From assembly GCF_024807615.1 (NCBI RefSeq), contig NZ_JANUCJ010000004.1, forward strand, positions 1 to 64,000: a stretch of 64,000 nt of DNA, written 5' to 3'. This DNA is from Tsukamurella ocularis (lineage in GTDB: Bacteria > Actinomycetota > Actinomycetes > Mycobacteriales > Mycobacteriaceae). The notes beneath the pieces were generated by a model. It was not told the DNA's origin. It did not search any database and saw only the letters and a list, made by a program, of their open reading frames with translations. Each line of letters starts with the position of its first letter. The stretch's first letter is position 1. Position numbers and translations under genes: made by a program. Positions 1-64,000 of this stretch are shown here, piece by piece.

Positions 1-453
1 GTGCGGACGATGGCGAAGATCGTGCAGGCTGTGGAGGATGGTGGACCGTCGGTGCCGCCGCTCAATCATGTGCCTCGGACGAAGCGCGGCATCATCTCCT
101 ATGCGGCGCGTGATATCGGGGAGCGGCTCAACGCGAAGGCGTTGGTGGCGTTCACGCAGTCCGGTGACACTGTGCGGCGCCTGGCTCGGCTGCATACCCG
201 CCTGCCGTTGTTGGCGTTCACGCCGTTGCCGGAGGTGCGCAGCCAGCTCGCGTTGTCGTGGGGGACGGAGACGTTCTTGGTCGACGGTGCGGATAGCACT
301 GACGCGATGATCAAGCAGGTCGATCACTCGTTGGAGGGGATCGGCCGGTATTCGAAGGGTGATCAGGTCGTTATCGTCGCTGGTGCGCCTCCCGGGACCA
401 TCGGCTCGACCAACCTGATCCAGGTGCACCGCATCGGCGAAGACGACCACTGA
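1..453 (+). CDS. pyk: Pyruvate kinase, C-terminal part (cut by left edge)
   Basis: This is the last 150 residues of pyruvate kinase, which converts phosphoenolpyruvate and ADP to pyruvate and ATP in the cytoplasm. The visible part starts in the run before the C-terminal domain (TMAKIVQAVEDG). It then has the C-terminal allosteric domain, with AKALVAFTQSGDTVRRLARL and the late VIVAGAPPGTIGSTNLIQVH segment. The GTG at position 1 is internal, so the true start lies to the left. The gene is rich in TTG, GTG and GGT codons, unlike most of the window. It is followed 56 bases later by fba, so a glycolytic transcription unit is plausible. Confidence 0.93.
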   Translation: MRTMAKIVQAVEDGGPSVPPLNHVPRTKRGIISYAARDIGERLNAKALVAFTQSGDTVRRLARLHTRLPLLAFTPLPEVRSQLALSWGTETFLVDGADSTDAMIKQVDHSLEGIGRYSKGDQVVIVAGAPPGTIGSTNLIQVHRIGEDDH

Positions 454-509
454 GCGCCCTACTCTCCACCACTCCCACGAATTCCATTCAGCTACAGAAG
501 GACACGACC

Positions 510-3922
<3,413 letters not shown>

Positions 3923-3935
3923 CGGGCCGGGCTGA

Positions 3936-5093
3936 TCACAGCACCGTCGACAGTCGCCGGACGGCCTCGCGCAGGTCGTCCGGCGTTCCGGTCGTGAAGC
4001 ACAGGCGCAGGGCGTGATCGAGGTCGCGCCGCACCGCGAAGGCGGAGCCGGGGACGTAGGCGACGCCGGCGTCCACGGCCGCACTGAGGCTCTGGGATGT
4101 CGTTGTGCCGTCGGTGAACTCGCCCCAGAGGAACATTCCGCCCTCGGGCGTGGTCAGGCGCAGCCGGTCGCCGAAGGCATCGACGAGCGCGGCGTGCAAG
4201 GCCAGCGCTCGCTCGGCGTAGAGTGCGCGGATTCCGTCGATGTGCGCGTCGAGCCACGCGGCGTCCGCGAGCAGCTCCGCCGCGATCGCCTGGGTGAGGC
4301 TCGAGCCGCATAGGTCGGCGCCCTGCTTGAGCCGCTCCACGAGGGCGAGAACGGAAGCGTCGCCGTGCATCCAACCCACGCGCAGCGATGGCGCAACGAT
4401 CTTCGAGGCACTCGACAGACGCAGAACCCGGTCCGAGCATGCGGCGACGGGCGGCACCGTCGTTCCCGCGAAGCGCAGTTCGCCGTACGGATCGTCTTCG
4501 ATGATCCAGAAGCCGAATTCGTCGGCCAGGCGGGCGAGTTCGCGCCGTCGGTCCTCGGGGAGCGTGGCGCCGCCGGGGTTATGAAAGTTCGAGACGGTGT
4601 GCACGACGCGGACTCGTTCGCGCTCGAGGATCGGGCGGAGCTCGTCGACGCGCATCCCGTCGGCGTCCATCGGCAGGCCGATGACGCGCGCGCGAGTGGT
4701 GTCGAAGGCCTGCAGGGCGCCGATGTACCCGGGGTCCTCGACGATCACCACGTCGCCGGGGTTGAGCAGTGCCTGGGCCAGGAGTGAGAGCGCCTGTTGG
4801 GAGCCGTGCGTGACGACCACCGCGCCCGCGTCGCGTCCGAGCGCGGCCGATTCGCGGGCGTGCACCACGTCCCGCAGCGCGGGGGCGCCGGTGGTGAGCC
4901 CGTACTGCAGCGCCGACGGCGAGCGCAGCGCGGCCGACGCCGCGCGCGCCACCCGCTCCGTGGGGAGCAGGTCCGCCGCTGGGAGGCCGCCGGCGAGCGA
5001 GATGACCCCGGGACGCTCGGTCACGGCGAGCAGATCGCGGATCGCCGAGCCGCGCACGGCCCGGACGGACTGGGAACCGGTTTCCTCGGACAT
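3936..5093 (-). CDS. PLP-dependent aminotransferase, class I/II
   Basis: Fold-type I aminotransferase of 385 residues, closest in style to the 2-aminoadipate/MocR-type catalytic domain but with no helix-turn-helix in front. GVISLAGGLP at about 29-38 is the family's N-terminal signature. SNFHNPGG binds PLP, EDDPYGELRF carries the Asp and Tyr of the cofactor pocket, and SSASKIVAPSLRVGW contains the Schiff-base Lys. The amino-acid substrate cannot be told from sequence. It lies 68 bases downstream of glpK on the same strand, and a palindrome sits in the gap, so it may be regulated separately. Confidence 0.85.
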   Translation of the reverse strand: MSEETGSQSVRAVRGSAIRDLLAVTERPGVISLAGGLPAADLLPTERVARAASAALRSPSALQYGLTTGAPALRDVVHARESAALGRDAGAVVVTHGSQQALSLLAQALLNPGDVVIVEDPGYIGALQAFDTTRARVIGLPMDADGMRVDELRPILERERVRVVHTVSNFHNPGGATLPEDRRRELARLADEFGFWIIEDDPYGELRFAGTTVPPVAACSDRVLRLSSASKIVAPSLRVGWMHGDASVLALVERLKQGADLCGSSLTQAIAAELLADAAWLDAHIDGIRALYAERALALHAALVDAFGDRLRLTTPEGGMFLWGEFTDGTTTSQSLSAAVDAGVAYVPGSAFAVRRDLDHALRLCFTTGTPDDLREAVRRLSTVL

Positions 5094-5127
5094 GCGAGCA
5101 CTCTCTCAACAATCACTCCCAGTTGTC

Positions 5128-5141
5128 GAGATAGTTATCTC
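5128..5141. promoter_or_regulatory. Perfect 14-bp palindrome, likely operator
   Basis: GAGATAGTTATCTC is a perfect inverted repeat in an AT-rich stretch 35-48 bases before the aminotransferase start. Its size and place fit a dimeric repressor site. No regulator gene is adjacent, so the binding protein is unknown. Confidence 0.45.
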
Positions 5142-5161
5142 AATATATGGACAGCCGCAGG

Positions 5162-6721
5162 TCAGGCCCAGTTCAGTGTGCGCTCCACCGCCCGGTTCCA
5201 CTCGCTGAACAGGTGCTCGCGCTCATCGGCCGGCATCGTCGGCAACCAGCGCGCGTCCTCCGCCCAGTTGGTGCGGATCTCGTCGAGCGTCCACACGCCG
5301 GTCGCATAGCCCGCCGCGTAGGCGGCGCCGAGCGCGGTGGTCTCGATGATCCGCGGCCGGATCACCGGAACGTTCAGCACATCGGCTTGGAACTGCATCA
5401 GGGTGTCGTTGACGACCATGCCGCCGTCGACGCGGAGCTCAGTGAGCGGGATGCCACTATCGCCGTTCATCGCCTCGATCACCTCGCGCGACTGATACGC
5501 GGTCGCCTCCAAGGCGGCCCGCGCGATGTGCCGCTTGTCGGAGAACCGCGTCAGGCCCACGATCACCCCACGGGCGTCCGGTCGCCAGCGCGGCGCGAAC
5601 AGGCCCGAGAAGGCGGGTACCACGTACACCCCGCCGTTGTCGGGGACGCCGTTGGCGAGCTCCTCGATCTCGGGCGCCGCGGAGATGATGCCGAGGTTGT
5701 CGCGCAGCCACTGTACGAGTGAGCCGCTCACCGCGACCGAGCCTTCCAGGGCGTACACGGTGGCCTCGTCGCCGAGCTTGTAGCAGACCGTCGTCAGGAG
5801 GCCGTGCTCGCTGAAGATCGGTCGCTCGCCCGTGTTGAGGAGCAGGAAGTTGCCGGTGCCGTACGTGTTCTTGGCGGACCCCTCGTCGAGGGCTGCCTGG
5901 CCGAACATCGCGGCCTGCTGGTCGCCCAGGATCCCGGCGATGGGCACACCACCGAAGACGCCGCGCTCGCGGACGGTGCCGTAGACCTCGGCGCTGGAAC
6001 GGATCTCGGGCAGCATTGCCATGGGGATCCCCATCGCCGCGCAGGTCGCCGGGTCCCAGGCGCCGTCCGCCAGGTTCATCAGCATGGTCCGCGAGGCGTT
6101 GGTGATGTCGGTGACGTGGAGCGGGCGGGCGGTGTCGCTGCGATCCGTCCCGGTGTCGAAGTCGTCGTCGGTGGTCAGGTTCCACACCAGCCACGAGTCG
6201 ATGGTCCCGGCGCACAGCTCGCCGCGCTCGGCGCGCTCGCGCGCACCGTCGACGTGGTCGAGGATCCAAGCGATCTTCGGCCCCGAGAAGTACGTCGACA
6301 GCGGCAGGCCGCACGAGGCCTTGAACCGGTCGCGGTCGGGCTCGTCGAGGCCGACCGAGGCCAGCTCCTCGCACAGCTCGTCCGTACGAGTGTCCTGCCA
6401 GACGATGGCGTTGTGGATCGGCTCGCCGGTGGCACGGTCCCAGACCACGACGGTCTCGCGCTGGTTGGTGATGCCGACGGCCGCGATGTCGGTGGCGGTG
6501 AGGTCGGAGGCCGCGAGGGCCTCCGCGCACACCAGGCGCGTGTTCACCCATATCTGCGTGGCGTCGTGCTCGACCCAGCCGCCGCGTGGGAAGATCTGGT
6601 CGTGTTCCCGTTGTTCGGAGGCCACGATGGTCCCGTGCCGATCGAAGATGATGCACCGCGTCGAGCTGGTGCCCTGATCGATTGCGGCGACGAACTGCGG
6701 GTCGCGCGAGGAAAGAGCCAC
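5162..6721 (-). CDS. glpK: Glycerol kinase
   Basis: FGGY-family kinase of 519 residues that phosphorylates glycerol to sn-glycerol-3-phosphate using ATP. It begins with [16 protein letters not shown] (phosphate-binding) and has the substrate-contact segment [17 protein letters not shown]. The family motifs [12 protein letters not shown] and the C-terminal [18 protein letters not shown] complete it. The GTG start has no clear ribosome site and lies only 27 bases from the divergent glpD start. Together the pair converts glycerol to dihydroxyacetone phosphate, which feeds the aldolase/GAPDH segment upstream. No glycerol facilitator gene is present nearby. Confidence 0.97.
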
Positions 6722-6748
6722 GACCGAATACTGACATGGTGATCACTG

Positions 6749-8563
6749 ATGAACGCTGCCAACCCTGAAACCGCCACGACTCCGGGCACTTCCGGAGCGG
6801 CGTCCGCGGGTGTCGCGACCGCCGCGCCGCTGCTGTCGCCGGAGTACCGGTCACAGGCCTGGGACCGGCTCGGTTCCGAGGAATTCGACGTCGTCGTGAT
6901 CGGCGGCGGCATCGTCGGCGTGGGCTCGGCCCTCGACGCGGCCACGCGCGGTCTCAAGGTGGCGCTCGTGGAGGCACGTGACTTCGCGTCCGGCACCAGT
7001 TCGCGCAGTTCGAAGATGTTCCACGGCGGGCTCCGGTACCTGGAGCAGCTGGAGTTCGGCCTGGTCCGCGAGGCCCTGCACGAGCGCGAGCTCTCGCTCT
7101 CGACGCTGGCGCCGCACCTGGTCAAGCCGCTGCCCTTCCTGGCGCCGCTCACCAAGCGCGTCATCGAGCGGCCCTACATGGCCGCCGGCATGTTCCTCTA
7201 CGACACCATGGGCGGCGCCAAGTCGGTGCCCGCGCAGAAGCATCTCACCCGCGCCGGTGCCCTGCGGCTCGCGCCCGGCCTCAAGCGCGGCGCGCTGGTC
7301 GGCGGCATCCGCTACTACGACACCGTCGTCGATGACGCCCGGCACACCATGACCGTCGCCCGGACCGCCGCGCACTACGGCGCGGTCGTCCGCACGTCGA
7401 CGCAGGTCGTCGACTTCCTCCGCGAGGCCGACCGGGTCTCCGGCGTGGTGGTCCGCGACAGCGAGACCGGCGCCACCACCGAGGTCCGCTCGACCGTCGT
7501 CATCAACGCCACCGGCGTGTGGACCGACGAGCTGCAGGCTCTCTCGCACCAGAAGGGCCGCTTTCGCGTCCGCGCGAGCAAAGGCGTGCACATCCTGGTG
7601 CCGCGCGACCGCATCGTCAGCGACGTGGCCCTGATCCTGCGGACCGAGAAGAGCGTCCTGTTCGTGATCCCGTGGGGCATCCACTGGATCATCGGCACCA
7701 CCGACACCGACTGGAACCTCGACCTGGCGCACCCCGCGGCCACGGCGACGGACATCGACTACATCCTCGACCACGTCAACAAGGTCCTCATCACCGAGCT
7801 GACGCGCGAGGACATCACCGGCGTCTACGCCGGCCTGCGCCCGCTGCTGGCCGGGGAGTCGGACGAGACGTCGAAGCTGTCGCGCGAGCACGCTGTCGCG
7901 GCCATCGCGCCCGGCCTCGTGACCATCGCGGGCGGCAAGTACACCACCTACCGGGTCATGGGATCCGACGCGGTCGACGCCGCGGAGGCCTACCTGCCGC
8001 ACAAGATCCCCGCTTCTTGCACGGAGAAGGTGCCGCTGCTCGGCGCCGACGGCTACTACGCGCTCACCAACCAGACCACGTCGATCGCGCGCGAGCACGA
8101 CGTGCACCCGCACCGCGTCACGCACCTGCTGAACCGGTACGGCTCGCTCATCGGCGACGTGCTCGCACTCGCCGAGAGTGACCGAGGCCTGTTGGAGCCT
8201 CTGGCCGGCGCTCCGCAGTACCTGCGGGTGGAGGCGCTGTACGCGGCGAAGGCCGAAGGTGCGCTGCACCTCGAGGACGTGCTGGCCCGACGCACCCGCA
8301 TCTCGATCGAGTACCCCGACCGCGGGCTCGAGGCGGCAGCCGAGGTCGCCGAGCTCATCGGGCCCGTCCTGGGCTGGTCGGCTGTGGACGTCGAGCGCGA
8401 ACTCGAGAACTACGGCGCGCGCGTGGCCGCCGAGCTCGAATCGCAGAACATGCCCGACGATGAGACCGCCGACGCCCTGCGGGCCGCCGCGCCCGAGGCG
8501 CGGGGCGAGATCCTCGAGCCGGTGCCGGTGCCTTCCGCCCAGGCGCGCGCCCTCAAGCGCTGA
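6749..8563 (+). CDS. glpD: Glycerol-3-phosphate dehydrogenase (FAD, membrane-associated)
   Basis: Aerobic flavoprotein of 604 residues that oxidises glycerol-3-phosphate to dihydroxyacetone phosphate and passes electrons to the respiratory chain. FDVVVIGGGIVGVGSALDA at about 46-64 is the FAD-binding Rossmann motif. SGTSSRSSKMFHGGLRYLEQ and GIRYYDTVVDDARHT are family signatures, and a C-terminal DAO_C domain follows. It resembles mycobacterial GlpD2. An in-frame stop at 6740-6742 makes ATG 6749 the first possible start, with GGTGATC just ahead as ribosome site. The first 45 residues are Ala/Thr-rich and low in conservation. Its promoter must lie inside the glpK reading frame. Confidence 0.95.
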   Translation: MNAANPETATTPGTSGAASAGVATAAPLLSPEYRSQAWDRLGSEEFDVVVIGGGIVGVGSALDAATRGLKVALVEARDFASGTSSRSSKMFHGGLRYLEQLEFGLVREALHERELSLSTLAPHLVKPLPFLAPLTKRVIERPYMAAGMFLYDTMGGAKSVPAQKHLTRAGALRLAPGLKRGALVGGIRYYDTVVDDARHTMTVARTAAHYGAVVRTSTQVVDFLREADRVSGVVVRDSETGATTEVRSTVVINATGVWTDELQALSHQKGRFRVRASKGVHILVPRDRIVSDVALILRTEKSVLFVIPWGIHWIIGTTDTDWNLDLAHPAATATDIDYILDHVNKVLITELTREDITGVYAGLRPLLAGESDETSKLSREHAVAAIAPGLVTIAGGKYTTYRVMGSDAVDAAEAYLPHKIPASCTEKVPLLGADGYYALTNQTTSIAREHDVHPHRVTHLLNRYGSLIGDVLALAESDRGLLEPLAGAPQYLRVEALYAAKAEGALHLEDVLARRTRISIEYPDRGLEAAAEVAELIGPVLGWSAVDVERELENYGARVAAELESQNMPDDETADALRAAAPEARGEILEPVPVPSAQARALKR

Positions 8564-9133
8564 TCAGCGAGCAGTGACCGGGGCCGACGGTGCCGGGGTC
8601 GCGGCGGTCGACACGGCCGCGGCGGGGTTTGACGGGGCGGAGGTCGACGGCGCCGCCGCTGCGCTCGATGACGCACCCGCGGGGGTGAGGACAAAGGTCC
8701 ACGCCCGGTTGTTGTCGGGGTCGGTGAGCACCAACTCGGTGCCGTTGCGCGACCAGATCCGCTCACCCTTGAGAGCCTCGCTGATCGCCGTCTGCGTGCC
8801 CTTGGGGTCCGGGCAGTAGCGCTGCGTGGCCGCGAGGCCGGCGCCGAAGTCCACCCGATCGACGGTAGCCAGGGATGTGGCCGTGCCGGTCAGCGTGTTG
8901 CAGGAGTCGTTGCCGGAGATGTTGGAGCCCCGCACCCAGAACCAGGCCGTCGGATCGGACTTCAGGCGCCATTGCGAGCCCACGAGCGCGGGCTTCGACG
9001 GGGCCGGGGCGGCGGACGGCGCGGCCGATGCCGAGGCGGCGGGATCGGCGCCGGCGGACGCGGCGCAGCCGGCCGTGAGGACCGCGGCGCCCGCGAGCAG
9101 CGGAAGGGCGAGGGAGGCGGACTTACGCATCAT
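8564..9133 (-). CDS. META-domain lipoprotein (HslJ-like)
   Basis: A 189-residue predicted lipoprotein. The N-terminus is a signal peptide ending in a lipobox (VLTAGC, about residues 19-24), followed by an Ala/Ser/Pro-rich linker. From about residue 50 there is a META/HslJ-type domain: GSQWRL, then SGNDSCNTLTGT, then a conserved-looking RYCPDPKGTQTAISEAL helix and LTDPDNNRAWTFVL. An Ala/Pro/Ser-rich tail ends the protein. META-domain proteins are envelope proteins of uncertain role, linked in other bacteria to stress or antibiotic tolerance. Its stop abuts the glpD stop tail to tail with no space for a terminator. Confidence 0.75.
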   Translation of the reverse strand: MMRKSASLALPLLAGAAVLTAGCAASAGADPAASASAAPSAAPAPSKPALVGSQWRLKSDPTAWFWVRGSNISGNDSCNTLTGTATSLATVDRVDFGAGLAATQRYCPDPKGTQTAISEALKGERIWSRNGTELVLTDPDNNRAWTFVLTPAGASSSAAAAPSTSAPSNPAAAVSTAATPAPSAPVTAR

Positions 9134-9183
9134 GTCTGCGATTATGCCGTCTCACTCGCCCCTTGCGCACCTTCAGTTACACC

Positions 9184-10809
9184 TCAGTTGGTCTTGGAGA
9201 GCCCTGCCCGAGGCCTGTCGTCGGCCGCCGTCGCGGCGCTGGTGACGGCGTCCGTGCTGGTCGGGGCGTCCGAGTCGGCATCGCCGGCCGGCGTGGCATC
9301 GGCACCGGACTCCAGGTCGATCGTGGTGCGCAGTGGCTTGTTGGGCAGCAGTGCCACCGCGATCAACGTGACGATCGCGCACGCCGTCGAGACCAGGAAG
9401 ATGCGCCCGGTCGCGTCGCCGAACGCAGCGTTGGTGATCTCCCGGATGAGCGGGCTGTGCGGGTCGCGGACGTGGTTCGCGACCACGCCCTCCTTGACCA
9501 GGTCCGTGACGCGGGCGGTGAGGACCGCGCCGAGCGCGGAGACGCCGATCGCACCGCCGAAGGTGCGGAAGAAGGCGACCGAACTGGACGCGGCGCCGAT
9601 GTTCTGCACGCTCACGGTGTTCTGCACGGCGAGCACGAGGTTCTGCATCAGTGCGCCGATGCCGAAGCCCATGACCGCGATGTACGCCTGCACCTGCCAG
9701 ATGGGAGTGAGGTGATCGATGGTGCTGAGCAGTGCGAAGCCGATGACCAGGATGACGGCGCCGCCCACGACGTACCGCTTCCACTGGCCGGTGCGGGTGA
9801 TCAGCTGGCCGGAGGCGACGGACGAGATCAGCATGCCGAGCACCATCGGGATGGTGAGCACACCGGCCATCGTCGGGCTGTAGCCGCGCGAGTTCTGGAA
9901 GTACAGACCCAGGAAGGACATCGCGCCGAACATGCCCACGCCCACGGCGATCGAGGCGATGATCGCGAGGCCCGTGGTCTTCTCGGTGATGATCTTCAGT
10001 GGGATGACCGGCTCCTTGGCCCGCGATTCGACGTACACGGTGGCCACGAGGAGAGCGAGGCCGCTCACCAGGTACACCGCGGTCGACGTCGACAGCCAGT
10101 CGTAGTTCTTGCCTGCGAACGAGACCCAGATGAGCAGTACGGAGACGCCGGCGGTGAGCAGGGTGGCACCCAACCAGTCGATGGACGCCTGGTTGTTGCG
10201 GGTCGTGGGCAGGTGCAGGGTGCGCTGAATGAGGGCCAGTGCGGCCACCGCCACCGGGATGCTGATGTAGAAGCACCAGCGCCAGCCGATGTGATCGGTG
10301 ATGACGCCGCCCAGGATGGGGCCACCGGCCATCGAGACCGCCATGACGGCACCCATGTAGCCGGAGTACCGGCCGCGCTCACGCGGCGGGATGATGCTGC
10401 CCATGATGGCGACGACGAGCGCCGTGAGGCCGCCCATGCCGATGCCCTGGATCACGCGGGCGACCAGGAGCACCTCGATGTTCGGGGTGGCGCCGGCGAG
10501 GACCGATCCGGCCACGAAGATGACGATCGCCGACTGGACGAGAGTCTTCTTGTTGAACAGATCGGCCAGCTTGCCCCAGATCGGCGTGGAGGCGGCGTTC
10601 GCCAGGAGTGCGGTGGTGATGACCCAGGAGAACGCCGTCGTGGAGGCGCCCAGATCGGAGATGATCCGCGGTAGCGCCGTGGAGACGACGGTGGTGCTCA
10701 ACAGCGCCGTGAACAGTGCGGCGAGCAGGCCCGCCATGACCTCGAGGATCTCCCGGTGCGTCATGGGGGCCGAGGCCTGTGGTTCGGCTTCCGCCGTGAT
10801 CTCGGACAT
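9184..10809 (-). CDS. MFS drug exporter, 14-TM (DHA2/EmrB-QacA type)
   Basis: A 541-residue proton-driven exporter of the cytoplasmic membrane. It opens with about 20 hydrophilic residues and then TM1 (EVMAGLLAALFTALLSTTVV). The motif-A loop between TM2 and TM3 is GKLADLFNKKT, and motif C in TM5 is GPILGGVITDHIGWRWCFYI. The number of hydrophobic segments fits the 14-TM DHA2 family. The C-terminal 45 residues are a low-complexity Asp/Ala/Thr tail. The start ATG has GAAGGAAGG upstream. No TetR or MarR gene is adjacent, so its substrate and control cannot be inferred. Confidence 0.85.
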   Translation of the reverse strand: MSEITAEAEPQASAPMTHREILEVMAGLLAALFTALLSTTVVSTALPRIISDLGASTTAFSWVITTALLANAASTPIWGKLADLFNKKTLVQSAIVIFVAGSVLAGATPNIEVLLVARVIQGIGMGGLTALVVAIMGSIIPPRERGRYSGYMGAVMAVSMAGGPILGGVITDHIGWRWCFYISIPVAVAALALIQRTLHLPTTRNNQASIDWLGATLLTAGVSVLLIWVSFAGKNYDWLSTSTAVYLVSGLALLVATVYVESRAKEPVIPLKIITEKTTGLAIIASIAVGVGMFGAMSFLGLYFQNSRGYSPTMAGVLTIPMVLGMLISSVASGQLITRTGQWKRYVVGGAVILVIGFALLSTIDHLTPIWQVQAYIAVMGFGIGALMQNLVLAVQNTVSVQNIGAASSSVAFFRTFGGAIGVSALGAVLTARVTDLVKEGVVANHVRDPHSPLIREITNAAFGDATGRIFLVSTACAIVTLIAVALLPNKPLRTTIDLESGADATPAGDADSDAPTSTDAVTSAATAADDRPRAGLSKTN

Positions 10810-10916
10810 CGGGACCTTCCTTCAAAGCTCTAAGCAATAACGTGCAGGGTGCAACTGTAACTTCGTCGAAGATATTCCGCCACCTCATTACCGTGTGACG
10901 CGGCTCCCAATCAGTG

Positions 10917-10932
10917 GAACATGTTCTAGGTT
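10917..10932 (+). promoter_or_regulatory. Leaderless promoter with GAACATGTTC palindrome
   Basis: TAGGTT at 10927-10932 followed by six bases and the ATG fits a leaderless -10 element. A perfect palindrome GAACATGTTC (10917-10926) sits directly before it. It resembles half of a mycobacterial SOS box, but the spacing between GAAC and GTTC is two bases rather than four. Confidence 0.45.
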
Positions 10933-10938
10933 GGTGGC

Positions 10939-11382
10939 ATGCCCTTCGCCATCGATCACAGCCGCGAGATCGCGGCCCCGCCCGCCCTCGTCTGGCAGGC
11001 GCTCACCGACTTCGACGCCTACTCGGAATGGAACCCGTTCGCCGTCGAGGCGACCTGCGACCTCCGGCCCGGAGGCGCCATCGTCATGCGGGTGGCGCTC
11101 CGGCCCCCGAAGGTGATGACGCAGAAGGAGTTCGTCGTCTCCGTCGACGAGGGCCGAGGCTTCGCATACGCCATGAAGCCCGCGCCCGCCGGGCTGCTGC
11201 GCAGCATCCGCGAACAGGACATCGTCGACCTCGGCGACGGCCGGTCGCGCTACACCTCGCACTTCCAGCTCGACGGTCCGCTCTCGCCCGTCGTCGGCGC
11301 CCTCCTCGGCGCGCACCTGCGACGCGGCTTCGACGGCAACGTCGACGGGCTGGTGCGACAGGCGGAGAAGCTGGCGCGCTGA
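10939..11382 (+). CDS. SRPBCC-family (START-like) protein
   Basis: A 147-residue protein of the SRPBCC/polyketide-cyclase superfamily, a helix-grip fold with a deep ligand pocket. The N-terminal IDHSREIAAPPALVWQALTDFDAYSEWNPF is the typical first strand and helix. Later segments (GGAIVMRVAL, YTSHFQLDGP, then a long C-terminal amphipathic helix) complete the fold. Members bind hydrophobic ligands or carry out diverse reactions, and nothing here identifies the ligand. It stands alone, converging on the dodecin gene. Confidence 0.75.
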   Translation: MPFAIDHSREIAAPPALVWQALTDFDAYSEWNPFAVEATCDLRPGGAIVMRVALRPPKVMTQKEFVVSVDEGRGFAYAMKPAPAGLLRSIREQDIVDLGDGRSRYTSHFQLDGPLSPVVGALLGAHLRRGFDGNVDGLVRQAEKLAR

Positions 11383-11399
11383 ACCCGGTCCGGACGGGT
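11383..11399. terminator. Possible bidirectional terminator hairpin
   Basis: ACCCG/CGGGT with a seven-base loop lies exactly in the gap between the convergent SRPBCC and dodecin genes. It has no T-tract, as is common in high-GC actinobacteria. Confidence 0.35.
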
Positions 11400-11614
11400 C
11401 AGTCGGTGTCGTCCATCCGGAAGCCGATCTTCAGCGTCACCTGGGTGTGCGCGACGGCGCCGTTCTCGATGTGTCCACGGGTGGACACCACCTCGAACCA
11501 CTCCAGGTTCCGCATCGTCTGCGAGGCGGGGCCGACCGCGTTCGCCACTGCCGCGTCGTACCCCTCGGTGGAGGTGCCGACGACTTCGATGACTCGGTAC
11601 ACGTTGTTCGTCAT
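11399..11614 (-). CDS. Dodecin family flavin-binding protein
   Basis: A 71-residue protein matching dodecin: YRVIEVVGTSTEGYDAAVANAV, then LEWFEVVSTRGHIENG (the conserved Trp stacks on flavin), then AHTQVTLKIGFRMDD. Dodecins assemble into hollow dodecamers that store flavins or bind CoA. The gene is a short part of a longer open frame. I chose the ATG that gives the normal dodecin N-terminus (MTNNVYRVIE). It stands alone between the SRPBCC protein and the thioesterase. Confidence 0.85.
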   Translation of the reverse strand: MTNNVYRVIEVVGTSTEGYDAAVANAVGPASQTMRNLEWFEVVSTRGHIENGAVAHTQVTLKIGFRMDDTD

Positions 11615-11667
11615 ACCTGCCCATACTCCGCCTCCGGGGCGGCCGGGGAGGCGGAACGGCGAGGTCG

Positions 11668-12057
11668 CTACCGGGTTCGAACGCGCCGGGTGAACCGGGC
11701 GGTGGCGCGCGCGATCACCTGGTCGGCGGGGTCGGTGACTCGGATGATGAAGATGTCCTCCTTGGGGAGTCGCTCGCCGACGTTCGCCTCGGCGCGCAGG
11801 GTGTCGCCGAGGCGGGTGGGGCGCAGGTAGTCGATGTGGATCGCGCTGGCGACGCCGGTGTGCTCGTCGTCGTTCGCCGCCGCGGCGACGGCCGTGCCCA
11901 CGAGGGCGAAGACGAAGGCGCCATGCGTGGTCTCGTGCGGATTGAGGTGGTCCTCGGTGACGGTCACCGTCGACACGGCGTGGCCTCCGCCGTGCCCCGT
12001 CACCTCGATCCCGAGGAACTGGGCGTACCGGTCGACGGGCTGCTGCGGACTGCTCAT
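11668..12057 (-). CDS. PaaI-type hotdog thioesterase
   Basis: A 129-residue single-domain hotdog protein. The helix motif NPHETTHGAFVFALVGTAVA corresponds to the HGG active-site loop of PaaI acyl-CoA thioesterases, followed by AIHIDYLRPTRLGDTLRAEA. Such enzymes hydrolyse small or aromatic acyl-CoA esters in the cytoplasm. The same reading frame stays open upstream into a fragment that looks like an acyl-CoA ligase C-terminus. I start at the ATG giving MSSPQQPVDRYAQFL, the typical N-terminus. The dead ligase next door suggests the two once formed an acyl-CoA handling pair. Confidence 0.8.
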   Translation of the reverse strand: MSSPQQPVDRYAQFLGIEVTGHGGGHAVSTVTVTEDHLNPHETTHGAFVFALVGTAVAAAANDDEHTGVASAIHIDYLRPTRLGDTLRAEANVGERLPKEDIFIIRVTDPADQVIARATARFTRRVRTR

Positions 12058-12060
12058 CGG

Positions 12061-12273
12061 TCCATCCTCTCCGATCGCGCATCGGCCGCCGCCGCTGCGT
12101 CTCGCGCCTCGGATCAGGGCGGCCCTCTGCACCTTGCCCATCGCGTTGCGGGGCAGCGCGTCCACGAACCGGATCGCGCGCAGACGCTTGTGCCACGGGA
12201 CATCGCGTCGACGAGCTCGGGCCGCAGGTCGCTGGCGCTGCCGCGCGGATCGGCCTTCTCCTGCAGTGACTCC
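12061..12273 (-). pseudogene. Remnant of an acyl-CoA synthetase C-terminus
   Basis: Between lhr and the thioesterase the minus strand encodes pieces of an AMP-binding ligase tail in two frames. One frame reads ADPRGSASDLRPELVDAM. The other reads VPWHKRLRAIRFVDALPRNAMGKVQRAALI, which contains the family's C-terminal catalytic-Lys motif (PRNAMGK). No start codon, N-terminal domain or single frame joins them, so it is a decayed fragment of perhaps 65 codons. The second piece is in frame with the thioesterase downstream. Confidence 0.7.
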
Positions 12274-12279
12274 CGCGGG

Positions 12280-15200
12280 TCAGCGCACGCGCAGCCCCTT
12301 CGGGGTGCGCGCGAAGCCGGCCGCCGCGAGCGCTCCCGCGAGAGGCGAGGTGAGGGCCGGGGCGCCGTCGACCTTCTCGACGGTGAGGCCGCCGAGCCGC
12401 GGCGCCGCCTCCGCGAGCGCGGTGAGCGCCGCCTCCGGCGCGTCGGTGAAGGTCAGCAGGGTGCGGCCGCCGCGCTCGACGAACAGCGCGAGCGCACCAT
12501 CGACCAGCACGACGAGGGCGCCCGCCTTGCGGCCGGGCCGCGCACCGTCGGGCGTCTCCGGCCAGGGGAGCGCGGCCCCGTACGGGTTGGCGGGGTCGGT
12601 GGCGGCCAGGACCAGCGCGGACGACTCCCCCCGCTCCTGGGCCCGCTCCAGCGCGGACGCCGCGTCGCGCAGTGCGTCGACGGTGCCGCCCCGCGCGAAC
12701 TGCGCCGCGCCCAGGCGCTCGATGAAGTAGCCGCGGCGCGCCTTGCCGGATTCCTCGAAAGCGGCCAGGGTGCGGTAGATCCGGGCGAAGCCGCCCTCGA
12801 CGTGCTCGGCCATCACTGCGCCGCGTGTCACCACGCCGTACCGTTCCAGTAACTGCTCCGCCAGGGCGGCGGACTGTTCCGTGGCGCTCGCCTCCGCCGG
12901 TGCGGGAGGCAGCGACCAGCGGCCGGCGACCATGGGTGGCGACTGGTCCACCGCGACGCGGAACCGCGCTCGGGGAGCGCGCCGCTGAGCGCGGTGGGCG
13001 GTGGCGCGTCGGCCACCCGCGAGTCTGGCTCGCACCGGGGCGAAGGTGTCGCCCGTGAGCCGACCCGCCCACACCAGGTCCCACAGCGCCTCCGGGGTGG
13101 CGCCGGTGAGCTGGCGGTAGAAGTACGCGCCGCCGCCGCGGATCGCGTCCTCGATCGTTTCGTGCGCCGGGGTGGCGTCGAGTGCGCCCGGCGGCGGCAA
13201 GGTGAGCGGCGCGAGATCAGCTGGGTGGAGAGCGATCCAGCCGTCCTGCGCGCCGATCGCGCCGTGCCCTGTCCACACCACCTCGCCCGTACCGGTCAGC
13301 TCGTCGAGCATGGCGGGCGAGTAGTCGGTGACGCGTTGCGGCAGTACGACCGACTCCCACGCGGAGGCGGGGATCGGGACCCCGGCCAGCTGGTCGATCA
13401 CGGCGGCGACGCCGTCGATCCCGCGCAGCGGGGCTTTGAGATGGTGCCAGCCCGCGAGGAACTCGGCGTAGGCGCGCTCGGGCACCGGCTCCACGTCCTG
13501 GCGGAGCCGGGCGAGGCTGCGCTGCCGGATGCGCCGCAGCACCTCGGCATCGCAGAACTGCGGGACCCCGTCGACGCCCGCGGCCTCGCCGTCCGGTACG
13601 AAGCGACCCTCGATCACCCGTCGCGCCGCGACCAGCTCCGTCAGCGGACGCTGCACCACAGCCACGCCCAGGCCGTAGCGCGCGGCGACCTCGGCGGCGG
13701 TGAACGGGCCGTGCCGGCGGGCGTACCGCGCGACCAGGTCTCCGACGGGGTCCGGTACGGCATCCGTGAACGCGGACGCGATGCCCGGCTGCAGGGGGAC
13801 GCCGAGACCGTCACGCAGCCGCGCCGCGTCCTCGACGGCGGCGATCCAGCCGTCACCGTATTCGAAGACCCTTCCCGCGCCGAGCAACTCGTCGACCGAG
13901 GAGGGCGCGCCCTCGGCGCGCTCGCCGATCTCGGCGCGGGACAGCGGCCCCAGCTCGCGGATCAGGTCCGCGACCTGCTCGACCGTGCGCGCCCGGTAGC
14001 CGGGCGCTGTGCGCTGCAGTTGCGCCGCGATCTCGGCGAGGATCTCGGCGTCGAGGAGCTCGGTCAGCTCGACCCGGCCGAGCAGTTGGGAGAGCACGGC
14101 CGGGTCCAGACTGAGCACGGCAGCGCGGCGCTCGGCCAGCGGCGCATCGCCCTCGTACATGAAGGCGCCGACGTAGCTGAACAGCAGCGAGGCCGCGAAG
14201 GGAGACGGCGCGACCGTCTCCACCTCCGCCAGCCGGACGGTGCGGGACTCGAGCGAGCGGTGCACCGCTATCAGCTCCGGCACGTCGTAGACGTCCTGCA
14301 GGCACTCGCGGACGGCCTCGAGGACGATGGGGAACTGGGGGTAGCCGCGCGCCACCTCGAGCAGCTGGCTCGCGCGCTGGCGCTGCTGCCAGAGCGGCGC
14401 CCGCTTGCCGGGGTCGCGGCGGGGCAGCAACAGTGCCCGGGCGGCGCACTCGCGGAACCGCGAGGCGAACAGGGCGCTGGAGCCCACGGCCTCGGTGACC
14501 AGGGCGTCGATCTCGTCCGGCTCGAAGCGGAAGAGTTCCGCGCCGGGCGGCGTGTCGTCGGTATCGGGCAGGCGGACGAGGATGCCGTCGTCCGTCGCGG
14601 TGACCGCGCCGGAGAGCCCCAGGGTGGCGTTCAGGCGCGCGCCGATGGCCAGCGCCCATGGGGCGTGCACCTTCATCCCGAGCGATGAGTGCAGCGCCAC
14701 GCGCCAGTCGCCCAGCTCGTCCCGGAACCGCTCCACCACCAGCGTGCGATCGGTGGGGAGCGCGCCCGTGGCTCGCTGCTGTTCGTCGAGTAGCGCGACG
14801 AGATTGTCGGTGGCCCACTCGCCGAGGCCCACGTCCTGGGCCCGAGCGCGCTGCTCGGGACCACTGAGCGCGGTGAACTCGCGGGTGAACCGGCCGATGG
14901 CGCGACCCAGTTCGGCGGGGCGGCCGACGGTGTCGCCGATCCAGAAGGGCAGCCGGCCGGGCTGGCCGAAGGCGGGGGAGACCAGCACCCGGTCGTGCGT
15001 GATCTCCTCGATCCTCCAGCTGGTGGCGCCGAGCGCGAAGACATCGCCGACGCGCGACTCGTACACCATCTCCTCGTCGAGTTCGCCTACGCGGGAGGCC
15101 TTCTCGCCCACCATGAAGACGCCGAACAGTCCGCGGTCGGGGATCGCGCCGCCGGAAGTCACGGCGAGCCGCCCGGCCCCGGGGCGGCCGGTGAGCGTGC

Positions 15201-16746
15201 CGGCGTCCCGGTCCCAGACCACCCGCGGGCGCAGCTCGCCGAAATCCTCGGCCGGGTACCGGCCAGAGATCAGGTCGAGCACCGCCTCGTACGCCGAATC
15301 CGGCAGCGCGGCATACGGATGCGCTCGTCGCACCAGGGCCAGCCAATCGTGCACATCCAGTTGATCCATGGCCGCGGCGGCGATGGTCTGCTGCGCCAGC
15401 ACGTCGAGCGGGTTGCGCGGCACGACCAGCTTCTCGATCGCGCCCTCGCGCATCCGCTGCACGGTGACGGTGCTGTGCAGCAGGTCCGTGCGGTGCTTCG
15501 GAAAGAAGACGCCGCGGCTCGGCTCGCCCACCTGGTGCCCGGCCCGGCCCACGCGTTGCAGGCCCGCGGCCACCGACGGCGGCGCCTCCACTTGGATCAC
15601 CAGATCGACCGCGCCCATGTCGATCCCGAGTTCCAGGCTGGAGGTGGCGACGACGCAGCGGAGCCGGCCGGACTTCAGGTCGTCCTCGATGATCGCGCGC
15701 TGCTCCTTGCTCACCGAGCCGTGATGCGCGCGCGCGAGCACCGCCTCCGCGCCGTGCGTCTGGCCGCTACCGAGCACCTGCGCGGGGGAGCCGCCCGCGA
15801 CTGCCGGGTTCGGTGGGCCGGCGTGCACGCCTGCGGCCAGCTCGTTGATCCGGGCGGTGAGCCGCTCCGCGAGCCGACGGGAGTTGGCGAAGACGATCGT
15901 GGAGCGGTGCCGCTCGATGAGCTCCACGATGGACGATTCCACGTGTGGCCACAGCGAACCCTGCTGCACCGGCTCGTCCGGATCGTCCGAGACCACGTCG
16001 AGTTCCGTCATGTCCGGGACGGGCACGGTGACGGTGAGCTCGAACTCCTTCTGCGAGGGCGGGCGCACGACCGTCGCGGGCCGTGGCCCGCCGAGGAAGG
16101 CCGCCACCTCCTGCGCCGGCTCGACGGTGGCGGACAGGCCGATCCGCTGGGCAGGGACATCGAGCAGCTCGTCGAGGCGCTCGAGCGAGAGCGCGAGGTG
16201 CGTGCCGCGCTTGGTTCCGGCGACGGCATGCACCTCGTCGACGATGACCGTACCCACCTGCGCAAGGGTCTCGCGCGCCTGGGAGGTGAGCATCAGGAAC
16301 AGCGATTCGGGCGTGGTGATGAGGATGTCGGGCGGCCTGCGCACGAGCTGCCGCCGCTGCTGCGCGGGCGTGTCGCCCGAGCGCACGCCGACGGTGACCG
16401 CGGGCGCCGGCTCACCGCGGCGCTCCCGGACCCGGGCGATCCCGGCGAGCGGCGCGCGCAGGTTGCGCTCCACGTCGACCGCGAGGGCCTTGAGCGGGGA
16501 GACGTAGAGGACGGAGGTTCCGCGGGTACCGGCGGACTCCGACGGGGCGGGGCGATCCGCGAGCCGGTCGAGGGCCCAGAGGAACGCCGAGAGGGTCTTG
16601 CCGGAGCCCGTGGGGGCCACGACCAGTGTGTTGTTTCCCTGTGCGATCGAGCGCCAGGCGCCGGCCTGCGCCGCGGTGGGGGCGGCGAAGGATTCGGCGA
16701 ACCATTCGGCGGTGGCGGGCGTGAACGCCCGGAGGGCGTCCGGCAT
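12280..16746 (-). CDS. lhr: Lhr-type large ATP-dependent DNA helicase
   Basis: A 1488-residue superfamily 2 helicase of the Lhr (long helicase-related) family. Mycobacterial homologues move 3' to 5' on single-stranded DNA, unwind RNA:DNA hybrids and belong to the mitomycin/DNA-damage response. APTGSGKT at about 44-51 is Walker A and VDEVHAVAG near 170 is the DEVH box. SSLELGIDMG and QRVGRAGHQ are motifs V and VI. The large C-terminal region contains the winged-helix and Lhr-specific domains. The frame is open 46 codons further, but ATG 16746 gives the conserved start. At 4.5 kb it is the longest gene in the window. Confidence 0.93.
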   Translation of the reverse strand: MPDALRAFTPATAEWFAESFAAPTAAQAGAWRSIAQGNNTLVVAPTGSGKTLSAFLWALDRLADRPAPSESAGTRGTSVLYVSPLKALAVDVERNLRAPLAGIARVRERRGEPAPAVTVGVRSGDTPAQQRRQLVRRPPDILITTPESLFLMLTSQARETLAQVGTVIVDEVHAVAGTKRGTHLALSLERLDELLDVPAQRIGLSATVEPAQEVAAFLGGPRPATVVRPPSQKEFELTVTVPVPDMTELDVVSDDPDEPVQQGSLWPHVESSIVELIERHRSTIVFANSRRLAERLTARINELAAGVHAGPPNPAVAGGSPAQVLGSGQTHGAEAVLARAHHGSVSKEQRAIIEDDLKSGRLRCVVATSSLELGIDMGAVDLVIQVEAPPSVAAGLQRVGRAGHQVGEPSRGVFFPKHRTDLLHSTVTVQRMREGAIEKLVVPRNPLDVLAQQTIAAAAMDQLDVHDWLALVRRAHPYAALPDSAYEAVLDLISGRYPAEDFGELRPRVVWDRDAGTLTGRPGAGRLAVTSGGAIPDRGLFGVFMVGEKASRVGELDEEMVYESRVGDVFALGATSWRIEEITHDRVLVSPAFGQPGRLPFWIGDTVGRPAELGRAIGRFTREFTALSGPEQRARAQDVGLGEWATDNLVALLDEQQRATGALPTDRTLVVERFRDELGDWRVALHSSLGMKVHAPWALAIGARLNATLGLSGAVTATDDGILVRLPDTDDTPPGAELFRFEPDEIDALVTEAVGSSALFASRFRECAARALLLPRRDPGKRAPLWQQRQRASQLLEVARGYPQFPIVLEAVRECLQDVYDVPELIAVHRSLESRTVRLAEVETVAPSPFAASLLFSYVGAFMYEGDAPLAERRAAVLSLDPAVLSQLLGRVELTELLDAEILAEIAAQLQRTAPGYRARTVEQVADLIRELGPLSRAEIGERAEGAPSSVDELLGAGRVFEYGDGWIAAVEDAARLRDGLGVPLQPGIASAFTDAVPDPVGDLVARYARRHGPFTAAEVAARYGLGVAVVQRPLTELVAARRVIEGRFVPDGEAAGVDGVPQFCDAEVLRRIRQRSLARLRQDVEPVPERAYAEFLAGWHHLKAPLRGIDGVAAVIDQLAGVPIPASAWESVVLPQRVTDYSPAMLDELTGTGEVVWTGHGAIGAQDGWIALHPADLAPLTLPPPGALDATPAHETIEDAIRGGGAYFYRQLTGATPEALWDLVWAGRLTGDTFAPVRARLAGGRRATAHRAQRRAPRARFRVAVDQSPPMVAGRWSLPPAPAEASATEQSAALAEQLLERYGVVTRGAVMAEHVEGGFARIYRTLAAFEESGKARRGYFIERLGAAQFARGGTVDALRDAASALERAQERGESSALVLAATDPANPYGAALPWPETPDGARPGRKAGALVVLVDGALALFVERGGRTLLTFTDAPEAALTALAEAAPRLGGLTVEKVDGAPALTSPLAGALAAAGFARTPKGLRVR

Positions 16747-16955
16747 GGGTACATCATGGCGCAGCCCTCCGACATGTGGCCGCGACCGGAACGTTCGGTC
16801 CGCCGGCCCGTGGAACCCCGACGCGTTGGTTGCCTGGCAGTACGGACGACGGGTGGGTCGACGGGCACACGTCCGGCGACACACCAGTGATTGTTGTTGT
16901 TTGTGAGGCTCATGTGATTCATGATGTTCGAGAGGTACGGACCTAAGGAGCAGGA

Positions 16956-17573
16956 ATGACCACGCACGTCTCGTCGAACAGCCACCGTCGCGCCTGGGTC
17001 CGGGGTGCCGTCGCTGCGGCGGCCGTCGCCGTGGGCATCAGCGGCACCCTCGCTGCGGTAGCCAGGGCCGACCAGCAGGTCGGCAACTTCCTCGTCAAGG
17101 GCCAGATCGAGGTCTCCTACTTCGCCACCGGCGGGCCGGCGACGTGGGGAGTGCCGCTCATCGCCGAGACGAACGCCGGCCGCGGCGGCAAGTTCCAGAC
17201 CTTCAAGAATCAGGCCTCGTTCTACTGGCACCCCGGCGCCGACGGAGGCAACGCCCACCAGATCGGCGGTGCGATCCGCGCCAAGTGGGGCGAGAACCGC
17301 TGGGAGAATGGCCCGCTGGGCTACCCGACGACCGACGAGCTGCAGTCCCGCGGCCCGTTCAACGCCGTCACGGGCGCGATGAACGCCTTCCAGGGCGGTG
17401 TGATCTATTGGTCGCCCGCGTCCGGCGCGTGGCCCGTGTGGGGCGAGATCCTGGTCAAGTGGAGCGCCGACAAGCGCGAATCCGGCAAGTACGGCTACCC
17501 GACCGGTCCCGAGATCCGCACCGGCAGCAGCTTCTCCCAGACCTTCCAGCGCGGAGTGATCACCTGGCCCTGA
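16956..17573 (+). CDS. Secreted LGFP-repeat protein
   Basis: A 205-residue exported protein. An Arg-rich N-terminus and a hydrophobic Ala/Val stretch end in a likely signal-peptidase site (AVARA, before DQQVGNF). The mature part is built of LGFP-type repeats: GGPATWGVPLIAET, GPLGYPTTDE and KYGYPTGPE, each followed by an aromatic stretch (FYWHPG, VIYWSPASGA, VITWP). LGFP modules occur in corynebacterial cell-wall proteins such as the mycolyltransferase Cop1 and may contact the mycolyl-arabinogalactan layer. Here there is no catalytic domain. TAAGGAG precedes the ATG. The 209 bases upstream hold no gene. Confidence 0.85.
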   Translation: MTTHVSSNSHRRAWVRGAVAAAAVAVGISGTLAAVARADQQVGNFLVKGQIEVSYFATGGPATWGVPLIAETNAGRGGKFQTFKNQASFYWHPGADGGNAHQIGGAIRAKWGENRWENGPLGYPTTDELQSRGPFNAVTGAMNAFQGGVIYWSPASGAWPVWGEILVKWSADKRESGKYGYPTGPEIRTGSSFSQTFQRGVITWP

Positions 17574-17655
17574 GCGTCGTCGGGCCCCTTCCGAGCATGC
17601 CGAGTCGTGCGGGGAAATCCTCGGGGCGAACCCGACCGGCGGGTGCTGCCGCGAT

Positions 17656-19419
17656 CTAGTGCGCGCCGGCGCGGAGGTAATGGCCCGTCTGCTGATCGCG
17701 GCCGTAACCGGTGACGAACTCCCCGAGCCGGAAGACGACCCGGCCGCCGATGCCCGTGGCTACGACGGTCGCGTCGTTGCGGTTGACCATGCGTGAGAGA
17801 CCGTCGAAGAAGGGCGCTTCGGCCTCGTAGTACGCGTCGACGGTCTCGTCCAACCGCTCCGGATCGACGATCACGAAGTCGGCGCGGTCGCCCTCGCGCA
17901 GGAAGCCCGCATCGAGCCCGAACCAGGTCCCCAGCTCGCCGGTGAGGCGGTGCACGGCCCGGCCCAGTGGCAGCACCGTACGACCCGCCTCCTCGGCATC
18001 GCGCATCCGCTTGAGGAAGCGCAGCGGGAAGTTGTAGAACGCCATGTTCCGCAGGTGCGCTCCGGCGTCCGAGAAACCCAGGTGCAGGTTCGGGTCCTTG
18101 GCCATCTCGTCGAGTACCGCGGGACGGTCGTTGCCGACCGTCGTGGTCCACCGGACGTTCTTCTCCCCGTTCTCGACAAGGACGTCCAGGAAGGCATCGA
18201 GCGGCGCGATACCCCGCTCGTCGGCGATCGCGCCGAAACTGCGACCGACGAGCGAGGTGTCCGGGCAGTCGACGATGACCGCGTCGTGGAAGTCCTTGTG
18301 CCACAGTCCCGGCTTGTGCTTCTTGAGGGCGAACTCGCGCCGGAACCGGCGGCGGTACTCCGCGTCGGCCATGAGCTCGTTGCGCTCGAGCTGATCCCGG
18401 ATGTGCAGCGCGGCGGTCCCCGCGCCGAACTCCTCGAAGACCGGGAGGTCGATGCCGTCGGAGTACAGAGTGAAGGGCAACGGCAAGTGCTGGAAGGCAA
18501 TCCGGGAGCCGAAGACCCGATTGCCGATCGCGGCGGCGGAGCCGAAGAGGCGATGTGCGCCGCGGGCGGACTTCGAATCCGCAGCCACCAGCAGGCTCAC
18601 CGGGACCTTCCGGCCGTGCGCGAACAGCCGGCTGCTCGAGGCGAGGAAGAACATCACCACCGTGAGCGGGTTGTTGATGTTCGGGGCGCTCTGCAGGATC
18701 CGGCCGCGCCTGCGCAGGACATTGATGAGGTGCCAGCGCTCGTGCCACCACGCGTAGGTGGAGGGCAGCGCGCGGGAGCGGAAGCGGTCACCGTCGAGCT
18801 TGTCGATGGGGGCGTCCATGCCGGACATGCCCACCATGCCGGCGTCGAGCGCGCGGTCGAGCATCTCCGCCATGCGGCGCAGTTCCGCGCGGGAGGGGAG
18901 CGACCAGGTGTCGGTGGCACGGCGCAGGCCCATCACGGCGGTACGCAGATCCGAATGGCCGAGGAAGGACGCGACGTTCGGGCCGAGCGGCAGGGAGTCG
19001 AGGCGCTTGACGTAGCCCTCGGGCTCGGTCCAGTCCTGGAAGTCCTCCAGCGCGGCGATGACGTGCTTGCGGGGCACCGCCTCGACGCGGCTGAACAGAT
19101 CGGCGGCGTCCTCGGGGCGGGCGTAGACGGTGGACATCGAACAGCAGCCCAGGATCGCGGTCGTGACGCCGTGCCGGACGGATTCGTCGAGCCCGGGGTT
19201 GAGCAGGACCTCGGCGTCGTAGTGCGTGTGGATGTCGACGAAGCCGGGCAACACCCACTTGCCGCTCGCGTCGATCACCTCGGGGCACCCGGCCTCGTGG
19301 AGCGGCTCGGTCGACGTGGTGACGACGCGGCCGTCAGCGATGCCGAGGTGCGCGCGCCGGGGCTCGGCGCCCGTCCCGTCGAACCAGAGGCCGTCGCGGA
19401 TGATGAGGTCGTAGCGCAT
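17656..19419 (-). CDS. D-aminoacylase-like amidohydrolase
   Basis: A 587-residue metal-dependent amidohydrolase related to N-acyl-D-amino-acid deacylases. It opens with YDLIIRDGLWFDGTG, and VLPGFVDIHTHYDAEVLLNP carries the metal-binding HTH and DAE residues. SLVGRSFGAIADERG and LGFSDAGAHLRNM supply the late Asp and His, and the C-terminal beta strand is DADFV-like (REGDRADFVIVDPERLDE). Substrates in the family range from N-acyl-D-amino acids to other amides, so the exact one is open. The frame extends upstream, but GGGAG before ATG 19419 fixes the start. It is probably monocistronic. Confidence 0.8.
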   Translation of the reverse strand: MRYDLIIRDGLWFDGTGAEPRRAHLGIADGRVVTTSTEPLHEAGCPEVIDASGKWVLPGFVDIHTHYDAEVLLNPGLDESVRHGVTTAILGCCSMSTVYARPEDAADLFSRVEAVPRKHVIAALEDFQDWTEPEGYVKRLDSLPLGPNVASFLGHSDLRTAVMGLRRATDTWSLPSRAELRRMAEMLDRALDAGMVGMSGMDAPIDKLDGDRFRSRALPSTYAWWHERWHLINVLRRRGRILQSAPNINNPLTVVMFFLASSSRLFAHGRKVPVSLLVAADSKSARGAHRLFGSAAAIGNRVFGSRIAFQHLPLPFTLYSDGIDLPVFEEFGAGTAALHIRDQLERNELMADAEYRRRFRREFALKKHKPGLWHKDFHDAVIVDCPDTSLVGRSFGAIADERGIAPLDAFLDVLVENGEKNVRWTTTVGNDRPAVLDEMAKDPNLHLGFSDAGAHLRNMAFYNFPLRFLKRMRDAEEAGRTVLPLGRAVHRLTGELGTWFGLDAGFLREGDRADFVIVDPERLDETVDAYYEAEAPFFDGLSRMVNRNDATVVATGIGGRVVFRLGEFVTGYGRDQQTGHYLRAGAH

Positions 19420-19512
19420 CTGGGCTCCCGCTCGTCGTGTGACGATGGTGAGCGTAATCGACCTGGGCCGTCCGTGCCGGACCACTGTGGGATCGGGACC
19501 CGGCACGCGGGG

Positions 19513-20073
19513 TCAGCGGGCGGCGACCAGGTGGCGCTCGGTGGCGGCGGTCAGTTCGTCGAGCAGGGCGGCCAGCTCGGCCGGGCGGCGGTCGATCGGG
19601 GAGAAGGCGCCGGCACCGTCGAAGTCGGTGAACAGGCCCAGGCTGACCTGTGCGCGGGCGTCGACCATGGAGAAGTTGGCGGTGATCTGGCGCCAGTGCT
19701 CCACCGCGCGGACGCCGCCGTCGGCGCCGTAGGCGACGAAGCCCACGGTCTTGCCGGCCCACTCAGGGCCGATCGAGTCGAAGGCGTTCTTGAAGGCGCC
19801 GGGGATGGAGTGGTTGTACTCCGGGGTGACGAAGACGAAGCCGTCCTGCGCGTCGACGGCCTGGCCCCACGCGGTGACCGCAGCGCTGTCGTACTGGCGG
19901 TTCGCGGCGCCCGGCACGGTGGCGGAGGTCAGCAGCGGGACGTCGAACTCCTTGAGGTCCAGCACGGTGGCCTCAACGCCGTCGCGCGCCGCGGCCGCCG
20001 CCGCGACCCACTCGCCGACCTGCTCGGCCTTGCGGCCGTCGCGGATGGAGCCGAGGATGATGCCGATCTTCAT
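19513..20073 (-). CDS. NAD(P)H-dependent FMN reductase
   Basis: A 186-residue flavodoxin-fold reductase. MKIGIILGSIRDGRKAEQVGEW holds the FMN phosphate-binding loop (GSxRxGR). FVTPEYNHSIPGAFKNAFD is the isoalloxazine-contacting signature of the FMN_red family. Such enzymes reduce FMN or quinones and dyes in the cytoplasm. GAAAGGA precedes the ATG. It lies 93 bases from the amidohydrolase on the same strand and is divergent from the XRE-cupin regulator. Confidence 0.88.
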   Translation of the reverse strand: MKIGIILGSIRDGRKAEQVGEWVAAAAAARDGVEATVLDLKEFDVPLLTSATVPGAANRQYDSAAVTAWGQAVDAQDGFVFVTPEYNHSIPGAFKNAFDSIGPEWAGKTVGFVAYGADGGVRAVEHWRQITANFSMVDARAQVSLGLFTDFDGAGAFSPIDRRPAELAALLDELTAATERHLVAAR

Positions 20074-20181
20074 AGGAGTCCTTTCGACAGTGTGCTCGCC
20101 CGCTCGGGCGTGATGTCCACCGTAGCGGGGCGGACCGCGGTCCGCTAGGCGGGGGGAGGTGGATTCGGCACAATCGGTCAC

Positions 20182-20754
20182 ATGGCAGACGATCCGGTTC
20201 TCGAACAGGTCGGGCCGCGGTTGCGCGCGATCCGGCAGGAGCGCGACATCACCCTGACCGCCGTCGCGGAGGCCACGGGCATCTCGGTGAGCACGCTGTC
20301 GCGGCTCGAGGGCGGCACCCGCAAGCCCACGCTGGAACTGCTGCTGCCGCTCGCGCGCACATACGGTCTGCCGCTCGACGAGCTCGTCGACGCGCCCGAG
20401 ACCGGCGATCCGCGTGTGCGGCTCAAGCCGGTGCGGCACGGCGACCACGTTATCGTGCCGCTCACCCGGCGCGCCGGCGGGCTGCGCACCTTCAAGGAGG
20501 TCATCCGGCCCCGGCCCGGGGCGCAGACGCGTACGCAGGTGTCGCACCCCGGCTACCACTGGCTGTACGTGCTCGACGGCAACCTGCGGCTGTTGTTGGG
20601 GGAGAAGGACATGGTGGTCAAGCCCGGTGAGGTGATCGAGTTCGACACCCGGTTGCCGCACTGGTTCGGCAGCGCCGACGGCGAGCCCGTCGAGTACCTC
20701 GGCATCTACGGCCCGCAGGGCGAACGCGCCCACCATGTGGGGCGCGCGGAGTAG
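20182..20754 (+). CDS. XRE-family regulator with cupin sensor domain
   Basis: A 190-residue transcription factor. Residues 8-65 form a helix-turn-helix of the XRE/Cro type (LRAIRQERDITLTAVAEATGISVSTLSRLEGG). Residues 110-180 form a cupin barrel (HPGYHWLYVLDGNLRLLLGEKDMVVKPGEVIEFDTRLPHWFG) that probably senses a small ligand. Regulators of this layout often control amine, amino acid or redox genes next to them. It is divergent from the FMN reductase with 108 bases between, so that gene is the likeliest target besides itself. Confidence 0.85.
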   Translation: MADDPVLEQVGPRLRAIRQERDITLTAVAEATGISVSTLSRLEGGTRKPTLELLLPLARTYGLPLDELVDAPETGDPRVRLKPVRHGDHVIVPLTRRAGGLRTFKEVIRPRPGAQTRTQVSHPGYHWLYVLDGNLRLLLGEKDMVVKPGEVIEFDTRLPHWFGSADGEPVEYLGIYGPQGERAHHVGRAE

Positions 20755-20793
20755 GTGGTGTTCGGTTCGCGTCCAGGACGAGACGAGAATTGG

Positions 20794-21417
20794 TTACTGC
20801 GGTGCGCACCAGATGGTGCGGACGAACACGGCAGTCAGTGTGTCGGCCGTGCGTTCCAGATCTGCAGGGACCGGATCGGCGAGCGACAGTTCCCATCCGG
20901 CCCGCCACATCATCGCCATTAGGGCGGCGGCGATGTCCCCTCCAGCTGGACCCGCGGGGGCGCGTCCAGCCGACCGTTCGGCGTCGATGAGGGCGCCGAG
21001 AGTTCCGCTGATGCGGTCCCGCATCGCACGCCAGGGACCGTCGAGGCGGTCGTAGTACCCCTCGGAGGGAACCATGGCTCGTAATAGTGGTCCATCATTG
21101 ACCCACCGTGTTAGGTACTTCGCGACGGCGTGACGGATGGCTGTCCGCGGCGGCTTGATGTCGGCGAACTCGTCCAGGATCGCACCGAGATCATTCAGGC
21201 TGTTGGTGATCAGGGTGTAGACGACCGTGTCCTTCGAGTCGAAGTAGAGATAGAACGCCGATCGGGACAAGCCTGCGCCCCTCGCCAACTCATCGATAGT
21301 GATCGCGGACAGAGGCTTCTCGTCGAGAAGTCGACGCCCTGTGGCGAGGATCGCGGCCTCGCGCTGGTCTCCCTTCGTTGGGCGCCGTCGATTCCGCGCT
21401 TGCCCGGTCTCCGTCAC
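20794..21417 (-). CDS. EthR-like TetR-family regulator
   Basis: A 207-residue TetR repressor. DQREAAILATGRRLLDEKPLSAITIDELARGAGLSRSAFYLYFDSKD is a full helix-turn-helix of the EthR subgroup. The C-terminal half (VIDAER-like LIDAERSAGRAPAG, then the helix ending ELSLADPVPADLERTADTL) also follows EthR. EthR represses the monooxygenase ethA in M. tuberculosis. Here the gene lies 41 bases downstream of an exported peptidase on the same strand. It has its own leaderless promoter (TAGGCT, six bases before the GTG). A TGTC/GACA pair brackets that -10 element. Confidence 0.82.
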   Translation of the reverse strand: MTETGQARNRRRPTKGDQREAAILATGRRLLDEKPLSAITIDELARGAGLSRSAFYLYFDSKDTVVYTLITNSLNDLGAILDEFADIKPPRTAIRHAVAKYLTRWVNDGPLLRAMVPSEGYYDRLDGPWRAMRDRISGTLGALIDAERSAGRAPAGPAGGDIAAALMAMMWRAGWELSLADPVPADLERTADTLTAVFVRTIWCAPQ

Positions 21418-21423
21418 ATGTCG

Positions 21424-21429
21424 AGCCTA
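21424..21429 (-). promoter_or_regulatory. Leaderless -10 element of the TetR gene
   Basis: TAGGCT on the minus strand, six bases before the GTG at 21417. It is flanked by TGTC on one side and GACA on the other, a possible autoregulatory half-site pair. Confidence 0.5.
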
Positions 21430-21458
21430 CTGACACGTTACTGATGAATTCAGCTTCG

Positions 21459-22919
21459 TCAGGGTGTGTCGGTGAGCAGTCTCTCGGTAACTCGTAGTAG
21501 ATAACGCGTTTGGCGGTGCGCTAGTGCAGAGTCCAACTTGTCGAGTTGGTTCTCGTCGACTTGAACGAGGTAGTTCGGGCCGGCAATGGCGGTGACCGTC
21601 GGGATCCCGAGTCGGTAGGGGCCGGTCGCCTCGCCGTAGAGGTTGTTGGTGTACGGCTTGGCGACGACTGTGCGATCGAGGTCGCTCTTGTCGAGCTCGG
21701 TGGTGACCAGCTGGGTGAGGTTGTCGCTGTTCCCGACGCCGAGGATGAGCAGTTCCTGCTTTCCGGAAGCGTTCCAGGGGCGGTCGGCGCCGCCTGCGTC
21801 CCATTGCAACGCTCCGAGATGTTCCGGTACAACGGCAGCGATCAGCTGGTTCTTGATCGCGGGGGTCTGCTCGAGCCATTTTTCGGGATGGACGGCGCTC
21901 GAGTCGGCCGTCATGTGCGCTGGTGAGAAGACGACCTGGACATCACGGTCGCGTTGATCGCGCGGCAGCCTTGCGAGGTATTGCGTGATCGCGAGCACGG
22001 CCGCAGCCCCGTTTTCTTCGATGGCGTTCTGTCCGTCGGTGTGTGTCATGAGAAGTACCGCGCCGGACTTCTTGCCGTTGCCCGGAAGCTTTGCAGCAAG
22101 ATAGTCGATAGAAGCATCGTCGTCGGTTTCGGCGATCAGTGTCAGGTTCATCGTGACAGGTCCGCGAGCGAGCATTTGCCGGAGCCGCGCGCCCTGTTCG
22201 CGGTCGAGCTGGAGCGCTGGTAATCCGTCGTGCGGTTGCTGATGCGGTGAGAATTGACCTTTCGCCGCTTCCGGGGCAGCCGGCAGGATTCCGATGGCCG
22301 CGACCGCTCCGCGCTCGCGAAGGCTACGGAGGGTGAGAGATTCGGATGTCCACAGCCTGGTCGCGTCCTCGCTCTTGAGGTCGGCGGCCAGCGTCCCCGG
22401 TCGTGTATCGACGGCGACCCGCAGTACTGCGTCGGCGATCGCGGCGGGCTTCCGATCGACCAGGGCGACCTTGCCTGCGAGATCGGAACTGTCCGCAGCG
22501 TCGGCGAGCGTGCCCGCGATGCCACCGATGGGAGTGCTGCCGGAGTAGGGCCAGTAGTACGCGACAGGGATCTCGTGAGTTCGGCCCTGAGAATCGGTGG
22601 CTGTGAGTGCCCAGGAAGTGGCATTCCAGTACCTCAGAGGTGTGGGGAATCGGTCCACGGAAAGCCCGAACGACTCGAGTTCGCGCTGCACGTAATCGAT
22701 CCAGCGACGGTGAGCGGGACTGCCGGTGAAGCGAGGGCCACCCTCCGTCATCTTCTCGACCCAGCTCCACAGGGCGGCGCGGTCCGCAAGCTCGGCGCCG
22801 GCGCGCGGGGCCGAGGTGCAACCAGGGGTGAGGAGGGCACCCATGGCTGCCAATGATCCGGTGAGGAAGGTCCGGCGGCGGAGCGGTAGACGCAGACCGC
22901 TGTCGTTCAGAGAGCTCAT
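21459..22919 (-). CDS. Tat-exported M28-type peptidase
   Basis: A 486-residue exported zinc peptidase. The N-terminus has a twin-Arg motif and hydrophobic stretch (LRRRTFLTGSLAAMGALLTPGC). The Cys could be lipidated, but the lipobox is poor. The catalytic region includes VLLMTHTDGQNAIEENGAAAVLAI, where the His-x-Asp pair and Glu-Glu are M28 metal and catalytic residues, and later VVPEHLGALQWD. A PA-like insert seems to lie between (about 140-270). The ATG chosen follows a leaderless -10 (TATCGT) by seven bases. Its substrate is unknown. The TetR gene follows on the same strand. Confidence 0.75.
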   Translation of the reverse strand: MSSLNDSGLRLPLRRRTFLTGSLAAMGALLTPGCTSAPRAGAELADRAALWSWVEKMTEGGPRFTGSPAHRRWIDYVQRELESFGLSVDRFPTPLRYWNATSWALTATDSQGRTHEIPVAYYWPYSGSTPIGGIAGTLADAADSSDLAGKVALVDRKPAAIADAVLRVAVDTRPGTLAADLKSEDATRLWTSESLTLRSLRERGAVAAIGILPAAPEAAKGQFSPHQQPHDGLPALQLDREQGARLRQMLARGPVTMNLTLIAETDDDASIDYLAAKLPGNGKKSGAVLLMTHTDGQNAIEENGAAAVLAITQYLARLPRDQRDRDVQVVFSPAHMTADSSAVHPEKWLEQTPAIKNQLIAAVVPEHLGALQWDAGGADRPWNASGKQELLILGVGNSDNLTQLVTTELDKSDLDRTVVAKPYTNNLYGEATGPYRLGIPTVTAIAGPNYLVQVDENQLDKLDSALAHRQTRYLLRVTERLLTDTP

Positions 22920-22926
22920 TGTTTCG

Positions 22927-22932
22927 ACGATA
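22927..22932 (-). promoter_or_regulatory. Leaderless -10 element of the peptidase gene
   Basis: TATCGT on the minus strand, seven bases before the ATG at 22919. Confidence 0.5.
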
Positions 22933-22940
22933 GCAGCAGA

Positions 22941-22980
22941 ATTGACACTCTGTTGAAAATTATCGACGTTATGTCGACAC
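22941..22980. promoter_or_regulatory. EthR-operator-like region
   Basis: An AT-rich block upstream of the peptidase promoter holds a perfect inverted repeat TCGAC-GTTAT-GTCGA (22963-22977) and nearby TTGACA- and TTGAA-type half-sites. In spacing and wording it recalls the ethA-ethR operator (TGTCGACAT..CGTTGA elements, from memory). The EthR-like regulator encoded just downstream is the obvious candidate to bind it. Confidence 0.45.
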
Positions 22981-23055
22981 AAGGAGTCGTTCAGTACCGG
23001 CCTTGGCGGCTCCGTTTGTCACTCGCGGTCGGGAGCGGCTGTCGCACGTTCTCGG

Positions 23056-23472
23056 TCAGTCGCCGCCGAGGCCGGTGACCTTCTTGAGTTGATTGACGCC
23101 GGGGAGCTTGCCGACGCCCCGCTCGACCCCGCGCTGCACGTCGCTGAGCTTGTTGGTCACCTCGACCAGCGGCGGGAGCACGGCGTCCAACGTGTTGAGG
23201 GCAGGATCGGCGACGGCGGTCAGCCGCTCGACTCGGTCGATGACGTTGTTCGCGCGCTCGATCATGTCGGCCATCGCGAGCATCACCTTCGGCAGCTCGG
23301 CGATCAGCTCGATGGTGTCGGGCGGGATGGTGCTGAGCTTGCTGACGCTGGTCACCGTGCGGCCGGTGTTATCCATCGCCTTGCCGGCGGCGGACCGCAC
23401 GGAGTCGACGAGATCGTTGACCGACTCGCTGATGCTGGGTGGGGCCTTCGGGGGCTCCGGCTTTCTCGCCAT
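23056..23472 (-). CDS. Conserved hypothetical helical protein
   Basis: A 138-residue protein with no signal peptide that I do not recognise as a named family. It starts with a Pro/Lys-rich segment (MARKPEPPKAPPSISES). Long amphipathic helices rich in Asp, Val and Leu follow (ELPKVMLAMADMIERANNVIDRVERL, then VLPPLVEVTNKLSDVQRGVERGVGKL), suggesting a coiled coil or membrane-surface protein. The C-terminus ends in GVNQLKKVTGLGGD. It lies 44 bases downstream of the small gene after accA3 on the same strand, so it could be in that transcript. Confidence 0.6.
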   Translation of the reverse strand: MARKPEPPKAPPSISESVNDLVDSVRSAAGKAMDNTGRTVTSVSKLSTIPPDTIELIAELPKVMLAMADMIERANNVIDRVERLTAVADPALNTLDAVLPPLVEVTNKLSDVQRGVERGVGKLPGVNQLKKVTGLGGD

Positions 23473-23516
23473 GTCTCGATCATCGCCCGTCGGGCGCCCG
23501 CGCACGGGGATTTTGG

Positions 23517-23744
23517 CTACAGCGACGCGCCGAACCGCTCCACGGCCGCGCGGGCGGAGCGCAGGCCCTCGCTGTCGGGGCCGTCGACGGTGACCTCCCC
23601 TGAGGGAAGGAGGGTCACCTCGCCGATCGAGTCGCCGGTGGTGTTCACGCGGACGGCCCAGGTGTAGGCCTCATCGGCCAGCCAGGCGTCGGGGCGCAGT
23701 TCCGTGAGGTACCACGCCCCGACGTTCAGGCCGATCGGATCCAA
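23517..23744 (-). CDS. Small hypothetical protein downstream of accA3
   Basis: A 75-residue protein without a recognised family. It begins MDPIGLNVGAWYLTELRPDAW and contains strand-like segments (AYTWAVRVNTTGDSIGEVTLLPSGEVTVDGP) and a C-terminal helix (LRSARAAVERFGASL), so a small alpha/beta domain is likely. It starts only four bases after the accA3 stop, which implies translational coupling and possibly a link to the carboxylase. It is not the epsilon subunit, which is encoded at 36644-36916. Confidence 0.6.
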   Translation of the reverse strand: MDPIGLNVGAWYLTELRPDAWLADEAYTWAVRVNTTGDSIGEVTLLPSGEVTVDGPDSEGLRSARAAVERFGASL

Positions 23745-23748
23745 CGAA

Positions 23749-25557
23749 TCAGTCCTCGTCGGACTTGATCTCGAGCAGGACGGTGCCCTGCGTGACGGCG
23801 GTGCCGGGCTCGACCGACAGGCCGGTGACGATGCCGTCCTTGTGCGCGGCGACCGGGTTCTCCATCTTCATGGCCTCGAGCACCACGACGAGGTCGCCGG
23901 CGCTGACCTGCTGGCCGTCCTCGACGGCGACCTTGACGACGGTGCCCTGCATGGGCGCGGTCACGGAGTCGCCCGTGGCGGCCACACCGGCGCCGCGGTC
24001 GCGGGTGCGCGCCTTCGGCTTGCGGCGGATGACGCCGGCACCGCCGGCCGCGCCGCCACCGCCGAGCGAGAGCTCGCCGGGCAGCGAGACCTCGACGCGG
24101 CGGCCGTCGACGACCACGACCACGTTCTGGCGGGGCAGCGAGTCGTCCTCCTCGATGGCCTGGCCACCGGTGTACGGCTCGATCGGGTTCTCCCAATCGG
24201 TCTCGATCCACTTGGTGTAGATGTCGAACTTCTCGCCGTCGCCGATGAAGGCGGGGTTGGAGACGATGTGGCGGTGGAACGGGATGACCGTCGCGAGGCC
24301 CTCGACCTCGAACTCGGCGAGCGCGCGCCGCGAGCGCTCCAGCGCCTCCTGGCGGGTCGCGCCGGTCACGATGAGCTTGGCGAGCATCGAGTCGAACTGG
24401 CCGCCGATGACATCGCCCTGGTCCACGCCGGAGTCGACGCGCACGCCGGGGCCGGTGGGCTCGCGGTACACGCTGATCGGGCCGGGTGCGGGTAGGAAGC
24501 CGCGGCCGGCATCCTCGCCGTTGATGCGGAACTCGAAGCTGTGACCGCGCGGAGTGGGATCCTCCGTGATCGTCAGCTCCTTGCCCTCGGCGATGCGGAA
24601 CTGCTGGCGGACGAGGTCGATACCCGCCGTCTCCTCGGTGACCGGGTGCTCGACCTGCAGGCGGGTGTTGACCTCGAGGAAGCTGACCAGACCGTCGGCG
24701 GCGACGAGGAACTCGACGGTGCCGGCACCGTAGTAGCCCGCCTCGCGGCAGATGCGCTTGGCCGACTCGTGGATGGCGGTGCGCTGCTCCTCGGTGAGGA
24801 AGGGCGCGGGCGCCTCCTCGACCAGCTTCTGGAAGCGGCGCTGCAGCGAGCAGTCGCGCGTGCCGGCGACCACGACGTTGCCGTGCTGGTCGGCGATGAC
24901 CTGGGCCTCGACGTGGCGGGCCTTGTCGAGGTAGCGCTCGACGAAGCACTCGCCGCGGCCGAAGGCGGCGACGGCCTCGCGGGTCGCCGACTCGAACAGC
25001 TCGGGGATCTCCTCGATGGTGTAGGCGACCTTCATGCCGCGGCCGCCGCCGCCGAACGCCGCCTTGATGGCGACGGGCACGCCGTACTCCTTGGCGAAGG
25101 CGACGACCTCGTCGGCGTTCTTGACCGGGTCCTTGGTGCCGGGCGCCATCGGTGCCTCGGCGCGCTCGGCGATGTGTCGCGCGGTGACCTTGTCGCCCAG
25201 GTCGCGGATCGAGGCCGGGGACGGGCCGATCCAGGTCAGGCCCGCATCGATGACGGCCTGCGCGAAGTCGGCGTTCTCGGACAGGAAGCCGTAGCCGGGG
25301 TGGATCGCGTCGGCGCCGGACTTGCTCGCGGCATCGAGGATCTTGTCGAAGACGAGGTAGGACTCCGCCGAGGTCTGGCCGCCGAGGGCGAAGGCCTCGT
25401 CGGCGAGGCGCACGAACTTGGCGTCGGCATCGGGCTCGGCGTACACGGCGACGCTGGTCAGGCCGGCGTCCCGGGCGGCGCGGATGACGCGGACGGCGAT
25501 CTCACCGCGGTTGGCGATGAGTACCTTCTCGATCTTCTTGTCAGCGTGGGCTGCCAC
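23749..25557 (-). CDS. accA3: Acyl-CoA carboxylase alpha subunit (biotin carboxylase + BCCP)
   Basis: A 602-residue subunit that carboxylates its own biotin using ATP and bicarbonate, then hands the carboxyl group to AccD partners to make malonyl- or methylmalonyl-CoA. The N-terminal biotin carboxylase has [21 protein letters not shown], the ATP-grasp loop [12 protein letters not shown], and [16 protein letters not shown]. The C-terminal biotinyl domain has EAMKMENPV with the biotinylated Lys. An Arg/Lys-rich linker ([12 protein letters not shown]) lies between them. GAGGAG precedes the GTG. It sits at the end of a minus-strand series that also contains accE and accD, about 11 kb upstream. 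Confidence 0.97.
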
Positions 25558-25634
25558 TCAAGTCTCCTCGTTCCGTTGCGGCGCACAGCGGCGCGCCGCC
25601 CTCTCCATGTCCCGTCCGGGCGCAACTCCTGACG

Positions 25635-25640
25635 AGTGTA
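25635..25640 (-). promoter_or_regulatory. Possible accA3 -10 element
   Basis: TACACT on the minus strand (within GCATACACT), about 80 bases before the accA3 GTG. This gap is 129 bases long and separates accA3 from the acyltransferase upstream. Confidence 0.35.
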
Positions 25641-25686
25641 TGCCTACTCACTTGTGGCGGAGCCGACAGTCCCCTCGCGGGTTCGG

Positions 25687-27147
25687 TTACCCGCGAGTAA
25701 CCGTCGCATCGCCTATTTCGGTCAACAACGAACGTAGCGCGCCGAGGTACAGAGTGACACTCCGGCGTGCCGTTTCGAAGCCGGGGAAGCGCGCCGCCAC
25801 GTGCAGACCGGACGGTGTGCGCAGCATCCAGAGGTAGACATCGTCGATCGAGTAGTCGTGCGAGCGGAGCGCCCCGGCCCCGCCCGCGTCGTTGACGTCC
25901 GAGCCGGGGGCCGAGCGGGTGTCCATGAAGGAGACGACGAACCTCGGCGGCGGCGCCTGCGAGCGGCCCGGCTCCTCGGCCAGGACCTCGCCGATGCGCA
26001 GGTAGGGCAGGGTGCTCCCGATCTTGGACGGCTTCCACGCCGCCTGCGCCCGCTGCGCCAGCTCGCCGAAGGTCCGGGCGCCGGTGGTGTCGAGCCGGAA
26101 GGGCGCGATGCCGACGAACCAGCCGAGCGCCGCGATCCACTGCTCGGCGTCGCGGGTGTGCCGGGTGACGGCGCATCGGAAGACGGGGCCGAAGCCCAGG
26201 TCGGTGTTGATCTTCGCCATGCACGCGAGCACGCCGGTGACCAGCGACGCGCCCGATTCGGAGCAGACGCGGGTGAAGTTGTTGGACCGGTCGTCATCGA
26301 GCAAGTGGAAGTTCAGGGCCCGCTGCGGCAGCCGGGGCACCCCGTCGGGGTCGCGGCTCAGGGCGGCTCGTGTCTCGTCGGCGAGGACCTTCGCACTGAG
26401 CGGGAGCAGCGGCATGGGGAACGGATCCGGCTTGAAGCCGGTCTCGCTGAGGTACTCGTCCCACATCCGCGCCGCCGGGTGGCTCGCGCCGGCCCGGTCC
26501 GCGGACTGCCGGTCGGTGTCCGAATAGTTGACGTAGCTACCGGTGGGCAGCAGTCGCGGCGTGTCGCCGTGCACGGCCTCGCGGTAGAACTCACGCAGCT
26601 CGTAGGGGCTGAGGATGAGCGAGTAGCCGTCGAGCAGCGAGTGGTCCGCCGCGAAGAACAGGGTGAAGGAGTCCTCCCGAGCCACCGTCGAGAACATGTA
26701 CGCCGGCCAGGTCAGCGGGGCCGTCGACCGGTCGAACTCGCCCAACAACTGCTCGGCCAGAGGACCGGTGGACCGGTAGGTGCCGATCGTCTTGACCCGC
26801 AGGTCGACGGTGGCGGTCTGCGCGCTGCGGCGACGCGGGCGGTCGTCCTCGAGGAAGACGTGGGTGCGGAGCACCTCGTGCCGGTCGATCCACGAGCGCA
26901 GCGCGGTGCGCATCCCTGGAATGGACAGTGGCTCGTCGAACTCGATGCCGAGGCCGAGCCAGGACTCGCGGCCGCCGTCGATGTGGCGACGCTGCAGCAC
27001 CGCTTGCGCTCCCCGCAGGTGCGCCTCGTGCACGTGCGACGTGGCGCGCGGGTCGTCGCGCCAGCGCGCGGCGGGGCCGGTGGTGGGGATCCAGTTGCGC
27101 AGTTCACCCGGGCGCAGCGGGTACGCGTCCAGCTCGGTGAATTGCAT
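25687..27147 (-). CDS. PapA-like condensation-domain acyltransferase
   Basis: A 486-residue member of the condensation-domain superfamily, closest in layout to mycobacterial PapA1-PapA3 enzymes that O-acylate trehalose or other glycolipids. The catalytic HxxxDG motif is HSLLDG at about 169-174. The acceptor-side half has WFVGIAPFRLDTTGARTFGEL and a late FVVSFMDTR. The N-terminus (FTELDAYPLRPGELRNWIP) is PapA-like. It lies between sufE and accA3, where my recollection of M. tuberculosis has no gene. The 23-base gap from sufE suggests co-transcription. No polyketide synthase is nearby, so the acyl donor is unknown. Confidence 0.8.
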   Translation of the reverse strand: MQFTELDAYPLRPGELRNWIPTTGPAARWRDDPRATSHVHEAHLRGAQAVLQRRHIDGGRESWLGLGIEFDEPLSIPGMRTALRSWIDRHEVLRTHVFLEDDRPRRRSAQTATVDLRVKTIGTYRSTGPLAEQLLGEFDRSTAPLTWPAYMFSTVAREDSFTLFFAADHSLLDGYSLILSPYELREFYREAVHGDTPRLLPTGSYVNYSDTDRQSADRAGASHPAARMWDEYLSETGFKPDPFPMPLLPLSAKVLADETRAALSRDPDGVPRLPQRALNFHLLDDDRSNNFTRVCSESGASLVTGVLACMAKINTDLGFGPVFRCAVTRHTRDAEQWIAALGWFVGIAPFRLDTTGARTFGELAQRAQAAWKPSKIGSTLPYLRIGEVLAEEPGRSQAPPPRFVVSFMDTRSAPGSDVNDAGGAGALRSHDYSIDDVYLWMLRTPSGLHVAARFPGFETARRSVTLYLGALRSLLTEIGDATVTRG

Positions 27148-27170
27148 GGCGGGCTCGCTTCGTGACAGTG

Positions 27171-27587
27171 CTACCCGGCGAGCCGGCGCTTGATGCGGGC
27201 CAGCATCGCCGACATCCCGCGCAGGCGCAAGGGGCTCACCACCGAGTCGAGACCGAGGGCGTGGTGGAAGTCGTCGGGCACGGCGACGATCGTCGCGGCG
27301 GGCTGCCCGTCGAGGCCCTGCGCCAGGATCGACGCGAAGCCGCGGGTGGTCGGGGCCTCAGGCGGCGCGCTGAAGTACAGCCGCACGGCCTCGGGATCCG
27401 AGGCGTCGACGTCGAGGAACAGCGGCGACTGGCACTCCGGCACCGGCTCCATCGCTGCGGCGGTCAGGTGCTCGGGAAGTTCGGGCAGCTCGCGCGAGAA
27501 CTCCAGCAGCAGCTCGAGCCGGTCCTGTTCGCCGACCCCGGCGAAGTCGTCGACGATCTCCGCCAGGGGTGCGGGCAGGGCGCTCAT
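27171..27587 (-). CDS. SufE-family sulfur acceptor protein
   Basis: A 138-residue protein of the SufE/YgdK family, which accepts persulfide sulfur from a cysteine desulfurase for Fe-S cluster assembly. The fold signatures are [24 protein letters not shown] at the N-terminus and the acceptor Cys in [11 protein letters not shown] at about residue 52. [14 protein letters not shown] and the C-terminal [15 protein letters not shown] complete it. It corresponds to Rv3284. Its ATG overlaps the sseA stop (ATGA), so the two sulfur-handling genes are coupled. Confidence 0.9.
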
Positions 27588-28477
27588 GCGCCGGGCGCGG
27601 CGCCGGGCTCCTCGCCGCGCACGATGGGGGCCCGCACGGTGTTGCCCCACTCGGTCCACGAGCCGTCGTAGTTCTTGACGTCCGTGAAGCCGAGGAGGTG
27701 GGTCAGCACGAACCAGGTGTGGCTGGAGCGCTCGCCGATGCGGCAGTAGGCCGTCACGGGCGACGTCGGATCGAGGTCGCCGTAGACCTCGAGGAGGTCG
27801 GCGTGGGGGAGGAACCGGCCGTCCTGTCGGGCGGCCCTGGCCCACGGGATCGACACCGCGGTGGGGATGTGCCCGCCGCGCAGGGCACCCTCCTCCGGGT
27901 AGTCGGGCATGTGGGTGCGCTCGCCGGTGTACTCCTGCGGCGAGCGCACATCGACGAGGGCGCGCGCGCCGATGTCGGCGCGGACCTGGTCGGCGAAGGC
28001 GCGGATCACCGCGTCGTCGCGCTCGACGACGGGGTAGTCGGTGCGCGGGTACTCCGGCTGCTCGAGCGAGACGTCGCGGGCGTCGCTGATCCACTTGTCG
28101 CGGCCGCCGTCGAGGAGACGGACGTCCGGGTGGCCGAAGAGGGTGAACACCCACAGCGCGTACGCGGCCCACCAGTTCGACTTGTCGCCGTAGATCACGA
28201 CGGTGTCGTCGCGGCTGATGCCCTTGGCGCGCATGAGTTCCGCGAACTGCTCACCGGAGATGTAGTCGCGCGTCACCGGATCGTTCAGGTGCAGGTGCCA
28301 GTCCACCTTCTGCGCGGTCGGGATGTGCCCGATGTCGTAGAGGAGGACGTCCTCGTCGGACTCGATCACCTTGAGGCCGGGGACCCCCAGGTGTCCACTC
28401 AGCCAGTCCGCGGTGACGAGGCGCTCGGGGTGTGCGTAGTCCTGGAGTTCCGCGCTCGGATCGGTCTCGATAGCCAC
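27584..28477 (-). CDS. sseA: Thiosulfate sulfurtransferase (rhodanese) SseA
   Basis: A 297-residue tandem rhodanese that transfers sulfane sulfur from thiosulfate or mercaptopyruvate. The first, inactive domain carries [18 protein letters not shown]. The second has the active-site loop [15 protein letters not shown] with the catalytic Cys, and GSWTEWGN near the C-terminus. A GTG seven codons upstream is possible. I chose GTG 28477 because TAGGCT lies exactly seven bases before it and the resulting N-terminus ([20 protein letters not shown]) matches the mycobacterial protein. It is coupled to sufE. Confidence 0.92.
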
Positions 28478-28484
28478 GTCCGTC

Positions 28485-28490
28485 AGCCTA
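28485..28490 (-). promoter_or_regulatory. Leaderless -10 element of sseA
   Basis: TAGGCT on the minus strand, seven bases ahead of the GTG at 28477. It decides between the two possible starts and gives sseA-sufE a promoter independent of the acyltransferase operon upstream. Confidence 0.5.
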
Positions 28491-28547
28491 GCCCCCACGC
28501 CGCCCGGGCGCCCCGCGGCGACCCCGGGCGGTGGCGTTTTCCCGTAC

Positions 28548-29822
28548 TCAGTGATCCGCGTACTCGGGCAGTGACCGCTCGACGACGCCCTGCAGGTCCG
28601 CGGCGGCCGCGAGATTGCTCGCGACGAACAACGAGGTCTCCGCCTCGGTGCCGGTCCATCCCACGTAGAGGTACGGCGGTCGCGGCGGCGCGATCCGACC
28701 GGGGAGCGCGGACCAGGCGAGGCGGAACCATGTGCGGTCCGAGGGGGTGCCGTCGGGCGCGCGGACGGGCGCGGGGAGGGCGCCGACGCCGGCGCACGTC
28801 GTCACCGGGTGCGCCGGGTCGGCGGGCGCGTCGATGAGTGTGGCCAGGGTGCGACGGGGCAGCAGGGTCAGCAGCGGGCCGAAGGCGTCGTAGCGGCCGG
28901 CGTCGGGCAGCGCGCCGAGCACGCCCTTGACGTCCGCTCGCAGGGCCACGATGCCATCGGGGCCCGTGGCCGGATCGACGAGGAGCTCCGCGTCGACGAT
29001 CGCGTTGCCGCGGAGGTCGCCGTCCTCGCGCCGGTTCACGGATAGGCCGAGCACGGCCCGCCCGTCGGGTCGGACCCAGCCGAGGCCGGCCGCGATCCGC
29101 GCGGTCGCCTGGAAGAGCAGCGTCGACTCGGTGCCCCCGGATTCGGTGGCCCGCGCCGCGAGGGCCGCGCGGTCCAGGTGCGCGACGGCCCACTGTTCGG
29201 GCCCGACGGGGTGCGCCGCGGCGGGACCGTCGTGCTCGAGGCGTCCCTTCGCCAGGCGGGCGGCCGTCGCCGCCGCGCGCGCGGCGGCGGGGAGCTCGCG
29301 CGCGGCCAGGGCGGCGTCGCGCCCCGCGGCGCGCAGCGGTGCCGTCGCTTCGCGGGGGTAGGGCAGGTCGCGGACGGCGCCGAGCGCGGCCTCCGCGACC
29401 GCGGTCGCGGTTCCGACTCCGTCGGCGAGGACGTGCGAGACCACCAGGGTCACGGCGGATCCCCCGTCCGTCAGCGGGAGGACGCCGAGGTGCCAGCCCG
29501 GCCCCGACCACGGGTCGATCGGGGCGGCGGAGCGTTCGTCGACCCAGCTGTCGATCGCCTCGCGAGGGCGTGGTGTCGCCTCGACGGCGATCCGCGGCGC
29601 TGCGGTGGTGGCCACCCAGCGGTCCCGGCCGAAGGGTAGCGGCGAGTGGGCGATCCGGCGGCCCAGCAGCCCACCGCTGAGCGCGGTGCGGAAGCGTTCG
29701 AGCCCGGTGAGGTCGACGCCGTCGTCGTAGATCCAGGTCACCTGGATCAGCGAGTTGCGTCCGGTCGCGCGGGTACCCGAGGCCGCGCCCTGGTCGACGA
29801 ACGCCAGCAGGTCGGCCGTCAT
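28548..29822 (-). CDS. Condensation-superfamily acyltransferase (WS/DGAT-like)
   Basis: A 424-residue acyltransferase and the last gene of the six-gene operon. The catalytic motif is SHVLADG at about 129-135, with the HxxxD spacing of PapA and wax-ester synthase/DGAT enzymes. ADGVGTATA after it and the Ala-rich helix ([23 protein letters not shown]) are closer to the WS/DGAT style. The second half contains [23 protein letters not shown]. The substrate is not readable from sequence. The ATG overlaps the stop of the preceding acyltransferase (ATGA). It ends 70 bases before sseA. Confidence 0.72.
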
Positions 29823-31066
29823 GCGGCGGCTCCCGCACCGACGAGACCGGACTCGATCCGGTCCCGGATGCGGCGGGCGGCGTCGGGCGCGAGAGTGCCC
29901 GGCGCGTGCCGCAGCTCGATGGACAGCCGCCCGTCGAAGGTGAGGGCGTGGTGGTGCAGGCCGACGAGTGGCGCCAGCGCCTCGGGTGGGGCGCCTCGCA
30001 CCAGGGCGCGGACCCGCTCGATGTCGACCTCTGAACTGGTGTGGAAATCCAGTACGGTCACGCCCTCCGGGGTCGACGGTGCCGGGATCGCCCCGATGTT
30101 GCTCAGCCGCACCGGGACTCCGCCGGTCACCGTCACCGGTGCGGAACCGGCGAGGGCTGCGGCGACGGTGCCGTCGGCGAGATCGGCGCGCAACCGCTCC
30201 AGCACGACGCGACCGATCTCCTCGGGCGTCGTGTCGCCGCGTACCGCCACAGGCACCGTCGATGAGCCGGCGAAGTTGGTGACCGCGGCCGCCGGGACGG
30301 CAGGCTCGGCACGGGCCCGGAGGTCGACGGGGCTGAAGACCGCGAGGGGCACCGCCTCGTCGCCCGGGCGGTCGACCTCCGCCCGCTCGGCGGCGACGAT
30401 GATCCCGGCGAGCAGCCCGTGGACGCTCAGACCCGCCTCCTTGGCGCGGCGGCGCAGCGCCTCGGTCGCGATGGCGTCGAGGCGGATCCGGTCGAAGGCG
30501 AAGTCGCCGGCGTCGACGTCGGCCGGCGACGGAACCGTCGCGGTGGGGAGGACGTCGACCACCGACGGCGCGGGCGGCTCGCCCGCCGCGAGGCGGTCCG
30601 CCAGTTCGGTCGGGGCGGCGGGGAGCCCGGCGGGCTCTGCGGGCTCTGAGCCCGAGTACAGCTCCCACAGGCGCAGATTCAGGTACAGGGCGTGTGCGCC
30701 GTCCGCGACGGCGTGGCTCACTCCGAGCGTGACGCGGTGCAGATCGCCGTCCGAGACGAGCTGCACGGCCGCAATGGCCCGCTCGGCATCGACGCCGAGC
30801 CGCACGTCGCCGGGCGCGAAGGCGCGCAGCTCGACCTGGATCGGCGCGGACTCCTCATCCGGCGCGGCGTCGGGTGCGACCAGGTCGAAACCGAAGGCAT
30901 GGGGCTCGATCCGGCCCGCGAGCACGGGGTACTCCCGGCGCAGCGCCGCGTAGGCGCGGGCCAGGCGGCCCGCGTCGATCGGGCCGCGGACCGTGAAGCT
31001 ACCGCTGGAGGTGGTCCCCGTCAGCACGTAAGGGATCTCGAGCGGGGTCAGAGCGCGTCGGGACAT
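29819..31066 (-). CDS. PapA5-like acyltransferase
   Basis: A 415-residue condensation-domain acyltransferase. GVSHAVADGAHALYL holds HxxxDG at about 118-123. The C-terminal half has PVRLSNIGAIPAPSTPEGV and FDGRLSIELRHAPGTL, the acceptor-domain signatures of PapA5-type phthiocerol-dimycocerosyl transferases. The N-terminus (RALTPLEIPYVLTGTTSSGSFTVRGPID) aligns with the other two paralogues in the operon, so these likely arose by tandem duplication. The start chosen is one base after the glycosyltransferase stop. It overlaps the next gene by four bases. Confidence 0.8.
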   Translation of the reverse strand: MSRRALTPLEIPYVLTGTTSSGSFTVRGPIDAGRLARAYAALRREYPVLAGRIEPHAFGFDLVAPDAAPDEESAPIQVELRAFAPGDVRLGVDAERAIAAVQLVSDGDLHRVTLGVSHAVADGAHALYLNLRLWELYSGSEPAEPAGLPAAPTELADRLAAGEPPAPSVVDVLPTATVPSPADVDAGDFAFDRIRLDAIATEALRRRAKEAGLSVHGLLAGIIVAAERAEVDRPGDEAVPLAVFSPVDLRARAEPAVPAAAVTNFAGSSTVPVAVRGDTTPEEIGRVVLERLRADLADGTVAAALAGSAPVTVTGGVPVRLSNIGAIPAPSTPEGVTVLDFHTSSEVDIERVRALVRGAPPEALAPLVGLHHHALTFDGRLSIELRHAPGTLAPDAARRIRDRIESGLVGAGAAA

Positions 31067-31067
31067 C

Positions 31068-32450
31068 TCACACCTCCAACCCGGCGAGGGAGACCACGTC
31101 GGCGGCATCGAAGTCGACGGTGTCGGGCGCCGTCACCGCGGCGACGGTGCGCACGTCCACGCCGTCGTCCTCCGCGATCGACTCGATGATCGTCGCCGCG
31201 CGGCGCGCGGGGATGTCGCCGAGGTCGATGAGCGAAGAGATCCGCTGCGCCCGACGGCGGGTCGCCGGGGCGAGCAACAGGTCGAACGCCGCGTGCAGGC
31301 GCTCCGCAGTGAGATTGCGCATCGGCAGGCAGGCACCGACGCCGAGGTCGGCGACCCGCGCGCCCCAGAAGGGCTGGTCCGCGAGCACCGGGCAGATCAG
31401 CGTAGGCAGCCCGGCCCGCAGCGACGCGGCCGTCGTGCCCGCCCCACCGTGGTGGACGGCGGCGGCGCAGTACGGCAACACCTCCGCGTGCACCACCTCG
31501 TCCACGACCCGGATGTGGTCGCCGAGATCGGCGCCGACCAGATCGCTCCAGCCGGCGACGATGAGGCCACGACGGCCGCGCTCAGCGCAGACCCGGGCGA
31601 AGGTGCGCGCCATACCGTCCGGGTCCGCGATCCGCATGCTGCCGAAGCCCCAGTAGATCGGGGCGTCGCCGTCCGCGAGCCAGGCCATGAGGTCGGCATC
31701 GGTGCGCTTCTGCTCGCCCTGGCGGAGCCAGGCGTCGGCGGGGACCTCGAGGAAGCCGAGCATCGGCCGCGTCCGGCTGAACTCGGGGACCAGGTCCGGC
31801 GTGAGGGCGGGGTCGTAGAGCTGAAGGTCGACGATCTCGTTCGCGTCGCGGTTCTTCGCGCGCCGCGACCGATACGGCGCCTCGCCCACCGACATCCGGT
31901 GGAAGTTCACCGCGGCCCGCACGTGCGTCCAGGTGAAGGAGTCGCCGAGCGCCCAGGTCGCGCGCTTGACCATGCGCGGCGACCGGGACAGCACGTCGCT
32001 GGTCAGGCCCGCCGGCGTGTACTGCGTCATGGGGTAGACGCTGTTGGTGGTGCCGGGGAAGAACCGGTAACTGATGATCGTCGCGCCGCTGCGCCGGGTG
32101 ATCGGCAGTGCGAAATCCACGGCGTCCGAATGGGTCAGCACCACGTCGGCGTCGCGGCACACGGTCTCGGTCTCGCGGGAGATGGTGGCGATGTTGCGCA
32201 CCAGCCAGCGGCCGTAGGCACGCATCCTCTCGACGGGGCGGTGGATCACGTCGCGGTAGTCGTCGTCGTAGTCCGGCACGAAGTCGTTGAGCCGGTGGGC
32301 TTCCAGGCCCGCGGAACGGATGAGCCGCACCAACGGATCGCCCATCGCGGCGATGGTCACCTCGTGCCCGCGGGCGCGGAGCGCGAGCCCGATCGCGATC
32401 GTCGGCTGGACGTCGCCGCGGCTCCCCATAGCGAGGATGCAGACCTTCAT
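31068..32450 (-). CDS. UGT-type (GT1) glycosyltransferase
   Basis: A 460-residue GT-B glycosyltransferase of family 1, similar to those that glycosylate glycopeptidolipids, sterols and macrolides. The N-terminus is the acceptor domain (MKVCILAMGSRGDVQPTIAIG, the usual GSRGDVQP loop). The C-terminal nucleotide-sugar site has HHGGAGTTAASLRAGLP at about 333-349, with PVLADQPFWGARV following. No signal peptide is present, so it acts on the inner side of the membrane. It sits inside a tightly packed operon with four acyltransferases, so the sugar it adds is probably part of the acylated product. Confidence 0.87.
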   Translation of the reverse strand: MKVCILAMGSRGDVQPTIAIGLALRARGHEVTIAAMGDPLVRLIRSAGLEAHRLNDFVPDYDDDYRDVIHRPVERMRAYGRWLVRNIATISRETETVCRDADVVLTHSDAVDFALPITRRSGATIISYRFFPGTTNSVYPMTQYTPAGLTSDVLSRSPRMVKRATWALGDSFTWTHVRAAVNFHRMSVGEAPYRSRRAKNRDANEIVDLQLYDPALTPDLVPEFSRTRPMLGFLEVPADAWLRQGEQKRTDADLMAWLADGDAPIYWGFGSMRIADPDGMARTFARVCAERGRRGLIVAGWSDLVGADLGDHIRVVDEVVHAEVLPYCAAAVHHGGAGTTAASLRAGLPTLICPVLADQPFWGARVADLGVGACLPMRNLTAERLHAAFDLLLAPATRRRAQRISSLIDLGDIPARRAATIIESIAEDDGVDVRTVAAVTAPDTVDFDAADVVSLAGLEV

Positions 32451-32451
32451 G

Positions 32452-33159
32452 TCAGTTCGTCCTTTCGACGGTCGGGTGGAGCTCGGTTCGAGAAGCCCGG
32501 ACGACGCCCTCGTCGGCGGTGCCGGCGAGCGCGGCCCGGACGGGGCGCAGGAGGAGCAGCGTGAGCGGGAGCACGGGGACGGCGACCAGCAGGGGAATCA
32601 CCTGGCAGGCGACCACCGCGTAGTCGATGGGCAGGCCCAGTGCCGCGGTGATCGAGGCGGTGGTGCTGATGACGACTGCGACGAGCCACAGCGGGTCGAC
32701 GGCGCCGATCGCCCGGACACAGGGCCGCTCGGTACGCACACGCCGATTCCACTGCTGGGCGCGCACGGCGTCGCCGCGCACCGTGAGCCGCATCATCAGC
32801 GTGGCGACGGCGCGCCGCCGCAGCACCAGGCCGGCGGCGATCGCGACGGCCATGAGACCGCCGATGGCCGTCTCCACGAGGAGGATCACGCGCGGGCTGC
32901 CCGAGATCGCCGCCGCCGTGATCGAGCAGGCGAGCAGCGTGAGCGTGAACAGCTCCAGTGGGTCGGCCGCCCGGCGCACGATCGAGCGGGCCAGGATGCG
33001 GACCGCGACCAGCGCGGTGCCGGTGACGAGCGCGACGAGCTGCCCCGCGCCGACGAGGTAGCGCAGCGCGAAGTACACGCCCAGCTGCAGGCCGACGTCG
33101 ACGAGCAGCGCCACCGGCGGGGCCGGCGGCGACTCGGTGTCGGCGAGGGGGACCGTCAT
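32452..33159 (-). CDS. Multi-pass membrane protein (VC0807-like)
   Basis: A 235-residue integral membrane protein with about six hydrophobic segments: 18-32, 38-55, 72-90, 97-116, 165-185 and 190-215. It resembles the loosely defined VC0807/DUF3159-type proteins but has no catalytic motif I recognise. Its length argues against an MmpL- or ABC-type transporter. It overlaps the upstream acyltransferase by four bases and precedes the glycosyltransferase by one base. It may anchor the enzymes or help move the product across the membrane, which is speculation. Confidence 0.7.
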   Translation of the reverse strand: MTVPLADTESPPAPPVALLVDVGLQLGVYFALRYLVGAGQLVALVTGTALVAVRILARSIVRRAADPLELFTLTLLACSITAAAISGSPRVILLVETAIGGLMAVAIAAGLVLRRRAVATLMMRLTVRGDAVRAQQWNRRVRTERPCVRAIGAVDPLWLVAVVISTTASITAALGLPIDYAVVACQVIPLLVAVPVLPLTLLLLRPVRAALAGTADEGVVRASRTELHPTVERTN

Positions 33160-34442
33160 GCCGCGGTACCGATCTCGAACAGGGCGTGCGCGCCGTCGGC
33201 GATGCGGTCGAGGAGTCGGACGCGCGTCTGCGCGTCGAGCGTGCCAGGCAGGACGCGCAGTTCGATCGAGAGCCGCCCGCCGAAGGCGGATACCAGGTAC
33301 GAGGTGCCGATCGGCGAGGCCGGGACGCCCGTGCCGGTGTGGCCCGCGGCGTACTCGCGGATCCCGCCGGCGCTGCGGACGATCTGCGCGTGGAAGTCGA
33401 GGACCTCGAGCCCGCCGGGGACGACGGGCGCCGGGACCTCGCCCAGGTTGCTGATGAGCACGGGCGGGCCGTGGCGCCGGGTCCGCGCGTCGGGCATCGG
33501 GCTCACCGCGGTCCGCAGCACGGTCCCGTCGCGCACGTCGGAGCGGATCCGGTCGGCAACGGTGCGCGCGATCTCGGCGGTCGGGCCGTCGCCGACGGCG
33601 ACGTACGAGAAGCCGCACAGCGCGGTGACCGAGCGCAGCGGGATCGGCGGCGTGATGCGGCTGCGGAAGTCGACGGGGGTCAGGAGGGCGACCGTGGAGT
33701 CCTCCGCGCATTCGGCGAGCTCGGCGCGGGCGATGAGGCCGCTGACCAGCGCGTGGGAGGAGACCCCGTGGGAGTGGGCGGCGGCGTCGAGGGCCGCGGT
33801 CTCGCCGGCGGTGAATCGGACCCGCAGCACGTCGTCGACGTCCGGCCCGGTCTCGTCGGGGAACTCCGCCGGCACTGCGCCGTGCCAGACGGTGCCCGCC
33901 AGCCGCTCCTCGTAGTCCAGTTCCTCGGGGAGGTGACCGCGCGCCGCCATGACCAGGTGCGGCTCGACGGGGAAGTCGGTGGCCCGCCGGATGATGGGCG
34001 CCGCGCCGCTCGCCAGCGCGGTGTACAGCTCGAATAGCCGGGCGGCGATCGCGACGATGCCGGAGCCGTCCGTCGCGGCGTGGCTGGCCCAGAGGGTGAG
34101 CCGGTACCGATCGCCGATCCCCGTGAGCGACAGCGCGGCCAGTTGCTCGGAGCCGACGAACCACGGCGGCGTCTGCTCGTAGCCGGTCCACGGCGCCGTG
34201 GTGTCGCGGAAGCCGATCGCGGCGGCGACGGAGGCGTCGCCCGGCGCGAAGTGGGGGCGGCCCTTGACGTCCACGATGCGGGCCGCGAGAACGGGGTACT
34301 CCTCCAGCAGAGCCGTGAATGCGGAGCGCAGCGCGGTGCCGTCGACCGTGCCGCGCAGCTCGAACGACGTGCCGATCACCTCGCGGGAGGTGGGGCGGAC
34401 GAAGGAGGCCTCGGAGAAGGTGAGTGCGCGGTGGTTCTGCAT
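33156..34442 (-). CDS. PapA5-like acyltransferase
   Basis: A 428-residue paralogue of the flanking acyltransferases. LWASHAATDGSGIVAIA carries HxxxDG at about 121-126. The C-terminal domain has PPVLISNLGEVPAPVVPGG and FGGRLSIELRVLPGTL. A middle segment, STVALLTPVDFRSRITPPIP, is typical of the phthiocerol/phthiodiolone dimycocerosyl transferase family. AGGAG lies six bases before the ATG, 44 bases after the first gene of the operon. The stop overlaps the membrane-protein start. Confidence 0.8.
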   Translation of the reverse strand: MQNHRALTFSEASFVRPTSREVIGTSFELRGTVDGTALRSAFTALLEEYPVLAARIVDVKGRPHFAPGDASVAAAIGFRDTTAPWTGYEQTPPWFVGSEQLAALSLTGIGDRYRLTLWASHAATDGSGIVAIAARLFELYTALASGAAPIIRRATDFPVEPHLVMAARGHLPEELDYEERLAGTVWHGAVPAEFPDETGPDVDDVLRVRFTAGETAALDAAAHSHGVSSHALVSGLIARAELAECAEDSTVALLTPVDFRSRITPPIPLRSVTALCGFSYVAVGDGPTAEIARTVADRIRSDVRDGTVLRTAVSPMPDARTRRHGPPVLISNLGEVPAPVVPGGLEVLDFHAQIVRSAGGIREYAAGHTGTGVPASPIGTSYLVSAFGGRLSIELRVLPGTLDAQTRVRLLDRIADGAHALFEIGTAA

Positions 34443-34486
34443 GTGCGGCTCCTGTTCTGGACTGCGGGTTCGGCGGTCGGGCGGGG

Positions 34487-35728
34487 TCAGGCCGCAGGTG
34501 CCCGGCGGGCGGCGGCGTGGACCAGGGCATCGATACGGTCGGCGACGGCGGCGCGGGCGTCGGCGGAGGCGGTGCCACCCAGGGTGATCGCCTCGATCCC
34601 GAGGCGGCCACGGAAGGTCGAGACCTGGTGGATCGTCGCCGACGGGGACGGGCGGCGCGCACCGTCGGGAACGTGCAGGGCAGCGGAGTCCATCGACAGG
34701 ATCGGGCGCAGGTCCTCCGCGACCAGCCCGTCGGGGAGATCCACATCGAGCGGGCCCAGGTTGCTGAGCACGACCGGCGGCTCGGGCGCCTCACTCGACG
34801 CGGCCGCGATCGCCAGCGCCGTGAGCGCGCGGCCACCCCGGACGTCCCGGCGGACGGTGCGGGCGAGCGCGTCGCCCACGGCGGCGGGGTCGGAGGCGGA
34901 CGTGAGCTCGGGCGCCGCGTACGAGGCGCCGACGAAGTTGGTCACCTCGGTCGCGTCGAGCAGCGGGCGGACCCTGCGGCGGAGGTCGACGAGGGTCATC
35001 GCGCCGACCCGAATGGGTGCGGCGGGATCCTCGCCGAGGAAGCCCGCCCGCTCGGCGGTGAGCAGGATCCCGGAGATCAGGGCGTTCAGGCCGATGCCCT
35101 CGGCGGCGGCGAGGAGCCCAGCGGTGGTCTCGGGGGAGAAGCGCAGCGAGATCGTCTCGGGGAGGACGGCGTCGTCGCCGCGCGGGCCGAGGACGGGCGC
35201 GCTGCCATACCACCGCGCACCGTCGAGTCGAGCGCGGCCGGTGCTGACCTTGGGGACGTCGAGGTCGGCGAGGACCCGCTGCGCCGAACCGGGGAACGGC
35301 TGCGGCGCTCCGATGTCCGTGGCTCCGGTGCGGACGAGCGCCGTGTAGTGCGACCAGAGCCGGCGCAGCAGCGCGTAGAGGTGTGTGCCGTCGGCGAGCG
35401 CGTGGTTGACGGCGAGCGCGACCCGGTGCCGGTCGTCGAACGATGTGACGTGCAGGCGGGCCAGGGCGGTCGCAGGGTCGACGAGCGGCGCTTCGGGGCC
35501 GTCGGTGCGGGTGGCGCCACCGGCGGGGGCTACGAAGGCGTAGCCGTCGCCCGCGGGCGCGACCGCGGCGTCGAGCGCGGGGTACTCGGCACGCAGCGCG
35601 GCGAGTGCGTCGGTGAGCGCGTCGGAGTCCAGCGGGCCGCGCACTGTCAGCTCGAAGGCGCACGTGGTGGGGTGCGGGCCCACGAAGCCGATCTCGGACG
35701 AGGCGAGGGGGCGGAGCGTCGTGGTCAT
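34487..35728 (-). CDS. PapA5-like acyltransferase, first gene of the operon
   Basis: A 413-residue condensation-domain acyltransferase that heads the six-gene operon. NHALADGTHLYALL carries HxxxDG at about 109-114. PPVVLSNLGPLDVDLPDG and FRGRLGIEAITLGGTA are the acceptor-domain signatures, and IRVGAMTLVDLRRRVRPLL the middle segment. A leaderless -10 (TAGCGT) stands six bases before the ATG, so this is the main transcription start for the operon. The 265 bases upstream are visibly less GC-rich than the neighbours. Confidence 0.8.
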   Translation of the reverse strand: MTTTLRPLASSEIGFVGPHPTTCAFELTVRGPLDSDALTDALAALRAEYPALDAAVAPAGDGYAFVAPAGGATRTDGPEAPLVDPATALARLHVTSFDDRHRVALAVNHALADGTHLYALLRRLWSHYTALVRTGATDIGAPQPFPGSAQRVLADLDVPKVSTGRARLDGARWYGSAPVLGPRGDDAVLPETISLRFSPETTAGLLAAAEGIGLNALISGILLTAERAGFLGEDPAAPIRVGAMTLVDLRRRVRPLLDATEVTNFVGASYAAPELTSASDPAAVGDALARTVRRDVRGGRALTALAIAAASSEAPEPPVVLSNLGPLDVDLPDGLVAEDLRPILSMDSAALHVPDGARRPSPSATIHQVSTFRGRLGIEAITLGGTASADARAAVADRIDALVHAAARRAPAA

Positions 35729-35734
35729 GGGAAG

Positions 35735-35740
35735 ACGCTA
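35735..35740 (-). promoter_or_regulatory. Leaderless promoter of the acyltransferase operon
   Basis: TAGCGT on the minus strand, six bases before the ATG at 35728. The rest of the gap to maf (35741-35993) holds no gene. It is AT-richer (for example GAGTTAACGCAATGCTTACG) and could be a target of a silencing protein such as Lsr2. Confidence 0.5.
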
Positions 35741-35993
35741 AGCCGACGTCTATTCCTTTCGCGAGACGAAGTAGTGGTGTCGCTCGTCACGCTCCCGGAC
35801 CCTTGACCAGGGTTGGCGAACATTGTTGTAGACGATTGCTTCGGTGTTCTTGCAGCTCTAACGGTGTACGCGATGGAAGCTTCGACAGTGCTTCTCAGCT
35901 GCGGAAACGCGCTGATTGCTGGGAGTTAACGCAATGCTTACGAAATCCGGATCGAGAATCCTGTGAGGTCCACCACGTCCGTGATGGCGAAGA

Positions 35994-36632
35994 TCAGGCG
36001 GGGTCCGACCACAGCGCGACCGGGGACACGCCCACCTCGGTCAGCAGCTGCCGGGTCAGCGGCAGGGAGATGCCGATGACGGAGCTGGGGTCGCCGTCGA
36101 TGCACTCGACGAACCAGCCACCCAGGCCGTCGAGCGTGAACGCTCCGGCCACCTGCAGGGGCTCACCCGTCGCGACGTACGCCTCGATCTCCGCATCCGA
36201 CGGCGCGCCGAAGCGCAGCGTCGTGGCGCGGGTGCCGCCGGCTTCGCCGGCCACGGCACCGTCGTCGAGGAGGATCGCGCAGTGCCCCGTGAGGAGGCGG
36301 CCCGAGCGACCGCGCATCGCGCGCCAGCGCGCCGCCGCGACCTCGGGGGTGTGCGGCTTGCCGACCAGTTCCCCGTCGATGGAGAGCATCGAATCACAGC
36401 CGATCACGACGGCTCGGCCGGGCAAGGGCTCTTCGGCGAGGATCCGGCCGACCACGTCCTGCGCCTTGGCCCGCGCTAGCGCGGCGACCGCGTCCTCGTG
36501 GGCGACGTCCGGGCCCAGGGCGGCGAGGATCGCGTCCTCGTCGACCTGCGACACGGAGACCCGCGGCGACGTGCCCGCGGCACGGAGTACCGACAGTCGC
36601 GCCGGCGAGGCCGACGCGAGCACGAGCCGCAC
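35994..36632 (-). CDS. maf: Maf-family nucleoside triphosphate pyrophosphatase
   Basis: A 212-residue house-cleaning enzyme that hydrolyses non-canonical or modified NTPs to monophosphates. The N-terminal LVLASASPARLSVLRAAG is the conserved Maf loop. SQVDEDAI, IGCDSMLSIDGELVGKP and the catalytic Asp region YVATGEP follow. The C-terminus contains GLGGWFVECIDGDPSSVIGISLPL. The GTG start lies 11 bases after accE, so it is co-transcribed with the carboxylase genes, as in mycobacteria. Confidence 0.92.
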   Translation of the reverse strand: MRLVLASASPARLSVLRAAGTSPRVSVSQVDEDAILAALGPDVAHEDAVAALARAKAQDVVGRILAEEPLPGRAVVIGCDSMLSIDGELVGKPHTPEVAAARWRAMRGRSGRLLTGHCAILLDDGAVAGEAGGTRATTLRFGAPSDAEIEAYVATGEPLQVAGAFTLDGLGGWFVECIDGDPSSVIGISLPLTRQLLTEVGVSPVALWSDPA

Positions 36633-36643
36633 GGGAGCCGGGA

Positions 36644-36916
36644 TCAGGACCCCTTCGTCCAGAACACCGGCGTCTGGCTGGTGAACGCGTTGGGGCCGTT
36701 GAAGTACTGCGGCCGCATGCGGTCACGGTGCTGGCCCCACAGCGACTTCGGGCCCTCCGGGCCGGACTGCGGCGCCGAGCCGGTGGCCGCGGCGAGCACC
36801 GCGACGACGGCGGCGACGTCCGCGGCCGACGGGTTGCCCTTCTCGAACCGGATGGCCGCCGTGAGTATCTCGACGTCGGTGGCGCTGGCCTCGACCGGCT
36901 TCTGCTCGGCGCTCAC
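36644..36916 (-). CDS. accE5: Acyl-CoA carboxylase epsilon subunit
   Basis: A 90-residue accessory subunit that stabilises the AccA3-AccD complex in actinobacteria. The helix [28 protein letters not shown] is the family core. The C-terminal segment ([32 protein letters not shown]) closely follows mycobacterial AccE5. The ATG overlaps the accD5 stop by four bases, giving fixed stoichiometry by coupling. Confidence 0.92.
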
Positions 36917-38565
36917 AGCGGGATGTTCCCGTGCTTCTTGGGCAGGGTGGCGACCACCTTGCGCTCCAGCATGTTCAGCGCCGTGACGATCTGGCCGCGG
37001 GTGTGCGAGGGCGGGATCACCGCGTCGACGTAGCCGCGCTCAGCCGCCACGTACGGGTTGACCAGGGTGTCCTCGTACTCCTCCTGCAGCTTCAGGCGCA
37101 GGGCCTCCACATCCTCGCCCTGAGCGGTCGCCTCGGCGAGCTCCTTGCGGTAGACGAATCCGACGGCGCCACCGGCGCCCATCACCGCGAACTGAGCGGT
37201 GGGCCACGCGAGATTGATGTCGGCGCCCATATCCTTGCTGCCCATCACGCAGTACGCGCCGCCGTACGCCTTGCGGGTGACCACAGTGATCTTCGGGACG
37301 GTGGCCTCGCCGTAGGCGTACAGCAACTTCGCGCCGCGGCGGATGATGCCGTCGTACTCCTGGCCGGTACCGGGCAGGAAGCCCGGCACGTCGACCAGCG
37401 TGATGATCGGGATGTTGAAGGCGTCGCAGAAGCGGACGAAGCGGGCGGCCTTCTCCGAGGCGTCGATGTCGAGGCAGCCGGCCAGCTGGGTGGGCTGGTT
37501 CGCGACGATGCCGACGCTCCGGCCGTCGATGCGACCGAAGCCCACGATGATGTTCATCGCGCGCTGCGGCTGGATCTCGAGGAACTCGTCGTCGTCGAGC
37601 AGGCGGCGGATGACCTCGTGCATGTCGTAGGGCTGGTTCGGCGAATCCGGGATCAGCGTGTCCAGTTCGCGGTCCTCGTCGGTGACCGAGTCCTCGATCG
37701 AGCCCCTGAGGGGGTCGGTCGGGACGAAGCGCGGCGCCTCGGCGCGGTTGTTCGACGGGAGGTAGGTGAGCAGCTCGCGGACGTAGTCCAGTGCGTCCTG
37801 CTCGCCCGACGCCACGTAGTGGGCGGTGCCCGACTTGGTCATGTGGGTCTGGGCGCCGCCCAGCTCCTCCTTGGTGACCTCCTCGCCGGTCACGGACTTG
37901 ATGACGTCCGGGCCGGTGATGAACATCTGGCTCTCGTGATCGACCATCACCACGAAGTCGGTGAGCGCGGGGGAGTAGACGTGGCCGCCGGCGGCCGCCC
38001 CCATCACCACGGAGATCTGCGGGATGACGCCCGACGCCTGCGTGTTGCGGAAGAAGATCTGCGAGTACAGGGCGAGCGAGACGACGCCCTCCTGGATGCG
38101 CGCGCCGGCACCGTCGATGATGCCGACCAGCGGGCGACCCGTCTTGGTCGCCAGGTCCATGACCTTGACGATCTTCTCGCCGTAGACCTCGCCGAGCGAA
38201 CCGCCGAAGACGGTCGAGTCCTGGCTGAAGACGCACACCTCGCGACCGTCGATGGTGCCGTAGCCGGCCACCACGCCGTCGCCGATCGGACGGCGCGCGG
38301 CCATGCCGAAGTTGGTGGACCGGTGCTGGGCCAGCTTGTCCAGCTCCACGAACGAGCCTTCGTCCAGCAGCGCCAGCACACGCTCGCGGGCGGTCAGACG
38401 GCCCTTCTCGTGCACCTTGTCGATGGCGCCCTGCCCCATCGGGGCCATCGCCTCGGCGTCCTTCTTGCGGAAGGCGGCCAGCTTGCCGGCCGTGGTGTGG
38501 ATGCTGGGCTCGGCGTCAGCGGTGTTGCCGCCAGAGGCGCCGTCGGTGGTGGAGGCACTCGTCAT
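36913..38565 (-). CDS. accD5: Acyl-CoA carboxylase beta subunit (propionyl-CoA type)
   Basis: A 550-residue carboxyltransferase that moves the carboxyl from biotin to propionyl- or acetyl-CoA. The two crotonase-fold halves are visible. The N-half has [31 protein letters not shown] and [19 protein letters not shown]. The C-half has [29 protein letters not shown] and [13 protein letters not shown]. The start at 38565 is preceded by TAGAGT and seven bases. It heads the accD-accE-maf unit and is divergent from birA, which biotinylates the AccA3 partner. Confidence 0.96.
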
Positions 38566-38570
38566 AGACC

Positions 38571-38591
38571 CGACTCTAACCAATAGAGTCG
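38571..38591. promoter_or_regulatory. Symmetrical divergent promoter/operator accD5-birA
   Basis: CGACTCT-7-AGAGTCG is a perfect inverted repeat midway between the two genes. Each arm contains a TAGAGT -10 element, one per strand (38573-38578 minus, 38584-38589 plus). The minus one is exactly seven bases before the accD5 ATG. A dimeric regulator bound here would cover both promoters. Confidence 0.55.
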
Positions 38592-38626
38592 GTTCCGAAC
38601 CGCACTGCCCATAGAAGGAGGACGTC

Positions 38627-39433
38627 GTGGTGCTCCCCGATCAGGCGGCGATCGCCGCAGCCGTGCGCGGCACGCGCTGGCACCAGGTGTCGGTGGTGCC
38701 CAGCACCGGCTCTACCAACGCCGATCTCGCGGACGGTGTCCGCGCGGGCGACGAGTCCGGCCGCGTGCTCATCGCCGACGTGCAGACGGCCGGCCGCGGC
38801 CGGCACCAGCGGCTGTGGTCGGCGCCCGCCGGAAGCTTCCTGCCGATCTCCGTGACCGTGGGCGTGCCCACCGCCGCGGCGCCCCGCGCGGGCTGGCTGT
38901 CGCTGGTCACCGGCGTCGCCGCGGTCGCCGCGGTGCGCGAGGTGACCGGCCTGCGCGCCGGCCTCAAGTGGCCGAACGACGTGCTGCTCGAGGCTGAACC
39001 CGGGGGGCGTGGCGGCAAGACCGCAGGCATCCTCTCCGAGCTGGCCACCGCACCCGGCGGGGACCTGGTCGCCGTGATCGGCACGGGACTGAACACCACG
39101 CTCGCCGAGGCCGATCTCCCGGTCGAGACGGCCACGTCGCTCCAGCTGGCCGGCGCCGAGGCCCCCGACCGGACTGCGCTCGCCATCGCCTACCTGCGGC
39201 ACCTCGACGCCGGGCTGACCGCCTGGACCGACGACCCCGTCGCCGCGCGCGCCGATTACCTCGCCGCCTGCGTCACCGTCGGGCAGGAGGTGACGGTCTC
39301 GCTCCCCGCCGATGAGGTGCTCCGCGGTACCGCCGTCGACGTCGACGCCGAGGGCCGCATCGTGGTGCAGGACGCGACCGGGAAGAGGCACGTACTCTCC
39401 GCCGGCGACGTCACTCACCTGCGGCCGGCCTGA
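38627..39433 (+). CDS. birA: Biotin-[acetyl-CoA carboxylase] ligase
   Basis: A 268-residue biotin protein ligase that activates biotin as biotinyl-AMP and attaches it to the Lys in AccA3. STGSTNADL begins the catalytic domain, [19 protein letters not shown] is the biotinyl-AMP loop (GRGR), and [10 protein letters not shown] holds the catalytic Lys. A short C-terminal SH3-like domain ends the protein. There is no N-terminal DNA-binding domain, so it cannot itself repress the adjacent promoter. GAAGGAGG stands before the GTG. Confidence 0.95.
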
Positions 39434-39436
39434 GCG

Positions 39437-39982
39437 GTGGGCTTCCCGGCGAAGGCGCTCGTCGACGACGAGCGGGTCCTGCTGCACACCCGGCCGCACG
39501 GCACGCGCATGATCGTGCCGGTGCTCGTGCTGTTCGCCGCGTGCGCCGCCGCCGGCGTCGCGCTGGGCCTGCTCAGCCGTGCCAAGCTCGACGGTGCGCT
39601 GCCCGACTGGCTGCTGCTCGCGATCGTCGTGGTGTGGGTCCTGGTCGTCGGCTGGTTCACGGCGCGCCCGTGGGCGGTCTGGCGCGCGACGCACCTCGTG
39701 GTCACCGACGTGCGGATCATGTTCCGCTCGGGCATCGTGCGCCGCCGCGGCATCGACATCCCGCTGCGCCGCATCAACTCGGTGCAGTACCACCAGCGGC
39801 TCGTCGACCGCGCGCTGCGCAGCGGCGTGCTCACCGTCGAGTCGGCGGGTGAGGACCCGCTCGACTTCCCCGACGTGCCGAGGATCGCGGCGACCCACGC
39901 GCTCATCGTCGACGCGCTCGACGACGCGGACGACTACCGGGGGCGCGACGGCGGCTCCACGGAGTACCCTCGGCGCTCATGA
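39437..39982 (+). CDS. PH-domain (bPH2/YdbS-like) membrane protein
   Basis: A 181-residue protein with two transmembrane helices (about 24-45 and 53-72) followed by a bacterial PH-like domain (WRATHLVVTDVRIMFRSGIVRRRGIDIPLRRINSVQYHQ). It corresponds in place to Rv3278c. The function of bPH2 proteins is unknown, although some affect envelope stress. It starts three bases after birA and its stop overlaps the response-regulator ATG (ATGA), so birA, this gene and the regulator form one unit. Confidence 0.8.
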   Translation: MGFPAKALVDDERVLLHTRPHGTRMIVPVLVLFAACAAAGVALGLLSRAKLDGALPDWLLLAIVVVWVLVVGWFTARPWAVWRATHLVVTDVRIMFRSGIVRRRGIDIPLRRINSVQYHQRLVDRALRSGVLTVESAGEDPLDFPDVPRIAATHALIVDALDDADDYRGRDGGSTEYPRRS

Positions 39983-40668
39983 CGACGCGGGTGCTCCTGG
40001 CCGAGGACGACGAGGCGATCGCCTCACCCCTGGCCCGGGCGCTCTCGCGCGAGGGGTACGAGGTGGACGTGGCGGGCACGGGCACCGACGCGCTCCGGCA
40101 GGCGCTCGCTGAGGACTACGCGCTCCTCATCCTCGATCTCGGGCTGCCCGAGCTGGATGGGCTCGAGGTGTGCCGCGAGGTGCGCGCCGCCCGCCCCGAG
40201 CTGGCGGTGCTCATGCTGACCGCCCGCACCGATGAGATGGACTTCGTCGTGGGCCTGGACGCGGGTGCCGACGACTACGTGGGCAAGCCCTTCCGCATGT
40301 TCGAGCTGATGGCCCGCACCCGCGCCCTGCTCCGGCGCAGCGCGCCCGCACAGGACGCGCCCGAGGTCGTGGAGGCCGGCGGGATCCGGCTGGACGCCAC
40401 CGCGCGCCGCGTCACCGTCGACGGCACCGACGTGGCCCTCGCCAACAAGGAGTTCGAGCTGCTCCGCTTCCTCATGGAGCACGCCGGGCGGCTGCTCACC
40501 CGCGAGGAGATCCTCGCCGACGTCTGGGGCGACTCCGACCTGCGCGGCTCCAAGACCCTCGACATGCACATCTCCTGGCTGCGCCGGAAGATCGGCGACG
40601 ACACCGGTGCGGCCCAGCGGCGCATCGTGACCGTCCGCGGCGTCGGCTTCCGGTTCGACGCGGAGTAG
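39979..40668 (+). CDS. OmpR-family response regulator
   Basis: A 229-residue DNA-binding response regulator. The receiver domain has the acidic pair AEDDE at about 9-13, the phospho-acceptor Asp at about 53 (LILDLGLPELDG), and KPFR with the conserved Lys. The C-terminal winged helix (LANKEFELLRFLMEHAGRLLTREEILADVWG, then TVRGVGFRFDAE) is of the OmpR/PhoB type. It overlaps the PH-domain gene. The only sensor kinase nearby is on the opposite strand and converges on it from 41980, an unusual arrangement for a partner pair. Confidence 0.93.
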   Translation: MTTRVLLAEDDEAIASPLARALSREGYEVDVAGTGTDALRQALAEDYALLILDLGLPELDGLEVCREVRAARPELAVLMLTARTDEMDFVVGLDAGADDYVGKPFRMFELMARTRALLRRSAPAQDAPEVVEAGGIRLDATARRVTVDGTDVALANKEFELLRFLMEHAGRLLTREEILADVWGDSDLRGSKTLDMHISWLRRKIGDDTGAAQRRIVTVRGVGFRFDAE

Positions 40669-40678
40669 TCGCGCTCGA

Positions 40679-41980
40679 TCAGCGGGGCTCGGGCTCGCGG
40701 GCGGGCGGTTCGGGCTGCACGTCGGGTGCGGCCGCGGGCAGGAAGATCGCGAAGGCCGTCGGCTTGCGGCTCTGCAGCTGGAGGCGGCCCCCGTCGGCCT
40801 CGACGAAGGCGCGGGCCAGCGCCAGACCGACCCCGGTCCCGTCGCCCGCGGAGTAACCCCGCCGGAAAATGCGCTGGGCGTCACCGTCGGAGATGCCGGA
40901 GCCCTCGTCGGTGACCGTGATCAGCACGGTGTGCGCGCCGACCGAGCCGAGTCGCACGACGACCACGCCGCGGCCGTGCATCAGGGCGTTGTCGACCAGC
41001 ACCGCCGTCGCCTCCCGGACCCGCGTGGCGGTGGCCCGGGCGGGAAGCGGCGGACCGTCGGGCGGGAGCACCGTGAGGCGACGGCCGGCCCGGTCGAAGG
41101 ACGGGGCGAGGTCGGCCAGCAGGGGTGTGAGCTCGGCCCGCACGTCGATCGTGCCCTGCGGCGATCGCTCGGCCCGCGACATCCTCACCATGTCGCCGAC
41201 GGACGAGGTGAGCCGATCGACCTGGTCGAGGGCGGCCCGCGCCTCGGTGACCACCTCCGGGTCGGGGTGCAGGGTGAGTTCGTCGAGGCGGATGTGGATG
41301 GCGGTGAGCCGGCTGCGCAGCTGGTGCGAGACATCGCCGACGATCTGCCGCTCGCGTTGCAGTCGGTCGGCGATCTCCACCGTCGCGGTGTCGAGCACGT
41401 CGAGTACCCGGTCCAGCTCCTCGATGCCGTGCCGGTGGGGGTCGGGCCGGAAGTCGCCGTTCGCCAGGCGCTGCGCACGCTCGGCGACCTCCTGCACGGG
41501 GTCGGCGACGCGGCTCGCGGTGACCGCCGCGACCACGACGCCCGCGGTCAGCGACAGCACCATGACGATGAGCTCGACGCTGAGCGCGCGGAACTGGCCG
41601 TCGCGCACGCCGGCGTAGTCCTGCTCGATGCGTAGCATCCCCGCGTCACCCAGTGAGGTGCCCTCGACCATGTAGTGCTCGAGCGGGCCGCGGCCGACGG
41701 CGAGCTCGCGCGGGGCGCCGGTGCGGTCGGTGTAGCTGAGGACGAGGCGGCCGTCGGGGGGGACGAGGAGGCGGAGCGCCTCGACCGGCGGCTCGTCGGT
41801 GACGCCGGTGCTCTGCTCCTGGAGCAGGATCGCGGAAGAGGCGCGCTGCAGGCGGTGCTGGAGGTCGGTGCGGGCCGTGTCGTCGAGCCAGCGCCATGTG
41901 TAGAACATGAGCGGCAGGCCCAGGAACAGGCCGGTGACCGCGACGACCGCGATGGTCGAGCGGAGGATCCGGTGCCGCAC
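40679..41980 (-). CDS. Sensor histidine kinase
   Basis: A 433-residue membrane kinase. TM1 (about 9-28) and TM2 (about 133-155) flank an extracytoplasmic domain of about 100 residues. A HAMP linker (SRVADPVQEVAERAQRLANGDF) and the H-box GDVSHQLRSRL, with His at about 219, follow. The ATP-binding domain has DNALMHG, DEGSGIS and GDGTGVGLALA. I start at GTG 41980 since an upstream extension would run into gtrA. It lies 11 bases after gtrA on the same strand and probably pairs with the convergent regulator. The Pro/Glu tail is low complexity. Confidence 0.88.
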   Translation of the reverse strand: MRHRILRSTIAVVAVTGLFLGLPLMFYTWRWLDDTARTDLQHRLQRASSAILLQEQSTGVTDEPPVEALRLLVPPDGRLVLSYTDRTGAPRELAVGRGPLEHYMVEGTSLGDAGMLRIEQDYAGVRDGQFRALSVELIVMVLSLTAGVVVAAVTASRVADPVQEVAERAQRLANGDFRPDPHRHGIEELDRVLDVLDTATVEIADRLQRERQIVGDVSHQLRSRLTAIHIRLDELTLHPDPEVVTEARAALDQVDRLTSSVGDMVRMSRAERSPQGTIDVRAELTPLLADLAPSFDRAGRRLTVLPPDGPPLPARATATRVREATAVLVDNALMHGRGVVVVRLGSVGAHTVLITVTDEGSGISDGDAQRIFRRGYSAGDGTGVGLALARAFVEADGGRLQLQSRKPTAFAIFLPAAAPDVQPEPPAREPEPR

Positions 41981-41991
41981 GCCGGGGAGGC

Positions 41992-42537
41992 TCAGTGCTC
42001 GGCGGAGGCGCTGCGGGTCTCGTCGTCCGGGATCGACTCCTGATCCGGGGCGTCGCGCATGTCCTCGGGGAAGGCCCAGCGGCGCAGGGCCCAGAAGCGG
42101 AAGGCCATCTGCAGCAGGTTGCCGACTATGTAGTTGAGCACGAAGTCGACGATGATCAGCGTGGTCTTGGAATCGACGTTGCGCAGGTCGAAGAAGTTGT
42201 TCGCGACGAAGATGGGCGCGGCCATGATGAGCACGCCGATGCCCGAGATGGCGAAGAACAGCAGCGCCTCGTGGTGCTTCTCCCGGCCGCCGCGATGCTT
42301 GAAGCTCCACTCGCTGTTGAGGATGTAGGAGAGGATCACGGCGCAGACGCCGGAGAAGATCTTGGCCACGGTCGGCTTGTCGTCGAGGACCGTGAGTACG
42401 AGGCCGTAGAAGATGGCGAGGTCGAAGACCGCCGTCGTGCTGCCCACGATCGCGAACTTGATCAGCTCGTGATGCTGCATGACGAGCCCGCGGAGCGGTG
42501 CCGGGGTGCGATCCAGAATCGCCTCGATGAAAGCCAC
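41992..42537 (-). CDS. GtrA-family membrane protein
   Basis: A 181-residue protein with four predicted membrane helices and the GtrA fold. The opening HHELIKFAIVGSTTAVFDLAIFYGL and the later VLSYILNSEWSFKHR-like segment are typical. GtrA proteins are thought to flip polyprenyl-linked sugars or assist cell-wall glycosylation (Rv3277 is the positional equivalent). Three GTG codons are possible. I chose 42537 because TAGAGT stands exactly seven bases before it. Confidence 0.87.
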   Translation of the reverse strand: MAFIEAILDRTPAPLRGLVMQHHELIKFAIVGSTTAVFDLAIFYGLVLTVLDDKPTVAKIFSGVCAVILSYILNSEWSFKHRGGREKHHEALLFFAISGIGVLIMAAPIFVANNFFDLRNVDSKTTLIIVDFVLNYIVGNLLQMAFRFWALRRWAFPEDMRDAPDQESIPDDETRSASAEH

Positions 42538-42544
42538 GTGCGCC

Positions 42545-42550
42545 ACTCTA
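42545..42550 (-). promoter_or_regulatory. Leaderless -10 element of gtrA
   Basis: TAGAGT on the minus strand, seven bases before the GTG at 42537. It settles the choice among the three GTG candidates. Confidence 0.5.
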
Positions 42551-42642
42551 ACGGAACCGTGAATAGTACCGCGGAGAGTGTGACGCGGTCGGTACCGGGG
42601 GCGTGGGGCGTGCCGGGCGCCCCCGCGGCGTCGTGGACCTGC

Positions 42643-42648
42643 GATTAT
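42643..42648 (+). promoter_or_regulatory. Extended -10 element of purK
   Basis: TGCGATTAT ends six bases before the purK GTG. It reads as a TGn-extended GATTAT -10, again leaderless in spacing. Confidence 0.45.
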
Positions 42649-42654
42649 GGAGCG

Positions 42655-43881
42655 GTGAGTGATGTTCAACCGCGCCGGTCGCGGCCCGTGGTGGCCATGG
42701 TCGGTGGAGGTCAGCTGGCCCGCATGACCCATCAGGCCGCGATCGCGCTGGGGCAGTCCCTGCGCGTCCTGGCCGCCGCCCCCGACGAGCCCGCGCCCCA
42801 GGTGTGCGCCGACGTGGTGCTCGGCGACCACGACCGGATCGAGGACCTGCGCCGCGTCGCGACCGGGGCGCACGCGCTGACCTTCGACCATGAGGGTGTG
42901 CCGACCGAGCACCTGCTGCAGCTGCAGGCAGAGGGCGTCACGGTCAACCCGCCGCCGCAGGCCCTGCTGTACGCGCAGGACAAGCTGGCGATGCGGCACC
43001 GTCTGGCCGAGCTCGGCGCCCCCGTGCCCGGCTTCGCGGAGATCACCGCCGTCGCCGACGTCGAGGCCTTCTGGGAGCGGTTCGACGGTGCCGTCGTGCT
43101 CAAGGCCGTCCGGGGCGGCTACGACGGGCGCGGCGTGTGGCTGCCGGACACGTCGGCCGAGGCGCTCGCAGTGGCCGAGGAGCAGCTCGCGGCCGGGGTG
43201 CAGCTGCTCGCCGAGCAGCGGGTCGAGCTGGCCCGGGAGCTGTCGGCGATGGTCGCGCGGTCGCCCTTCGGGCAGGGCGCGACCTGGCCCGTGGTGGAGA
43301 CGGTGCAGCGGAACGGGCAGTGCGCAGTGGTGCTGGCGCCCGCGCCGAACCTCTCCGACGAGGAGGCCTCTTTCGCCGAGTCCCTCGCGCTGCGGCTCGC
43401 GAACGAGCTGGGCGTCGTCGGCGTGATGGCCGTCGAGCTGTTCCAGACCCCGTCGGGCGAGATGCTGGTCAACGAGCTCGCGATGCGCCCCCACAACTCC
43501 GGCCACTGGTCGATGAACGGCTGCGTGACCAGCCAGTTCGAGCAGCACGTCCGGGCCGTGCTCGACTACCCGCTGGGCGACACCGCCGCGACCGCGCCGC
43601 TCACGGTGATGGCGAACGTGCTCGGCGCACCGTCGGAGCCCGAGATGGGCGTCGACGAGCGGCTGCACCACCTCATGGCCCGGATGCCCGAGGCGCACGT
43701 GCACATGTACGGCAAGGAGGGCCGGCCCGACCGCAAGGTGGGGCATGTGAACCTGGTCGGCGGCCTCGACGGCGACCGGAACGATCCCGACTACGTGGCG
43801 GAGCTGCGGGAGCGGGCGGAACGCGCGGCGCACTGGATGGCGACCGCGGAGTGGACCGATGGATGGAGCGTGCATGGGTAA
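42655..43881 (+). CDS. purK: N5-carboxyaminoimidazole ribonucleotide synthase
   Basis: A 408-residue ATP-grasp enzyme of purine synthesis that carboxylates AIR to N5-CAIR with ATP and bicarbonate. The N-terminal [21 protein letters not shown] is the family signature. [15 protein letters not shown] is the ATP-grasp glycine loop, and [26 protein letters not shown] the Mg-binding end. I chose the GTG at 42655, leaderless behind GATTAT. It overlaps purE, its pathway partner. Confidence 0.96.
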
Positions 43882-44413
43882 CGGCACCGGACCGGGCGTC
43901 GATCGGGGGGCCTCCGGCCCCCGGGTCGGATTGATCATGGGCAGCGACTCGGACTGGCCGACGATGGAGGCCGCCGCCGAGGCGCTCGCCGAGTTCGGGA
44001 TCCGGTTCGAGGTGGGTGTGGTCTCGGCGCACCGCACGCCGCAGCGGATGCTCGACTACGCGCAGGGCGCCGCGGACCGCGGCGTCGAGGTGATCATCGC
44101 GGGCGCCGGCGGCGCCGCGCACCTGCCGGGCATGGTCGCCTCCGCGACGCCGCTGCCGGTGATCGGCGTGCCGGTGCCGCTCAAGCACCTCGACGGCATG
44201 GACTCGCTGCTGTCGATCGTGCAGATGCCCGCCGGCATCCCGGTGGCGACGGTGTCCGTGGGCGGCGCCCGCAACGCCGGGCTCCTGGCCGTGCGCATCC
44301 TCGGCGCCGCCGATCCCGCGCTGCGCGCGAAGATGGCGGCGTTCCAGGCGGATCTGGAGCAGATGGTGCTGCGCAAGGACGAGGCGCTGCGGAAGAAGCT
44401 CCTCGAGGGCTGA
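43874..44413 (+). CDS. purE: N5-CAIR mutase
   Basis: A 179-residue class I PurE, which rearranges N5-CAIR to CAIR, the step after Pur[16 protein letters not shown] is the phosphate-binding start, [12 protein letters not shown] contains the catalytic His, and [14 protein letters not shown] completes the site. An ATG at 43859 would add five residues. ATG 43874 has GGATGGAG at better distance and overlaps the purK stop by eight bases, so the pair is coupled. Confidence 0.94.
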
Positions 44414-44420
44414 TCGCGGC

Positions 44421-44426
44421 TAGCCT
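44421..44426 (+). promoter_or_regulatory. Leaderless -10 element of the DHFR-like gene
   Basis: TAGCCT, six bases before the ATG at 44433. Confidence 0.45.
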
Positions 44427-44432
44427 GGGCCC

Positions 44433-44990
44433 ATGACTGGTCAGGTGCGGGTGCACAACTTCGCGATCTCGCTGGACGGCTTCGGCACGGGCGCGGACCA
44501 GAGCGTGGACGCGCCCTTCGGGCACGCCGGCGGCTCCCTCATGGAGTGGTTCTTCGGCACTCGACGGGGCGCCGCGATCCACGGCCTGAGCAGCGCGGCC
44601 CGCGGCGTCGACGACGCCTTCGCCGAGGCTTGGGACGAGGGCATCGGCGTGGAGATCATGGGGCGCGGCAAGTTCGCGCCCACGCCCGAGGTGCTCGCCG
44701 ACGAGTCCTGGCGCGGCTGGTGGGGCGAGCAGACGCCGTTCACCACCCCGATCATCGTGCTCACGAGCAACCCGCGGCCGACGTTCTCCACGGAGGACGG
44801 CGTGGAGTTCCGGTTCCTCGACGCCTCGCCCGCCGAGGCCGTCGCGGCCGCCCGGGAGATCGCGGGCGAGAAGGACATCCGCATCGGCGGCGGCGTGGCG
44901 ACGGTGCGCGAGTTCCTCGCCGCCGACCTGATCGATCACCTGCACCTGGTGGAGACGCCGATCGTGCTCGGCCGGGGCGAGCGGCTGTGA
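44433..44990 (+). CDS. DHFR/RibD-like reductase, truncated by an in-frame stop
   Basis: A 185-residue protein of the RibD C-terminal/dihydrofolate-reductase-like family, in which NADPH-dependent reduction of various substrates occurs. ISLDGFGTG, GVEIMGRGKF and KDIRIGGGVATVREFLAADLIDHLHL are family segments. The frame stops with TGA at 44988-44990, right after LGRGERL. Family members normally have Trp there and continue, and the bases after the stop do encode the missing tail in the same frame. A single TGG to TGA change explains it. The last beta-strand, often used for dimer contacts, is lost, so the gene may be inactive. Confidence 0.72.
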   Translation: MTGQVRVHNFAISLDGFGTGADQSVDAPFGHAGGSLMEWFFGTRRGAAIHGLSSAARGVDDAFAEAWDEGIGVEIMGRGKFAPTPEVLADESWRGWWGEQTPFTTPIIVLTSNPRPTFSTEDGVEFRFLDASPAEAVAAAREIAGEKDIRIGGGVATVREFLAADLIDHLHLVETPIVLGRGERL

Positions 44991-45089
44991 GACGGGCTGG
45001 AGGGCGTGCAGTCACGGTTCGCGATCGAGTCGACGGTGAGCCCCGTCGCCGGCGTCGTACACCGCGTTTTCACCCGCCTGCCGCGCTGA
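44991..45089 (+). pseudogene. Detached C-terminal tail of the DHFR-like gene
   Basis: Directly after the TGA, still in frame, 32 codons read DGLEGVQSRFAIESTVSP and then VAGVVHRVFTRLPR before a normal TGA. This is the usual end of the family, so the upstream stop is a nonsense change rather than the natural terminus. Confidence 0.7.
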
Positions 45090-45093
45090 GCGA

Positions 45094-45108
45094 TTGTTCC
45101 CGGAACAA
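45094..45108. promoter_or_regulatory. Perfect 15-bp palindrome before fadE25
   Basis: TTGTTCC-C-GGAACAA lies 100 bases before the acyl-CoA dehydrogenase start and five bases after the DHFR-like tail. It could be an operator for a fatty-acid regulator or, less likely, a weak terminator. Confidence 0.45.
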
Positions 45109-45163
45109 GCGGGCGATCGAATGTTGGTTACGTGCGACTAACTGACCGTGGGACCGGCATGGA

Positions 45164-45169
45164 TACAAT
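45164..45169 (+). promoter_or_regulatory. Likely -10 element of fadE25
   Basis: TACAAT lies 38 bases before the ATG, which has its own GGAGG ribosome site, so this transcript would have a leader. Confidence 0.45.
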
Positions 45170-45207
45170 CACGGCGGACCTAACACGTAGACGCTGATGG
45201 AGGCCTC

Positions 45208-46368
45208 ATGGCTGGCAACCCCGACTTCGACCTGTTCCAGCTCCCCGAGGAGCACGAGGAACTGCGCGCCGCCATCCGGGCGCTCGCCGAGCGCGACATC
45301 GCGCCGCACGCCAAGGACGTCGACGAGAAGGAGCGGTTCCCGCAGGAGGCGCTCGACGCGCTGGTCGCCAGCGGTTTCAACGCCATCCACGTGCCCGAGG
45401 AGTACGAGGGCCAGGGGGCGGACTCCGTCGCCACCTGCATCGTCATCGAGGAGGTCGCCCGCGTCTGCGGCAGCTCCTCGCTGATCCCCGCCGTGAACAA
45501 GCTCGGCACCATGGGCCTGATCCTCAACGGCTCCGAGGAGCTCAAGCAGCATGTGCTCCCGTCGCTCGCCAACGGTGAGGCCATGGCCTCCTACGCCCTC
45601 TCCGAGCGCGAAGCCGGCTCCGACGCCGCGTCGATGCGCACCCGCGCCCGCAAGGACGGCGACGAGTGGGTGCTCAACGGCTCCAAGTGCTGGATCACCA
45701 ACGGCGGCAAGTCCACCTGGTACACGGTCATGGCCGTCACCGACCCCGAGAAGGGCGCCAACGGCATCAGCTCCTTCATCGTCCACAAGGACGATCCCGG
45801 CTTCTCCGTCACCGGCTACGAGCACAAGCTGGGCATCAAGGGCAGCCCCACCGCCGAGCTGGCCTTCGAGGAGTGCCGCATCCCCGCGATGCGCATGATC
45901 GGCGACGAGGGCACCGGCTTCAAGACCGCGCTGCAGACCCTGGACCACACCCGCCCGACCATCGGTGCGCAGGCCGTCGGCATCGCCCAGGGCGCGCTCG
46001 ATGTCGCGATCGAATACATCAAGGACCGCAAGCAGTTCGGCAAGTCCGTCTCCGAGTTCCAGGGCGTCCAGTTCATGGTCGCCGACATGGCGATGCGCCT
46101 CGAGGCCGCCCGCCTCATGGTCTACACCGCGGCCGCCCGCGCCGAGCGCGGCGAGAAGAACCTCGGCTTCATCAGCTCCGCGTCGAAGTGCTTCGCCTCC
46201 GACGTCGCGATGGACGTCACCACCGATGCCGTGCAGCTGCTCGGCGGCGCCGGCTACACCCGCGACTTCCCGGTCGAGCGCATGATGCGCGACGCCAAGA
46301 TCACCCAGATCTACGAGGGCACCAACCAGGTGCAGCGCATGGTCATGTCGCGCCAGCTGCTGCGCTGA
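45208..46368 (+). CDS. fadE25: Acyl-CoA dehydrogenase
   Basis: A 386-residue flavoprotein that introduces the trans-2 double bond into acyl-CoA in beta-oxidation. AREAGSDAAS-like EREAGSDAASMRTRA and CWITNGGKSTWYTVMAVT are the FAD/substrate signature. QTLDHTRPTIGAQAVGIAQGALD and QLLGGAGYTRDFPVERMMRDAKITQIYEGTNQ follow, the last with the usual catalytic Glu. GGAGG precedes the ATG. The sequence tracks mycobacterial FadE25, and its place after purE matches. A 15-bp palindrome upstream may control it. Confidence 0.95.
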   Translation: MAGNPDFDLFQLPEEHEELRAAIRALAERDIAPHAKDVDEKERFPQEALDALVASGFNAIHVPEEYEGQGADSVATCIVIEEVARVCGSSSLIPAVNKLGTMGLILNGSEELKQHVLPSLANGEAMASYALSEREAGSDAASMRTRARKDGDEWVLNGSKCWITNGGKSTWYTVMAVTDPEKGANGISSFIVHKDDPGFSVTGYEHKLGIKGSPTAELAFEECRIPAMRMIGDEGTGFKTALQTLDHTRPTIGAQAVGIAQGALDVAIEYIKDRKQFGKSVSEFQGVQFMVADMAMRLEAARLMVYTAAARAERGEKNLGFISSASKCFASDVAMDVTTDAVQLLGGAGYTRDFPVERMMRDAKITQIYEGTNQVQRMVMSRQLLR

Positions 46369-46434
46369 TATCGGCAGTACGCGCACTCCACCCTGGCGGG
46401 GCGCATCGTCGTCGACGTGCAGCAGTGGCTCGGG

Positions 46435-47121
46435 TCAGGCGACGCGGGCGGTGGCCTTCTCGGTCGCGAACTTGTCCGCGAGCTTCGCCGCGTCCGGGTG
46501 CGCGACGTGGATGACGGAGGCCGGGGCCGCGAAGGGTGCGAGCAGGCCGTCGTAGAGGTCGTCGACGGTGCGCCACTCCCGCGTGGAGAGCACCCGGTCG
46601 CCCGCGGCGTACCCGGCGGAGGCCGCGAGGGCCGTCGAGCGGGCCAGCACGATCTCCGCGTCGTCGCCGGCCAGGGCGGTGCCGGCGCCGCCCGGCGTGA
46701 AGGCATCGGGGTGCACGCGCACCTCGGTGGTGTAGTCGTCGATGCCCGGCGGCAGGTCGGGCACGGCCAGGCCGAAGGCATCTAGGCCCACGGCGAGGAT
46801 CTCGTCGCCGTCCGCCTCGTCCAGGCGGTCGGGAGCGGCGAAGGTCACGTCGCCGGACTCGCCGAAGCGGACCTCGCACCCGGCCCACCAGGCGCCGAAC
46901 AGGATCCCCGCGGTCTGCCAGTGCGCCGGCATCAGCACCCCGACGGGGTCGCCCGGGCCGAGGCCGTACTGGTCGCGCAACAGGTTGCCGCACTTGGCGG
47001 CCCAGTTGCCCAGGGTGATCGCCGAGAGGCCCATGCGGGCGCCGGCGGCATCGTCGTACCAGGTGAACCGGGGCGCGGCCCCGTCGGCCTGGACGATCGG
47101 CACGAGCAGCCGGTCGGTCAC
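46435..47121 (-). CDS. TIGR03089 family protein
   Basis: A 228-residue protein of the actinobacterial TIGR03089 family, which looks like a reduced AMP-binding-enzyme N-terminal half. Examples are FTWYDDAAGARMGLSAITLGNWAAKCGNLLRDQYGLGPGD and VLMPAHWQTAGILFGAWWAGCEV. The catalytic P-loop and C-terminal domain of true acyl-CoA ligases are absent, so ligase activity is unlikely. Its real role is unknown. I chose GTG 47121, two bases after the LCP stop. GTG 47136 is possible. It ends tail to tail with fadE25. Confidence 0.82.
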   Translation of the reverse strand: MTDRLLVPIVQADGAAPRFTWYDDAAGARMGLSAITLGNWAAKCGNLLRDQYGLGPGDPVGVLMPAHWQTAGILFGAWWAGCEVRFGESGDVTFAAPDRLDEADGDEILAVGLDAFGLAVPDLPPGIDDYTTEVRVHPDAFTPGGAGTALAGDDAEIVLARSTALAASAGYAAGDRVLSTREWRTVDDLYDGLLAPFAAPASVIHVAHPDAAKLADKFATEKATARVA

Positions 47122-47123
47122 GG

Positions 47124-48863
47124 TCAGTCCACGCACGGCACGCCCCCGTCCTGCTGGGCGGTGAAGCCCGGTCGATTGAGCAGCGAGCTGATCCGCGCCG
47201 CCTCGCTGGGGTCGAGCGCCTCGGTCATGCCCGGCGGGATCGACGTGGTCGTGGCCGCGGAGTCCGAGCCGGAGTCGCTCGACGAGCCCGGGCCGCTGTA
47301 GCCGTCTTGGATCAGCACCTTGACGTGCCCGGACTGCACCGACGTGCTCGCCACCACGGGCAGGCCGCCGAGCAGCGCGGCCACGGCCTTCGCGCCCTGG
47401 TCGTTCGCCGAGCTCGCAAGCACTGCGCTCTTCGAGCTCGAGGAGGATTCGGTGGACGAGGCGTTGCCCGTCGAGCCCTGCGCGAAGCCCTTGCCGCCGA
47501 GGAAGGACGAGACTCCGCTCGCGAGTCCCGACGTCGTCCCGGCGTTCACCACGTCCACCGTGTAGGAGGACCGGTTCACCGATGGCACCGCTGGGGAGGA
47601 GCTCGCGGTCGTCGCCTTCGGCTTGTCCGGCTTCGAGCCGCCGAGCAGGCCGGCTACGTACGCCTGCACCTGCTTGGGGTCGACGACCACGACGGACTGC
47701 TGGCCGTCGTCGCTCCAGCCGTCGTCGCGGACCACCGGCACCGTCGAGAACTTGATGTTGCCCGCGGAGAGGTTCGCCAGCTCCTTCGCGAAGCCCATGA
47801 CGTCCCAGTCCTGGTCGAGGGTGACCGAGGTGGTCAACGCGTCCTGCAGCTGGCTGAGCTTACTCGGGCTGGTCAGGGTGCCCGTCGAGAGGATCTTGCT
47901 GGCCAGCGAGGCCATGAAGACCTGCTGGCGGGTGACCCGGTCGAGATCGCCTCGGGGCAGGCCGTGGCGCTGGCGCACGAAGCTCAGCGCCTGCGGGCCC
48001 TTGAGAGTCTGCTTGCCCGCCTTGAAGCGGGCGCCGGAGTACTGGTCGTTGACCGGCTTCTTCAGGCACACGTCGACGCCGCCGACCGCGTTGGTGAGGC
48101 GGGAGAAGCCGACGAGGCCGATCTCCGCGTACCGGTCGACGGAGACGCCGGTGAGGTTGGCGACGGTCTCGATGAGCGCCTTGCGACCGTCCTCGTTGCC
48201 CTTCTGCACGGCGGTCTTCTCGTCATCGCCGTTGGCGATCGCCTTGTCGCGGGTCACGTTGGCCGCGCCCGCGAAGGCGGAGTTGATCTTGCCCTTGCCC
48301 TGGTCGGGGATCGCGACGTAGGCGTCGCGGGGGATCGAGATCGCGGTGGCCGACTTCCCGTCGTTCGGGATGCGGATGAGGATGATCGTGTCGGTGTTCA
48401 GGGTGCCGTCGTCGACGCCCGCGTTGAGCCGCGCCAGCTCCTGCTTGGTGAGCGGGTTCCCCTTGGCGTCGGTCCGCGAGTCCGTGCCGACCAGCAGGAT
48501 GTCCGTCGCGCCGTCGGGCTTGGCCGCGATGCTGGGGCCCCGGGAGATGTCGCCCGCGAACTGGGACCACCAGAACCACGCGACGCCCGTCACCACGAGC
48601 ACGATGGCCGTGATGAGCGCGATGAGGGCCTTGCCGCTGCGCTGCAGCCGCTCGCGGGTGTCGACCGAGAGGTCGCCGGCGCGGGGCACCGGCCGGGCCC
48701 GCAGGGGCTGCGGACCGTCGCCCTCGTTCTCGGCGCGGACGCTCCTGCGCCGGCCGCGTCCCCGCGCGTCGTCACCCTGCGCGGTCGCCCGCTCGGCGGG
48801 CGCGCGCTTGGCGTCGGCGCTCCGGGAATGGCGCGCGCCGCGTCGACTGGGGCTGTCGGACAC
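47124..48863 (-). CDS. LCP (LytR-CpsA-Psr) family cell-wall ligase
   Basis: A 579-residue membrane protein. LCP enzymes transfer lipid-linked wall polymers, in mycobacteria arabinogalactan, onto peptidoglycan. After about 85 basic, disordered residues comes one membrane helix (LIALITAIVLVVTGVAWFWW). The LCP domain (ILLVGTDSRTD, ISIPRDAYVAIP, FVRQRHGLPRGDLDRVTRQQVF, with its Arg and Asp residues) follows. The C-terminus holds a LytR_C domain behind a Ser-rich linker. GTG 48863 has AGGAG upstream, while ATG 48911 is an alternative start. It is divergent from rmlD and matches Rv3267. Confidence 0.9.
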   Translation of the reverse strand: MSDSPSRRGARHSRSADAKRAPAERATAQGDDARGRGRRRSVRAENEGDGPQPLRARPVPRAGDLSVDTRERLQRSGKALIALITAIVLVVTGVAWFWWSQFAGDISRGPSIAAKPDGATDILLVGTDSRTDAKGNPLTKQELARLNAGVDDGTLNTDTIILIRIPNDGKSATAISIPRDAYVAIPDQGKGKINSAFAGAANVTRDKAIANGDDEKTAVQKGNEDGRKALIETVANLTGVSVDRYAEIGLVGFSRLTNAVGGVDVCLKKPVNDQYSGARFKAGKQTLKGPQALSFVRQRHGLPRGDLDRVTRQQVFMASLASKILSTGTLTSPSKLSQLQDALTTSVTLDQDWDVMGFAKELANLSAGNIKFSTVPVVRDDGWSDDGQQSVVVVDPKQVQAYVAGLLGGSKPDKPKATTASSSPAVPSVNRSSYTVDVVNAGTTSGLASGVSSFLGGKGFAQGSTGNASSTESSSSSKSAVLASSANDQGAKAVAALLGGLPVVASTSVQSGHVKVLIQDGYSGPGSSSDSGSDSAATTTSIPPGMTEALDPSEAARISSLLNRPGFTAQQDGGVPCVD

Positions 48864-48973
48864 CCACCACTCCTCAACGTCGGAAAGCGGGCCGGCTGTG
48901 TCGGCCCGCATGGTCACATCCACATAACGGTACCGACTCGACGTGTGAAGACTCCGCAGACGCGGCCGTCCCG

Positions 48974-48979
48974 TACCGT
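48974..48979 (+). promoter_or_regulatory. Leaderless -10 element of rmlD
   Basis: TACCGT, seven bases before the GTG at 48987. It lies in the 123-base divergent gap with the LCP gene. Confidence 0.5.
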
Positions 48980-48986
48980 TCGCGGT

Positions 48987-49895
48987 GTGGAACTGGTGAT
49001 CACCGGCGCGGCCGGACAGGTGGGTTCGGCGCTGGTCGCGGGTGCCGCCTCCCGGGGAATCGCGACCCGCGCCCTGGGGCGCGATGACCTCGATGTGACT
49101 TCGCCACACTCGGTCGCCGAGCTCGAGCTGGGCCCCTCGACGGTGCTGATCAACTGCGCGGCGCACACCGCAGTGGACGCCGCGGAGATCGAGCCGGACG
49201 CCGCCGCGGCCCTCAACGCCGCCGCCCCCGGGCTGCTCGCGGCGCGGTGCGCCGCCACCGGCGCGCGACTCGTGCACGTCTCGACCGACTACGTCTTCGG
49301 CCCCGCCCCCGTGCCGCCGCGGCCGTGGGAGCCGGGCGATCCGACGGGGCCTGCGAGCGTCTACGGGCGCACCAAGCTGTCCGGCGAAGTGGCCGCCCGC
49401 GCCGCCGACCCGCGAACCGTCGTGGTGCGGACCGCGTGGGTGTACACGGGGCGCGGTGCCGGCCAGCAGGGTCGGGCTGACTGGGCACGGGACTTCGTCG
49501 GGACGATGGGGCGGCTCGCCGACGACGGCGTCGACCCGAAGGTCGTCGACGACCAGACGGGCTCGCCCACCTACGCCCCCGACCTGGCCGCGGGGCTGCT
49601 CGACCTCGCCGTCCTGCTGGACGGAGAGCCGGAGCGGCCCGGGGCCGTGCTGCACGCCGCCGGCGGTGGGACCGCCACGTGGTTCGACGTGGCCCGCGGC
49701 GTCTTCGAACGGGTCGGGGCCGATCCCTCGCGGGTGTCGCCGTGCGGCACGGCGGAGTTCCCTCGCCCCGCTCCGCGCCCCGCGTACTCGGTGCTCTCTC
49801 CCGCCTCCTGGGCCGCATGGGGGCTGACACCGCTGCCGGACTGGTGCGACGCACTGGACCGGGCGCTGGCCGCACTCGCACACCCCGCCCGGTAA
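48987..49895 (+). CDS. rmlD: dTDP-4-dehydrorhamnose reductase
   Basis: A 302-residue short-chain reductase that makes dTDP-L-rhamnose, the donor for the arabinogalactan linker. LVITGAAGQVGSALVAGA is the NAD(P)H-binding loop. LINCAAHTAVDAAE and VSTDYVFG follow, and SVYGRTKLSGE has the YxxxK catalytic pair. DDQTGSPTYAPDLA is the usual C-terminal signature. The reading frame is open far upstream, but the GTG is fixed by the -10 element. WbbL, which uses the product, starts nine bases later. Confidence 0.95.
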   Translation: MELVITGAAGQVGSALVAGAASRGIATRALGRDDLDVTSPHSVAELELGPSTVLINCAAHTAVDAAEIEPDAAAALNAAAPGLLAARCAATGARLVHVSTDYVFGPAPVPPRPWEPGDPTGPASVYGRTKLSGEVAARAADPRTVVVRTAWVYTGRGAGQQGRADWARDFVGTMGRLADDGVDPKVVDDQTGSPTYAPDLAAGLLDLAVLLDGEPERPGAVLHAAGGGTATWFDVARGVFERVGADPSRVSPCGTAEFPRPAPRPAYSVLSPASWAAWGLTPLPDWCDALDRALAALAHPAR

Positions 49896-49898
49896 CCT
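49893..49898 (+). promoter_or_regulatory. Leaderless -10 element of wbbL
   Basis: TAACCT overlaps the rmlD stop codon and stands six bases before the GTG at 49905. Confidence 0.45.
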
Positions 49899-49904
49899 GG
49901 CCGC

Positions 49905-50798
49905 GTGCCCGGAACCGACATTGCGCTGCCCACGCTCGCCGTGGTCACCGTCACCTATTCGCCGGGTGAACACCTCGAGAACTTCCTGACCAGCATCGAC
50001 GGCGCCTTCTCCGGCATCGCCCCGCGGGTGCTGATGGCCGACAACGGCTCCGTCGACGGTTCCCCCGAGGCCGCCGAAGCCGCCCATCCCGAGGCGGAGC
50101 TGCTGCGCACCGGCGCGAACCTGGGCTACGGCGGCGCGATCAACTACGCCGTGGCGCGACTCGACCTGGACGCGATCGACTTCCTGCTCATCAGCAACCC
50201 GGACGTGGTCTTCGGTCCCGGCTCGATCGACGAGCTCGTCGCAGCGGCCGCCCGGCATCCCCGCGGCGGATCGTTCGGCCCCCTGATTCGCGATCCCGAC
50301 GGCACCGTCTACCCCTCGGCGCGGAACGTGCCCAGCATGCGGTTCGGGATCGGGCACGCGCTGCTCGGCGCCGTCTGGAAGTCGAACCCGTGGACGCGGG
50401 CCTACCAGCAGTCGCAGGCCGAGGTCGCCGAGCGGGAGGTCGGCTGGCTCTCGGGCTCCTGTCTGCTCGTGCGGCCCGAGGCCTTCGCGGAGATCCGCGG
50501 CTTCGACGACCGCTACTTCATGTACATGGAGGACGTGGACTTCGGCGATCGGCTCGCCCGCGCCGGCTGGACCAACGTCTACGCCCCGACGGCGGAGATC
50601 GTGCACGCCAAGGGCCACGCGGCGGGGAAGGTGCCCGAGCTCATGCTCCCCGCGCACCACGCCTCCGCGTACCGGTTCTTCGCCGACCGGCACCCCGGTC
50701 CGGCGGCCGCGCCCCTGCGCGCGGCGATGAAGGTGGGGCTGGCCGCGCGCTCGCGGATCAGTGTTCTCGCGGCGACGCGGAGACGAAAAGGGGAATGA
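49905..50798 (+). CDS. wbbL: Rhamnosyltransferase WbbL (GT2)
   Basis: A 297-residue GT-A fold enzyme that adds rhamnose to GlcNAc-diphosphodecaprenol, starting the arabinogalactan linker. LAVVTVTYSPGEHLENFL is the nucleotide-binding start, MADNGSVDGSP and LLISNPDVVFGPG hold the metal-coordinating Asp residues, and GWLSGSCLLVRPEAFAEIRGFDDRYFMYMEDVDFGDRL is the acceptor/ED motif. The stop overlaps the manB start (ATGA). It acts on the inner face of the membrane. Confidence 0.94.
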   Translation: MPGTDIALPTLAVVTVTYSPGEHLENFLTSIDGAFSGIAPRVLMADNGSVDGSPEAAEAAHPEAELLRTGANLGYGGAINYAVARLDLDAIDFLLISNPDVVFGPGSIDELVAAAARHPRGGSFGPLIRDPDGTVYPSARNVPSMRFGIGHALLGAVWKSNPWTRAYQQSQAEVAEREVGWLSGSCLLVRPEAFAEIRGFDDRYFMYMEDVDFGDRLARAGWTNVYAPTAEIVHAKGHAAGKVPELMLPAHHASAYRFFADRHPGPAAAPLRAAMKVGLAARSRISVLAATRRRKGE

Positions 50799-51901
50799 TG
50801 ACCTCGGTGGATCAGGACGCCGGTGTGGACCTCAGCGACGTGGAGGCCGTGATCCTGGTGGGCGGTAAGGGCACGCGCCTGCGCCCGCTCACCCTGTCGG
50901 CGCCGAAGCCGATGCTGCCCACGGCGGGCAAGCCCTTCCTCACCCACCTCCTCTCCCGCATCCGTGACGCGGGCATCCGCCGCGTGGTGCTGGGCACCTC
51001 GTTCAAGGCGGAGGTCTTCGAGGAATACTTCGGCGACGGCACCGAGCTGGGTCTCGAACTCTCGTACGTGGTGGAGACCGAGCCCCTGGGCACCGGCGGC
51101 GGCATCCGCAACGTGCTGCCCGCCCTCAAGGCCGACACCGTCCTGGTCTTCAACGGCGACGTGCTCGGCGGCTCCGACATCCGCGCCGTCGTGCAGACGC
51201 ACCGCGAGAAGGACGCCGACGTCACGATGCACCTCGTGCGCGTGCCCGACCCCCGCGCCTTCGGCTGCGTGCCGACCGACGGCACCGGCCGGGTGACCGC
51301 GTTCCTGGAGAAGACGCAGGATCCGCCGACCGACCAGATCAACGCGGGCTGCTACGTCTTCAAGCGCTCCGTGATCGAGGAGATCCCCGCGGGCCGGCCG
51401 GTGTCGGTCGAGCGCGAGGTCTTCCCGGCCCTACTCAACGGCGGCAGCCGCCTCTACGGCCACGTCGACTACGGCTACTGGCGCGACATGGGCACGCCCG
51501 AGGACTTCGTCGCCGGCAGCTCCGACCTGGTGCGCGGCATCGCCCCGTCGGCCGCCCTCGACGGCGGGCGCGGCGAGTGCCTCATCCACCCCGGCGCCTC
51601 CGTGGCGCCCGGCGCGCTGGTGATCGGCGGGTCCGTCGTGGGGCGCGGTGCGGAGATCGGCGCGGGCGCCCGGCTCGACGGTGCCGTCGTCTTCGATGGG
51701 GTGCGGATCGAAGCCGGTGCGATCGTCGAGCGGTCGATCATAGGCTTCGGCGCGCACATCGGGCCGCGGGCCCGGATCCGCGAGGCCGTGATCGGCGACG
51801 GTGCCTCCGTCGGCGCCCGATGCGAGCTGCTGCACGGCGCCCGCGTCTGGCCGGGTGTCGAGCTGCCCGACGGTGGCGTGCGGTTCTCGACGGACGTATA
51901 G
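50795..51901 (+). CDS. manB: NDP-sugar (mannose-1-phosphate type) nucleotidyltransferase
   Basis: A 368-residue sugar-1-phosphate nucleotidyltransferase. AVILVGGKGTRLRPLTLSAPKPMLPTAGKPFLTHLL is the catalytic loop (GGxGTRLRPLT), FNGDVLGG holds the metal-binding Asp, and DYGYWRDMGTPEDF the sugar site. The last 110 residues are a left-handed beta-helix of hexapeptide repeats (ALVIGGSVVGRGAEIGAGARLDGAVVF). The M. tuberculosis equivalent (Rv3264c) makes GDP-mannose for mannosides and LAM. ATG 50798 would shorten it by one residue. Confidence 0.93.
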   Translation: MMTSVDQDAGVDLSDVEAVILVGGKGTRLRPLTLSAPKPMLPTAGKPFLTHLLSRIRDAGIRRVVLGTSFKAEVFEEYFGDGTELGLELSYVVETEPLGTGGGIRNVLPALKADTVLVFNGDVLGGSDIRAVVQTHREKDADVTMHLVRVPDPRAFGCVPTDGTGRVTAFLEKTQDPPTDQINAGCYVFKRSVIEEIPAGRPVSVEREVFPALLNGGSRLYGHVDYGYWRDMGTPEDFVAGSSDLVRGIAPSAALDGGRGECLIHPGASVAPGALVIGGSVVGRGAEIGAGARLDGAVVFDGVRIEAGAIVERSIIGFGAHIGPRARIREAVIGDGASVGARCELLHGARVWPGVELPDGGVRFSTDV

Positions 51902-51911
51902 GGGCTTGAAG

Positions 51912-52703
51912 GTGGCTGACTTCCTGCGGTACGTGGCGATCGGGGACTCGTTCACCGAGGGCGTCGGCGACCCCGATCCGACGGGGACCCACGAGTACCG
52001 GGGCTGGTCGGACCGCGTCGCCGAGGTGCTGGCCTCGCGCTCCGCCGATTTCGGGTACGCGAATCTGGCGATCCGCGGCAAGAAGATGGACCAGATCATC
52101 GCCGAACAGCTGGAGCCGTGCCTGGAGTTGGCGCCGGATCTGGTGACCGTGTACGCCGGGGCGAACGACCTGATCCGCCCGTCGGTGGACGTCGACGCGG
52201 TCGTCGCCGCCTACGATGCGCTGCTGTCGCGGCTCGTGGACTCCGGCGCGACGGTGGTGGTGTGGACCGCCGCGGACACGCACGGCAGCGGGATCTTCGG
52301 CGCGCTCCGCGGCCGCTTCGCCATCTACAACGAACTGGTCCGCGAGATCGCCGCCGACCGGGGGCTGCTGCTGCTCGACTACTGGCGGATGAAGGAGTAC
52401 CGCGACCTGCGGATGTGGGAGTTCGACCGCATCCACATGTCGCAGCCAGGCCACCTGCGGATGGCGATCGAGGTGCTCGACGTTCTGGGCGTGCCGCACG
52501 CGCTGGAGGTTCCGGACCTGGGGCCCGAGCCCGTGATCACCCCCGCCGAGGACCGCGAGATCAAGAAGCGCTGGCGCCGCGAGTTCGCGTATCCGTGGAT
52601 CTCGCGCCGGGTGCGCGGCATCTCCACCGGCGACGGCCTGCCGCCGAAGTACCCGACGCTGCTACGGCCGGTCGGGGTGGAACAGGAGCGTTCCGCGCCC
52701 TAG
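51912..52703 (+). CDS. SGNH-family hydrolase
   Basis: A 263-residue GDSL/SGNH lipase-esterase without a signal peptide. YVAIGDSFTEGVGDPDP holds the catalytic Ser, NLAIRGKKMDQI the Gly block, VTVYAGANDLIRP the Asn block, and EFDRIHMSQPGHLRMA the Asp and His. Family members hydrolyse acyl esters in lipids or glycans. The C-terminal basic tail (KKRWRREFAYPWISRRVRG) may bind membranes or nucleic acid. The GTG lies ten bases after manB on the same strand, so it may act on envelope carbohydrate esters, which is inference. Confidence 0.87.
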   Translation: MADFLRYVAIGDSFTEGVGDPDPTGTHEYRGWSDRVAEVLASRSADFGYANLAIRGKKMDQIIAEQLEPCLELAPDLVTVYAGANDLIRPSVDVDAVVAAYDALLSRLVDSGATVVVWTAADTHGSGIFGALRGRFAIYNELVREIAADRGLLLLDYWRMKEYRDLRMWEFDRIHMSQPGHLRMAIEVLDVLGVPHALEVPDLGPEPVITPAEDREIKKRWRREFAYPWISRRVRGISTGDGLPPKYPTLLRPVGVEQERSAP

Positions 52704-52716
52704 TCGAGGTGCCCGC

Positions 52717-52722
52717 TAGCCT
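52717..52722 (+). promoter_or_regulatory. Leaderless -10 element of the kinase-like gene
   Basis: TAGCCT, six bases before the GTG at 52729. Confidence 0.45.
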
Positions 52723-52728
52723 GGCGGC

Positions 52729-53640
52729 GTGGACATCCCGGCCGAGCTCGACGCGCAGCGGCGGCGCGGGCCGGACTGGGCCGGATGGCTCGATCGGTTG
52801 CCGCGTCTCGCGGACGGTGTGCTCGCAGAATGGCGGCTGGCACCGTCGGGCGAGGTGCGTGCCGGGTGTGCTTCGCTGATCGTCCCGGTCCGCGGGCCGG
52901 ACGGCGAGGCCGTCCTCAAGGTCTCCTTCGACGGTGCCGAGGACACCGCGCACGAGCACCTGGCCCTGCAGTACTGGGGCGGCGACGGTGCCGTCCGCAT
53001 GTTCCGGGCGGACCCCGCCCGGCGCGCGCTCCTGCTGGAGCGGCTCGCGGAGCGGGATCTCACCGAGGAGTGGGACCTCCATGCGTGCGAGATCGTCGCG
53101 GGCCTGTACGGGCGGCTGCACCGGCCGGCTCCGGGGCGGCTGCGCCCGCTCACCGGCGACGTGCGCGCGGGGCTCGACGCTCTCGAGGCGGACCGTCGGG
53201 ACGTGCCGGTCCCGCCGCGGCTGGTCGACCTGGCGCTGGCCCGCGGGCGGGCGTTCGTCGACGATCCGGAATCGGTGGGGCGGATCGTCCACGGCGACCT
53301 GCACTACGGGAAGGTGCTCGCCGCGGATCGTGAGCCCTGGCTGGCCGTCGCCCCGCGCCCGATGTCGGGCGATCCGCACTACGAGGTCGCGCCGCTGCTG
53401 TGGCACCGGTGGGACGAGATGTCCGGCTATCTGCGCGAATCGATTCAGCGCCGGTTCTACACCGTGGTCGAGACGGCGGGGTTCGACGAGGACCGCGCCC
53501 GCGACTGGGTGATCGTACGGGCGATCCTCCGCGCGCACCGGGTGGTCGCGGACGCGCGGCCGGCGGGCCGCGCGCTCGGCGCCCGCGAGCGGGACCGGGT
53601 CACGCGCTGCGTCAGCGTCGCCAAGGCGGTGCAGCGGTAG
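52729..53640 (+). CDS. APH(6)/hydroxyurea-kinase-like protein, probably degenerate
   Basis: A 303-residue member of the aminoglycoside/hydroxyurea phosphotransferase family (streptomycin 6-kinase-like). The N-lobe has AVLKVSFDGAEDTAHEHLAL (ATP-binding Lys and Glu). The catalytic loop is VHGDLHYGKVLAADREPW, where the usual Asn of HGDxxxxN is Lys. The Mg-binding segment reads LAVAPRPMSGDP, where Asp is expected before Pro (normally IDP). Both metal ligands are thus missing, so kinase activity is doubtful although the fold looks intact. It is transcribed separately from the SGNH gene. Confidence 0.75.
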   Translation: MDIPAELDAQRRRGPDWAGWLDRLPRLADGVLAEWRLAPSGEVRAGCASLIVPVRGPDGEAVLKVSFDGAEDTAHEHLALQYWGGDGAVRMFRADPARRALLLERLAERDLTEEWDLHACEIVAGLYGRLHRPAPGRLRPLTGDVRAGLDALEADRRDVPVPPRLVDLALARGRAFVDDPESVGRIVHGDLHYGKVLAADREPWLAVAPRPMSGDPHYEVAPLLWHRWDEMSGYLRESIQRRFYTVVETAGFDEDRARDWVIVRAILRAHRVVADARPAGRALGARERDRVTRCVSVAKAVQR

Positions 53641-53644
53641 CGGA

Positions 53645-54298
53645 CTACTGCTCCGGGGGGACGAAGGCCTTCGCGGCGGCGACCAGGCCGCCGCCGAGAG
53701 GGAGAATGACCGGGAGCAGGTTCTCGTCGGCGGCGATGATGCGGGTGGCCTCGCGGGCGGCGAAGGCCTCATCGTCGTAGGCCTCCGGATCGGGGATGCG
53801 GTAGCCGGCGTCACCGAGGTTGACCACCACGACCCCGCCGGGACGCAGCAGGCGCACTGCGTCGACGACGTAGCGCGGATGGTCGACGGGCTCGCCGTCG
53901 AGGAAGATGAGGTCGTAGGCCGCGTCGGCGAGCCGAGGGAGCACGTCGAGGGCGTGGCCGTTGATGAGTCGCGTCCGGTTCGCGGCGATGCCGGCCTGCT
54001 GGAAGCCGATCTTCGCGGCGGCCTGGAACTCCTGCTCCGAGTCGATCGTGGTCAGCACCGAATCGGGACGCATGCCCGAGAGCAGCCACAGGCCGCTGAT
54101 GCCGGCGCCTGTCCCCACCTCGACCACGGACTTCGCGCCGCCCGCTGCGGCCAGCACCGAGAGCAGGGCCCCCACGGACGGGGAGACGGCGTCGACGCCC
54201 AGGTCGGCGGCGCGCTCGCGGGCGGACGACATCGCCTCGTCCTCGACGATGGCGTTCTCGGCGTACGTGACGAGGGCGGATGCGGCGGAGTTGGACAC
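53645..54298 (-). CDS. SAM-dependent O-methyltransferase
   Basis: A 217-residue class I methyltransferase of the family-3 O-methyltransferase type (Rv1220c equivalent). VVEVGTGAGISGLWLLSGM binds SAM, LTTIDSEQEFQAAAKIGF holds the acidic ribose ligand, and YDLIFLDGEPVDHPRYV carries the metal-binding Asp. The GTG at 54298 is preceded by TACCAT and six bases. The methyl acceptor is unknown. It is divergent from sigE, as in mycobacteria. Confidence 0.88.
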   Translation of the reverse strand: MSNSAASALVTYAENAIVEDEAMSSARERAADLGVDAVSPSVGALLSVLAAAGGAKSVVEVGTGAGISGLWLLSGMRPDSVLTTIDSEQEFQAAAKIGFQQAGIAANRTRLINGHALDVLPRLADAAYDLIFLDGEPVDHPRYVVDAVRLLRPGGVVVVNLGDAGYRIPDPEAYDDEAFAAREATRIIAADENLLPVILPLGGGLVAAAKAFVPPEQ

Positions 54299-54304
54299 GC
54301 CGCA

Positions 54305-54310
54305 ATGGTA
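54305..54310 (-). promoter_or_regulatory. Leaderless -10 element of the O-methyltransferase
   Basis: TACCAT on the minus strand, six bases before the GTG at 54298. Confidence 0.45.
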
Positions 54311-54463
54311 GCCCGTCGCCCACCGGTCACCCCGCCGTGACGCGATCGTTAGCAAAGGCGATGTATGCACAGGCAACACTCAGGGAGGAATCAGCGCTCC
54401 CACACCGCGGCAGGGAAAGGTATCGGACAGTGAAGAACGCCCGAGCTGGCCTTGCCGATCGTG

Positions 54464-54489
54464 GGAACAAAACGGTCACCCCGGGAGTT
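54464..54489 (+). promoter_or_regulatory. ECF-type (SigE-like) promoter of sigE
   Basis: GGAAC at 54464-54468 and GTT at 54487-54489 are 18 bases apart, the spacing I recall for SigE-dependent promoters in mycobacteria. It gives a leader of about 45 bases ahead of the GAGGAGGAG ribosome site, so positive autoregulation is likely. Confidence 0.6.
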
Positions 54490-54540
54490 CTGCAGTAGTA
54501 GGAGCGCCCCGCCGTCCGGCGGAGGCACGAGGAGGAGCGC

Positions 54541-55194
54541 ATGGCCCTGGCCCGCAAGGCCGGACCCCGGCAGGATCCGCAGCCCCAGGCTGCGTACGCG
54601 ACGTTCGACGACGGACGCGCCGCCGAACCCGCGGGGACCGCCGCATTCGATGCGTCGGGCGACCGTGCTGACATGCCCACCTGGGACGAACTCGTCCGTG
54701 AGCACGCCGACCGCGTGTACCGCCTGGCCTACCGTCTCTCCGGCAATGCGCAGGACGCCGAGGACCTCACGCAGGAGACCTTCATCCGCGTCTTCCGCAG
54801 CCTGCAGAGTTACGAGCCCGGCACCTTCGAGGGCTGGCTGCACCGCATCACCACGAACCTGTTCCTCGACATGGTCCGCCGCCGCAACCGCATCCGCATG
54901 GAGGCGCTGCCGGAGGACTACGAGCGCGTACCGTCGTCCGACCCGGACCCCGGCCAGATCTACGCCGACGCCAACCTCGGTCCACAGCTGCAGAACGCGC
55001 TGGACGCGCTGGCGCCGGAGTTCCGCGCCGCCGTCGTCCTCGCCGACATCGAAGGCCTCTCGTACGAGGAGGTCGCGGCCACTCTGGGCGTGAAGCTCGG
55101 CACCGTCCGTTCGCGCATCCACCGCGGTCGCAAGTCGATCCGCGAGGCCCTGGCGAATCAGGGGCTGACCAGCAGCGCTGCGCTCGCCTACTGA
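54541..55194 (+). CDS. sigE: ECF sigma factor SigE
   Basis: A 217-residue extracytoplasmic-function sigma factor controlling the surface-stress response. Sigma-2 spans about 50-115 ([30 protein letters not shown], with the -10 recognition [14 protein letters not shown]). Sigma-4 spans about 155-205 ([32 protein letters not shown]). The N-terminal 45 residues are variable. The neighbours rseA and htrA confirm identity with Rv1221. Confidence 0.96.
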
Positions 55195-55312
55195 GCGCCC
55201 GCCCGGCACCGTCGGGAACTCCCGAGCGACTCGGCTCGTTGTGTGAAGGAGTGCAGGTACTGTGGCGGTAGATCCGCAGTACGCCATCGGACCGAGCAGA
55301 GGAGGGGAGCGC

Positions 55313-55693
55313 GTGGAGCACCTCAGTGGCAGTATCAAACGCGCCTTCTCGCGCCGCCCGGGTGAGTTCTCGTCCACCGAGCACCTCGCCTACGAGGCGG
55401 TCGTCGCGTTCGTCGACGGCGAGCTGCGAATGAACGCGCACCTGCGCGCCGGCACCCACATCTCCCGGTGCGCCGTGTGCGCAGCGGAGGTCGACGCGCA
55501 GCGGCAGGTCCGCACCGCGTTACGCGAATCCGGGGAGATCACCGTGCCGCACCGCCTCCTGGGCCAGCTGTCCCAGATCCCCACCGATTGCCACACGGGC
55601 CGTCCGCCGTTCGACGGCTTCCCGACGTTCACGCCCGAGACCTCGCGACGCGACGAACGCGACAAGCGCGGCCGGCGGCGGAACGCTCGGTAG
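55313..55693 (+). CDS. rseA: Anti-sigma factor RseA (zinc-binding)
   Basis: A 126-residue soluble ZAS anti-sigma factor that holds SigE until redox or surface stress. The zinc motif HxxxCxxC is HISRCAVC at about residues 49-56. SSTEHLAYEAVVAFVDGELRMNAHL is the SigE-binding helix region seen in Rv1222. There is no membrane segment. The C-terminus is basic and disordered. A GTG at 55262 is possible, but GAGGGGAG before GTG 55313 decides the start. The gap to sigE is 118 bases. Confidence 0.92.
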   Translation: MEHLSGSIKRAFSRRPGEFSSTEHLAYEAVVAFVDGELRMNAHLRAGTHISRCAVCAAEVDAQRQVRTALRESGEITVPHRLLGQLSQIPTDCHTGRPPFDGFPTFTPETSRRDERDKRGRRRNAR

Positions 55694-55696
55694 ATT
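55691..55696 (+). promoter_or_regulatory. Leaderless -10 element of htrA
   Basis: TAGATT overlaps the rseA stop and lies seven bases before the htrA GTG, giving the protease a promoter of its own inside the block. Confidence 0.5.
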
Positions 55697-55703
55697 CGAC
55701 TCC

Positions 55704-57176
55704 GTGACCTCCGAACCCGACACTCGGCGTCCGCGCCTGGAGCCGCGCCCCACGTACCGTCCCTCGGTGTCCGAGGGAGAACAGGTCGTCTTCGGCAGGC
55801 CGGACGGGGTCGACGGTGCCTTCGCGCCCGAGTCCGTCCGCAGCGCCACCAGCGCTCGCGGGCCGCAGCCGCGGGCCGCCGCCCCCGATCCGGTGCTCAC
55901 GGAGGCCTTCTCCCGGCCTCCGGGCGCCACGGAAGCGTTGCAGCGTGACCCCTATGCGGGCCCTCTTGTGCCCGATCCGGAGCCCGAGCCCGAGGATCCG
56001 TGGCGTGATACCGACTCGCTCGCCGGGATCGGTGAGCCCGGCGTCCCGGCGCCGCCGCAGGCGGTCGCACAGCCCGATCCGGAGCGGCTCGGCGTCCGCG
56101 ACGTCCTCTTCGGGCGGCGCGTCTCCTTCCGCGCACTCGCGGTCCTCGGGGTGCTCGCCCTGGTCATCGGCCTGCTCGGCGGCGCCATCGGGCGGATCAC
56201 CGGCACCACCGTGCAGCAGCTCACCGACTCGAGGGTCAGCCTGCAGGTCGATGACGCGAAGGTGCCTGACGAGGGCGCGTACGCCGAACTCGCCGCCAAG
56301 GTCGCGGCGAGCGTCGTCACGATCGAGGTGACCACCAAGACGTCGGGCTCTCTGGGGTCGGGTTCCGTCGTGGATGCCAAGGGCGGCTACATCATGACGA
56401 ACAATCACGTGATCGATACCGCCAAGCAGAATAAGGACGCAAAGGTCGAGGTGATCTTCTCGAGTGGTCAAAGGGTCCCGGCGAAGCTCGTTGGATCGGA
56501 TCCCGGTACCGATCTCGCGGTGGTCCAGGTCGCGGTCGACGGACTTCAGCAGATCACGCTCGGGGATTCGGACCAGTTGGTTCCGGGGCAGCAGGTCGTC
56601 GCAATAGGGTCGCCCGAGGGGCTCCGCCAGACGGTGACCACGGGTGTGGTGTCCGCCATTCACCGGCCCGTACAGGGCCCGTCCGAAGCGGCGACTGCGC
56701 CGTCGGCATTCGACTCGGTACAGACTGACGCCGCGATCAATCACGGCAATTCCGGCGGCCCCCTCATCGATCTCAAGGGACGCCAGATCGGTGTCAACAC
56801 ACTCGGGATCGCACCCGGCGGCGGCTCCATCGGACTGAATTTCGCGATCGCCTCCAACGTCGCCAGGCCGATCGTTGAGGCCATCATCCGTGGGGAGAAG
56901 ATCACGCACGCGGATCTCGGGATCAACGGTCGCGAGGTGAGCAACGATTCGGCGTCCGGAGTCGGAGTGGAGAACGTCAAGCGGGGAAGCGCAGCCGAGA
57001 AGGCCGGCATCCGCGAAGGTGACGTGGTCACCAAGGTCGGCGATAAGGAGATCGTCGACTACGCGTCGCTGGTGGTCTACATCCGCGCGGTCGGCGTCGG
57101 CAAGGAGACGACGGTGACCGTCGTCCGCGATGGCCGGCAGGTGCCGATCAAGGTCACGCCCGAGCCGCTGAGCTGA
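55704..57176 (+). CDS. htrA: HtrA-like serine protease
   Basis: A 490-residue membrane-anchored DegP/HtrA protease that degrades or refolds damaged envelope proteins. About 140 Pro-rich cytoplasmic residues precede one membrane helix (about 143-164). The trypsin-like domain has TNNHVID (His about 235), GTDLAVVQV (Asp about 270) and HGNSGGPLID (Ser about 350). A single PDZ domain covers about 400-485 (GVGVENVKRGSAAEKAGIREGDVVTKVG). In M. tuberculosis HtrA acts together with RseA and SigE. Confidence 0.95.
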   Translation: MTSEPDTRRPRLEPRPTYRPSVSEGEQVVFGRPDGVDGAFAPESVRSATSARGPQPRAAAPDPVLTEAFSRPPGATEALQRDPYAGPLVPDPEPEPEDPWRDTDSLAGIGEPGVPAPPQAVAQPDPERLGVRDVLFGRRVSFRALAVLGVLALVIGLLGGAIGRITGTTVQQLTDSRVSLQVDDAKVPDEGAYAELAAKVAASVVTIEVTTKTSGSLGSGSVVDAKGGYIMTNNHVIDTAKQNKDAKVEVIFSSGQRVPAKLVGSDPGTDLAVVQVAVDGLQQITLGDSDQLVPGQQVVAIGSPEGLRQTVTTGVVSAIHRPVQGPSEAATAPSAFDSVQTDAAINHGNSGGPLIDLKGRQIGVNTLGIAPGGGSIGLNFAIASNVARPIVEAIIRGEKITHADLGINGREVSNDSASGVGVENVKRGSAAEKAGIREGDVVTKVGDKEIVDYASLVVYIRAVGVGKETTVTVVRDGRQVPIKVTPEPLS

Positions 57177-57223
57177 GCGGCTGAGCGGGCCGCCGCGAGG
57201 TGCATCGGCTCCTGAGCTTCCCG

Positions 57224-57229
57224 TAGCAT
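57224..57229 (+). promoter_or_regulatory. Leaderless -10 element of tatB
   Basis: TAGCAT, six bases before the GTG at 57236. Confidence 0.5.
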
Positions 57230-57235
57230 GGCGGG

Positions 57236-57736
57236 GTGTTCTCGAATCTCGGTATGGGGGAGATCCTCATGCTGGTCGTCGTGGGTCTGGTGATCCTGGG
57301 GCCGGAGCGACTCCCGGGCGCAGTCAACTGGTTCTTCACGGCGCTGCGGCAGGTGCGCGACTACGCCACCGGAGCGACGCAGCAGCTCAAGGACGAAATG
57401 GGTGGCGATTTCGATTCGATCCGTGAACCGCTGCAGCAGATCCAGAACCTGCGTGGCATGACGCCGACGGCCATCGTCACCAAGCATCTGCTGAACGGCG
57501 ACGACTCCGTGATCCGCGAGATGAGCGACCAGGTGCGCTCCACCGCCGATGCGCTGAACCTCCGCAAGGCGGTCGACGCGGCCGCGCCCATCGCCCCCGT
57601 CGCCTCGCTGGACACGACGCCCTCGCTGGAGCAGGCGCAGCCCGTGGTCCCAGCCGGCCCGACGCCCACCATGCCGCGGATGCACAAGCCGCTGGCCCCC
57701 GAAGAGCGCCCGCCCTTCGACGTCGACGCTACGTAG
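57236..57736 (+). CDS. tatB: Twin-arginine translocase subunit TatB
   Basis: A 166-residue Tat component. The N-terminal [27 protein letters not shown] is the hallmark TatA/B membrane helix with the GPERLP hinge. An amphipathic helix ([24 protein letters not shown]) follows, then a long Pro/Ala-rich tail. Its length and place after htrA identify TatB rather than TatA. It would serve exported twin-Arg proteins such as the peptidase at 21459-22919. Confidence 0.95.
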
Positions 57737-57796
57737 CTCGCCGCTTCTGCGCATCGGACGCGAATCCGCGCACATTGCGCGGCCCTCCGCGCACGC

Positions 57797-57869
57797 GGCG
57801 CTGCTGTGCGTACGCCGCACGTGCGCACAGCCGCTCGGGGTGCGCGGGAACAACCTGCGCACGCAGCGC
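57797..57869. repeat. 73-bp hairpin-forming repeat, copy A
   Basis: It begins GGCGCTGCTGTGCGTACGC and ends ACCTGCGCACGCAGCGC. It is the same length as copy B at 58943-59015, with 65 of 73 bases identical by hand alignment. It contains the imperfect stem TGTGCGTACG/CGTGCGCACA with a five-base loop. It lies in the gap before the endonuclease-fold gene. Confidence 0.8.
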
Positions 57870-57966
57870 ATGCGCCTCTGTGGAAAACCGGGGATCTGTG
57901 GATGAACCGCAGCCTCTGCCGGGCGCGACCGGCGGCTGTGCCGCACCGTCGTGGTCGACTACCGGC

Positions 57967-58884
57967 ATGGGGAGAATTCTGACCCGTGCGCATCTGATCG
58001 CGACGGGGTGGACCAGCGACATGATCACCGCAGCGGTGCGCGGCGGCCGCCTGACCAGACTGACGACGGCGATGTACGGCGTCCCGGTGGAGGAGGCGGC
58101 CTGGGCGGCGTATCGGACCAAGGTTCTTGCGTTCGCCCACAACTGGAATGGCGTGGTCAGCCACGAGAGTGCCGCGGCGCTGCACGACATCCCGTTCTTG
58201 CAGCCGACCCGCCGCACGATCCACTTCACCGTAGATCGGGAGGGAGGCGGATGCGTCCGTGGCGACGTTCATGTCCATGCCCGTCCGCTCTCGCCCGAGG
58301 ATGTCACCATCATCGACGGTGTCCGCGTCACCAGCCGCCGCCGCACGGCCCTCGACGTCGCCCTGCTCCGCAATCTTGAGCGCGGCGTCTGTGCGGTCGA
58401 CGCGGTGCGCCTGCGGCGGCGCTACCCGGTGCCGAGCGACCCCGAGCCCGTCTCTCTCGCTGATCTGAGGGAAGGGCTGGCGACCCTCGGTCGGCGCCGT
58501 GGGGCCGCGAGCGCTCGTCGCGCGATCGAGCTGTCGGTGGATTGCAGCGAGTCGGCCGGGGAGTCGCTGTCGCGGATGCGGATGCTCACCTGGGGGCTGC
58601 CGGCCCCGGCGCTCCAGACCGAACACGTGCTGGACGGGACGTTGCACTTCACGGACTTCGAATGGGGCACGCTCGTCGGGGAGTTCGACGGCCGCGGCAA
58701 GTACGGCGACGACGGCGACGAGGTCGACGACGCGCTCGAGCGGGAGAAGGCGCGTCAGGAGTTGCTCGAGCGGGCGGGATTCGAGGTGGTCCGCTGGCGG
58801 TGGCGCGCCCTCAACACCGAGGGGGCGCTCCGACAGCTGCTGGTGCCCGCGCTGGAGCGGCACGGCTTCCGGGTGGCCGCGTGA
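57967..58884 (+). CDS. AbiEi/DUF559-type protein with endonuclease-like C-terminus
   Basis: A 305-residue protein. The N-terminal part (RILTRAHLIATGWTSDMITAAVRGGRLTRLTTAMYGVP) is a winged-helix like that of AbiEi antitoxin-family proteins. The C-terminal part has a Vsr/DUF559 nuclease-like core: FTDFEWGTLVGEFDGRGKYG with the Asp, Glu and Lys of a PD-(D/E)xK site, then VVRWRWRALN. No toxin partner gene lies beside it, so it may act alone. The ATG at 57967 follows a 230-base gap containing repeat copy A. A second copy lies just behind it. Solo genes of this type are scattered and often lineage-specific. Confidence 0.72.
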   Translation: MGRILTRAHLIATGWTSDMITAAVRGGRLTRLTTAMYGVPVEEAAWAAYRTKVLAFAHNWNGVVSHESAAALHDIPFLQPTRRTIHFTVDREGGGCVRGDVHVHARPLSPEDVTIIDGVRVTSRRRTALDVALLRNLERGVCAVDAVRLRRRYPVPSDPEPVSLADLREGLATLGRRRGAASARRAIELSVDCSESAGESLSRMRMLTWGLPAPALQTEHVLDGTLHFTDFEWGTLVGEFDGRGKYGDDGDEVDDALEREKARQELLERAGFEVVRWRWRALNTEGALRQLLVPALERHGFRVAA

Positions 58885-58942
58885 CCTCGGTCCCGCGCAC
58901 TTCCAATGGATCCGGGTACCGCTCGCGGTCATTCGCGCATCC

Positions 58943-59015
58943 GGCGCTGCTGTGCGTACGCGGCACGTGCGCACAGCCGTGGCGGATGCGCGGGAACTAC
59001 CTGCGCACGCCGCGC
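58943..59015. repeat. 73-bp hairpin-forming repeat, copy B
   Basis: Direct repeat of copy A, 59 bases after the endonuclease-fold gene. The differences cluster in a seven-base loop-like segment, and the stem arms are nearly identical, so the structure seems conserved. Confidence 0.8.
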
Positions 59016-59036
59016 GCATCTGCGACGCCGGTTCGT

Positions 59037-59083
59037 CCGACGGTGCCCGCCTGGTGAAGCGCGGGCGGACGGCGGACCGTCGG
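59037..59083. terminator. Strong stem-loop between convergent genes
   Basis: CCGACGGT pairs with ACCGTCGG and an inner GCCCGC with GCGGGC around a ten-base loop. It ends one base before the mrp stop, so it is placed to terminate mrp and the gene coming from the other side. Confidence 0.5.
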
Positions 59084-59084
59084 G

Positions 59085-60221
59085 TTAGAGGTGGCGGGTG
59101 GTGTCGATCCCCAGCGACATGCCGGCCAGGCCGCGCTTGCGGACGGCGAGCTTGTCGGCGATGGCGCGCAGGGCGGAGCCGGTGGGGGAGTCCGGCGCGG
59201 AGAGTACAACGGGGATCCCGGAGTCACCGGCCTCGCGCAGCTGCGGGTCGAGCGGGATCTGGCCGAGCAAGGGCACGTCGGCGCCCACGGCGCGGGTGAG
59301 CCGCGCGGCGACCTGCTCGCCGCCGCCGGAGCCGAAGACGTCGAGGACGGTCCCGTCGGGCAGCGTCAGCCCGGACATGTTCTCGATGACGCCGGCCACG
59401 CGCTGGCGGGTCTGCAGCGCGATGGCACCGGCCCGCTCGGCGACCTCGGCGGCCGCAGTCTGCGGGGTCGTGACCACGAGGATCTCCGCACCCGGGATGA
59501 GCTGCGCGATGGAGATCGCGACGTCGCCGGTGCCGGGCGGCAGGTCGAGAAGCAGTACGTCGAGGTCGCCCCAGAAGACGTCGGCGAGGAACTGCTGCAG
59601 CGCGCGGTGCAGCATCGGCCCGCGCCACACGACGGGGGTGTTGCCGGTGGTGAACATGGCCACCGAGATGACCTTCACGCCGTGCGCCTGCGGTGGCATG
59701 ATCATCGAATCGACCTGGGTGGGCCGCGCGTCCGTCCCCATCATGCGCGGCACGGAGTGGCCGTAGATGTCGGCGTCGAGCACGCCCACGGACAGCCCGC
59801 GCGCGGCGAGCGACGCCGCGAGGTTCACCGTCACGGAGCTCTTGCCCACGCCGCCCTTGCCCGACGCGACCGCGTACACGCGGGTCAGCGAACCGGGCTG
59901 GGCGAAGGGGATCACGGGCTCGGCCTTGTCGCCGCGCACCGTCTTGCGCAGTTCCGCGCGCTGCTCGTCGTTCATCACGTCCAGCTCGACGCGTACCTCG
60001 CCGGTGCCCGGCACGTCGGCGACAGCGGTCCGTACGCGGTCCACGATCTGGGTGCGCATCGGGCAGGCGGAGGTGGTCAGGTACACCTCGACGTCGATCG
60101 ACGAATCGGCCTGCACCGCGACCGACTTCACCATCCCCAGGTCGGTGATCGGCTTACCGATCTCGGGGTCGTTCACGGTGGCCAGGGCCGACCGGATCGC
60201 GTCTTCCGTCACCACACTCAT
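59085..60221 (-). CDS. mrp: Mrp/NBP35-family Fe-S carrier ATPase
   Basis: A 378-residue Fe-S cluster carrier. An N-terminal MIP18/DUF59 domain (TVNDPEIGKPITDLGMV, LTTSACPM) is fused to a ParA-type ATPase. VASGKGGVGKSSVTVNLA at about 119-136 is the deviant Walker A, DADIYGHSVPRMMG the switch, and DLPPGTGDVAISIAQ Walker B. The usual CxxC of NBP35 is not seen, as in other actinobacterial Mrp. ATG 60221 has GGAGGG ahead, so I prefer it to 60233. It matches Rv1229c. Confidence 0.94.
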   Translation of the reverse strand: MSVVTEDAIRSALATVNDPEIGKPITDLGMVKSVAVQADSSIDVEVYLTTSACPMRTQIVDRVRTAVADVPGTGEVRVELDVMNDEQRAELRKTVRGDKAEPVIPFAQPGSLTRVYAVASGKGGVGKSSVTVNLAASLAARGLSVGVLDADIYGHSVPRMMGTDARPTQVDSMIMPPQAHGVKVISVAMFTTGNTPVVWRGPMLHRALQQFLADVFWGDLDVLLLDLPPGTGDVAISIAQLIPGAEILVVTTPQTAAAEVAERAGAIALQTRQRVAGVIENMSGLTLPDGTVLDVFGSGGGEQVAARLTRAVGADVPLLGQIPLDPQLREAGDSGIPVVLSAPDSPTGSALRAIADKLAVRKRGLAGMSLGIDTTRHL

Positions 60222-60266
60222 AACGCCCTCCATCGTATCCGCAGGCCCGGGCGCGAGAAATCCGCC

Positions 60267-61592
60267 TTACCTCGGGGGACGGGGCACCGTCGGCGAGGAC
60301 GACGGTGCGGGCCCGCTCGACGGGGCGGGCCGCGCCGAGGGAGCCGCGGGACGGGACGCTGACGGCGGCGCCGGGCGGCTGGTCGACGGTCCGCCTGATG
60401 GGATCGCCAACGCGCCGCCGGGGCCGGCGGGACCCGCGGGAACGGACGCGCCGGGCGGCGTGGGCCGGGGCGGGCCCGACGGTGCGCCGGGCGTGCTCGG
60501 GCCGCTGGGCGGCGGGGGCGCGCACTGGGTCACGGTGGTCGCGAGCGGCGCGCCGTCGGGCGGGCGCTGCGCGCTCGACGCCGACGACGGTGCGGACGGC
60601 CTCGCCGGTCCCGACGGCGTCGCGAAGGGCCTGGCGGGGGTCGTCGTCGCGGGTCCGGGCTTCGCCGAGGACGCGGCCGACGAGGGCTTCCCCGGCCCGG
60701 ACGGTGCCGCCGCAGCGGATGGACCAGGGCGCGACGGCGCACCGTCGGGCGTCCCGCAACCGACGACGACCACCGTGCCGGGCGGCAGCGGCTTGGGCAG
60801 CGTCGACGGCGGCGCGACGGGAGCTGCCATGTCGGGGATCCCGCCGACGGGGATCGCCCGGTCGCGGTAGGCCTTCGACCAGGCCACGACGTTGTCGACG
60901 TAGGAGTTCGACTGGTTGTAGGCGAACACCGCGACGCGCTGCGCGGCCTCGGCCTGCAGCCCCGTCGCGCTGGAGCACAGGTACCGCGCGGCGCCGTACG
61001 CCGCGTCGCGGACGTTGTTGATGTCGGCCTTGCCGTCGCCGGAGTTGTCGCCGCCGAACAGGGCCCAGGTGGTGGTGAGGAACTGCATCGGGCCGAGTGC
61101 GCGGGCGAAGCCCTCGCCGTCGCGGATCACGGCGTTGCCGGCGAGCGAGCCGTCGAGCACGGGGCCCTGGATGGGAGTGAGGGTGTTGCCCGCGGCGTCG
61201 ACGTTGCCACCGTCCGCGTGCCCCGACTCGATGCGGCCGATCGCCGCGACCAGGTTCCATTCCACTCCGCAGCCGGGCGCCTCGAGGGCCATCCGGTCGG
61301 CGGCGCCCTGGTAGGCGGCGTACGCGGATCCGGGGATGCCGAGCGGTCCGGGCGCGACCTTGACGGCCTCGGGGCGCGGCGGGATCGGCACGTGCCGCGC
61401 CGCGGGGGCGGCCGGGGCGTCCGACGGGGCCGGCGGCCGCAGCTCGGCGAGGCCGATCGCGGCCTGGGCGACCAACTCCGGACCGGGAGAACGGTGGTCG
61501 GCCGGAGCGTCGAGCGCGGTGGTGTCGCCGCCCGCGACGCCGAGCAGCAGCACAGCGGCGCCTGCCGCGGCGGTGGCCCCGAGGATGCGCAC
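60267..61592 (-). CDS. Secreted MltB-like lytic transglycosylase
   Basis: A 441-residue exported muramidase-type enzyme (Rv1230c equivalent). A signal sequence comes first (ILGATAAAGAAVLLLGVAGG). The transglycosylase domain (about 85-250) has VAAIGRIESGHADGG with the catalytic Glu, GPMQFLTTTW, and DNSGDGKADINNVRDAAYGAARYLC, an EF-hand-like calcium loop. The last 170 residues are Pro/Ser/Ala low-complexity and may span the wall. It cleaves peptidoglycan glycans. GGAAGGGA precedes the GTG. It lies between mrp and tmk on the same strand. Confidence 0.88.
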   Translation of the reverse strand: MRILGATAAAGAAVLLLGVAGGDTTALDAPADHRSPGPELVAQAAIGLAELRPPAPSDAPAAPAARHVPIPPRPEAVKVAPGPLGIPGSAYAAYQGAADRMALEAPGCGVEWNLVAAIGRIESGHADGGNVDAAGNTLTPIQGPVLDGSLAGNAVIRDGEGFARALGPMQFLTTTWALFGGDNSGDGKADINNVRDAAYGAARYLCSSATGLQAEAAQRVAVFAYNQSNSYVDNVVAWSKAYRDRAIPVGGIPDMAAPVAPPSTLPKPLPPGTVVVVGCGTPDGAPSRPGPSAAAAPSGPGKPSSAASSAKPGPATTTPARPFATPSGPARPSAPSSASSAQRPPDGAPLATTVTQCAPPPPSGPSTPGAPSGPPRPTPPGASVPAGPAGPGGALAIPSGGPSTSRPAPPSASRPAAPSARPAPSSGPAPSSSPTVPRPPR

Positions 61593-61609
61593 GGTCGTCC
61601 CTTCCGGTT

Positions 61610-61648
61610 ACTGACGAGTCAGTTTCGTGGCGCACGTTACTGCGCCAC
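61610..61648. promoter_or_regulatory. Two inverted repeats before the transglycosylase gene
   Basis: ACTGAC-GA-GTCAGT (61610-61623) and GTGGCGCA-6-TGCGCCAC (61627-61648) are both perfect and adjacent. The second could terminate tmk transcription, while the first sits where a repressor would block the transglycosylase gene. Confidence 0.45.
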
Positions 61649-61692
61649 AGCACCGTTGCGGGTGGGACTTCAGTGAATAACAGGCCTGATCT

Positions 61693-62331
61693 TCAGGAAA
61701 GCGCCGCGATCGCGTCGGCCAGCAGCTCCGGGGCGTCGTCCACGCCGTGCACGCGCCACGGCGATACCCAGCCCGCCGCGGCCAGCCCGGCGTAAACCGC
61801 GCCGGTGCGGGACTGCAGGTCGCCGTCCCGCTCGTAGGCGTCGCGCTCGCGCGCCGCGTCGCTCGCCGCGCGCGACCGCGCGCGCTCGGCCGCGACGGTC
61901 ACCGGCACGTCGAGGTACACCTGCAGATCCGGCACCGGCAACCCGAACCGCTCGAACTCGAGCTCGCGCACCCAGCCGGCCACGGCACCGTCGGCGCCCT
62001 CGCCCAGCCGCGCCGCGCTGTACGCGGCGGAGGAGGCGGCGTACCGGTCCAGGAGCACCACGTCGTGCGCGGCGAGGGCTGTCCGGATGTCCGGCGCCGC
62101 GGCCTGTCGGTCGAACGCGAACAGCAGGCCCATGCCGTACACGGACTCGGCGAGGTCGCCGTTGCCGCCGCGCAGCGCCTCGGCGGCGAGGTCCGCGAAC
62201 TGCGTGCCGTAGCGGGGGAAGGCGAGCGCGGTCACCGTCCGGCCCGACGCCTGCAGCCGCGCGGTGACAGCCCGGGTGAGCGTGTTCTTGCCGGCCCCGT
62301 CGAGGCCTTCGATCGCGACGAGTCGTCCCAT
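61693..62331 (-). CDS. tmk: Thymidylate kinase
   Basis: A 212-residue kinase converting dTMP to dTDP for DNA synthesis. LVAIEGLDGAGKNTLTRAV at about 4-22 is the P-loop. FPRYGTQFADL holds the DRx-like substrate segment, LLDRYAASSAAYSAARL the lid-region motif, and PDLQVYLDVPV precedes the flexible Arg-rich lid. The start is fixed by TACGAT seven bases ahead. The location beside mtrA matches Rv3247c. Confidence 0.94.
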   Translation of the reverse strand: MGRLVAIEGLDGAGKNTLTRAVTARLQASGRTVTALAFPRYGTQFADLAAEALRGGNGDLAESVYGMGLLFAFDRQAAAPDIRTALAAHDVVLLDRYAASSAAYSAARLGEGADGAVAGWVRELEFERFGLPVPDLQVYLDVPVTVAAERARSRAASDAARERDAYERDGDLQSRTGAVYAGLAAAGWVSPWRVHGVDDAPELLADAIAALS

Positions 62332-62338
62332 GGAGAGG

Positions 62339-62344
62339 ATCGTA
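62339..62344 (-). promoter_or_regulatory. Leaderless -10 element of tmk
   Basis: TACGAT on the minus strand, seven bases before the ATG. It overlaps the first arm of the direct repeat upstream of mtrA. Confidence 0.5.
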
Positions 62345-62356
62345 AGGTGTCGTAAG
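62341..62356. promoter_or_regulatory. CGTAAG direct repeat upstream of mtrA
   Basis: CGTAAG-GTGT-CGTAAG has a ten-base period, the layout expected for tandem binding of an OmpR-type regulator, here MtrA itself. It lies 28-43 bases before the mtrA start. Confidence 0.45.
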
Positions 62357-62383
62357 AGCAGGAACGCCGACAGCAGTGACAAT

Positions 62384-63070
62384 ATGGACAGCATGAAACC
62401 CCGGATCCTGGTGATCGACGACGATCCCGCCCTGGCGGAGATGCTCACCATCGTCCTGCGCAACGAGGGCTTCGACTCGACGGTGGTGGGCGACGGCACG
62501 CAGGCGCTGAGCGCGGCCCGTGAGTTCCGCCCCGACCTGGTGCTGCTCGACCTGATGCTCCCCGGCATGAACGGCATCGACGTGTGCCGCGTGCTGCGTG
62601 CCGATTCGTCGGTGCCGATCGTGATGCTCACGGCGAAAGCGGACACGGTCGACGTGGTGCTGGGCCTCGAGTCGGGCGCCGACGACTACGTGATCAAGCC
62701 CTTCAAGCCGAAGGAGCTGGTCGCGCGTGTGCGGGCCCGGCTGCGTCGTACCGACGACGAACCCAGTGAGCTGTTGTCGATCGGCAACGTCATCATCGAT
62801 GTCCCCGCGCACAAGGTGACTCGCGACGGGGCAGTGGTTTCGCTCACGCCCACCGAGTTCGACCTGCTGGTGACCATGGCGCGCAAGCCGCGGCAGGTGT
62901 TCACCCGCGACGTCCTGCTCGAGCAGGTGTGGGGCTACCGGCACCCGGCGGACACCCGACTGGTGAACGTCCACATCCAGCGCCTGCGCGCCAAGATCGA
63001 GAAGGATCCGGAGAACCCCGAGATCGTGCTCACGCTGCGCGGCGTCGGTTACAAGGCGGGTCCGGCGTGA
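62384..63070 (+). CDS. mtrA: Response regulator MtrA
   Basis: A 228-residue OmpR-family regulator, normally essential in mycobacteria, where it controls cell division, wall hydrolase and replication genes. The receiver domain has IDDDP, phospho-acceptor Asp at about 56 (LLLDLMLPGMNG) and KPFKPKELVAR. The winged helix (LTPTEFDLLVTMARKPRQVFTRDVLLEQVWGYRHPADTRLVNVHIQRLR) is almost identical to the mycobacterial one. ATG 62384 gives the standard MDSM start. mtrB begins 16 bases later. Confidence 0.97.
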   Translation: MDSMKPRILVIDDDPALAEMLTIVLRNEGFDSTVVGDGTQALSAAREFRPDLVLLDLMLPGMNGIDVCRVLRADSSVPIVMLTAKADTVDVVLGLESGADDYVIKPFKPKELVARVRARLRRTDDEPSELLSIGNVIIDVPAHKVTRDGAVVSLTPTEFDLLVTMARKPRQVFTRDVLLEQVWGYRHPADTRLVNVHIQRLRAKIEKDPENPEIVLTLRGVGYKAGPA

Positions 63071-63086
63071 GCGGGCCGATCGAATC

Positions 63087-64000
63087 GTGAACGACCGGGC
63101 CGGGGCGGCCCGGCAGGTGGACTGGGTGCGCGGCGCGGTGCGCACGTTCCTGGCCGACCCCACGATCGCCCTGCGCGACGGTGCGCGGCTCACCGGCATG
63201 GGCCTGTCGTACGCGGGCCGGATGTGGCGCCGCTCCCTGCAGCTGCGGGTCGTCACGCAGACCCTGGTGCTCAGCCTCACAGTGCTGTTGCTCCTGGGCT
63301 TCGTACTCACCTCGCAGATCGCGAACCAGCTGATCGATGCGAAGCTGGCCGCCGGTAAGGAGGAGACCGCCCGGGTCAAGCAGAGCGTCGAGCTCTCGCT
63401 CAGCCGCGCGGAGACCCGCACCGAGGGCGTGGAGGCGGTGCTGCGCGGCGTCCGCGGGAGCCTGGTGAGCCAGGGCCTCGACGTGGGCCCGACGGCCGCG
63501 CGATCCGGTAACTACGACCCGGTGCTGATCGTCCCGCACGGCGCGGGCCGCCCGCCGATCGTGATCGGCAGCGAGAGCGAGGTCCCGCCGTCGTTGCAGA
63601 CCTTCGTCCGCGGCGGGCAGACCGCCTTCCAGCACGCGACGGTCACCGACAGTACGGGCCGGTACGGGAAGGTCCTGGTGATCGGCACCCCCGTGCAGTC
63701 GACGATCGCGGGGCTGGAGCTGTATCTGGTGTTCCCGCTCACGCAGGAGGAGAACACCCTCAACCTGATGCAGGGCACGCTGTACACGGGCGGCGCGGTG
63801 CTGCTCATCCTGCTGGCGGCGGTGAGCCTGCTCGTCGCGCGGCAGGTGGTGCTGCCGGTGCGGTCGGCGGCGAGGATCGCGGTGCGTTTCGCCGAGGGCC
63901 GGCTCAAGGAACGGATGCCCGTGCGCGGCGAGGACGACATCGCGCGCCTGGCGATGAGCTTCAACGACATGGCCGAATCGCTGTCCAAACAGATCGGGCA
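63087..64000 (+). CDS. mtrB: Sensor kinase MtrB, N-terminal part (cut by right edge)
   Basis: The first 304 codons of MtrB, the sensor partner of MtrA. From the GTG it reads MNDRAGAARQVDWVRG. A membrane helix follows (LRVVTQTLVLSLTVLLLLGF, about 55-75), then an extracytoplasmic domain of about 150 residues. A second helix (LYTGGAVLLILLAAVSLLVAR, about 230-250) leads into the HAMP domain (FAEGRLKERMPVRGEDDIARLAMSFNDMAESLS). The kinase domain lies beyond the window. Placement directly after mtrA and the matching topology make the call secure. Confidence 0.93.
   Translation, partial: MNDRAGAARQVDWVRGAVRTFLADPTIALRDGARLTGMGLSYAGRMWRRSLQLRVVTQTLVLSLTVLLLLGFVLTSQIANQLIDAKLAAGKEETARVKQSVELSLSRAETRTEGVEAVLRGVRGSLVSQGLDVGPTAARSGNYDPVLIVPHGAGRPPIVIGSESEVPPSLQTFVRGGQTAFQHATVTDSTGRYGKVLVIGTPVQSTIAGLELYLVFPLTQEENTLNLMQGTLYTGGAVLLILLAAVSLLVARQVVLPVRSAARIAVRFAEGRLKERMPVRGEDDIARLAMSFNDMAESLSKQIG

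Follow-up and report, generated by a model that had tools for sequence, protein, structure and literature searches.

A six-gene acyltransferase and glycosyltransferase operon between maf and sseA in Tsukamurella ocularis, a candidate for building an acylated glycolipid

The stretch of Tsukamurella ocularis DNA analysed here (64,000 nucleotides, hereafter the window) contains an operon of six genes on the minus strand, from 35728 to 28548, encoding three PapA5-type acyltransferases, a membrane protein, a glycosyltransferase and a fourth acyltransferase. The genes and their surroundings are as follows.

maf, 35994..36632, minus strand: upstream neighbour, left edge of the slot
Upstream regulatory region, 35729..35993, minus strand: 55% GC, with conserved elements
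AT1, 34487..35728, minus strand: PapA5-type acyltransferase, PapA_C, motif HALADG
AT2, 33156..34442, minus strand: PapA5-type acyltransferase, PapA_C, motif HAATDG
MP, 32452..33159, minus strand: VC0807-family membrane protein, seven hydrophobic stretches, helical model
GT, 31068..32450, minus strand: GT1-type glycosyltransferase, EryCIII-like_C with a Glyco_transf_28 N-terminus
AT3, 29819..31066, minus strand: PapA5-type acyltransferase, PapA_C, motif HAVADG
AT4, 28548..29822, minus strand: acyltransferase, motif HVLADG, PapA5/WS-DGAT fold, no Pfam or NCBIfam match
sseA, 27584..28498, minus strand: rhodanese/sulfurtransferase, right edge of the slot
Cond, 25687..27147, minus strand: condensation-family (PapA-like) acyltransferase, possible partner enzyme

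By their ORF coordinates the genes from AT1 to AT4 are spaced by 44, -4, 1, 1 and -4 bases, in agreement with the gaps and overlaps given in an earlier note on this DNA, and the four HxxxDG acyltransferases described there were also found, the motif being present in AT1, AT2, AT3 and AT4. Three of them had been called tandem paralogues. The pairwise identity of 30-34% within AT1-3 supports paralogy, but the run of three is not continuous: MP and GT separate AT2 from AT3.

In the Pfam search PapA_C (PF16911) was matched by AT1, AT2 and AT3 with E values of 4.5e-42, 2e-51 and 1.6e-56 and scores of 144.2, 174.8 and 191.4 bits against a gathering score of 30, and these are the sole PapA_C matches in the whole genome. 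Against the NCBIfam PapA5 subfamily they score 148.3, 171.5 and 177.6 bits, below the cut-off of 396, and we therefore regard them as relatives of PapA5 and not as PapA5 itself. The HxxxDG motif is kept in AT1-3 of all 12 comparison loci (10 Tsukamurella, Gordonia effusa and Williamsia maris) and in AT4 of 11/11; the G. effusa locus yielded no AT4 gene. Acyl transfer from CoA is the predicted function of these enzymes. In a tree of AT1-3 from seven of the 12 comparison loci, Segniliparus and two AT2 fragments, the AT1, AT2 and AT3 groups each join with Williamsia and Segniliparus members, the Segniliparus joins being long branches, with a program flag for AT2. The split among AT1-3 thus predates the genera compared, which favours distinct fixed roles; that each acyltransferase serves its own position, as had been proposed, is a guess.

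Comparison of AT1-3 with AT4 gave no significant sequence match, and no match to AT4 was found in Pfam or NCBIfam. Modelling against PapA5 and WS/DGAT structures had been suggested, and the predicted model of AT4 (mean pLDDT 90.1) does have the PapA5/WS-DGAT fold in a structure search. Proteins of this fold can carry out other chemistry, as in 8s6l, the top fold match of the AT4 model, which is titled a dehydratase. Wide family searches were run over 401 genomes, with few candidates scored per genome and counts taken from the matches listed; AT4 relatives at E <= 1e-10 were present in at least 254 of them. Judged by sequence similarity, AT4 relatives are widespread and not bound to this block, and some in the genus labelled g30 adjoin MmpS/MmpL.

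The glycosyltransferase matches EryCIII-like_C with 67.7 bits (cut-off 31.7) and the Glyco_transf_28 N-terminal domain with 30.5 bits (cut-off 26.2), and is related to GtfA/B/D and to sterol glucosyltransferases. GT1 enzymes act on lipids, sterols and drugs too. MP scores 88.8 bits against NCBIfam NF041646 (VC0807 family; cut-off 65). A fold search with its model gave no solved-structure match at E <= 0.001, and any role proposed for it is consequently a guess.

The region upstream of AT1 is indeed AT-richer, as had been noted: its 265 bases are 55.1% GC versus 70.9% over the window, which places it in the lowest 0.024% of same-sized windows. Conserved elements were found at 35941-35926, 35910-35897, 35790-35776 and 35770-35752, and the hexamer TAGCGT at 35740-35735 is followed by 6 bases and then by the ATG of AT1. 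The leaderless promoter of the earlier note is plausible here given this spacing, but 3/11 genomes have 34-35 additional bases ahead of the start and a sigma-70 consensus scan found no promoter. At the other end, a G+C-rich hairpin lies between AT4 and sseA, yet it folds no better than shuffled sequences (z -0.08) and we do not claim it as a terminator; a terminator scan gave a single hit (0.8 expected), and this lies within AT4.

The full block occupies the identical maf-sseA slot in 11/16 Tsukamurella genomes, and Cond adjoins sufE in all 16. The block is missing from four. Two of these have an empty slot, with maf and sseA only 79 and 317 bases apart, which bears out the statement that the block parts these two genes; in the other two, promoter elements and a fragment of AT2 remain, and behind them lie genes for other acyltransferases and for an exporter. 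In the remaining genome (G011) the contig ends inside AT3 and the best GT match is 34% over about 85 residues (E 5.6e-4), and it was left out of the change count. For the 15 scored Tsukamurella genomes the fewest-changes count is four losses or replacements, on a two-gene tree of the linked genes sseA and Cond in which several forks have support near 90. Outside the genus, G. effusa has five of the six genes and W. maris has the block, both outside the maf-sseA slot, and the Segniliparus version is looser and includes MmpL/MmpS. The G. effusa set, being without AT4, indicates that four acyltransferases are not always required; an AU test on whether its GT falls inside Tsukamurella gave p 0.254. 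A recent insertion, as the earlier note had implied, is rejected in view of the Williamsia and Segniliparus joins of the acyltransferase groups, the AT2 fragments and the four-change count. By these comparisons the block is old in the genus Tsukamurella and has been lost or replaced repeatedly.

Nor is the locus special to this block. The accA-sseA-maf-accD locus carries other PapA-like acyltransferases, GT1s and AT4-like genes in 4/18 other-genus genomes, the 18 being those of 25 non-Tsukamurella genomes with an sseA match (G016, G022, G029, G401, G403, G407 and G411, with sseA at about 49-55% identity, are left out; maf is out of view in G036, G034 and G414). Loci L145, L147, L149 and L150 resemble the block in their placement next to sseA (in L150, between accD and maf) and in having a GT1 (34-36% identity), AT4-like genes (26-32%) and several acyltransferases. 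Unlike the block, they have CondB/C/D in place of AT1-3 and glycosyltransferases of a different clade, and L145 and L147 also have ABC-exporter genes.

Mycobacterial PapA enzymes have roles in DIM synthesis (PapA5) and in sulfolipid and acyl-trehalose synthesis (PapA1/A2/A3), and the acyl-trehalose and sulfolipid loci combine Pks, PapA, MmpL and FadD. The block is like these PapA loci in its HxxxDG PapA/condensation acyltransferases, with PapA_C in AT1-3 and the PapA5 fold in AT4. It differs in that AT1-3 fall well short of the PapA5 cut-off and that searches for ketosynthase (PF00109) and MMPL (PF03176) gave no match in window 1-64000. The absence of PKS and MmpL that had been claimed thus holds for the window, but the relatives in Segniliparus and some AT4 relatives in g30 adjoin MmpS/MmpL. 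Mycobacterial glycopeptidolipid gtf/atf loci likewise pair a GT1-type glycosyltransferase with acyltransferases for an envelope glycolipid; unlike them, the block has no NRPS or MmpL.

A papA cluster in Rhodococcus strain I2R has been put forward for succinic trehalose lipids (PMC8396431), in a paper where the genetic basis of succinoyl-type trehalose lipids is described as still poorly understood. Its printed lengths are 1461, 1431 and 1404 bp, a gap of 1507 bp and 1488 bp (PMC8396431), and those of L145 are CondB 1494, CondD 1422, CondC 1419, a gap of 1445 with sseA and sufE inside, and Cond 1500. The printed lengths and spacing fit the L145 order, so the two may be one and the same locus. 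The I2R cluster, like the block, has several genes of papA type with a proposed role in trehalose-type lipids, but its look-alikes in L145 are condensation-type and not PapA_C.

Families, motifs and domain searches agree with an acylated-glycolipid operon lacking PKS and MmpL in a Tsukamurella, and we consider an acylated glycolipid very probable as the product. Whether it is trehalose-based is evenly balanced. The first guess of acylated trehalose is consistent with the lipids reported for the genus, as the surfactant lipids listed for Tsukamurella are trehalose-based. T. tyrosinosolvens DSM 44370 is a reported producer of trisaccharide lipids that bear four acyl chains, and the full block is present in T. 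tyrosinosolvens NCTC13231, a match to the producer at species level. One glycosyltransferase and four acyltransferases would suit such a lipid, and this glucosyl-trehalose class is a possible but still doubtful assignment for the product; the tetrasaccharide form would need one more sugar transfer. In our best, if tentative, explanation the six genes form a single set that builds a polyacylated glycolipid from acyl-CoA donors, most likely of the glucosyl-trehalose class, and we infer a product class among the multi-sugar surfactant lipids reported in Tsukamurella. GT would transfer one glucose from UDP-glucose onto a trehalose or acyl-trehalose core, AT1 to AT4 would each use the HxxxDG histidine to join a fatty acid to the sugar in ester linkage, MP might keep assembly at the membrane or aid lipid movement, and export would depend on a transporter encoded elsewhere in the genome. 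The neighbouring Cond may serve simpler trehalose diesters; for T. pulmonis, T. spumae and T. pseudospumae, diesters alone are listed. No paper linking these genes to a product was found in the open-licence papers and passages searched.

The closest solved relatives of GT glycosylate peptide antibiotics or sterols, and AT1-3 are closest to PapA5, which esterifies diols. Perhaps, then, GT glucosylates a non-sugar aglycone such as a lipid alcohol or a carotenoid, with the acyltransferases acylating sugar or aglycone; we think this rather unlikely, as no aglycone-making gene was found either within the block or among the genes annotated around the T. tyrosinosolvens copy, and the listed surfactants of the genus point to trehalose. 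Tailoring of an envelope polymer or lipoglycan, such as acyl groups on lipoarabinomannan or phosphatidylinositol mannosides, would fit a membrane protein in the operon and the variant lipoarabinomannan listed for T. paurometabola. It is improbable: unlike core lipoglycan genes the block is missing from a quarter of the Tsukamurella genomes and GT relatives at >=50% identity occur in 14/401 family genomes among the matches listed, and PapA-type enzymes are known from the synthesis of extractable lipids. Modification or inactivation of a foreign compound such as an antibiotic is suggested by the best NCBIfam match of GT, a rifamycin-inactivating glycosyltransferase, but is very improbable, as the 124.5 bits are far below the curated cut-off of 800 and four acyltransferases, long vertical persistence and the Segniliparus MmpL/MmpS suit lipid assembly better.

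In Tsukamurella, Rhodococcus and related bacteria, acylated trehalose and oligosaccharide lipids are studied as biosurfactants, and the block, as a glycolipid gene set, offers a compact candidate open to deletion. Its distribution, present in some members of a single genus and absent from others, predicts differences in their lipids. AT4 represents a family of acyltransferases that Pfam does not match and that is partly located next to MmpL lipid exporters. A bolder and, in our view, unlikely proposal is that the locus is an old docking site of the Mycobacteriales at which complete gene sets for glycolipid assembly replace one another, the promoter staying fixed in Tsukamurella, with the present block making tetra-acyl glucosyl-trehalose lipids. 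If the docking-site part were true, a lineage could exchange its surface glycolipid for another in a single step with its regulation unchanged. The two species in which the genes were swapped but the promoter kept suggest how quick changes of surface lipids might occur.

The block (35728-28548, minus strand) belongs to a known kind of glycolipid assembly, built from PapA-type acyltransferases and a glycosyltransferase; it is the history of its locus that is unusual. Its genes encode, in order, two PapA5-type acyltransferases (AT1 and AT2), a VC0807-family membrane protein (MP), a GT1 glycosyltransferase (GT), a third PapA5-type acyltransferase (AT3) and an acyltransferase lacking a Pfam match (AT4). 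All six were found in identical order and in the identical slot, the maf-sseA interval, in 11 of 16 Tsukamurella genomes (the window's genome counted), bearing out the operon described in the earlier note. The nearest named relatives are from Tsukamurella: the window's GT shares 99% identity with its counterpart in Tsukamurella sp. M9C, and T. tyrosinosolvens NCTC13231 carries the full block in the slot, its proteins sharing 88 to 98% identity with those of the window. A 12-kb stretch of G015 aligns at 100% to a plasmid record from T. tyrosinosolvens. Another record of that species, labelled plasmid 9 (NZ_LR134451.1, locus L178), contains the acyl-CoA carboxylase locus and is therefore probably a piece of chromosome. 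Between sufE and accA, all 16 genomes have a further condensation-type acyltransferase (Cond).

Two genomes have a slot without the block, with 317 bases (G010) and 79 bases (G012) from maf to sseA, and in G011 the contig ends there, leaving a partial AT3 and then AT4. In G006 and G009 the slot holds an AT2 fragment without the HxxxDG catalytic motif, followed by an alternative set of three condensation-type genes and a transporter, in the order CondB, CondC, transporter, CondD; the transporter is MFS_1 in G006 and its G009 counterpart was assigned by similarity to it. Open frames of some 310 residues that derive from AT2 and lack HxxxDG lie at 1677-2609 of locus L077 and 1560-2555 of L078 (bounds called from the first possible start). 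The two genomes that retain them are not each other's sister on a two-gene tree (sseA and Cond), and the frames may encode a non-catalytic partner instead of being genes in decay.

In the acyltransferase tree the G006 and G009 fragments were placed inside Tsukamurella AT2 (support 95/86), and this nesting indicates that both lineages formerly had the block. On a tree of sseA and Cond, two linked genes, G010 is sister to G011 at the base, the carrier G005 is the sister of G012, and G006 lies apart from G009; the fewest changes of block state across the 15 scored Tsukamurella genomes is four. The sharing of the alternative set by G006 and G009, which are non-sister on this tree of linked genes, hints that it may have been passed on via recombination. 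In the joint tree, AT1, AT2 and AT3 each form their own group, which takes in the corresponding Williamsia protein and one or more from Segniliparus; the branches leading to Segniliparus are long, and for AT2 the program flagged the join. From this grouping, the paralogues look older than Tsukamurella, Williamsia and Segniliparus. The GTs of Tsukamurella, Gordonia effusa, W. maris and Segniliparus form a single clade (100/100), separate from the other GT1s included, and the AU test on the placement of the G. effusa GT relative to the Tsukamurella clade gave p 0.254. Between the window and the 10 other carriers, median identity is 95.5% for GT, 94.7% for sseA, 96.7% for accA and 85.0-87.9% for AT1-4 and MP: GT is conserved like its housekeeping neighbours and the acyltransferases drift faster.

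The 265 bases upstream of the block stand out from the rest of the region as GC-poor, as the AT-richness remarked on earlier implied, and the roughly 55 bases preceding AT1 are strongly conserved across the 11 carriers. All 11 have TAGCGT upstream of AT1. The leaderless promoter proposed earlier is plausible for eight of them, in which the start codon follows this motif by 6 bases; the other three have 34-35 additional bases, including a AGGNAGGA stretch, before the start. At 35728-35741 of the window the start thus looks leaderless in eight carriers and leadered in three, with the motif unchanged. A search with four typed upstream patterns, allowing up to two mismatches, matched 4/4 in G006 and 3/4 in G009, both without the block, collinear and spaced as in the window. 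G010 and G012 gave one two-mismatch match each, to a single pattern; these look like chance, because the window itself has two further two-mismatch matches elsewhere.

Outside the genus, six of six block genes are present in Williamsia maris and five (AT1-AT2-MP-GT-AT3) in G. effusa; no maf, sseA or carboxylase genes were found in the 20-kb loci of these two genomes. A pair of PRC-barrel/DUF2382 and Transgly_assoc genes flanks the block in both, on opposite sides:

L059 (G. effusa), 13287-14454: PRC-barrel/DUF2382 and Transgly_assoc gene pair
L060 (W. maris), 4141-5496: PRC-barrel/DUF2382 and Transgly_assoc gene pair

Segniliparus has a GT, MmpL, MmpS, four PapA-type acyltransferases and an MP relative inside about 14 kb. 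Among the 401 genomes of the family, MP has matches in 17 (E <= 1e-8) and GT in 70 (E <= 1e-60); AT4 relatives are far commoner (254, E <= 1e-10). Among the matches listed, GT identity of at least 50% occurs in only 14 genomes, those of 11 Tsukamurella, G. effusa, W. maris and Segniliparus. Both the window's genome and G011 have an MP relative next to a family-2 glycosyltransferase (L137 8432-9906, L143 3851-5364), a hint that VC0807 proteins act together with glycosyltransferases.

We also compared the locus across 18 further genera of the order, with one genome apiece. The block separates maf from sseA, as the earlier note had it for the window, and does so in all 11 Tsukamurella carriers. 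Other sets of PapA-like acyltransferases, GT1 and AT4-like genes occupy the locus in four of the 18, adjoining sseA in G031, G025 and G033 (which has the same genus code as W. maris) and lying between accD and maf in G020. The G031 set includes ABC-2 permease and ATPase genes and the G025 set an ABC ATPase. No query-gene match was found between maf and sseA in 11 of the 18, with both genes in view, and the slot state was undecided in three.

The nearest solved relatives of GT are GtfA/B/D and sterol 3-beta-glucosyltransferases. Four of the five alignments shown share GSRGD (GTRGD in GtfD), and four of five share DQ in the donor region (EQ in one GtfA), where DQ marks the use of UDP-glucose. 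PapA-type enzymes use acyl-CoA to form esters with sugars or alcohols. In genus g30, AT4 relatives precede an MmpS-MmpL pair (L142). Another g30 locus (L141 1137-12833) has five AT4-like genes in a row, with a Cond-type acyltransferase before and an MmpL gene after them, and a third (L140 1-9333) has an open frame of 3110 residues, truncated where the locus begins, that combines AMP-binding, PKS and carrier domains. An AT4-like stretch ends this frame, past the last carrier domain, and the PKS may carry an acyl-transfer or release domain of its own. Together, the GT relatives, the PapA-type chemistry and the AT4 relatives beside MmpL/MmpS or within a PKS protein point to an acylated glycolipid as the predicted product. 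The polyacylated glycolipid first suggested was right in kind, with corrections: the block is old in the genus and was lost or replaced repeatedly, its locus carries other acyltransferase/GT1 sets in some other genera, and relatives in Segniliparus and g30 lie beside MmpS/MmpL.

A review describes trehalose diesters and tri- and tetrasaccharide esters from T. tyrosinosolvens DSM 44370; in the trisaccharide, two of the sugars each bear two acyl chains. T. pseudospumae is also reported to produce trehalose lipids. One GT and four acyltransferases would be sufficient for that trisaccharide ester, and we infer the link from block to oligosaccharide lipid from species and gene count. For Rhodococcus sp. 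I2R, the published account proposes four papA-type genes on a single contig, the strain's closest matches to TlsA, for succinic trehalose lipids (PMC8396431). Their printed lengths and a 1507 bp gap agree with CondB-CondD-CondC-[sseA-sufE]-Cond of locus L145, and on these printed coordinates they may be that locus. If true, trehalose lipids in Rhodococcus would be served by the same locus.
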